This document shows, piece by piece, positions 1 to 32,228 of a stretch of 32,228 bases of DNA (position 1 is the first letter of the stretch; every line of letters starts with the position of its first letter). The stretch comes from Muribaculaceae bacterium (GTDB lineage Bacteria; Bacteroidota; Bacteroidia; Bacteroidales; Muribaculaceae): contig JAIEAO010000135.1 of NCBI GenBank assembly GCA_029071345.1, forward strand, positions 1-32,228, in the 5' to 3' direction. Position numbers and translations under genes: made by a program. The notes under the pieces are model-generated. The model was given only the letters and a program-made list of their open reading frames with translations, was not told where the DNA came from and searched no databases.

Positions 1-1355
<1,355 letters not shown>

Positions 1356-1380
1356 TAACCGGATACATTCAGATAAACCA

Positions 1381-1415
1381 ATCGCCCCGGCCTCACGGTC
1401 GGGGCGATCGTTTTT
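1381..1415 (+). terminator. Rho-independent terminator of gap
   Basis: A 12-bp stem (1381-1392 with 1397-1408, one G-U pair) closes a TCAC tetraloop and is followed by a T5 run at 1411-1415. It lies just after the gap stop codon. On the minus strand no T-run follows, so it probably does not serve the converging DUF4252-like gene. Confidence 0.92.
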
Positions 1416-1454
1416 ACGCCATGCATATCAGGCGCAAAAGAGATATAATAACTT

Positions 1455-1991
1455 TTAGTTCTTTTTGCGTTTCCTGTTTTTAATTCCGACGGTATCACCA
1501 TTGCGGTCGCGCACACTCACCGGCGAACTGTCGCCATAAATGTTTAACAACTCATCTGAGTTGATGATCCCCTTTATATATACTATGGTATAACCTCTTT
1601 CGTCTCTTGTCTCGATCAGTATATCCTGAATCTCATGGTTATTGAGGATCTTTCCGACGTATATGTTGATTTTGTCAGTGAAATCCGAAATGTTCAGGAT
1701 CAGTTCAAGATTCATTTTTTTTACAACATTTTTGCAGTCATCGTACATGGAATAATAAGAACTTGGCTTCCGGGTGCTGATTATCTCAATGGATTCCGGA
1801 TTCTTTATCAATTTTTTCAGATGTCTGAATTGATCAGATTCAATCGACATCCCAAGTTTTATGGCTGCCGGAGAGACATAGACTGTGCTTACATCCATAC
1901 CGCCGGGATACTTCTTGAATACGCGTGAGTCTGAAAAACCGATTGAAGTCGAGGTTAACAAGAGTATTAAAAGAGAGATTATCTTTTTCAT
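1455..1991 (-). CDS. Secreted DUF4252-like protein
   Basis: This 178-residue protein starts with a clear signal peptide (MKKIISLLILLLTSTSIGFS, cleavage around residue 20), so it is exported. The remainder has the features of the Bacteroidota DUF4252 family: a short alpha/beta domain with a YVSPAAIKLG-like segment after the signal, a central region around residues 80-140 with alternating strands, and a charged C-terminus (KNRKRKKN). Its function is unknown. It is the third gene of a minus-strand cluster with the ECF sigma factor and the anti-sigma-like protein, 61 bp after the latter; DUF4252 genes commonly occur next to such sigma factors, which supports the call. Base composition is more AT-rich than its neighbours. 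The family assignment is from recalled similarity and not from a search. Confidence 0.7.
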   Translation of the reverse strand: MKKIISLLILLLTSTSIGFSDSRVFKKYPGGMDVSTVYVSPAAIKLGMSIESDQFRHLKKLIKNPESIEIISTRKPSSYYSMYDDCKNVVKKMNLELILNISDFTDKINIYVGKILNNHEIQDILIETRDERGYTIVYIKGIINSDELLNIYGDSSPVSVRDRNGDTVGIKNRKRKKN

Positions 1992-2052
1992 AATTACAAA
2001 TTTTTTTCAAAAATATTCGATTTTGAGTTAACTGCAAAATTCCGGGAAGAAT

Positions 2053-2850
2053 TTATTGCTCAAGAATCCTGTTCAGTATCCGGTCAGACTCCAGAATAGA
2101 GGTTTGGCATTCCTCTATACAGTTGTAGGCGTATGCTAATTTCTGCGACGCGTTGCCAAGTGCGGAAGAGGCAATCTCCAGCGCCCGGATCTCCTCCTCG
2201 CTTAACGTGTATTCCTCTTCCGGCGCAGGCTCTGATTTCTTCACGCTCTTTCGCTTCGCGCGGGCGATCTTAGGCTGCGCAGGGGTCTTCACCTCCGGCG
2301 CCACATTCTCATCCGCGTTTGCCTGAGCGATATTGTTAGCCGCAAGCTCCTCTACCGGCGGAATCTCCGGGATTATCTCCATATTCTTCAGAGTATCCAG
2401 AATCTTCTCCGATGCCAACTGCTGACCGGCGGGATTGCCGCCCATCGGCGTCTCATTGCCGAACGGGAGAAGCAGCACCAAAGCAACCACAGCCGCCACC
2501 GCCGAAACACCGATGAAGATACGGCACAGTGTCGAGCTGTAGCGGAGGTTTCCCAACCTCAGTAATGGTTGATGATGGTACGGTGCGGGTTCTTCGACAC
2601 TTGCAAGCAAGTGTCGCTCCGTAGAAGCATCAATAGCCGCCATTATCTTCTCGTCAAGGTCGGCAGGAGCCTCCGCGAAAGCCTGCGCCTCGGCAAGCAC
2701 CGCGAACACCTTGCGGTCGGCCTCCAACTCTGCGGGTAATTCTGCCGCAGAGCTGAAGAAATCGGTAAGCTCAAGTTCCTCCTCGCGGGTGGTCTCCCCG
2801 TTATAGAACTTATCAAGCAATTCCCTTATATATTCGTAATTCATACTCAT
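2053..2850 (-). CDS. Single-pass membrane protein, probable anti-sigma factor
   Basis: This 265-residue protein has an acidic N-terminal helical domain (residues 1-75; YIRELLDKFYNGETTREEELEL resembles the start of Bacteroidota anti-sigma/FecR-like proteins), one membrane segment at about 111-130 (IFIGVSAVAAVVALVLLLPF) and a long Glu/Lys/Ala-rich C-terminal tail (140-265) that should lie outside the cytoplasmic membrane. No zinc-binding HxxxCxxC motif is present. It follows the ECF sigma gene by 91 bp and precedes the DUF4252-like gene, so by position it is the likely regulator of the sigma factor; this is inference. Residues about 76-106 are encoded by a palindrome-rich element (2537-2624) that looks like an in-frame insertion. 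ATG codons at 2850 and 2844 are both possible starts. Confidence 0.75.
   Translation of the reverse strand: MSMNYEYIRELLDKFYNGETTREEELELTDFFSSAAELPAELEADRKVFAVLAEAQAFAEAPADLDEKIMAAIDASTERHLLASVEEPAPYHHQPLLRLGNLRYSSTLCRIFIGVSAVAAVVALVLLLPFGNETPMGGNPAGQQLASEKILDTLKNMEIIPEIPPVEELAANNIAQANADENVAPEVKTPAQPKIARAKRKSVKKSEPAPEEEYTLSEEEIRALEIASSALGNASQKLAYAYNCIEECQTSILESDRILNRILEQ
2537..2624. repeat. REP-like palindromic element inside the anti-sigma-like gene
   Basis: Two inverted repeats lie close together inside the coding region: GAGGTT-TCCC-AACCTC at 2545-2560 and a perfect 10-bp arm pair CGACACTTGC-AA-GCAAGTGTCG at 2595-2616. The block is bounded by CGGAG (2543-2547) and CTCCG (2617-2621), which are complementary. 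It stays open in the gene's frame and encodes a segment rich in His, Pro, Leu and Arg, unlike the surrounding acidic sequence. Such paired hairpins are typical of dispersed extragenic palindromes; copies elsewhere in the genome cannot be checked here. Confidence 0.55.
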
Positions 2851-2883
2851 TCCTAAATAAAATTATCAATTCCTGTTTGGTTT

Positions 2884-2945
2884 TCAGTTATCAGAAATTA
2901 GTTGTAAAAAGTGTCCATAACTCCTAACTCCTAATTCCTAACTAA
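2884..2945. repeat. Degenerate heptanucleotide array
   Basis: Heptads TCAGTTA, TCAGAAA, TTAGTTG (2884-2904) and then TAACTCC, TAACTCC, TAATTCC, TAACTAA (2918-2945) fill most of the gap between the sigma and anti-sigma-like genes. The last unit supplies the sigma gene's stop codon on the minus strand. Confidence 0.7.
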
Positions 2946-3424
2946 GAGAACCATTCTCTAAGCTTCCTTCGTCCCCGGCTCAGTAGCTGACGGGCGTTGG
3001 CCGTCGAGACACTCAATGCGCCGGCTATGTCCTCCGAAGAACTCCCTGCGAACGCCGACATCTCCACAGCCTGCCGTTCCTTGTCGGGGAGCGAGTGCAT
3101 CCGATCTATCACCTCCGAGAGGGTCAGCGAATCCTCGGCACTGCTTTTCGTCGAGATTGTCCCCACATCCTTATCCAGCGAAGTCACACGTTTGGAGAGT
3201 TCATATTGCGAGATACAGATGTTGCGCACCGCCGAGAGGCAATAGGCAGCCGGATTGTCCGGCACCGTACCGGCGCAAATATTCTCCCAGATTCGGAGCA
3301 TCGCCGTCTGCACGGCATCCGAGGCATCCTCACGCGACCCGATGATGGCTACGGCTACACCGAACATCCTCCCGCTGTGCGGCAGAATATTTTCGCTGAA
3401 ATATTTCCCGGGATTCTCGATCAT
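2942..3424 (-). CDS. ECF-type RNA polymerase sigma factor
   Basis: This is a 160-residue sigma-70 family protein of the extracytoplasmic-function type that would direct RNA polymerase to a small regulon. Region 2 is visible at about residues 20-50 (IIGSREDASDAVQTAMLRIWENI) and region 4 with its helix-turn-helix at about 110-160 (LPDKERQAVEMSAFAG, then IAGALSVSTANARQLLSRGRRKLREWF). Length is normal for the class. ATG at 3424 is the only reasonable start, since a stop codon lies a few codons upstream in the same frame. It heads a minus-strand cluster with an anti-sigma-like membrane protein and a DUF4252-like secreted protein. A promoter-like pair lies about 110-140 bp upstream. The start ATG overlaps the TGA of a short upstream open frame (ATGA). 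Confidence 0.92.
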   Translation of the reverse strand: MIENPGKYFSENILPHSGRMFGVAVAIIGSREDASDAVQTAMLRIWENICAGTVPDNPAAYCLSAVRNICISQYELSKRVTSLDKDVGTISTKSSAEDSLTLSEVIDRMHSLPDKERQAVEMSAFAGSSSEDIAGALSVSTANARQLLSRGRRKLREWFS

Positions 3425-3454
3425 GAATACTTTGAGAGCCCTACACCATTAGCA

Positions 3455-3519
3455 AACGAGTTGGAAGTGGCGAAATAATTAGCATTTACGAACCAGTTTC
3501 CATTGTCGAAATAATTGGC
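3455..3519. repeat. Two imperfect 29-bp direct repeats, 36 bp apart
   Basis: Segments 3455-3483 and 3491-3519 match at 22 of 29 positions by direct alignment, with an identical core CGAAATAATT. They lie between the putative sigma promoter and the sigma start codon, so they could be regulator-binding repeats, a structured leader or the remains of coding repeats. Confidence 0.6.
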
Positions 3520-3535
3520 CCCTCTGTCTACAAGA

Positions 3536-3565
3536 CAAAGATAACCCAAATTTGTGACAAACAAA
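3536..3565 (-). promoter_or_regulatory. Probable promoter of the sigma operon
   Basis: On the minus strand TTTG (3565-3562), 18 bp, then TATCTTTG (3543-3536) fits the Bacteroides -33/-7 pattern (TTTG, about 20 bp, TAnnTTTG). Transcription would start near 3530, leaving a leader of about 105 nt that contains the two direct repeats. Confidence 0.5.
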
Positions 3566-3689
3566 ACCTAAAAAATTTAGATTTCCCTCTCATTCTACCA
3601 CAAACACATGGCAATGAAAGGATATTAACGTGTAATCAGATTCAAATAATGTTAAAATCAGACATTAAAACATTTTTCATTTCACAATA

Positions 3690-3721
3690 TTTGTATAACA
3701 GAATAATTTGTATTAACTTTA
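3690..3721 (+). promoter_or_regulatory. Promoter for the AbiF-like RNA and gene
   Basis: TTTG at 3690-3693 and TAACTTTA at 3714-3721 are separated by 20 bp, the expected Bacteroides -33/-7 spacing, with one mismatch in TAnnTTTG. The start of transcription would fall near 3723-3730, directly at the 5' side of the predicted RNA structure. Confidence 0.6.
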
Positions 3722-3722
3722 C

Positions 3723-3776
3723 ACGCATAGAACCTACCACGCCTCTCAACGATGCGAAACTGGTAGGTCATTTTTT
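3723..3776 (+). ncRNA. Candidate abiF-type antitoxin RNA with H-type pseudoknot
   Basis: The interval between promoter and Abi gene can fold as two interleaved stems: CGCAT (3724-3728) with ATGCG (3752-3756), and CCTACCA (3733-3739) with TGGTAGG (3761-3767). The order 5'S1-5'S2-3'S1-3'S2 is an H-type pseudoknot. A T6 run at 3771-3776 follows directly, so stem 2 doubles as a terminator, and the Abi ATG is only 6 nt further on, reachable by read-through. Structured RNAs upstream of abiF genes are known (the abiF RNA motif), and recent work describes such RNAs as antitoxins of AbiF; both points are from memory. Whether this one belongs to that family is inference from position and fold. Confidence 0.6.
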
Positions 3777-3782
3777 ATTTAT

Positions 3783-4685
3783 ATGAAACGTCCATACTAC
3801 AAAAAAGCTATTACCGTTTCTGAGCAAATTGATTTGCTGGAGAATAAAGGTATGGATTTTTTTGATAAAAATTTAGCGCATAACACACTTTCAACAATCG
3901 GCTATTATCGGTTCAGCGGATATGCTTATCCATTCAGGAATAATGTGGATCATAGTAGTTTTGTAGATGACACCTCATTTGAGAAAGTCTATTCCATATA
4001 TGAATTTGACAGGTCTCTCAAAAGTTTGTTATTCTCATATCTGGCAAGAATAGAGATAGCCTTCCGAACTCTTGTAATTGATAAGTTCAGCATCGGAAAA
4101 GGAACGGCCTTATGGTATGCGGATTCTACAAATTTTATTAATATTGCCGAGCATGACGATTTTCTTGCCACACTTGAATATGATCTTGAAAATTCCAGAG
4201 AAGATTTCGTCAATCACTTCCGTAATAATTATTGCGACACTTTTCCTCCGGCCTGGATTGCCCTTCAGATAGTCTCTTTTGGTACACTCATTAAGCTATA
4301 TCGCAACTTTAATGACAGAGAACTGCAATCGCAAGTTGCGAAGACATTTGGATGTGAAAGCGTTGAGCGCTTTATATCTTGGATGAACACACTTGTATAT
4401 CTCCGTAATATTTGCAGCCATCACGCCCGTCTTTGGAACCGACCTATTAAAAAACGTCCGGAAGCATATAACTTCGGGGTGAAAGGGAAACGATGGACTA
4501 ACGATGATGTCTCAAAATTATACTATTCCATCTGCGTAATAGGATCATTACTAAAAAACATTATCCCCCATAATCTTTTCAAAACTGAACTTTCGGAGCT
4601 ATTTGAATCTAACCCTTACGTTAATTCTACCAAATCTAAATTTTTAGGATTTCCTAAGGATTGGCAGACAGAATTTCAATGGTAA
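3783..4685 (+). CDS. Abi family protein (AbiD/AbiF-like), HEPN ribonuclease
   Basis: This 300-residue protein belongs to the Abi_2 (AbiD/AbiF) abortive-infection family. The family's N-terminal signature is seen at residues 34-51 (NTLSTIGYYRFSGYAYPF), followed by a helical region (YSIYEFDRSLKSLLFSYLARIE, 71-91) and a HEPN motif R208-N-I-C-S-H213 (Rx4xH) in YLRNICSHHARLWNRP. HEPN proteins of this type are RNases; in phage defence they cleave RNA and stop growth. The gene is alone on the plus strand, markedly richer in A+T than its neighbours, which suggests horizontal acquisition. It is preceded by a promoter, pseudoknot RNA candidate and leaky terminator, the arrangement expected of an RNA-antitoxin system. 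A defence role is inferred; the family call is strong. Confidence 0.9.
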   Translation: MKRPYYKKAITVSEQIDLLENKGMDFFDKNLAHNTLSTIGYYRFSGYAYPFRNNVDHSSFVDDTSFEKVYSIYEFDRSLKSLLFSYLARIEIAFRTLVIDKFSIGKGTALWYADSTNFINIAEHDDFLATLEYDLENSREDFVNHFRNNYCDTFPPAWIALQIVSFGTLIKLYRNFNDRELQSQVAKTFGCESVERFISWMNTLVYLRNICSHHARLWNRPIKKRPEAYNFGVKGKRWTNDDVSKLYYSICVIGSLLKNIIPHNLFKTELSELFESNPYVNSTKSKFLGFPKDWQTEFQW

Positions 4686-4721
4686 GATATGAAATACGGA
4701 TTTCATCGTAAAGGAGTTCTC

Positions 4722-5867
4722 TTATAAATTGGCCGAGTGATCTTCGATGGCGCGGGCGTAGGTGTCGAGGATACGTGTGGCCATGTTGCCGGTGTCGAAG
4801 CGGGCGGCGTAGGCTTTGCCGGCGCGTGTCATATCTTCGATCTCACGACCTCCGAAGATCACCGCATTGAAAGCCGACACAAGGTCGGAAACCGAGTCGG
4901 GATCGACATAGAGTGTGTCGGGGCCGCCGGCTTCTTCAAGACACGACCCTGTGGCCGCTACGACAGGGCGCATACTTTCCAGAGCCTCAAGCACCGGGAT
5001 GCCGAACCCTTCGTAGCGCGAGGGATAAGCAATGGCCTCCGCGGCCTGATTGAGCGCCGGGAGGTCGGCAAACGGAAGCCCTGAGTAATAATGTATGCGC
5101 GAGCTCACTCCGAGTTCCTGCGCCAATGAGTCGATATATTTCTTGTAGCCATGATGGTCGCGCCCCACAACCACCAATTCTATCTGCGGATTCAGAGCCG
5201 AAAGCGCACGGACTGTCAGCTCCAGGTTCTTACGCTTCTCAATCGTGCCTACCTGCAGAATATATTTCTTAGGGAGTCCGTAACGCCGGCGAACTTCTTC
5301 CAATTCCTCGGGCGAACGCATACGGCGGAAAGACTCGTCACATCCCTGATAGATAACATCGATTTTGTCGGGATCGATGCCGTAGAAGCGTTCCACATCG
5401 CGCTTGGTGCATTCGCTGACGGCGATTATGCGGTCGGCGTTCCGGCAGGCGCGCCCGTATTTGAAATCATAGATTTTGCGGTCAAAAGGCTTGTAACATT
5501 CCGGCATCGTGCGGTAGATGACATCGTGCATCGTCACCACCGACGGCACTCCGCTCTTGCGGATGTTGAGCGGAAGTTCGTTGCTCAGGCCGTGGAAAAT
5601 ATCGACTTTATCGGCACGAAGATTATTGGTCACACCAAACGTGCGCCAAAGACTCCCCTGAAATCCCTGGGAAGCCGGCAGACGGAATTCGACATTATGG
5701 AGCGAACTGATAGATTCGAGGCGGGGGTTATCCTTGAGTTTCGGGGTGTAGACGAGGAGCTTGCCGAGTGGGTCGGCAAGGGCGATCCGCTCGATCACAA
5801 GGCGGGAATAGTTTCCCAGCCCGGTCATATTTGAAACGGCCCTTTTGCCGTCGAATCCTATTGTCAT
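4722..5867 (-). CDS. GT4-type glycosyltransferase
   Basis: This 381-residue cytoplasmic enzyme has the GT-B architecture: an N-terminal acceptor domain (residues 1-190; GLGNYSR at 16-22, HDVIYRTMPE at 114-123) and a C-terminal nucleotide-sugar domain (200-381). The start of the second domain, YILQVGTIEKRKN (202-214), and the E-x7-E motif in EGFGIPVLE (E286, E294) identify family 4. It would transfer a sugar from a nucleotide donor in capsule, O-antigen or similar surface-glycan synthesis; donor and acceptor cannot be told. It lies downstream of nhaD on the same strand but 196 bp away, with heptad arrays in between, so co-transcription is uncertain. No other glycan-synthesis gene is near, so it looks like an isolated transferase. 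Confidence 0.9.
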   Translation of the reverse strand: MTIGFDGKRAVSNMTGLGNYSRLVIERIALADPLGKLLVYTPKLKDNPRLESISSLHNVEFRLPASQGFQGSLWRTFGVTNNLRADKVDIFHGLSNELPLNIRKSGVPSVVTMHDVIYRTMPECYKPFDRKIYDFKYGRACRNADRIIAVSECTKRDVERFYGIDPDKIDVIYQGCDESFRRMRSPEELEEVRRRYGLPKKYILQVGTIEKRKNLELTVRALSALNPQIELVVVGRDHHGYKKYIDSLAQELGVSSRIHYYSGLPFADLPALNQAAEAIAYPSRYEGFGIPVLEALESMRPVVAATGSCLEEAGGPDTLYVDPDSVSDLVSAFNAVIFGGREIEDMTRAGKAYAARFDTGNMATRILDTYARAIEDHSANL

Positions 5868-5872
5868 TTTAT

Positions 5873-5928
5873 GATAAGTGATAAGCGATAAGTGATAAGT
5901 TATAAGTGATAAGTTATAAGTGATAAGA
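5873..5928. repeat. Tandem heptad array GATAAGT
   Basis: Eight contiguous 7-bp units read GATAAGT, GATAAGC, GATAAGT, GATAAGT, TATAAGT, GATAAGT, TATAAGT, GATAAGA. They begin 6 bp upstream of the glycosyltransferase start codon (minus strand), so they form its leader. Confidence 0.9.
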
Positions 5929-5938
5929 ATAGCGATCT

Positions 5939-6029
<91 letters not shown>

Positions 6030-6063
6030 AATGCGAAGCATTTAACGCCTAAAATCTAAAGCC

Positions 6064-7455
6064 TTAGAAGATTAATTTTTCAAGACCGTAGACGGCCGCT
6101 CCGGAGAGATAACCGAGGAAGGCAACCCATGAGAATTTCTTGAGATACCATCCGAAGTTGATTTTCTCAATACCCATCACGATCACACCCGCGGCCGAAC
6201 CGATGATGAGAATCGAACCGCCTACGCCTGCACAGTATGACATAAGCTCCCAGAATGTGCCGTCGATAACAAAGTTGGCGGCATACCCTGTCGCGGCCGG
6301 ATCGGCAACGGGATACATACCCATAACGCCCGCAACCAGCGGAACATTGTCTACGATTGCAGAAAGAACACCGAGAACGAGTCCGATTATATAGACATTG
6401 TGAATCTTTTCGTCGAGGAAGCCGGCGATTTCCGTCAGGATACCTGTGCACTGAAGTACTGCTACAGCCATCAGAATGCCGAGGAAGAAGAGAATCGAGG
6501 GCATATCCACACGCGAGATCACCTTAGGCAGGCGAAGTTCCTTGGCCTGCTCAAGCATCTGCGAGTTGTAGAAGATTTCGGTGAAGACCCAGAGCGCGCC
6601 GAGCACGAAGAGCATTCCGACAAACGGCGGGAGATGGGTGAACGACTTGAATATGGGCACGAAGATCAAGCCACCGACGCCGAGATAGAACATCGTGGCG
6701 CGCTGGCGGCCTGTGATATGTGAATTTTTCTCGATCACGGTGTCGCGCGGAGGAAGGTCGCCGGTGAGCTGACGGCTCACGATGAAGAGGGGCACGAGCA
6801 TCGACACGAGCGAGGGGACAAGCACGTATGAAAGGAGAGCCGGGGCGGAGATATTGCCGCTCACCCAGAGCATGATGGTCGTAACGTCGCCGATAGGACT
6901 CCACGCGCCGCCGCTGTTGGCCGCGATGATGATCATGCCGGCGTAAAGCCAGCGCTCATCCTGCTGCGAGATGAGCTTGCGAAGCAGCATCAGCATCACG
7001 ATAGTGGTGGTGAGGTTATCGAGGATAGCCGACATGAAGAACGTAACGAAGCTGATGATCCATAGCAGACGTTTCTTGTCGCGCGTGTTGATATGGTCTG
7101 TAATTACGCGGAAGCCTCCGTGCACGTCGATCATCTCCACGATGGTCATGGCCCCGATGAGGAAAAGAAGCGTCTGCATGATGTCGCCGAGCTGCTCCAC
7201 GATGTCGACATTCAGCACATACTCCAAAGCCTGACGATGCAGTGATTTTCCCTGAAGCATCGGATGCGATTCAAGAAAATGATTGAACGACTCGGCCGAA
7301 ATCTTCGGCACAACCGATTCGGCTCCCATGGCATAGATGATCCACATTAGCATACCGAGCAGGAGCGCGGACGCTGTTTTGTCTACACGGAGAGGATGCT
7401 CAAGCGCGATTGCCAGATAACCGATAATAAAAATCACCACTAACGTTGTCAGCAT
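6064..7455 (-). CDS. nhaD: Na+/H+ antiporter NhaD
   Basis: This 463-residue inner-membrane protein exchanges cytoplasmic Na+ for external protons, giving salt and pH tolerance. It is hydrophobic from the first residue (MLTTLVVIFIIGYLAIALEH) and has about a dozen membrane segments. Segments typical of the NhaD/ion-transporter superfamily are seen: ILDNLTTTIVMLMLLRKL near residue 144, NSGGAWSPIGDVTTIMLW near residue 185, and AIVDNVPLVAGVMGMYP in the second half. The two DN-containing segments reflect the internal duplication of this superfamily. It is divergent from the sirtuin gene across a 294-bp region containing two palindromes. Full length and normal start. Confidence 0.93.
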   Translation of the reverse strand: MLTTLVVIFIIGYLAIALEHPLRVDKTASALLLGMLMWIIYAMGAESVVPKISAESFNHFLESHPMLQGKSLHRQALEYVLNVDIVEQLGDIMQTLLFLIGAMTIVEMIDVHGGFRVITDHINTRDKKRLLWIISFVTFFMSAILDNLTTTIVMLMLLRKLISQQDERWLYAGMIIIAANSGGAWSPIGDVTTIMLWVSGNISAPALLSYVLVPSLVSMLVPLFIVSRQLTGDLPPRDTVIEKNSHITGRQRATMFYLGVGGLIFVPIFKSFTHLPPFVGMLFVLGALWVFTEIFYNSQMLEQAKELRLPKVISRVDMPSILFFLGILMAVAVLQCTGILTEIAGFLDEKIHNVYIIGLVLGVLSAIVDNVPLVAGVMGMYPVADPAATGYAANFVIDGTFWELMSYCAGVGGSILIIGSAAGVIVMGIEKINFGWYLKKFSWVAFLGYLSGAAVYGLEKLIF

Positions 7456-7526
7456 GGTTTGATAATGTTTTAGAGTATAGTTTAGATGAAATGATTACAG
7501 ACGCGAAATTAGTAATTTTTTCGGAC

Positions 7527-7587
7527 AATTACGGAAATATTTCCATAATTATCACAGCGTGTTTGACAAATATGTTTTACAACATAT
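7527..7587. promoter_or_regulatory. Two palindromes between nhaD and the sirtuin gene
   Basis: A 24-bp palindrome at 7527-7550 (arms AATTACGGAAAT and ATTTCCATAATT, 11 of 12 pairs) and an inverted repeat at 7569-7588 (AATATGTT-TTAC-AACATATT) lie in the divergent intergenic region. They are candidate operator sites for one or both genes. The rest of 7456-7749 holds no ORF. Confidence 0.4.
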
Positions 7588-7712
7588 TGGCAATTGGTAA
7601 CTAAAAGACATTTAGAGAGAAAGCCAGACTCACTTTCTACATATCAAAGCGTAACTTTAGATCTGAATAAATTTAAAATCTTAATAATATGTTTCGGATT
7701 AAAAAATTTTGC

Positions 7713-7720
7713 TATTTTTG
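7713..7720 (+). promoter_or_regulatory. -7 box of the sirtuin gene
   Basis: TATTTTTG is an exact match to TAnnTTTG and lies 29 bp before the sirtuin ATG. The upstream box is poor (TTTC at 7692-7695). It predicts a leader of roughly 20-25 nt. Confidence 0.5.
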
Positions 7721-7749
7721 TGGAGTGATGTTAAACAACAACATTAGCA

Positions 7750-8454
7750 ATGACTAAGAAACCGATATTGGTAGTATCCACAGGTGCGGGAATCAGCGCC
7801 GAGAGCGGGGTCAGCACCTTTCGCGATGCCGGCGGACTGTGGGAAAATTATCCCGTGATGCAGGTAGCGTCGGCTACCGGTTTTAGAAACGACCCGGAGC
7901 TGGTGCATCATTTCTATAATGAGCGTCGCAAGCAGTTGCTGACCGTGGAGCCTAACGCCGCGCACAAGGCATTGGTGGAGCTGGAGAAAGATTACGATGT
8001 GTATGTAATCACCCAGAATGTCGACGACCTTCATGAGCGCGCCGGTTCGAGCAATGTGCTTCACCTGCACGGCGAGCTGATGAAGATTCGCTCGATCGAG
8101 CACCCCGACTATGTGGAAACCCTCGACATCGGGCATTTGGAGACCACCCCGGCCACACGCGGACGCAACGGCGACCTGATGCGGCCTCATATCGTATTTT
8201 TCGAGGAGCCGGTGCCTAACATCGAGAAGGCGGTAGAGCTTGTGCATAAAGCCGACGTATTTGTGGTGATCGGAACGTCGCTGGTGGTCTATCCGGCCGC
8301 CGGGCTGATCCAGTGCGTGCGTCACGGCGTTCCCATCTACTATATAGACCCCAATCCGGCCTCAACAGCCGGAATCTCCGACGTGACCGTGATAAAAGCC
8401 ACCGCCACCGAGGGGATGCGCATTCTTGCCGATGCCTTGCACGGCAAGAATTAG
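7750..8454 (+). CDS. cobB: NAD-dependent protein deacylase, sirtuin (CobB-like)
   Basis: This 234-residue sirtuin removes acyl groups from lysines using NAD. The NAD-binding motif STGAGISAESG is at residues 10-20, FRDAGGLW at 24-31, TQNVDDLH at 88-95, and the catalytic His107 is in LHLHGEL. Tyr56 and Arg59 in HFYNERR match the Y-x-x-R pair that lets class III sirtuins (E. coli CobB, SIRT5) accept succinyl and other acidic acyl groups. The usual four zinc-binding cysteines are absent: the stretch after His107 has none, and the protein's only cysteine is near residue 195. Zinc-free short sirtuins exist, so this is probably natural. It precedes the oxidoreductase genes on the same strand, 149 bp away. 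Confidence 0.95.
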   Translation: MTKKPILVVSTGAGISAESGVSTFRDAGGLWENYPVMQVASATGFRNDPELVHHFYNERRKQLLTVEPNAAHKALVELEKDYDVYVITQNVDDLHERAGSSNVLHLHGELMKIRSIEHPDYVETLDIGHLETTPATRGRNGDLMRPHIVFFEEPVPNIEKAVELVHKADVFVVIGTSLVVYPAAGLIQCVRHGVPIYYIDPNPASTAGISDVTVIKATATEGMRILADALHGKN

Positions 8455-8552
8455 GAGTTATGAAATAATCGCAAGTCGGCTAAGAGCGGACGTCGGCCGA
8501 AGGCCGGTGCGCGGTGCCGAAGGCGCTTAGACCGACTGCAATTAGGAGTTAT
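8449..8552. repeat. Palindromic element flanked by 13-bp direct repeats
   Basis: AATTAGGAGTTAT occurs at 8449-8461 (containing the sirtuin stop codon) and again at 8540-8552. Between them lies a GC-rich block with an outer imperfect stem (GCAAGTCGGCTAAG at 8471-8484 region against CTTAGACCGACTGC near 8527-8540) and inner hairpins such as CGGCC-GAA-GGCCG. The shape is that of a small palindromic insertion with target duplication, although the flank also resembles the heptad repeats seen elsewhere. Confidence 0.5.
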
Positions 8553-8573
8553 ATCGCGTCCCTACTGAAAAAA

Positions 8574-8601
8574 CTGAAAACTTAAATCTTAAAACTATAT
8601 A
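8574..8601. repeat. A-rich heptads before the ferredoxin gene
   Basis: Four in-register heptads, CTGAAAA, CTTAAAT, CTTAAAA, CTATATA, end 2 bp before the start codon at 8604. They provide the A-rich leader typical of translated Bacteroidota genes. Confidence 0.6.
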
Positions 8602-8603
8602 AT

Positions 8604-8834
8604 ATGGCAAAAATCAGAGGAGCAATCACAGTCAACATCGACAGATGCAAAGGCTGCAATCTCTGCGTGGTGGCTTGCCCCACCGACACCCTCGCGCTCC
8701 AACCCAACGAGGTCAACGACCGTGGTTACCATTACGCTTACATGGCGAATCCGGAAAACTGCACCGGATGCTGTTCGTGCGCCTGGGTATGCCCCGACGC
8801 ATGTATCGAAGTATATCGCAAACGCATCGACTGA
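8604..8834 (+). CDS. korD: 2-oxoacid:ferredoxin oxidoreductase, 4Fe-4S subunit (delta)
   Basis: This 76-residue ferredoxin-type subunit carries two 4Fe-4S clusters that pass electrons from the catalytic subunits to free ferredoxin. The clusters' ligands are C15-x2-C18-x2-C21-x3-C25-P and C53-x2-C56-x2-C59-x3-C63-P; Cys57 is an extra cysteine. Length is normal for a separate delta subunit. It is the first gene of a four-gene set (delta, alpha, beta, gamma), the usual composition of VOR/KOR enzymes of anaerobes. The alpha gene begins 154 bp downstream, a gap filled with heptad repeats that is unusually wide for subunits of one complex. Confidence 0.9.
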   Translation: MAKIRGAITVNIDRCKGCNLCVVACPTDTLALQPNEVNDRGYHYAYMANPENCTGCCSCAWVCPDACIEVYRKRID

Positions 8835-8842
8835 TATAACCG

Positions 8843-8985
8843 TCAGATGGTAGTTTTCAGATGTCAGCTATCAGTTTTCAGCTATCAGTTTTCAGTTGTC
8901 AGTTATCAGGCTGAATACTGAAAACTGAAAAACCGAAAACTAAGACTAATCTGAAAACATATAACCGAAAACTTAAAAACCAGAA
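8843..8985. repeat. Self-complementary heptad array before the alpha subunit gene
   Basis: Ten in-register heptads at 8843-8912 follow TCAGNNN (TCAGATG, GTAGTTT, TCAGATG, TCAGCTA, TCAGTTT, TCAGCTA, TCAGTTT, TCAGTTG, TCAGTTA, TCAGGCT). They are followed by CTGAATA, CTGAAAA, CTGAAAA (8911-8931), the reverse complement of the same motif, and then by further A-rich heptads (8951-8985) ending 3 bp before the ATG at 8989. The transcript can form an extended imperfect hairpin between ferredoxin and alpha-subunit genes. Confidence 0.85.
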
Positions 8986-8988
8986 ATA

Positions 8989-10074
8989 ATGAAAGAAGAA
9001 GTAAGACTAATGAAAGGGAACGAGGCGATAGCCCATGCCGCCATCCGCTACGGATGCGACGGATATTTCGGTTATCCCATCACCCCCCAGTCAGAGGTGC
9101 TTGAGACATTGGAAGAACTTATGCCGTGGGAGACCACAGGCATGGTCGTGCTTCAGGCCGAATCAGAGGTAGCGGCCATCAATATGGTCTACGGCGGCGC
9201 AGCCAGCGGCAAGGCAGTGATGACATCATCCTCATCTCCCGGTGTGAGCCTCAAGCAGGAGGGTATCTCCTATATAGCCGGAGCATCGCTACCGGCGCTC
9301 ATACTCAATGTGATGCGCGGCGGTCCGGGTCTCGGCACAATCCAGCCTTCGCAGGCCGACTATTTCCAGGCCACCAAGGGAGGCGGTCATGGCGACTATC
9401 ATCTTATCGTGCTCGCACCCTCGACGGTGCAGGAGATGGTGGACTTCGTGGGCCTCGGCTTCGACCTCGCCTTCAAATACACCAACCCGGCCATGATCCT
9501 CGCCGACGGCATCGTGGGCCAGATGATGGAGAAAGTGGTGCTCCCCGAGCAGCGTCCGCGCCGCACGGAGGAGGAGATCCGCAAACAGTGTCCCTGGGCT
9601 GCCGACGGCCGCAAGGATGGCCGCAAGCGCAATGTGATCACATCGCTCGAACTCGAATCCTCGAAGATGGAGGTCATCAATGAGATGCTGCAGGCGCGTT
9701 ATCGTGAGATCGAGAAAAACGAGACACGTTGGGAGGAGATCGACGTTGAGGATGCAGATTACCTGATCGTAGCCTTCGGATCCGTGGCCCGTATCGCCGA
9801 CAAGGCCCGCGAACTCGCAGCCGAGAAAGGTGTCAAAATCGGCATCGTGCGCCCTATCACTCTCTGGCCCTTCCCGTCGGAGGCAATCAACAAAGCCGCA
9901 CAAGGAAAGAAAGGTATTCTTGTCGTTGAGCTTAACGCCGGCCAGATGATCGAGGATGTGCGCCTCGCCGTGCACGACCGTCTCCCCGTGGAGCACTTCG
10001 GACGCATGGGCGGCATCATCCCCGGCCCAGAAGAGATCGTAAACGCTCTCGAAGAAAAAATAATCAAAAAATAA
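8989..10074 (+). CDS. vorB: 2-oxoacid:ferredoxin oxidoreductase, alpha subunit
   Basis: This 361-residue catalytic subunit works with the beta subunit to decarboxylate a 2-oxoacid oxidatively, forming acyl-CoA and reduced ferredoxin. The pyruvate-ferredoxin-oxidoreductase N-terminal motif GYPITPQSEVLE is at residues 28-39, and the glycine-rich GGPGLGTIQPSQADYFQ at about 112-128 is typical. The C-terminal third (IVAFGSVARIADKARELA, then IVRPITLWPFP) is the transketolase C-terminal-like domain. Homologues in Bacteroides are annotated as VorB (branched-chain 2-oxoacid) or KorA (2-oxoglutarate); sequence inspection alone cannot separate these. It sits between the ferredoxin subunit and beta subunit genes. 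Confidence 0.93.
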   Translation: MKEEVRLMKGNEAIAHAAIRYGCDGYFGYPITPQSEVLETLEELMPWETTGMVVLQAESEVAAINMVYGGAASGKAVMTSSSSPGVSLKQEGISYIAGASLPALILNVMRGGPGLGTIQPSQADYFQATKGGGHGDYHLIVLAPSTVQEMVDFVGLGFDLAFKYTNPAMILADGIVGQMMEKVVLPEQRPRRTEEEIRKQCPWAADGRKDGRKRNVITSLELESSKMEVINEMLQARYREIEKNETRWEEIDVEDADYLIVAFGSVARIADKARELAAEKGVKIGIVRPITLWPFPSEAINKAAQGKKGILVVELNAGQMIEDVRLAVHDRLPVEHFGRMGGIIPGPEEIVNALEEKIIKK

Positions 10075-10095
10075 ACCTCTTAAAAGACAGCATAA

Positions 10096-10863
<768 letters not shown>

Positions 10864-10870
10864 TTAATTT

Positions 10871-10929
10871 TCATTTTGTCAAAATGTCATATTGTCATAT
10901 TGACAAATTGAAAAACTTAAAACTTAAAT
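10871..10929. repeat. Octanucleotide array TCATTTTG before the gamma subunit gene
   Basis: Units of 8 bp, TCATTTTG, TCAAAATG, TCATATTG, TCATATTG, ACAAATTG (10871-10910), run into CTTAAAA, CTTAAAT (10916-10929) and the start codon at 10932. The array would be translated if the more upstream ATG (10884) were used, so it argues for the downstream start. Confidence 0.8.
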
Positions 10930-10931
10930 CA

Positions 10932-11468
10932 ATGAAAGAAGAAATTATCATAGCCGGATTCGGTGGCCAGGGTGTGCTCTCAATGGGCAAGATATTGGCC
11001 TATTCCGGACTTATGGACGACAAGGAGGTGACATGGATGCCTTCTTACGGCCCGGAACAGCGCGGCGGCACAGCCAACGTGACCGTGATCCTTTCAGACA
11101 CAAAAATATCCTCGCCCGTGCTCGACCGCTACGACGTGGTGATCGCCCTCAACCAGCAGAGTCTCGATAAGTTCGGAGATAAGGTGAAAGAAGGTGGAAT
11201 GCTCATCTACGACACCAACGGCATCCACAAGCATCCCACTCGCGAAGACATCAAGATCTATCCCATCAACGCGATGGAGGCTACTCTCGAACTCGGCAAC
11301 TCCAAAGCCTACAACATGGTCGTGATGGGTGCGCTCCTCGAGGCGATGGACTACAAGCTCCCGATGGAGAACGTGATCAAAGGGCTTAAGAAATCGCTCC
11401 CCGAGCGACACCACAAGCTCATACCTCTCAACGAGCAAGCCATCGAAAAAGGGCGCTCGCTGATCTGA
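10932..11468 (+). CDS. korC: 2-oxoacid:ferredoxin oxidoreductase, gamma subunit
   Basis: This 178-residue subunit completes the four-subunit enzyme. The signature IIIAGFGGQGVLSMGKILA lies at residues 5-23, followed by MPSYGPEQRGGTANVTVILS, both characteristic of the gamma domain of pyruvate/2-oxoacid ferredoxin oxidoreductases. I chose ATG at 10932 instead of the in-frame ATG at 10884 because the extra 16 residues would be encoded entirely by the octad repeat and because homologues begin directly before the GFGGQG motif. It is the last gene of the set; a strong terminator lies 137 bp downstream. Confidence 0.92.
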   Translation: MKEEIIIAGFGGQGVLSMGKILAYSGLMDDKEVTWMPSYGPEQRGGTANVTVILSDTKISSPVLDRYDVVIALNQQSLDKFGDKVKEGGMLIYDTNGIHKHPTREDIKIYPINAMEATLELGNSKAYNMVVMGALLEAMDYKLPMENVIKGLKKSLPERHHKLIPLNEQAIEKGRSLI

Positions 11469-11476
11469 TCTTGAGG

Positions 11477-11553
11477 CCTTAGGCTTTAGATATCAGATAT
11501 TAGATTTTAGATATCAGATATTAGATTTTAGATATTAGATATCAGATATTATA
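11477..11553. repeat. Tandem heptad array TATTAGA/TATCAGA
   Basis: Eleven contiguous 7-bp units: CCTTAGG, CTTTAGA, TATCAGA, TATTAGA, TTTTAGA, TATCAGA, TATTAGA, TTTTAGA, TATTAGA, TATCAGA, TATTATA. It follows the gamma subunit gene. A higher-order period of 21 bp (TATCAGA-TATTAGA-TTTTAGA) is visible, showing that triplets of units were duplicated together. Confidence 0.92.
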
Positions 11554-11565
11554 TAATAGTATTAA

Positions 11566-11590
11566 CCTACGTAGGGACGCGATATATCGC
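11566..11590. repeat. GTAGGGACGCG palindromic element
   Basis: CCTACGTAGG (11566-11575) is a perfect palindrome and GCGATATATCGC (11579-11590) another. The segment GTAGGGACGCGATAT (11571-11585) recurs as its exact reverse complement at 8551-8565 region (ATATCGCGTCCCTAC), so it is a dispersed extragenic repeat. Confidence 0.6.
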
Positions 11591-11604
11591 ACCCGCAGAG
11601 AAAA

Positions 11605-11642
11605 GACAGCACGGCAAGGTGATTGCCGTGCTGTCGCTTTTT
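11605..11642 (+). terminator. Terminator of the oxidoreductase operon
   Basis: A perfect 13-bp stem (GACAGCACGGCAA at 11605-11617 with 11623-11635) closes a GGTGA loop and is followed by a T5 run at 11638-11642. A4 precedes the stem, so on the minus strand it can also stop transcription coming from the GH110 gene (stop at 11684). Confidence 0.93.
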
Positions 11643-11683
11643 ATTGATTTCAGCTGCAGGCCGGAAGCCGCCGGTGAAAAGGG

Positions 11684-13426
11684 TCAGTCGGAGTTGAGGA
11701 CTTTGTTGTCTTTGAGCTGCAGCCCCGTGGTGTTGACAGCCTCGATCAGCGATTCGGGGCTTATTGAGCTGCCGGTTGCCGGCATATCATAGATATTGTC
11801 CGTCACCTTCACGTTGTCGGCCGCTTTCAGCCGGATAGCAACCGAAGGATTCGTCATGATAAAGCGGTTCCCCTCGATTGCTATATTTCTGTGCACAGGC
11901 TTATCAAAGCGGTCGATTTCCGGATTTATATCAATTACTGGCGAACTGCATTCGATGAAGGTATTGCGGCGGATGGTGAGGTCCTTAACCGGGCCGGATT
12001 CATACCAGCCGCGCGCATCGTCCGATACCAGTATCGCCGGCATTGGGATGCGGAAGAAGGTATTGTCCTGAATCAGCGATTTGCCGCGCGTGGTGATGAG
12101 AATGCCACGCGTAGGAGTGCGCCCGAAATAATTGTTTATGATTTCCACATCGGGAGTCCACGTCACATTCTCCACCGCAACGTCATCGAGACTATATTCC
12201 TCGGGCAAAGCCGGGAGTTTACGATCGAGTGTGAGCTCGAAATCATAGTTGTTGATTTTCCTCACGGCTTTAACCTTTGCGGGAGCAATACAGTTGAGCG
12301 TATGGCGATCCACAATCTCCAGCTCATCGCCCTTGTAGAAAGGGATAAAACCATAGCTCTGACCATGCATATATCTTACGGTCAACCTGTCGGAAGATTC
12401 TGAAGCCACAGCCTTCAGGTGCGTGCCGTGAATATTGATCGGATCGTCATGAGCACCCTCGAAATGTGAATTTCTAATTTTCAGCAAACCCCGGCATCCC
12501 GACATCTGCACGAAATCGGCAAAACCGGCATCCGTACGCCCCGAGCCGGGACGCGGACGGCATCGTATGTTGTCGTAAGTGATGTTTTCACTGAACTGAC
12601 CTACGATTCCGAAGTTTCCCAAAAAGTTAAATTCAGCATTTTCGATGGTAATGTTCCTGCTCTCATTGATAAAGCCGCAGACTTCATTGCGTATGCCATG
12701 GCGTATCTGGTAATACTCACCCGCATGCACTCGCGGAGCCGTATCATATTCCATCAGAACAGTGCGGTCATCGAGCTGCCTGGCCTTGCGATAACCCTTC
12801 AATGGCGACTCACACCGGAGCGTCACATTTCTGTCGGGATAAAACACCTGGGCGTATTCGGGCAACGATGTCAGACGCCCTCCGTCGGCCATGATCCATC
12901 CCTCCCCACGGAAGTAAAAATATCCATCTTCGACCGTAAACTGAGAAGGGGGTGTGACTTCAAATGTAATCGTCTTATCGCCCGCTGAAAGTATCTTGAT
13001 TTCAGGCACCGAGGGATCGGCCGCCGTAAGCGTGAAATTTCTGAGAGTTATATTCTCGCAGTTGTCAATTACGAATGAAGTCATCTCGCCGTGCGTCACC
13101 AGCCACGCTCCGTTGCCGTCGATGGTGACGTTTTTAAGGTTGCGCAACCAAAGTCCGATATGTTTTGTCGCATCCGGATTCTCCTCCTCCGAGGTGGTGT
13201 TTGAGACATGATAAAGATGACGCGACGCTTTTTCGCGGCTTATGTCGTAATTACCGCCGTCGAGCCTCAATGTCACCGGCTTGCCGCGATATGAAGCAGC
13301 TTTTGCTATCGCGGCCTGAATAGCCTCGGTGGCATCGCCGCAACACGCAGGGATATTAATTACATTCTCGGCATTGGCTCCGGATATAGCCAATGCCGAG
13401 AATAATATTGCATGAAATCTTTTCAT
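11684..13426 (-). CDS. GH110 alpha-1,3-galactosidase, secreted
   Basis: This 580-residue protein has a signal peptide (MKRFHAILFSALAISGANA, cleaved after residue 19) and a right-handed parallel beta-helix, shown by many short N-I-T-I/N-V-T repeats (NVTIDGNGAWLV at 99-110, NITLRNFTL at 125-133, NITIENAEF at 258-266). This is glycoside hydrolase family 110, which inverts terminal alpha-1,3-galactose as in blood group B or linear alpha-Gal. D304 (GFADF), D327 and D328 (EGAHDDP) are spaced exactly like the catalytic aspartates I recall for a characterised GH110 (D321, D344, D345). Its start overlaps the stop of the GH36 gene by one base (TGATG), so the two are translationally coupled. Family call is firm; precise linkage is inferred. 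Confidence 0.9.
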   Translation of the reverse strand: MKRFHAILFSALAISGANAENVINIPACCGDATEAIQAAIAKAASYRGKPVTLRLDGGNYDISREKASRHLYHVSNTTSEEENPDATKHIGLWLRNLKNVTIDGNGAWLVTHGEMTSFVIDNCENITLRNFTLTAADPSVPEIKILSAGDKTITFEVTPPSQFTVEDGYFYFRGEGWIMADGGRLTSLPEYAQVFYPDRNVTLRCESPLKGYRKARQLDDRTVLMEYDTAPRVHAGEYYQIRHGIRNEVCGFINESRNITIENAEFNFLGNFGIVGQFSENITYDNIRCRPRPGSGRTDAGFADFVQMSGCRGLLKIRNSHFEGAHDDPINIHGTHLKAVASESSDRLTVRYMHGQSYGFIPFYKGDELEIVDRHTLNCIAPAKVKAVRKINNYDFELTLDRKLPALPEEYSLDDVAVENVTWTPDVEIINNYFGRTPTRGILITTRGKSLIQDNTFFRIPMPAILVSDDARGWYESGPVKDLTIRRNTFIECSSPVIDINPEIDRFDKPVHRNIAIEGNRFIMTNPSVAIRLKAADNVKVTDNIYDMPATGSSISPESLIEAVNTTGLQLKDNKVLNSD

Positions 13427-15570
13427 CAGATCTTGTTGACGGTGTAGACGCGGCTTGTAAGACGATTGAGGGTGAACAGCGGAAGACCAATTGTCATGAG
13501 GTAATCGCCGGAGTATTCACCGATTTTTACATCTTTACCGTCCATGCGGTCAATCTCAGTCACTACATAGCGCGCATCGGGGTTGAGACCTTCGAGCTTC
13601 ACGTTGGCCTCAGATTTGGAGATCGACTGACGGTAGCGCGGATTGACATCGAATGCGAACACCACTGCGTTGCCATCGTTCTTGCCTACATACATCGTAG
13701 CGGCGTGAGGGCCTTCGTAAGGCGATACGAGACGGTACTGGTCGCCTTCAAGGATGATAGGCTTGAGAGCGTTGTAATTCTTTATGGCCTGACGGCAATA
13801 AGCGGCCTCCTCTTTGGTGAGGTCATCGAGCTTGAGGTCGAAACCGAGTTTGCCCATCATCGCTACGTTGGTGCGGAATTTCACGGGTGTAGAGCGGTTC
13901 CAGGTTGTCACATGCGAACAGAGAGTCTTAGCCGGGAAGAACTGAGAGAATCCCCACTGTATGTAAAGACGCTCCAGAGGATCGGTGTTGTCGCTGGGCC
14001 AGAATTCAGTGAAATATTTCAGACCTTCATAGTCGGAACGGCCGCCTCCACCCGAACACATCATCATGATAAGGTCGGGATATTTCTTCTGGATGCGTTC
14101 GAGCACATTGTAGAGACCCTTGACATAGTCCACATAGAGGTGATCCTGATTGTTGCCGAGATAGTTGGAGTAGATATTGGTGATCGGCGAGTTGCAGTCC
14201 CATTTGAAGAAAGCGATGTCGGGATACTTTGTCTTGAGTTCGTCAACGACGTTGAATACAAAATCCTGCACTTTGGGGTTGCTGAGGTCGAGCACGAGCT
14301 GATTGCGGAAGTAATACTCATCGCGGTTCGGGAGAGTGATCACCCAGTCTTTGTGCTTCTCATAGAGTTCGCTCTTGGGGTTTACCATCTCAGGCTCGAT
14401 CCAGAGACCGAACTTGACACCGTTTTTCTTGGCAGCTTCGGTGAGCGCGCCGATGCCGTTGGGAAGTTTGTTTTTAGTCTCATCCCAGTCGCCGAGACCC
14501 TGAGTGTCGCTGTGGCGGGGATATTTGTTGCCGAACCAACCGTCGTCGAGAAGGAACATATCCACGCCGAGGTCCTTAGCCTCGCCGATGAGCTTGATAA
14601 GTTTCTCCTCATCGAAGTCGAAATAGGTGGCCTCCCAGTTGTTGAGCAGCGTCATGCGGGTGTCGTTACCCTTGTAGATCTGATGGTCGCGGGCCCAGTC
14701 GTGGAAATTACGGCTTGCCTTGCCTCGGCCTGCGTCAGAAAGTGTGAAGATGAACTCGGGAGTGGTGAAAGTCTCGCCGCTCTTCAGAGTGCGGGTGGAT
14801 GCGTAAGGATTGATACCGGAAATCACTCGAAGCTCGCCGTTCTGGTCAACTTCAAAAGTGAAACGGAAGTTACCGGTCCAGCCGAGCGTGCCGGCCAGAA
14901 GCTCACCCTCATTCTCCGATGCCGGGGAGTCAATGCCGAGCTGGAAGAAAGGAGAGCAGAACATATTGGCGCGCGCACCTAACTTTGTGTCGAGCTGCTT
15001 GCGGCCGTATTCGAGTTTGGTTTCAGTGGCAGTAGCCTCCGAAGCCCAGTCGCCGTTATACTGCGTCAGATAATAGTCGCCGTTGTTAAAATGGAGTATC
15101 GACGAAGCATATTTCTCCAATTTTATGGGCTTCTTCTCACCGTTGGTGATGGTGGTGTAAGTCTTGATGATGTCGTGCTCGGGATATGCGATATAATACA
15201 CATCGACATTGTCGTTATATTTATTGTCGGTGAGCGAGATCACGGTCTGCTGCGCCCCGTCAGCGAGCGTAGATGTCTTATGCCCTTTGTAAGTAAGGAG
15301 CGTCGAGGGATTGCCGTCGGCATGCACGATGTGCAGGGCCGGCTCATAGTAATCCTCCATACCGCTGGTGATATAGATTTCCTGACCATTGGGGATGGTG
15401 GCATAATCTGACGGATTCTTCAGCTTCTTGCCGAAATATTTCTGATAAACGCGACCGTTGTCAGCCACATTGTAAACGAGTGCATTGCTGTTCGTGGAAA
15501 TCACGATGTCCTCTGCATTGGCGGTCATGGCCACCAGGGGGAGAAGGAATGCTAAATTTTTGAGTTTCAT
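13426..15570 (-). CDS. GH36 alpha-galactosidase, secreted
   Basis: This 714-residue protein has a signal peptide ending ANA at residue 19, an N-terminal beta-supersandwich (20-300), a TIM barrel (about 305-620) and a C-terminal beta domain. The barrel shows the GH36 landmarks FLLDDGWFGNKYPR (339-352), nucleophile D458 in FFKWDCN, CSGGGGRSDYEG (505-516) and acid/base D527 in WPSDNTD. GH36 retains configuration and removes terminal alpha-galactose, commonly alpha-1,6 from melibiose, raffinose or galactomannan, sometimes other linkages. It is upstream of and coupled to the GH110 gene, suggesting that both strip alpha-galactose from the same or related glycans in the periplasm or at the surface. 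Confidence 0.95.
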   Translation of the reverse strand: MKLKNLAFLLPLVAMTANAEDIVISTNSNALVYNVADNGRVYQKYFGKKLKNPSDYATIPNGQEIYITSGMEDYYEPALHIVHADGNPSTLLTYKGHKTSTLADGAQQTVISLTDNKYNDNVDVYYIAYPEHDIIKTYTTITNGEKKPIKLEKYASSILHFNNGDYYLTQYNGDWASEATATETKLEYGRKQLDTKLGARANMFCSPFFQLGIDSPASENEGELLAGTLGWTGNFRFTFEVDQNGELRVISGINPYASTRTLKSGETFTTPEFIFTLSDAGRGKASRNFHDWARDHQIYKGNDTRMTLLNNWEATYFDFDEEKLIKLIGEAKDLGVDMFLLDDGWFGNKYPRHSDTQGLGDWDETKNKLPNGIGALTEAAKKNGVKFGLWIEPEMVNPKSELYEKHKDWVITLPNRDEYYFRNQLVLDLSNPKVQDFVFNVVDELKTKYPDIAFFKWDCNSPITNIYSNYLGNNQDHLYVDYVKGLYNVLERIQKKYPDLIMMMCSGGGGRSDYEGLKYFTEFWPSDNTDPLERLYIQWGFSQFFPAKTLCSHVTTWNRSTPVKFRTNVAMMGKLGFDLKLDDLTKEEAAYCRQAIKNYNALKPIILEGDQYRLVSPYEGPHAATMYVGKNDGNAVVFAFDVNPRYRQSISKSEANVKLEGLNPDARYVVTEIDRMDGKDVKIGEYSGDYLMTIGLPLFTLNRLTSRVYTVNKI

Positions 15571-15600
15571 CGGTTAGAATATTTTGATTTATTTCTTTTG

Positions 15601-15670
15601 TCATTTTGTCAAGATGTCAATTTGACATCTTGTCGGTATCATCTAAAGCCTAAAACCTAAAACCTAAAGT
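15601..15670. repeat. Octad array plus heptad array upstream of GH36
   Basis: Octads TCATTTTG, TCAAGATG, TCAATTTG, ACATCTTG (15601-15632) are followed by heptads CTAAAGC, CTAAAAC, CTAAAAC, CTAAAGT (15643-15670). Inside the octads is a perfect 11-bp inverted repeat around one base, CAAGATGTCAA-T-TTGACATCTTG (15610-15632). The same octad-then-heptad combination recurs at 26809-26883. Confidence 0.85.
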
Positions 15671-15678
15671 CTCATCGA

Positions 15679-17598
15679 TTATTTATCTGTCGCGAACGGT
15701 GCGAGGGGGATTCCGTTCAGGCCGTAAACGTTGCCATTGGGGAAGTCGGCCCAGTCATAGCGCACGCACACCGGGCGGGAGATGCCGCTTGCGGTCAGTT
15801 CGAGAGTCTGCGGATTAACGGTCTTTACCACCGCCTGCTCGAAGTTGCCTTCCTTGTCGCCGACGATAAATCCGAGCATAGCCGACGATGTAGCCGTCAC
15901 AGGAGCGTCGAAAGTCAGGATCACCTTATCGCCCTTGATCTGCGAACCGGTGCAGACAGGAGCCTTATAGTCGGTGCCGAGACCGTAGTCGCGGTTGAGC
16001 GATGTGAGAGCGAGACGATGGGCGATGCTCTGCTTGTCGCGGGGATGGATGTCGCCGGGATCGCCAAGATCAATAGCCGACACCATAGCTGTGTTCGGCA
16101 ATTCGAGAGCCTTGCTCTGGGCGTTGCGGAGAGCTGCCCACTCCGATTCGGGCTGCACTGCCTGAGGTTTGAGCCATCCGGCAAGCTGAACGAAATAGAA
16201 AGGCAGTTCAGCGTTCCATGTGTCGCGCCAGTTGTTGATAAGCGACTTGAACAGAGGTTCGTACTGATCGGCACGACCCACGTTGGCGCAACCCTGATAC
16301 CATAGCACACCTTTTACGGGCAGATTGCGCAGCGGATGAATCATCGCATTGTAAAGCACCGAAGGATAGCTCGAACTTTCCACCGATACCGGTTTCTGAG
16401 GAAGATCGGCGAAGTTAACACCCACTGTGTAGACCCACCCGTCGCCGAGAGGGATGACAGTGCCGTCGATTTCGGCTTTCATCAGGTCAGCCGGACCGGA
16501 GAAACCACCCTCGCCTCCGAAATCGGAGATGCGGATAGAAATGATATTTTTACCGGCTTTCACATATTTGCCGTCTATGGTGTATTCACGGGGCACGTTG
16601 AATCCGCTTCCGCGGGCCACTTCCGTGCCATTGAGATAGGTCACATCCTCATCATCGATCGCACTGAGACTCAGACGCATCGGCTTACCGGCCAACTCCA
16701 CCGGCACATCGATCTCTTTCTGCGCCCAGACTATGCCGTCGAATTCATTGCCGAAGCCCAATCTCTCAAAATAATCGGCACGCATCGTAGTGCCCTTTGA
16801 AAGCACTCCGGGCTTAACCGATGACTTATCTTTCTTGGCCATCGCCATCCAGTCTTCCAGCTCTTTTTCATAATTTGCCTTCAGACGGGTGCGGTCATAT
16901 CCGCATCGTTCCATCGCCGCCAACTCCCCTTCGAATCCGGGAACACCTTTAAGATAGCCCACCGAGGTCCAAGCCTCCGCCGGGGTGCCGCCCCAGGTGG
17001 CGTCGATCACGCCGACGGGTATCTGCAGGCTGTCGCGGAGTTCGCGAGCATATAAATAAGCGATAGCCGAGAAGTCCATCGTGTTGGGAGCGGCCTCCAC
17101 CCAGCCGCCCATGTTGGCTTCCAAATTATTCTGAGGGGTAAATGATGTATTCTTTTTGACCTGAAACAATCTGATGTCGGGATTCCGGGCGGTGGAGACC
17201 ACATGGTCGGCATCCATCACGGATGTCCATCCCTGCACGGGAAATTCCATGTTCGACTGGCCGGAGCACAACCATAGCTCACCCGAAAGCACGTTACCTA
17301 CCTTTACCTTACTATCTTTATCTGAAATTTCTATCGTATATGGTCCTCCCGCTTCAGGAGTATGGATATCGGCCTCAAATTTTCCGGCTTTGTCCGCCTT
17401 CACCTTTTTAGCCTTTGCATCCCAGCTTGCCTTTATGTTCACTTCCGACCCCGGAGTCGCATCGCCTGCGATACGCATCACACTGTTACGCTGCACCAGC
17501 ATATTGTCGGTGATATAGTTCGGAAGCACCACCTTTGCGGAGACGGTGAGGGAAGTTGCCACGGTAATAGCCGTCAGTAGAACCGGGAGTTTTTTCAT
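15679..17598 (-). CDS. Sialate O-acetylesterase-like protein, secreted
   Basis: This 639-residue protein starts with a signal peptide (MKKLPVLLTAITVATSLTVSA). I chose ATG at 17598 because the longer frame would put 24 non-signal residues in front, encoded by the palindromic leader. The SASA/SGNH hydrolase domain has its catalytic serine in LCSGQSNMEFP (Ser115) and the Asp/His pair in DIHPRDKQSIAHR (D516, H518). Residues about 240-390 look like an inserted GH2-type jelly-roll domain (IVWAQKEIDVPVELAGKPM, AIDDEDVTYLNGTEV), usual in Bacteroidota members. These esterases remove O-acetyl groups from sialic acid or from other sugars such as hemicellulose units. It lies 108 bp upstream of the GH36 gene on the same strand, divergent from the beta-mannosidase. 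Confidence 0.92.
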   Translation of the reverse strand: MKKLPVLLTAITVATSLTVSAKVVLPNYITDNMLVQRNSVMRIAGDATPGSEVNIKASWDAKAKKVKADKAGKFEADIHTPEAGGPYTIEISDKDSKVKVGNVLSGELWLCSGQSNMEFPVQGWTSVMDADHVVSTARNPDIRLFQVKKNTSFTPQNNLEANMGGWVEAAPNTMDFSAIAYLYARELRDSLQIPVGVIDATWGGTPAEAWTSVGYLKGVPGFEGELAAMERCGYDRTRLKANYEKELEDWMAMAKKDKSSVKPGVLSKGTTMRADYFERLGFGNEFDGIVWAQKEIDVPVELAGKPMRLSLSAIDDEDVTYLNGTEVARGSGFNVPREYTIDGKYVKAGKNIISIRISDFGGEGGFSGPADLMKAEIDGTVIPLGDGWVYTVGVNFADLPQKPVSVESSSYPSVLYNAMIHPLRNLPVKGVLWYQGCANVGRADQYEPLFKSLINNWRDTWNAELPFYFVQLAGWLKPQAVQPESEWAALRNAQSKALELPNTAMVSAIDLGDPGDIHPRDKQSIAHRLALTSLNRDYGLGTDYKAPVCTGSQIKGDKVILTFDAPVTATSSAMLGFIVGDKEGNFEQAVVKTVNPQTLELTASGISRPVCVRYDWADFPNGNVYGLNGIPLAPFATDK

Positions 17599-17637
17599 GA
17601 TCTGATAAATTTGAAAAATTATTATATTCAGTTTAGT

Positions 17638-17674
17638 TGGTATGTCAAAGTGCCGGCGGCACTTTGACATACCA
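17638..17674. promoter_or_regulatory. Perfect 17-bp inverted repeat in the divergent control region
   Basis: TGGTATGTCAAAGTGCC (17638-17654), a 3-bp spacer GGC, then the exact reverse complement (17658-17674). It directly abuts the putative -7 box of the esterase gene (17675-17682) and so covers its transcription start and early leader. It can act as an operator or as a 5'-end mRNA hairpin; no T-run follows on either strand, so it is not a normal terminator. Confidence 0.75.
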
Positions 17675-17682
17675 CAAAATTA
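17675..17682 (-). promoter_or_regulatory. -7 box of the esterase gene
   Basis: On the minus strand TAATTTTG matches TAnnTTTG. A TTTG at 17710-17707 lies 24 bp upstream, slightly wide. Transcription would begin inside the inverted repeat. Confidence 0.45.
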
Positions 17683-17843
17683 GAGAATAAAATAATCACC
17701 CGTTACCAAATATCATCCAAATATTGCAACAAATTCTCACTTTCAAATCTGATTTTACCAGTCTTCCGGCCGTTTACACCCCATTTGAACCATATTTTTC
17801 AGTTTTTGGAGCATGCTTTCGAATTTGTAATTAACCATTGTTT

Positions 17844-17851
17844 TAATTTTG
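17844..17851 (+). promoter_or_regulatory. -7 box of the beta-mannosidase gene
   Basis: TAATTTTG matches TAnnTTTG exactly and lies 48 bp before the ATG. TTTG at 17824-17827 is 16 bp upstream, closer than usual. Confidence 0.45.
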
Positions 17852-17899
17852 CAATGACCTCAAAACCGAATTTTATAAATTTTAAATTCCATATATTTT

Positions 17900-20533
17900 A
17901 TGTCTAACCTTAAAATTTCACTATCTGCCATGCTGCTCTCCGCAGTATGGCTCAACTCATCTGCTACCGTAGAAACCCGTACGATTCATGACGGATGGCG
18001 CTTTCGTCAGGGACGCTCTGAGATCTGGTATCCGGCCACCGTGCCCGGAACAGTCCACACCGACCTGATGGCTAACGAAGTGATTGAAGATCCGTTTTTC
18101 CGGCTTAACGAGCGCGCGGTGCAGTGGGTGGATAAAGAAGACTGGATGTATGAAACCACCTTCCGTGCCGACAAAGCGGAGTGCGAGGCGGAAAACCAGC
18201 AGTTGGTGTTCAAGGGTCTCGACACATACGCCGATGTCTATCTCAACCATCAGCCGATTCTCAACGCCAACAATATGCACCGCACATGGACGTGCGATGT
18301 CAAGGGGCTGCTCAAGGAGGGTGAAAACCTTCTCGAGGTCTATTTCCACTCACCAATCAAGGTCGACCTCCCCAAATATGATAAATATGACTATACTTTC
18401 AACACCGGCCCCGATCAGTCGCAGAACGGCGGAATCTTCGACAAGACCCTGAGTATCTTCGCGCGCAAGGCCGGATATCATTACGGCTGGGACTGGGGGC
18501 CGCGCCTTGTGACCTCGGGTATCTGGCGCGATGTAGAGTTAGTGACATGGAACGGTGTGAAGATCGACAACGTGCAGTATATCCAGAAGGATGTGACGGC
18601 CAAACGTGCGGAACTCACCACAATCGTGCGCGTTAAGTCCGACAAGGATATCGCCGACGCCACAGTGACTGTCAAAGCCGACGGTAAGACACTCGCCAAG
18701 CGTGTAACCCCGCTTAAAAAGGGAGTAAACCTCGTGGAATTGGACTATTCCGTCAAGAATCCGCGCCTATGGTGGACCAACGGTCTCGGCGAGCCGAACC
18801 TCTATGATTTCACGACAGAAGTAAGCGCCGGAAACAGCGACGATTCGCAGTCGGAAGCCATCGGACTCCGTTCGTTAAAGCTTATCCATGAGCCTGACAA
18901 ATACGGTCATTCCCTCTATTTCGAGCTTAACGGCAAACCGGTGTTTATGAAGGGTGTCGACATGGTGCCGCTCGATAACTTCCTTCCGCGGATCACTAAA
19001 GAGAAATATGAAAAGCACGTGCTTGATGCCAAGAACGTGAACATGAACATGATCCGTGTCTGGGGCGGCGGCGTTTACGAAGACGACTATTTCTATGAGC
19101 TCTGCGACCGCAACGGCATCCTCGTCTGGCAGGACTTCATGTTTGCCTGCTCCACATATCCGGCCGATGCCGAATTCCTCGCCAACATCAAGCAGGAAGC
19201 CATCGACAATGTGGAGCGACTGCGCAATCACTGCTCAATCGCAGTGTGGTGCGGCAACAACGAGTGCCAGGATGTGTATTACGGCTGGGGCAACCGCTAT
19301 AATTATTATAAGGAGAAAGGTATGGAGCCTCTGACCACCAAACAATTCAAAGATATGTATTTCCGCACGCTGCCACAGGTGGTCGACTCATGCGCCGGCG
19401 GCATCTCCTACCGTCCTTCCTCTCCTTACGCTTTCGAGGACACTCCGAGCGACGGCGTAAACGGCGATGCTCACTATTGGGGTGTATGGCACGGACGCGA
19501 CTCCATAGGGCATTATAACGTGGAAAAAGCCCGCTTTTTCTCCGAATACGGCTTCCAGTCGTTTCCCGAATTTGAATCTGTGAAAATCTACGCTCCGCAG
19601 GAACGCGACTGGGCGATCAATTCAGAAGTGATGATGGCTCACCAGCGCGCAGGCTCTTACGCCAACAACCTCATCAAGGAATACATGGACGAGGAATACC
19701 GCACACCCGCGGATTTCCCCACATTCCTTTATGTAGGCTCTGTGCTTCAGGGCGACGCCATCAAGACCGCGATTGAGTCTCACCGCCGTCACATGCCCTA
19801 CTGTATGGGTACGCTCGTATGGCAGCACAACGATTGCTGGCCCGTTGCTTCATGGGCCGGACGCGACTATTATGGCCGTTGGAAAGCTCAGCAGTATTAT
19901 TCCAAAGATGCTTACGACGATATTCTCGTCTCTCCCGTAGCCATGGGCGACTCTCTGACGGTTAACATCATCTCCGACCGCCGCACACCCGCAAAAGGTA
20001 AATTCACAATCACCGCAATGCTGCTCGACGGCACCCCTCTGATGACTAAATCGTTCGATTACACAGCCAAACCACTGACCTCTGTGCAGGTGTTCGGCGA
20101 AAAGGTTGCCGACCTTGTGAAGGGTCATGACCGCGGCGATGTAATCTTCCACACCACCTTCGAGACCGCCGGCAAAACTTATGACAATATCGGGTTCTCC
20201 ACCAAACAGAAACTGATGAGATATGCAGCTCCGAAATATTCTGTGGAGATCGTTCCTGCCGGCGATGGCTTCGATGTCACAATCGGATCAGACGTGTTCG
20301 CACGCGCCGTGTTCCTCTCGCTCGACGGCATCGACAACTTCTTCTCCGATAACTATTTCAACGTCCTCCCCGGCAAATCACGCACAATCCATGTCACCAC
20401 TCCCCTCTCCGAGTCTGACTTCCGCAAGCAGCTGAAAGTGGTCTCGATGGGTGACGTTCACGAATCGGTAGCCCTCTCGGAGACCGACGGTGTGAAGCGA
20501 GGCGGAGCCTACAAACCACTCGGCGGCAACTGA
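17900..20533 (+). CDS. GH2 beta-mannosidase, secreted
   Basis: This 877-residue exo-enzyme removes terminal beta-mannose. After a signal peptide (about residues 1-22) come the GH2 sugar-binding domain (WYPATVPGTVHTDLMANEVIEDPF at 43-66 is characteristic of beta-mannosidases), an immunoglobulin-like domain, a TIM barrel and two C-terminal beta domains. Acid/base E455 is in VWCGNNE and nucleophile E549 in FFSEYGFQS; their spacing is like that in Bacteroides BtMan2A. IRVWGGGVYEDDYFYELCDRNG (385-406) is also typical. It is the only large plus-strand gene in the carbohydrate locus, divergent from the esterase. Beta-mannose occurs in N-glycan cores and in mannans. Confidence 0.95.
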   Translation: MSNLKISLSAMLLSAVWLNSSATVETRTIHDGWRFRQGRSEIWYPATVPGTVHTDLMANEVIEDPFFRLNERAVQWVDKEDWMYETTFRADKAECEAENQQLVFKGLDTYADVYLNHQPILNANNMHRTWTCDVKGLLKEGENLLEVYFHSPIKVDLPKYDKYDYTFNTGPDQSQNGGIFDKTLSIFARKAGYHYGWDWGPRLVTSGIWRDVELVTWNGVKIDNVQYIQKDVTAKRAELTTIVRVKSDKDIADATVTVKADGKTLAKRVTPLKKGVNLVELDYSVKNPRLWWTNGLGEPNLYDFTTEVSAGNSDDSQSEAIGLRSLKLIHEPDKYGHSLYFELNGKPVFMKGVDMVPLDNFLPRITKEKYEKHVLDAKNVNMNMIRVWGGGVYEDDYFYELCDRNGILVWQDFMFACSTYPADAEFLANIKQEAIDNVERLRNHCSIAVWCGNNECQDVYYGWGNRYNYYKEKGMEPLTTKQFKDMYFRTLPQVVDSCAGGISYRPSSPYAFEDTPSDGVNGDAHYWGVWHGRDSIGHYNVEKARFFSEYGFQSFPEFESVKIYAPQERDWAINSEVMMAHQRAGSYANNLIKEYMDEEYRTPADFPTFLYVGSVLQGDAIKTAIESHRRHMPYCMGTLVWQHNDCWPVASWAGRDYYGRWKAQQYYSKDAYDDILVSPVAMGDSLTVNIISDRRTPAKGKFTITAMLLDGTPLMTKSFDYTAKPLTSVQVFGEKVADLVKGHDRGDVIFHTTFETAGKTYDNIGFSTKQKLMRYAAPKYSVEIVPAGDGFDVTIGSDVFARAVFLSLDGIDNFFSDNYFNVLPGKSRTIHVTTPLSESDFRKQLKVVSMGDVHESVALSETDGVKRGGAYKPLGGN

Positions 20534-20595
20534 TTTAAACCGCATGGGGTCGGGAGTTGTTTGAAAGATAGCAGACCGCTAAAACTATATTGCTT

Positions 20596-20784
20596 ATGGC
20601 TTCCGATCCCACAAATAACACCACCTCTTCCGCAAACACTGTATCGAAAAATAACACCATTGCGCCGCAGCTCTCGCCGGCGCCGAGGAATTATGCACTG
20701 TTCGTAACGATCACAGCCCTTTCGCTCATCTTCGCCTGGTTCGCCTACCGCCTCTCCCCCCTCGCCGACATGGTCAAGAAGTGA
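20596..20784 (+). CDS. Small single-pass membrane protein, unknown function
   Basis: This 62-residue frame begins 62 bp after the beta-mannosidase stop. It has a polar Ser/Thr/Asn/Pro-rich N-terminus (1-32) and one clear membrane helix (about 35-54, ALFVTITALSLIFAWFAYRL) with a Lys-ended tail, so it would be a small inner-membrane protein. A TTG at 20590 could also serve as start. Codon use resembles the neighbouring genes. Its last 40 bp overlap, tail to tail, the end of the minus-strand GH2 gene. I do not recognise the family. Confidence 0.55.
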   Translation: MASDPTNNTTSSANTVSKNNTIAPQLSPAPRNYALFVTITALSLIFAWFAYRLSPLADMVKK

Positions 20785-23492
20785 GAAGTAGAAATGCTTC
20801 CTTTGGGATTGAAATCGGATGAGGAGGCGTAGCGGAGAAGGCTTTCGCGCAGCCATGCTGTGGCGGGGTCTTTGAGAGCGTCGTCAGAGATGAGGTCAAT
20901 GCCTGAAATTATCAGTTTTCCCGGTTTCTTATTGTTGTCTGACGGCTGCACAAGAGCTTCGGCTATGAGCGCGAGGGGGCGGTTGGACGTGAAGTTATCC
21001 ACCATCTCCACTATCGCGGTGCATCCCGGCAGAGAGTCGGTGTCGAACGTTGTGGATCGTTTCACCGGTTGCCACCATTGCCAGTCGGTATGTCCGTCGT
21101 TAGGGAAGTTTGCGAGGGCCGGATGCGTGGGTTCGCAAAGCACACCCATACCTCCCGCCTCTTTCGGGAAATGCACAGGACTCCAGAACACAGGCACAAA
21201 CTTGCTGTCGCGCCCTTTCAGCGTTCCTTTGGCGGGAGAATAGATCACCCTCTCCCCTTTCTCTAAAGCCTTAACAGCATCATCTATCGAAGCCGTGAGC
21301 ACGACATCGGCAGGTGTCTCCATATCTGTTGAGGTAAGCACGGGATAAACCCACACCGTCCAGCTGTTAGGATGATCCGCTCCCTCAACCTTAGCCTCCA
21401 AAGTAAGTTTCTCAGGATTTGCAATCCCGGAGAGGTCAACGCTTATCTCCTCCCCTTCCGAATAACCCATCGGCAGGTTGCCGAACGTCAGCGTGCCATC
21501 CTTGATGATTTTGCCCGCTGCATCTTTCAGGCTCCAATCCACTTTCACGGGATCGTTGGATTCTTCCAGATAATTAGCCATGTCGATACGCGCCTTAAAC
21601 GGCTCGTTGTTCCAATAGGTGGCCTTATCAAAACGGGCCAACGGCACACGCGGACTGCTGAATCCTTTGAACCAGTCAGGATCCGCCACACCCTTCGACT
21701 CACCAAAAGCATTGACAAGCCCCACAAGAGCGGTGCCTTGACCGGGGAAATCGCTCAGGCTCAACAGTTGATAACCCGAGATGCCGGGAGTCTTCATCGC
21801 CCTTTCGATCTCCTCTTTATACAATATGGCGGCCAATTTACCCGAAGCCTTAAGATAATCGGGAGCCTTGTGTAACCTCCCTTTCTTTTCGAGGTCATTG
21901 CGCACAGCCTTGAAATTGAGAGGGTCGAGCACTCCGGTGTATTTATCAATCTCGCTTAGGTCGGGATAAACGGCATACTGCCCTATCTCATGCGTTACGA
22001 GCGGAACAGACAGGCAACCCATCGACCCGCTGAAATCCTTATTGAACGTCGGCGGTTCCACATCGAATACACCCTGACCGCGCACCCAGCCGTCGTCGGT
22101 CCACTGCGTCACCATGAAATCATCATGTGGCTCGGCGTGCCCACCGTGACCTTTCTCGAAAGTAAACGTAGTGGCGGCATAGAGTCGGCGCGGGTCTTCA
22201 GCTTTCATATACGCCACCATATTGTTGAGCCAATCGAAATCCGATTGCAGTTCATTTCCCACCGTCATCAGCATAAATGAGGGATGATTGCCGTATTCCC
22301 TGATGATGCGGTCATACTCGTTGCGGATAAAATTCTTCATCGCGCCGTTTTCACCCGGTTTTGTATGCGTGGACCACAACGGCAACTCCACCTGCAGGTA
22401 GAATCCGCGACGGTCGGCCACGGCAAACGCCTCCTCTGGAGGGCACCATGAATGGAAACGGAGATGGTTGAGCCCCCACTCCTCCGCCGTGTCGAACACA
22501 CGTTCCCAACCGGCTTCATCAAGCGGCGGAGTGCCGGTAAGGGGAAAGACGCAGCACTCCAACGACCCGCGTAGGAACACAGGTTTTCCGTTGAGCATCA
22601 ACTGCTTCCCTTTGGATTTGAAATTCCGCAATCCGAAAACCGCCTCTTTATCGCTGTCGGCAGTCTTTACGGATGCGGTGTATAACGCCGGCGAGAATTC
22701 CGACCAGGGTTTAGGTTCACCGGGAACAGCAACCTCAGCCGAAATTACGTTTGCCCCCGGATTCAGCACCCTGTCAATCTTCAGGCTCTTTTCCTTGCCC
22801 TCGGGAGAGATGACAGTGAACGTCAACGCCCTTTTCACGTTTTTGCCGCTATGATTCATCACAGTTGCCCGAATCTCCGTTTGGCGCAGTGTGGAATCGG
22901 GATACACCTGCACTTCGCTGACATCTACCGACGGGACTTCGCGCAGATACATCTTGCCGAGCACACCGTTCCATTTAATCTGAGTGTCGTCGGTGTAGGC
23001 GTGCGCCAATTCATCATCACTGATCTCATACATCTTACTGTTGTCGATCTCAAGGGTCAGCTTATGCTTACCCTCAGCCAAACCATCAGGTATCAGATAG
23101 CGGTGCGGTGTCGACAGGCTTTCCTGCATCGCATCCAGCGGGTGGCCGTCAATCTTGACACGGCTGCGCCACATCACCCTCTCTAAGAAAAGTTCGAGAG
23201 GTTTCCCCGCCATACTCTTGTCAATGTTAATCTCACGCGAATAGGTGGCGGGGCCTACGAATCGGTGCTTGCGCGTAAGGCGTGTGAGCTGAGGTTTCGT
23301 CAACTCGGGGGTGAGAGTGTTAGGGGTTCCCAACCCGGCAAGATCTGTGGTGCCGGGGAGCATCATGGTATGTTTTGCCCTGTCGCCGTAAAGCTCAACA
23401 TCCCATCTGCCGGAGAGGTCGATCGACCTTCCCCATGCAGACAGGAGTATTACAGTGACAAAACAGGTGGTCATTAACCAGCGTTTCATCAT
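20745..23492 (-). CDS. GH2 family glycoside hydrolase (beta-galactosidase-like), secreted
   Basis: This 915-residue protein has a signal peptide (MMKRWLMTTCFVTVILLSAWG), a GH2 sugar-binding jelly roll (about 25-190), an immunoglobulin-like domain (190-290) and a TIM barrel starting with LMLNGKPVFLRGSLECCVFP (298-317). E414 in MTVGNELQ is the expected acid/base and E502 in VTHEIGQYAVYP the nucleophile. The THEIGQY form of the nucleophile motif and the following YTGVLDP mark a Bacteroidota subgroup different from classical LacZ or beta-glucuronidases, so the sugar removed is open. The C-terminal dozen residues overlap the small membrane-protein gene. It is the last gene of an apparent operon with the DUF5107-TPR protein (13 bp upstream) and the MFS transporter. 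Confidence 0.88.
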   Translation of the reverse strand: MMKRWLMTTCFVTVILLSAWGRSIDLSGRWDVELYGDRAKHTMMLPGTTDLAGLGTPNTLTPELTKPQLTRLTRKHRFVGPATYSREINIDKSMAGKPLELFLERVMWRSRVKIDGHPLDAMQESLSTPHRYLIPDGLAEGKHKLTLEIDNSKMYEISDDELAHAYTDDTQIKWNGVLGKMYLREVPSVDVSEVQVYPDSTLRQTEIRATVMNHSGKNVKRALTFTVISPEGKEKSLKIDRVLNPGANVISAEVAVPGEPKPWSEFSPALYTASVKTADSDKEAVFGLRNFKSKGKQLMLNGKPVFLRGSLECCVFPLTGTPPLDEAGWERVFDTAEEWGLNHLRFHSWCPPEEAFAVADRRGFYLQVELPLWSTHTKPGENGAMKNFIRNEYDRIIREYGNHPSFMLMTVGNELQSDFDWLNNMVAYMKAEDPRRLYAATTFTFEKGHGGHAEPHDDFMVTQWTDDGWVRGQGVFDVEPPTFNKDFSGSMGCLSVPLVTHEIGQYAVYPDLSEIDKYTGVLDPLNFKAVRNDLEKKGRLHKAPDYLKASGKLAAILYKEEIERAMKTPGISGYQLLSLSDFPGQGTALVGLVNAFGESKGVADPDWFKGFSSPRVPLARFDKATYWNNEPFKARIDMANYLEESNDPVKVDWSLKDAAGKIIKDGTLTFGNLPMGYSEGEEISVDLSGIANPEKLTLEAKVEGADHPNSWTVWVYPVLTSTDMETPADVVLTASIDDAVKALEKGERVIYSPAKGTLKGRDSKFVPVFWSPVHFPKEAGGMGVLCEPTHPALANFPNDGHTDWQWWQPVKRSTTFDTDSLPGCTAIVEMVDNFTSNRPLALIAEALVQPSDNNKKPGKLIISGIDLISDDALKDPATAWLRESLLRYASSSDFNPKGSISTSHFLTMSARGERR

Positions 23493-23505
23493 ATTTCAAG
23501 GTATT

Positions 23506-26500
23506 TTATTTCATTTCTGTAAAGCTTTCAAATGCTTTTGCACCCTGGTGCACATGGTTCATCTCTATAACGGTTTTAAGCTCTTTTTCTGATTTGGCAA
23601 TGTTGCCGAGACCGTAATAGCCGAGAGCCATCAGGTAGTGGCAGTGGATCTTGTTGCGCATATTCAGGTCCTCTTCCCAGATAAGGAGGTCGGGGAGCGA
23701 AACGGCAAAGTAGTCCATCTTCACCACATCGTGCAGATGCTGCTTGCCGTAATCCACCAGGCGGTTGAAGAGACGGCGGGCGTTGTTCTCCTCGCCAAGA
23801 GCACGGTAGCAGAGACCGGCATAGAAGATCTTATCGGGTTTCGCATCGTTGTAATAGAGTGAATCGGCGGGTTCGTCGGGACCGACTGTGCCTTTTTCCC
23901 AGCACTCACGCGCTTTCTCCATATCACCCTCTGCCTCGTAAGCCTTGCCGAGGAGATAGTAGAAGTCGTTCTCCTGAGCGCCGTGGAGCTTACCTTCGCC
24001 GAGATGGTGCGGATATTCCAGACATTCCTCAAGGAGCTGCTTAGCCTTGGCAGTATCGCCGGCTGCAAGTGCCTTCTTGGCCAACTCAACGCGAGCAATC
24101 TGATACTGACCGCTCACCTTGCCTTCGCCACCCTCCCAAGGATGGAACACATGAGCATCGAGATATTCTTTCGCCTCCTCATGGCGACCCAAGAGGTTGA
24201 GTAATGTGATTTTCTCTAATTTCAGGTCTTCGCGCGGCTCCACAAGATCGGGATAGGTCTCAAGGATTGCCAGACGCTCCGCATGGTCTTTGCCGCTCTT
24301 CTTATAGAGCTGGTCGAGCTCCATGAGGATTCGTCCGTCGGTGCGGTCGAGGTCGAAGGCTTTCTCCATGAATTCAAGAGCCTTAGCCTCCTCACCCTGC
24401 TTGTTGTAATAAGCGAGGGCGAGATTTCTCCACACTGTTGGGAAGGTGGGATCGATATTCAGCGAACGCTCCCAGAAGCCGACGGCGAGGTCATACTGAC
24501 GCTTATCGTAATAGAGGTTTCCGAGGAAGAATGGTGCGTGAGCATCATCGGGATTTAGCTCCATAGCAGCCATGAGTGCAATCACGGCCTCCTGACGGTT
24601 GGGGAAGCAGAAATCGGGTGAAAGCGACGCTGCTTTCTTGAACACTTTGCGTGCCTCCTCTTCCTTGCTGTCGGCAAGCAGAGCATAACCTTTGTAATAA
24701 TAGGTCATCGGCGTTACGGCACCCTCCTCTTCGGCAATCTCCCAGAGACGGCAGGCCTCGTCGGTCATACCAGCTGCCACATAGTCGAGGGCGATTTCAT
24801 CGTAGTTGTGAGCCTCCTTGCGCATGAGGTCCTTGAGCAGTTCGAGGTCGGTCGCATCGGCGGTGATCAGATAGCGGTCGAAGAGCGCACCGTAGTTGAA
24901 AGGATCGATCTCCAAAGACTCTGCGATGAAACGAAGAGCCTCCTCATTTCTTCCCATACGGCGCAGAATAGCCGACTTGAGGGCGCGGGCCTTATGGTTG
25001 TGGGTGTTGCGGATCAGGGCACGGTCTGCCTCGTAGAGGGCATCCTCCAGACGACCCTGCAGGGCCGAGATGCGGGCGCATTCGAAGTAACCGGCCTCCT
25101 GCCATGCGCCGTTCCATGTGGCTTTGTAAAAACGGTCGTAAGCCTCGCTGAAGCGACCCTGATATTTAAGGGCGACCCCGAGGTTGTAGATAGGTTCGCC
25201 ATCATACGGGTTCGGATTGCGGCGTGTGATGGTCTTGACAGCCGTGCGCAGATATTTCTCAGCCAAATCGAAACGGCATTTGCGGATATACCAGAGACCG
25301 AGGGCGTTGTTGTTGCGCACGTCGATCGGGTCGCGGCGCAGAGCCTCCTCGTAATAGTCCACGGGGTTATATGTGGCATGACGGTATTGCTCCAAGTGCT
25401 GACCGGTGAGGAAGAGCTGTTCGCAGGTCTTGATCTCCTCGGGGCGCAACGCAGCCTCGGCGGCGTCGGGAATCGGACGCACCTCATCGGATTCAGCGTG
25501 CCAGTCGAGAATTTCGCGGCCGTTTTTCACGATCGAAAGGCGCATGGCGTCGAACGGAGTGCCTTTAGCTGCAATCTTCTGCTCGAAAACTGCTTCGGGC
25601 GAGAGGTCGAGAGTCTCCTGATAGAGCACCTCACCCTCGTCGGCAACCAATGTCACCGTAACTTTCTGCTTCGAGGTCGCAAAAAGTTTCAATGTCACCT
25701 CGTCGTCGCCGCTCTCCTCGATGTTGAGAAGGATATCCTTGTTGGCGTTCTTTACGATGCCGAGCTCGCGGTAAGGGAGGAAATACTGCGTGAATGATTT
25801 CTCCTCGTAGGGCTGCAACCACGTGAAATCAGGCTGATTCTCGGTGTAGACACCGGCCATCAGCTCGATGTAAGGGCCATCCTCATCGGTGAGGTTGCGG
25901 TCCCATGCCTGACCGAAGTCGCCGTTACCCCATGTCCACTGCTTCTTACCGGGCGACACATGGTGTGAGCACACATGAAGCATACCGGCTTTGGTATCGT
26001 TCTCGTAACCGCCCTCGAAGTCGAAGCGCGAGTTGACACCCATGTAAGATGTCGGCACCTTGATGTTCTTATAGTTGGAGATGTCAACACCGGCGGAATA
26101 GTCCATCTTATAGTATGTGCCGGTGGCGATGGGAAACGAGCTTACCGCACGCTTGCCGTGGTCGAAAACGGCGTTGATATCCGGCGGGAAGACACTCTGA
26201 TAGTGGTCATTGACAGCCACTGCGGGGTTGGCCCACCAGAGGAAGGTCTGCGGCATATCTGTGCGGTTGTAGAGCACACCCTTGATCTCAAGGAAAGCGC
26301 AGCCGGGACGCAAGGTGAACCCTGCCATACCTTTCTGATGGAACATACGCTCCATCTCGCTCACCCACACTGTCACGGACCCGTCGGCATTCTCCTCGAT
26401 GGTGCAATCCACAGGCATATAAGTGCTGGGGCGGTGATGCTGAGGCCAGTTAAACTCGATACCGCCTGAAATCCACGGACCGGCCAGACCCACGAGAGCG

Positions 26501-26796
26501 GGCTTGATCACATGATTGTAATATACGAAATGGCGGTTGCGGATCTTATCGTAAGCCATCTGTACGCGACCTCCCAGTTCGGGAAGGATCATCACCTTGA
26601 TATACTCGTTTTCGATATAGACGGCGTTATACTCCTTGTCGGTCTTTTCGTCAGAGATAGACTCGATCACTGGATAGGGATAAACCACACCGCTTGATCC
26701 CTGATAAACACGTTTCTCAAGGAATATAGGATTTTTCTCAGGTGCTCCCGCCTCATAGGTCGGGATGACAACCTTTTCTTTCCAAGCTTTTACCAT
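23506..26796 (-). CDS. DUF5107 and TPR-repeat protein, cytoplasmic
   Basis: This 1096-residue protein has no signal peptide or membrane segment. The first 430 residues form a DUF5107-type domain resembling the galactose-mutarotase fold: ILPELGGRVQMAYDKIRNRHFVYYN (71-95), GGIEFNWPQHHRP (111-123) and WANPAVAVN. Residues about 440-1096 are tetratricopeptide repeats, e.g. NALGLWYIRKCRFDLAEKYLRTAVK, then NLGVALKYQGRFSEAYDRFYKA and ALAYYNKQGEEAKALEFMEKAF. The ATG at 26796 is preferred because the further upstream frame enters repeat-rich leader. The second gene of the MFS-DUF5107-GH2 operon, it probably acts on imported sugars or oligosaccharides, but its reaction is not known to me. A carbohydrate-active role is inferred from fold and context. 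Confidence 0.85.
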   Translation of the reverse strand: MVKAWKEKVVIPTYEAGAPEKNPIFLEKRVYQGSSGVVYPYPVIESISDEKTDKEYNAVYIENEYIKVMILPELGGRVQMAYDKIRNRHFVYYNHVIKPALVGLAGPWISGGIEFNWPQHHRPSTYMPVDCTIEENADGSVTVWVSEMERMFHQKGMAGFTLRPGCAFLEIKGVLYNRTDMPQTFLWWANPAVAVNDHYQSVFPPDINAVFDHGKRAVSSFPIATGTYYKMDYSAGVDISNYKNIKVPTSYMGVNSRFDFEGGYENDTKAGMLHVCSHHVSPGKKQWTWGNGDFGQAWDRNLTDEDGPYIELMAGVYTENQPDFTWLQPYEEKSFTQYFLPYRELGIVKNANKDILLNIEESGDDEVTLKLFATSKQKVTVTLVADEGEVLYQETLDLSPEAVFEQKIAAKGTPFDAMRLSIVKNGREILDWHAESDEVRPIPDAAEAALRPEEIKTCEQLFLTGQHLEQYRHATYNPVDYYEEALRRDPIDVRNNNALGLWYIRKCRFDLAEKYLRTAVKTITRRNPNPYDGEPIYNLGVALKYQGRFSEAYDRFYKATWNGAWQEAGYFECARISALQGRLEDALYEADRALIRNTHNHKARALKSAILRRMGRNEEALRFIAESLEIDPFNYGALFDRYLITADATDLELLKDLMRKEAHNYDEIALDYVAAGMTDEACRLWEIAEEEGAVTPMTYYYKGYALLADSKEEEARKVFKKAASLSPDFCFPNRQEAVIALMAAMELNPDDAHAPFFLGNLYYDKRQYDLAVGFWERSLNIDPTFPTVWRNLALAYYNKQGEEAKALEFMEKAFDLDRTDGRILMELDQLYKKSGKDHAERLAILETYPDLVEPREDLKLEKITLLNLLGRHEEAKEYLDAHVFHPWEGGEGKVSGQYQIARVELAKKALAAGDTAKAKQLLEECLEYPHHLGEGKLHGAQENDFYYLLGKAYEAEGDMEKARECWEKGTVGPDEPADSLYYNDAKPDKIFYAGLCYRALGEENNARRLFNRLVDYGKQHLHDVVKMDYFAVSLPDLLIWEEDLNMRNKIHCHYLMALGYYGLGNIAKSEKELKTVIEMNHVHQGAKAFESFTEMK

Positions 26797-26808
26797 ATTA
26801 TTTATTTG

Positions 26809-26883
26809 TCTAATTGTCAATATGTCATTTTGTCAAATTGTCATTAATCTAAAGCCTAATGCCTAAAGCCTTAAGCCTTAAGA
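26809..26883. repeat. Octad array plus heptad array upstream of DUF5107 gene
   Basis: Octads TCTAATTG, TCAATATG, TCATTTTG, TCAAATTG, TCATTAAT (26809-26848) are followed without gap by heptads CTAAAGC, CTAATGC, CTAAAGC, CTTAAGC, CTTAAGA (26849-26883), which run up to the MFS stop codon. The organisation is the same as at 15601-15670. Confidence 0.88.
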
Positions 26884-28239
26884 TTAAAGTCTCTTTCCTT
26901 TCGTCTCGGGGAGGCATTTGAGGAAATAGCCCAGGCCTACGAAGCAGATTGCCGAATAGATCCAGAATGTGCCGTAGCTGCCGAGCGAGGAGTTAAGCAG
27001 CGGGAAGGAGTAAGTGAGCGTAAGGCAACCGGTCCAGAGGGCGAAGGTGCAGATCGACACCGCCACGGCACGGACTTTGTCGGGGAAAAGTTCGGCGATG
27101 AGCACCCAGGTGATCGGGCCGAGGGTCATGGCGTAGCAAGCGATCGCTGCCACAACGAGGACTATCATGAACACGCCCTTGACCTGCATGAAATAGCATG
27201 AACCGAGTATGAGATAGATCAGTGCCAGTCCGCCGGCTCCCCAGAGCATCAGTTTGCGGCGGCCGATCTTGTCAACGGTGAAGATCGCCACAAAAGTGAA
27301 GATTACGTTGGTGATACCTGTAAGCACGATATTGAAGAGCATCTCGCCTACGTCATAACCCGCATCGGCGAATATCTCCTGCGCATAGTTGAAGATTACG
27401 TTGGTGCCGCACCACTGCTGGAACACAGCTATGAACACGCCGAGGATAAGCACCTTGGCAAAGGTCTTGCTGAAGAGCGCGCGGAATGCACCTTTTTCCG
27501 ATTTCTCAGGTGTATAATATTCCGCGGCAGCCATCTCCTGCATCGCGTAATCGGCACCACCGATCTTACGGAGAATGTCCAGCGCATCGGCGGTGTTGCC
27601 GGTCATGGCCAACCAGCGCGGACTCTCGGGAATGAAGAATACTAGAATCATGAATGCGGCTGCCGGGAAAGCCTCGCCCCAGAACATCCAGCGCCATCCC
27701 ATCTGACAGTTCCACGAGTCAAGTGCCGGAACGGTCTCGCCTGCGAGCATCGGCTCAGCAATGCAGAGGTTGGCGATTTGCGCCGCCAGAATGCCGAGCA
27801 CGATGGTAAGCTGATTCACCGACACAAGGCGTCCGCGCATCGAGGCGGGTGAGATTTCCGCGATATACATCGGCGAAAGACCCGATGCGATACCGATTGC
27901 GATACCACCCAAGAAGCGGGCGATCAGGAAAGGGTTGAAAGTGTCGACAGCTCCTGTGGCGTAAGCCGAGATAAGGAAGATCACCGCCGAGATTATGAGA
28001 AGTTTCTTTCTGCCGTATTTATCGGCGAGCCAACCGGCCGACATTGCTCCGACGAGACAGCCGGCGATCGCGATACTCATCGCGAGGCCTTGAAGCGAGG
28101 GGATATCCGAGATACCGAAATATATCTCGTAGAAGGGTTTCGCTCCTCCGATCACAACCCAGTCGTAACCGAACAGGAGACCTCCCAATGCTGAAATGAG
28201 GCATATGAATCCTACAAATCCTTTGTTGATTTTTTCCAT
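26884..28239 (-). CDS. Sugar porter family MFS transporter
   Basis: This 451-residue inner-membrane permease has 12 predicted membrane segments and the sugar-porter motifs: GGLLFGYDWVVIGGA (19-33) in helix 1, GWLADKYGRKKLL between helices 2 and 3, PMYIAEISPASMRGRL after helix 4, PESPRWL at the end of the first half, QQWCGTNVIFNYAQEIF in helix 7 and a PETKGKRL end. It is a proton symporter of the XylE type for a monosaccharide such as xylose, galactose, glucose or mannose. ATG at 28239 is chosen over 28275 because MEKINKGFVGF fits the family and a -7 box lies within the longer version. It heads the operon with the DUF5107 and GH2 genes. Confidence 0.93.
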   Translation of the reverse strand: MEKINKGFVGFICLISALGGLLFGYDWVVIGGAKPFYEIYFGISDIPSLQGLAMSIAIAGCLVGAMSAGWLADKYGRKKLLIISAVIFLISAYATGAVDTFNPFLIARFLGGIAIGIASGLSPMYIAEISPASMRGRLVSVNQLTIVLGILAAQIANLCIAEPMLAGETVPALDSWNCQMGWRWMFWGEAFPAAAFMILVFFIPESPRWLAMTGNTADALDILRKIGGADYAMQEMAAAEYYTPEKSEKGAFRALFSKTFAKVLILGVFIAVFQQWCGTNVIFNYAQEIFADAGYDVGEMLFNIVLTGITNVIFTFVAIFTVDKIGRRKLMLWGAGGLALIYLILGSCYFMQVKGVFMIVLVVAAIACYAMTLGPITWVLIAELFPDKVRAVAVSICTFALWTGCLTLTYSFPLLNSSLGSYGTFWIYSAICFVGLGYFLKCLPETKGKRL

Positions 28240-28263
28240 GATGAAAGTATTGGTTAACGCTTG

Positions 28264-28271
28264 CAAAGTTA
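28264..28271 (-). promoter_or_regulatory. -7 box of the MFS-DUF5107-GH2 operon
   Basis: On the minus strand TAACTTTG matches TAnnTTTG, 25 bp before the MFS start codon. No TTTG is found at the usual upstream spacing, so activation by a regulator such as the adjacent HTCS is plausible. Confidence 0.45.
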
Positions 28272-28331
28272 ACACCTTTCAATCGCTGGAAAAATGCAGT
28301 ATTCCTCAAAAAAGATGGATAATCTTATTAT

Positions 28332-28373
28332 TTAGGATTTAGGCATTAGGCTTTAGGCATTAGGTATTAGGAG
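28332..28373. repeat. Tandem heptad array TTAGGNN
   Basis: Six contiguous 7-bp units: TTAGGAT, TTAGGCA, TTAGGCT, TTAGGCA, TTAGGTA, TTAGGAG, in the gap between HTCS and MFS genes. Confidence 0.88.
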
Positions 28374-28407
28374 TTGTGGACACTGTTTGTCTCCGGGTGT
28401 TTGTCGC

Positions 28408-28431
28408 GGTCGCGGCCTGCCGCGACCCTAC
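28408..28431. repeat. GGTCGCGGC palindrome with GTAG flank
   Basis: GGTCGCGGC (28408-28416), two bases, then its exact reverse complement (28419-28427), followed by CTAC. Read on the minus strand it begins GTAGGGTCGCGG, close to the GTAGGGACGCG element at 11571, so it is likely a member of the same extragenic palindrome group. No T-run follows, so a terminator role for the HTCS gene is doubtful. Confidence 0.5.
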
Positions 28432-28450
28432 TTCTCTCCGCTCTCAACTC

Positions 28451-31400
28451 TCAACTATTCTCGCGGCGGCGTTCCTGACACTGCTTTTCGAAGGCTTTCG
28501 GGGTGATGTCGAACTGCTTGAAGAAGAGTTTGCTGAAATATGACGGCGACGAAATGCCGATCATCTCGCAGATCTCACCTATGCGGTAACGTCCGTCCTG
28601 AATCAGTTCGGCAGCCTTTTTCAACTTCACAACCCTTATCAGCTCACTCGGCGACATATTGAAGATGGCCTTGATCTTGCGCAGCAAATTCGAACGGCTC
28701 ATCGCAAGAATCTCGCAAAGACTCTCCACGTTGAAATCCTCCTCCGAGAGGTGTGACGTTATAGCATCCATACATCTCTTGATGAATTCCTCGTCAGCCT
28801 TGTTGGTCTGGATGCTGTCTACGTTGAAGAAAGGTTTCTTAGAGAACGACTCGCGCTCTCGGCGACGGTTCTCAAGCAGTGATTTCACTGTCTGTATCAG
28901 GTATTTGATAGAGAACGGCTTGTCGATATAAGCTTCCGCACCCATCTTCAGACCCTTGACCTTGCTGTCGAGGTCGTTCTTGGCGGTGATGAATACAATC
29001 GGAATCGAAGACATCTCGGTGTCCTCCTTCACACGGCGGCACAGCTCCATTCCGTCCATCTCGGGCATCATGATGTCTGTTATCACGAGGTCGAAACGGG
29101 AATCCTTCAGTTTCACAAGGGCCTCCACGCCGTTACCGGCCGTCTCCACGATAAACTCCTTCTGCAGCTGGTCGCGGAGCAGATTGCGGATCGATTCGTT
29201 ATCCTCCACCACAAGTATATGATAGCCGCTGCTGCGGAGTTTGGTCTGGTTGGATTCCTCCTCAAACAGATAGTTGGCCTTATCCACATCGGCCACCGAC
29301 TTGTCTTCCTGCTCGGTGTCGCCCACGGGGATAGTGAATGAGAATATATTCACATCCGAGGCGTTGTTTTCAAGCACAAGATTGCCACCCAACACCGCCG
29401 CGAGCGAACGCGCCAGCGGCAGACCGATTCCCACACCGTTTTTCTTCTCGGCGCTTTCTTCGCTCTGATAGAACGGTTCGAAAATCATGGAGCGGTCTTT
29501 ATCGGTTATCTTCGGGCCGTCGCTCGCCACGCTTATCTTGACGAAACCGTCGGCTTCGTCGAGAGTGACATCTACGGTGCTCTTCGTATATTTCAAAGCG
29601 TTGTTGAGAAGATTGCTCAGAATCTTGGTCACGGCCTCCTTGTCGGTGAAGACCATTATCTTGTTCTTGCGGATATCAACGGAAAGAGCCTTGCCGTTAA
29701 GTTCCATCGCCGGTCGGAAGCGTTCGGCGGTCTCACGCAGCAACGCCACGATATCCACCACCTCTTTTTTCGTGGTGAGGCGTCGCGAATCGAGTTTGCC
29801 GAAATCGAGAAGCTCACGGCTCAGATGCAGAAGGCGGCGTGTGTTCTGACGCATCACCTTGAGATATTCCGGCGTCTTCGGGTCATTGATACCGTTCTCC
29901 TCGATTGCCTCCAGAGGGATATCGATCAGCGAGAGCGGAGTGCGGATCTCATGGGCGATAGTGGTGAAGAATTCCACCTTGTCGCGATAAAGTTCCTTCT
30001 CTTTCTCGGCGGCGATCTCCTTTTCGCGCAGATTGATCTTTTTCTTATTGCGCAACTGTAGACCCATTATCAGCAACACGATTACCAGTATGCCGATGAT
30101 GACATAGGCGCAGATGGCCCATCCCGACCGCCACCACGGGGGAAGAATCTTGATTTTCAGCTCGCTTACCGGCGACTCCTCGCTGTCGCCGAGGCGCACC
30201 TGAAGAGTGTAATTGCCGGAGGCGAGGTTGGCAAAAGTGATCTTGTTGCCTTCGAGAGCGGTCCATTCATGGCTTACGGGAAGCAGACGGTAATAGAACG
30301 ATCGCCGGCCGGTGATGCCGAACTCCGGCGAAGCCACCGTGACGCTGAATCCTGAATAATCGCTGGGGAGCACCACACTCTGCCCCATCTCCGCGCCTGA
30401 CGACTGCGGAAGCTTGTCCTCGCGGATGTCGAGCAGCGACACTTTGGTAAAATAGACCGGATGTGTCAGTTTCGACACTCCGTCGAGCATGGGATTAAAC
30501 GAGATTATACCATTGTTTCCGCCAAACCAGAAATTACCGTTTCTGTCGATGTCGGCCGAATTGTAACTGAACTCATTGAATGGAAGGCCGTCGGCCATGG
30601 TGAAAACTTTTATCTCCTTACTGGTCGGATTGAACTTCACAAGCCCTTTGTTGGTGCCGAACCACAGATAGCCGCGTGAATCCTCCAGAACAGTGTAGAT
30701 CACATTGTCGGGCAGCCCCTCCTCGATGCCGAAGGTGGTGAAGTCGTCGGTCTTCTTGTTGTAGCGGCTGAGGCCTCCGCGTTCGGTGGAGATCCAGATG
30801 TTTCCGTGGCTGTCTTCCATGATTGAACTGATGGAATTGGAGCGCAGACCGTTGGGATTGACTTCGCCGTCATCGTATGTATAGCTCTTGAATTTTCCCG
30901 TCTTCGGGGTATATTTCCAAAGGCCGTTGCCCATCGTGCCGATCCAGATATTCTTATCCGAATCCTCAAAAAGCTGGAAAACCCAGTTGGTGCCGGTGGC
31001 ATCTACTCGCGTAAACTTCTGCTCGCCAGGCTTGCGTCTCGCCAGCGCACCGCCAAACCCTATCCATTCGTTTCCCGCCGAATCCTTTAGATAGCAGTAA
31101 CCGCTGCCGTCGGAGCCTGAAATCGGATCGACAGGCAAAATATTGGGTGAGCCGCCGGTAGAAACCTTTGCCACTCCGTTATGCGTATATCCGGCGAAAA
31201 TCTCATCATCGTAAGATTTCACGAAGTGCATCACGCCGCTGCTCCCCTCCGGTGAGACCACAGGAGATGTGATCGTGCGCGTAAGGGGGTCAAGGAGATG
31301 CAGCCCGTCGTTTTCTGTGCCGATCCATACCTTGCCGTCGTCATCGACAGCAAGACCACGCACACGCATACTCGATCTTCCCGCCTCGCGGCCGTAGATC

Positions 31401-32228
31401 TCGAATCGGAAAGGGTTGCTCGGGAGATAATCGACTCCGGCAAACATGGTACCCAGCCAACCGTTCCCCTCAAAATCGCGATAAATGGTGCTTATCGAAT
31501 TGTCTGAAAGTGAGAATGGATCGAGTATATTCTCATGCAACTCGGTTTCTTTTCCGCTAACCAGATTCAGGATGCAGAGACCGTTGTGCGTGCCGATCCA
31601 GAGGTCATCGCCGAAGAGAGCGATGTCGCGCAGATAAACCTTCCCGGTTTTGCTGAACGGCACTGCCACCGGAGCCTTGTCGCGACGAGGAGTATATTCG
31701 AACAGTTGGCCGTCGAGCGTGCTGAAGTAAAGATTACCCTTCGTATCCGATATAAGCTTCATCAAGGCGTTAGGCGCGGGAACCTCACCCTTATTCTCGA
31801 ACTCCTTACGGAATTTCTTTTCAGCCGCATCATAGACATATATGTCGGAATAATTGCTGATGGCATAGATATTGCCGCTTGGAGTGATAGCCAAATCTGA
31901 ATAAAAGAAGCGTTTGTCGTTCTTATCATCCGGATTTTTGAAAAACTCCATCTCCCCTTTCGGTGAATATCGGAAGATTCCCTGCGTAGGCCCTAATGCC
32001 CACACATTCCCTTGCTGATCTCCTAAGATGCGGAGCATGTAATTGTTGGCGAAGGTGCCGTCTTTAGTCTTTTTGTCCAGATAATGTATCTTATAATCGT
32101 TAGGGTCGAATATGAAGAGGCCACGGTCCGTGCCTATCCAGATTTTTCCACTTTCATCCTCATAAAGTGCGGCGATATTGTCGTTGCCGTGCTTCTTCTC
32201 CGCGTCATAACATTTCAGGGTCTCGATA
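28451..32228 (-). CDS. Hybrid two-component system regulator (HTCS), 5' end outside window
   Basis: The frame stays open to the right edge (63 codons beyond the ATG at 32038, including KIWIGTDRGLFIF, a propeller repeat), so the true start lies outside. Order from N-terminus: Reg_prop beta-propeller repeats (WIGT/NGLW/DDG-type, about 30500-32228), a Y_Y_Y domain, one membrane helix (about 30055-30140), histidine kinase with phospho-acceptor His in AHEIRTPLSL (codon 29951-29953), ATPase domain with NLLNNALKYTK and GVGIGLPLARSL, receiver domain with phospho-acceptor Asp in ITDIMMPEMDG (codon 29075-29077), and an AraC-type DNA-binding domain (about 28480-28720). Such proteins bind a breakdown product of a glycan in the periplasm and activate the linked polysaccharide genes. 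It lies upstream of the MFS operon on the same strand. Confidence 0.96.
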   Translation of the reverse strand, partial: IETLKCYDAEKKHGNDNIAALYEDESGKIWIGTDRGLFIFDPNDYKIHYLDKKTKDGTFANNYMLRILGDQQGNVWALGPTQGIFRYSPKGEMEFFKNPDDKNDKRFFYSDLAITPSGNIYAISNYSDIYVYDAAEKKFRKEFENKGEVPAPNALMKLISDTKGNLYFSTLDGQLFEYTPRRDKAPVAVPFSKTGKVYLRDIALFGDDLWIGTHNGLCILNLVSGKETELHENILDPFSLSDNSISTIYRDFEGNGWLGTMFAGVDYLPSNPFRFEIYGREAGRSSMRVRGLAVDDDGKVWIGTENDGLHLLDPLTRTITSPVVSPEGSSGVMHFVKSYDDEIFAGYTHNGVAKVSTGGSPNILPVDPISGSDGSGYCYLKDSAGNEWIGFGGALARRKPGEQKFTRVDATGTNWVFQLFEDSDKNIWIGTMGNGLWKYTPKTGKFKSYTYDDGEVNPNGLRSNSISSIMEDSHGNIWISTERGGLSRYNKKTDDFTTFGIEEGLPDNVIYTVLEDSRGYLWFGTNKGLVKFNPTSKEIKVFTMADGLPFNEFSYNSADIDRNGNFWFGGNNGIISFNPMLDGVSKLTHPVYFTKVSLLDIREDKLPQSSGAEMGQSVVLPSDYSGFSVTVASPEFGITGRRSFYYRLLPVSHEWTALEGNKITFANLASGNYTLQVRLGDSEESPVSELKIKILPPWWRSGWAICAYVIIGILVIVLLIMGLQLRNKKKINLREKEIAAEKEKELYRDKVEFFTTIAHEIRTPLSLIDIPLEAIEENGINDPKTPEYLKVMRQNTRRLLHLSRELLDFGKLDSRRLTTKKEVVDIVALLRETAERFRPAMELNGKALSVDIRKNKIMVFTDKEAVTKILSNLLNNALKYTKSTVDVTLDEADGFVKISVASDGPKITDKDRSMIFEPFYQSEESAEKKNGVGIGLPLARSLAAVLGGNLVLENNASDVNIFSFTIPVGDTEQEDKSVADVDKANYLFEEESNQTKLRSSGYHILVVEDNESIRNLLRDQLQKEFIVETAGNGVEALVKLKDSRFDLVITDIMMPEMDGMELCRRVKEDTEMSSIPIVFITAKNDLDSKVKGLKMGAEAYIDKPFSIKYLIQTVKSLLENRRRERESFSKKPFFNVDSIQTNKADEEFIKRCMDAITSHLSEEDFNVESLCEILAMSRSNLLRKIKAIFNMSPSELIRVVKLKKAAELIQDGRYRIGEICEMIGISSPSYFSKLFFKQFDITPKAFEKQCQERRRENS

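Follow-up and report, generated by a model that had tools for sequence, protein, structure and literature searches.

The stretch of DNA analysed here (the window, 32,228 nt) derives from a probable Muribaculaceae genome of 2.56 Mb that is 86% complete. Close to one end of the window, on the forward strand, promoter-like elements, a small structured RNA, a run of T residues and a gene of the abiF kind follow one another as listed below.

3690 to 3693, + strand: TTTG, a -33-like element read in the sequence
3714 to 3721, + strand: TAACTTTA, a -7-like element read in the sequence
3729 to 3776, + strand: putative short transcript, the candidate antitoxin RNA, from fold stability, promoter and T run, with predicted ends
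3730 to 3732 with 3768 to 3769, + strand: outer-stem extension, comprising A3732-U3768 and G3730-C3769 with A3731 bulged (covariation)
3733 to 3768, + strand: abiF RNA motif, RF03085 (cmscan)
3733 to 3738, + strand: 5' arm of the outer stem, pairing with 3762-3767 (covariation)
3740 to 3742, + strand: 5' arm of the inner stem, CGC, pairing with GCG at 3754-3756 (covariation of the first pair)
3746 to 3747, + strand: 5' side of an apical mini-helix, U3746-A3752 and C3747-G3751, closing a triloop at 3748-3750 (covariation)
3754 to 3756, + strand: 3' arm of the inner stem, also used by an earlier pseudoknot model (covariation)
3762 to 3767, + strand: 3' arm of the outer stem, 3 nt before the T run (covariation)
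3771 to 3776, + strand: T6 run read in the sequence, a probable leaky transcription end
3783 to 4685, + strand: abiF, encoding a 300-residue Abi_2/HEPN protein (Pfam Abi_2, PADLOC AbiD, 8vz6)
4404 to 4421, + strand: HEPN R-x4-H motif, R208-N-I-C-S-H213 (alignment with R210 and H215 of 8vz6)

The protein matched Pfam Abi_2 with an E value of 2e-55 (188.4 bits against a cut-off of 25.6) and PADLOC AbiD with one of 6.7e-72, and had no match in NCBIfam. When the PDB was searched by sequence, the only significant relative was 8vz6 (residues 4-300, E value 7.1e-53), an entry whose title describes a PbAbiF dimer bound to ncRNA. The Rx4xH motif on which the original prediction had based its HEPN assignment is borne out by this alignment, in which R210 and H215 of 8vz6 fall on R208 and H213 of the window AbiF, both invariant in all seven aligned sequences, the window protein included. 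An AlphaFold model built from seven sequences was of low confidence (pLDDT 62.9), and a fold search with this low-confidence model returned 8vz6 (29% identical) as the only hit with an E value below 0.001. The closest named relatives, at 74-75% identity, belong to four Muribaculaceae MAGs and one labelled uncultured Porphyromonadaceae, and the next is from a Duncaniella MAG at 70%. Among 200 related genomes 51 contained an AbiF/AbiD match and five a relative at 74-75% identity, each of these five with the RNA directly upstream; a degenerate-peptide scan confirmed no viral relatives of the protein. The proposed link between AbiF and the origin of Cas13 is found in print (PMC12373285; PMC12737573, as far as these texts were covered). 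The locus itself bears one Abi_2 domain in 300 residues and one RNA motif, and not the two HEPN domains and crRNA array that are the hallmarks of Cas13 and type VI systems.

When the 32-kb window was compared with 4227 Rfam families exactly one match reached the gathering score, abiF RNA, and this match at 3733-3768 is also the sole abiF RNA in the host genome at its 86% completeness. Its score of 44.2 bits against a cut-off of 37 answers the suggestion that the leader be compared with the abiF model, and the outer 6-bp and inner 3-bp stems of the family are both present at the locus, where CCTACCA (3733-3739) is complementary to TGGTAGG (3761-3767). Four overlapping genome searches found abiF RNA in 19 of 200, 9 of 395, 21 of 393 and 33 of 297 genomes; merged, they gave 83 distinct places, some of them below the Rfam gathering score (E up to 0.001). 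Three odd places were removed by hand, leaving 80 places and 76 distinct sequences in which covariation was assessed. In alignment A1, from which five abiF RNA places were left out, the 3' outer arm of the window-type rows is shifted by one column, so that its outer-stem figures are a lower bound.

Across the 76 sequences, covariation above all of 1000 shuffles was displayed by outer-stem pairs 1, 3 and 4, by both pairs of the extension (A3732-U3768, which is A-U in 50 and U-A in 16 of the 76, and G3730-C3769, present in 62) and by the first inner pair, 3740-3756 (A-U in 42, C-G in 29 and U-A in 4). Outer pair 5 and inner pairs 2 and 3 are almost invariant; the covariation of outer pair 2 did not rise above shuffles (106 of 1000 as high), and outer pair 6, the innermost (3738-3762), is non-standard in 16 relatives. 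A further pair in the window, A3739-U3761, is standard in only 12 of the 76 and was thus rejected as local. In the 11-nt loop, which has no pairs in the structure line of RF03085, every one of 73 sequences has a C-G (38) or a U-A (35) combination at 3747 and 3751, a level attained by 0 of 2000 shuffles, and the rule extends to 26 of 26 distinct loops; the adjoining 3746 and 3752 are paired in 70 of 73 sequences and in 24 of the 26 distinct loops, where the figure is not significant. In an independent viral set, retrieved with search patterns that admitted all four pyrimidine/purine combinations at 3747/3751, the same two positions are U-A in 50 and C-G in 28, that is, in 78 of 78 distinct copies. 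The apical pairing drawn by RNAfold (3744-3745 with 3751-3752) is contradicted at 3745-3751, which is C-A in 33 of 73 sequences, and 3747-3751 is favoured. The nested structure as a whole pairs 91.1% of cells, compared with 78.3 in shuffled alignments (0 of 500 as high) and 34-47% in versions slid out of register. The abiF RNA is therefore a bulged nested hairpin, built from an inner stem and an apical pair within an extended outer stem. For the published RNA family the apical covarying pair and the outer-stem extension, both missing from the Rfam structure line, are structural news.

A different architecture had originally been put forward, a ToxI-like H-type pseudoknot antitoxin in which the stem 3733-3739/3761-3767 interleaves with a second one, 3724-3728/3752-3756. 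The second stem does form five perfect pairs in the window (CGCAT with ATGCG), and the relative at 70% identity keeps four of the five. Across relatives, however, it pairs in register in 35.2% of cells against 35.4% when shuffled (314 of 500 shuffles as high), and just one of the 76 sequences has the full five pairs; if each sequence is granted its best register, all five are found in 12 of 76, with 9.2 expected from shuffles. Sliding the stem by one column brings pairing to 56.4% of cells and all five pairs to 2 of 76, but only two cells are changed on both sides, and the 5' letters in this register are probably those of the promoter's TTTGCA. In the five closest relatives (74-75% identity) the 5' arm is missing in every case and the hairpin is kept. 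The 3' arm, moreover, competes with the covarying nested pairs, and positions 3724-3728, since they lie directly behind the -7 element, may be transcribed in part at most. Of the covariation anticipated for both stems, that of 3733-3739/3761-3767 is present and that of 3724-3728/3752-3756 is absent, and we regard the pseudoknot as hardly credible; the nested hairpin is used in what follows.

The names of the promoter-like elements follow the -33/-7 consensus of Bacteroidota promoters. TTTG is separated from TAACTTTA by 20 nt, and the well-spaced promoter that had been recognised in the window has the same layout in 52 of 80 related RNAs, in which TTTG stands 18-22 nt before TAnnTTT; the latter is present at 75 of the 80 loci and, at 61 of these 75, begins 19 nt 5' of the outer stem. 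The segment 3729-3776 folds with -15.3 kcal/mol (z -3.69; 0 of 200 shuffles equally stable). The T6 run and the ATG 6 nt beyond it, at 3783, were confirmed as originally described, and at least four T residues are found at this place in 78 of the 80 related loci. In 53 loci the match to the AbiF profile begins 48-82 nt past the start of the motif, a distance so short that there is little room for a separate terminator stem. The outer stem of the antitoxin hairpin and the T run occupy the terminator's place. A simple terminator scan, which accepts loops of 3-8 nt, reported none at the locus, where more than 20 nt are enclosed by the outer stem.

It could be argued that such a leader serves the abiF mRNA alone, as a cis-acting attenuator or a hairpin in its 5' UTR, and has no action on the protein. 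The T run does end 6 nt before the ATG, and RCd22, the abiF RNA of a C. difficile prophage, also reduces expression in cis (PMC12373285). The conserved unpaired positions and the covariation exceed, however, what a terminator needs, the same RNA is retained without AbiF in bacteria and phages (see below), and a homologue has been solved with RNA bound to it (8vz6), all of which renders the attenuator improbable. The locus very probably comprises a single-hairpin abiF RNA antitoxin (3729-3776, with predicted ends) and a HEPN ribonuclease toxin, AbiF (3783-4685). The proposal that the gene encodes an AbiF-like HEPN toxin preceded by a leader RNA of its own is upheld by Rfam, Pfam, the PbAbiF-ncRNA homologue and covariation, the RNA being a candidate antitoxin.

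In such a pair a single promoter would drive both the RNA and abiF. The T run behind the hairpin would end most transcripts, giving a plentiful short RNA, and rare read-through would yield the toxin mRNA, whose ATG lies 6 nt beyond the T run. The RNA would bind an AbiF dimer, one RNA per monomer, such that the active site, R208/H213, is blocked; were the RNA pool lost, for example through shut-off of transcription by a phage, AbiF would cut RNA and growth would stop. By analogy with published relatives, the window AbiF is expected to bind its RNA, to be neutralised by it and to act as an RNase, and the transcription ends, the trigger and a role in defence in this organism are conjectural.

The toxins of ToxIN and AbiQ have a fold unrelated to that of AbiF, and the resemblance of the locus to these type III systems is functional only. 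The ToxIN-type order that had been claimed stands in so far as promoter, RNA antitoxin, leaky end and toxin follow one another; tandem repeats (there is a single RF03085 match) and the H-type pseudoknot are absent, and it is the hairpin itself that takes the terminator's place. Tandem repeats of the antitoxin are described as a key feature of type III in PMC12373285, as far as that text was covered. The unit belongs instead to the known AbiF-abiF RNA kind. As expected of a type III-like toxin-antitoxin pair of the AbiF-AbiFr kind, the window RNA (3733-3768) is upstream of the toxin, on the same strand and adjacent to the ATG at 3783. PbAbiF-AbiFr (8vz6; Zilberzwige-Tal et al. 2025, known here through portions of PMC12373285 and PMC12737573) is homologous over residues 4-300, with R210/H215 corresponding to R208/H213, and shares with the window a related source, a Prevotellaceae bacterium, and a cis-encoded ncRNA. 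The complex of PbAbiF with its ncRNA is in print (PMC12737573, in part), and the variant R210A+H215A is inactive (PMC12373285, in part). PbAbiF-AbiFr differs from the window pair in that the window clade forms a separate long branch with its own RNA type. AbiFCd-RCd22, from a C. difficile prophage, is likewise an Abi_2/HEPN toxin with an upstream RF03085 RNA and read-through co-transcription; in the sections of PMC12373285 consulted, AbiFCd is toxic, RCd22 neutralises it by direct binding, and its R202 and H207, the counterparts of R210 and H215 in PbAbiF and of R208 and H213 in the window, are needed for toxicity. RCd22, however, has two abiF motifs, a separate terminator and a start site 168 nt before the ATG (PMC12373285, same sections), whereas the window has one motif, a T run directly behind it and a predicted leader of ~60 nt.

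Leader type was mapped onto a tree of 79 AbiF/AbiD proteins. The RNAs were typed by regular expressions, L097 being assigned by hand and L067 labelled T5 though the model aligns it near the common type. Leader type changes 10 times on the tree, against a minimum of 6 and a mean of 47.4 after shuffling (none of 200 shuffles was as low), and thus tracks the AbiF clade, with close relatives contributing part of the clustering. The window clade (7 rows; SH-aLRT 100) sits on a long branch apart, and its RNAs form a type of their own, with a linker one base shorter than in the commonest type. The window unit therefore extends the known kind by an AbiF clade that is divergent and has an RNA subtype to itself. 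The expectation that homologues carry a structured leader holds in part: 16 of the 79 proteins have no recognised leader, and 14 of these form an outlying, separate AbiD-like clade. The other two, L073 and L074, are AbiF proteins at about 35% identity placed among RNA-bearing proteins, and so the abiF RNA is not universal among AbiF. The AbiF profile was made from 25 Bacteroidota-rich sequences, and may therefore have overlooked very distant AbiF. With a model of 77 leaders, leaders were detected at 12 of 37 further loci (E below 0.01); Rfam was given 14 loci, eight of these 12 among them, and found no abiF at E up to 0.5. The comparison thus yields leader types that Rfam misses. By eye, four loci display a longer, two-hairpin leader.

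The abiF unit is AT-rich relative to its neighbours, as had been noted, with a GC content of 33-40% in four 500-base windows and 41-59% in the flanking ones. To its right, three relatives (G026, G053 and G077) keep the gene order of the glycosyltransferase-NhaD block, and the synteny breaks at the abiF side. The fetched stretches of these three genomes lacked the window's left neighbours and no clean empty site for the unit was found in them, and the window's neighbour genes were absent within ~3 kb of AbiF in all six named relatives. The AT-richness, the synteny break and the unlike neighbours of the relatives fit a transfer of the abiF unit, into an insertion site that is unproven. Among the six named relatives the sole likeness to the window's neighbours is one 25% sigma-factor match, at L034.

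At the 83 RNA places a full AbiF lies directly downstream in 50 and a partial one in 7; 3 are at a contig end and in 23 no AbiF was detected. That toxin-incomplete copies are this common, and that some of the 23 toxin-less places look like remnants by eye, could be taken to mean that the window unit, too, is a decayed or non-functional remnant of a defence system. This is very unlikely for the window, in which the open reading frame is of full length with both catalytic residues and the promoter-like elements, hairpin and T run are intact. Among the toxin-free copies, six from five genomes have nearly the same sequence and consist of promoter, RNA and T run in a cassette of ~110 nt. One of the six is truncated on the 5' side, beside a gene that we take to be transposase-like, and another is truncated at a contig end; the further flanks of the six are common in part only. 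Two plasmid queries (E up to 0.01) found 15 distinct records with abiF RNA: in 12 an Abi gene is adjacent, in one the RNA is followed by an IS6 transposase, one lacks an Abi gene on the stretch and one is unannotated.

Solitary copies are much more frequent in phages. Viral contigs were scanned with two exact RNA patterns, which sample two RNA types only, and the stored loci can be partial contigs. The patterns matched 54 and 37 IMG/VR contigs; AbiF is downstream in 8 of the 91, one of them partial, and none was found on the fetched stretch at the other 83. In Bacteroidota genomes the same patterns are accompanied by full or partial AbiF at 36 of 49 assessable places (3 more were too short), a difference with a Fisher p of 4.5e-15, or 3.9e-12 when like-flanked viral copies are merged into 71 groups. 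The one pattern scanned for the window-type RNA matched 0 viral contigs. In GenBank phages three RNA queries, run at E up to 10, matched 7, 96 and 90 records, many of them weakly. Twelve of these loci were chosen to span hosts, not at random: two from phages of Mycobacterium, three of Bacillus and one each of Enterococcus, Staphylococcus, Streptococcus, Synechococcus, Acinetobacter, Aeromonas and Salicola. By eye, the outer stem has at least four pairs in all 12 and at least five in 11, and none of the 12 has AbiF on the inspected stretch. The Rfam cut-off is reached by six (Thibault, Acj61, PZL-Ah8, CGphi29, S-CREM1 and Lolly9); the RNAs of phiSHEF4 and Javan129 score 30-31 bits, below the cut-off of 37, and phiNIT1, SBSphiJ5, P59 and SapYZU04 have no Rfam abiF listing at E up to 1. 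A set of 20 toxin-free phage loci, made up of 12 from IMG/VR and 8 of the 12 named ones, contains 14 that score at or above the cut-off. The Bacillus and Staphylococcus phage RNAs are assigned to abiF provisionally, from a shared core and reading by eye. An AbiF leader from Cytobacillus scores 36.5 bits, just below the RF03085 cut-off, and has a GGACC linker in common with the Bacillus phages P59 and phiNIT1. Two Rhodococcus AbiF leaders have a hairpin unlike the mycobacteriophage RNAs, and hence, on this evidence, the matching of phage RNAs to their hosts is not general. With an AbiF protein query (E up to 1e-5), 79 phage records were matched; judged by organism name, they include no phage of Mycobacterium, Bacillus, Synechococcus, Acinetobacter or Aeromonas (8 of the 79 are unnamed).

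The toxin-free phage RNAs retain their structure. In the 70 distinct copies, out of the 83 toxin-free viral ones, with enough upstream sequence for stem statistics, the outer stem, represented by 22 different 5' arms, has a mean of 5.37 of 6 pairs against 4.67 when shuffled (largest of 500: 4.9), and at least four T residues stand behind the stem in 32 of the 70. Selection on an antitoxin RNA in phages without the toxin would be explained most simply by neutralisation of a host AbiF, much as pseudo-ToxI acts against ToxIN. We give an even chance to the proposal that phages of several host phyla express a solitary RNA decoy, often from within tRNA arrays, that occupies host AbiF and blocks abortive infection, with the solitary Muribaculaceae cassettes as its bacterial counterpart. 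The window AbiF would be the kind of target at which such decoys aim and, if the proposal is true, AbiF, in print as a Cas13 ancestor, faces a widespread RNA-based phage counter-defence. Pseudo-ToxI of PhiTE, which neutralises ToxIN, is a precedent for a phage RNA mimicking an antitoxin, although the RNA and toxin are different ones and its function was tested experimentally, whereas the role of the phage abiF RNAs is proposed here (PMC3475682, in part). An abiF sRNA has been annotated in cyanophage S-CREM1, whose authors count three phages in Rfam, and the section on it draws no link to AbiF, toxin absence or counter-defence (PMC9964418, in part). The decoy proposal was not stated in the literature searched, nor in the portions covered of PMC12373285, PMC12737573, PMC9964418, PMC12804078, PMC12948488 and PMC12548467. 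The phage RNAs may alternatively have another role inside tRNA transcripts. In P59 the RNA lies between tRNA-Asp and tRNA-Pro within a 15-tRNA array, in S-CREM1 between tRNA-Asn and tRNA-Gly, and in Lolly9 directly before tRNA-Asn; in the toxin-free IMG/VR set of 83 loci, a same-strand tRNA lies within 200 nt at 35 and the stretch is devoid of tRNA at 36.

Many abiF RNAs were found apart from any AbiF toxin, and this is most evident in viruses. An abiF RNA without an AbiF gene occurred in 83 of the 91 IMG/VR contigs, within the stretch of each contig examined, and several toxin-free phage copies are enclosed by tRNA arrays. These RNAs are candidate decoys against AbiF, which would occupy the host toxin and thereby block abortive infection. 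Bacteria of the window's genus also carry the RNA alone, as six near-identical solitary cassettes (promoter, abiF RNA and T run, each ~110 nt) that lack a toxin and are spread over five genomes. Two of the six are incomplete, and one genome harbours two, spaced 867 nt apart. Some of the phage tRNA regions that contain toxin-free abiF RNA additionally hold skipping-rope (RF02924) or ROOL (RF03087) RNAs.

Loci with abiF RNA, and other RNAs of the phage tRNA regions
L207-L297: viral abiF RNA loci, IMG/VR
L298-L305, L307, L309, L312, L313: viral abiF RNA loci, phage, toxin-free
L040:1930-2050; L041:2983-3096 and 3850-3972; L044; L039; L047: solitary abiF RNA cassettes
L299:2494-2564, L307:1417-1486, L266:5403-5987: skipping-rope/ROOL RNAs

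Some loci carry two motifs. A single AbiF gene is preceded by two abiF RNA motifs spaced 146 nt apart in L136, two AbiF genes each have their own motif in front in L128, and on the viral contig L242 two motifs are, as judged by eye, directly adjacent.

The model built here detected abiF-like leader RNAs upstream of AbiF in L064-L071, most with a loop beginning GCTTCCC, which Rfam RF03085 did not match. The leaders of L075 and L077 resemble this type; the Rfam result refers to those of L064-L071. A distinct AbiF clade (L076, L078, L079, L080) is preceded by a longer leader of two hairpins, CGGTTT..ACCG followed by ACCCG...CGGGT. The window's own genome contains a second, truncated AbiF/AbiD-like fragment (G000:C22:49-339, L063; 37% identity), with which no abiF RNA was found. 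The AbiF genes of L073 and L074 lack a recognised leader RNA and are placed within the RNA-bearing part of the tree; in both a promoter-like element lies directly at the AbiF start codon.
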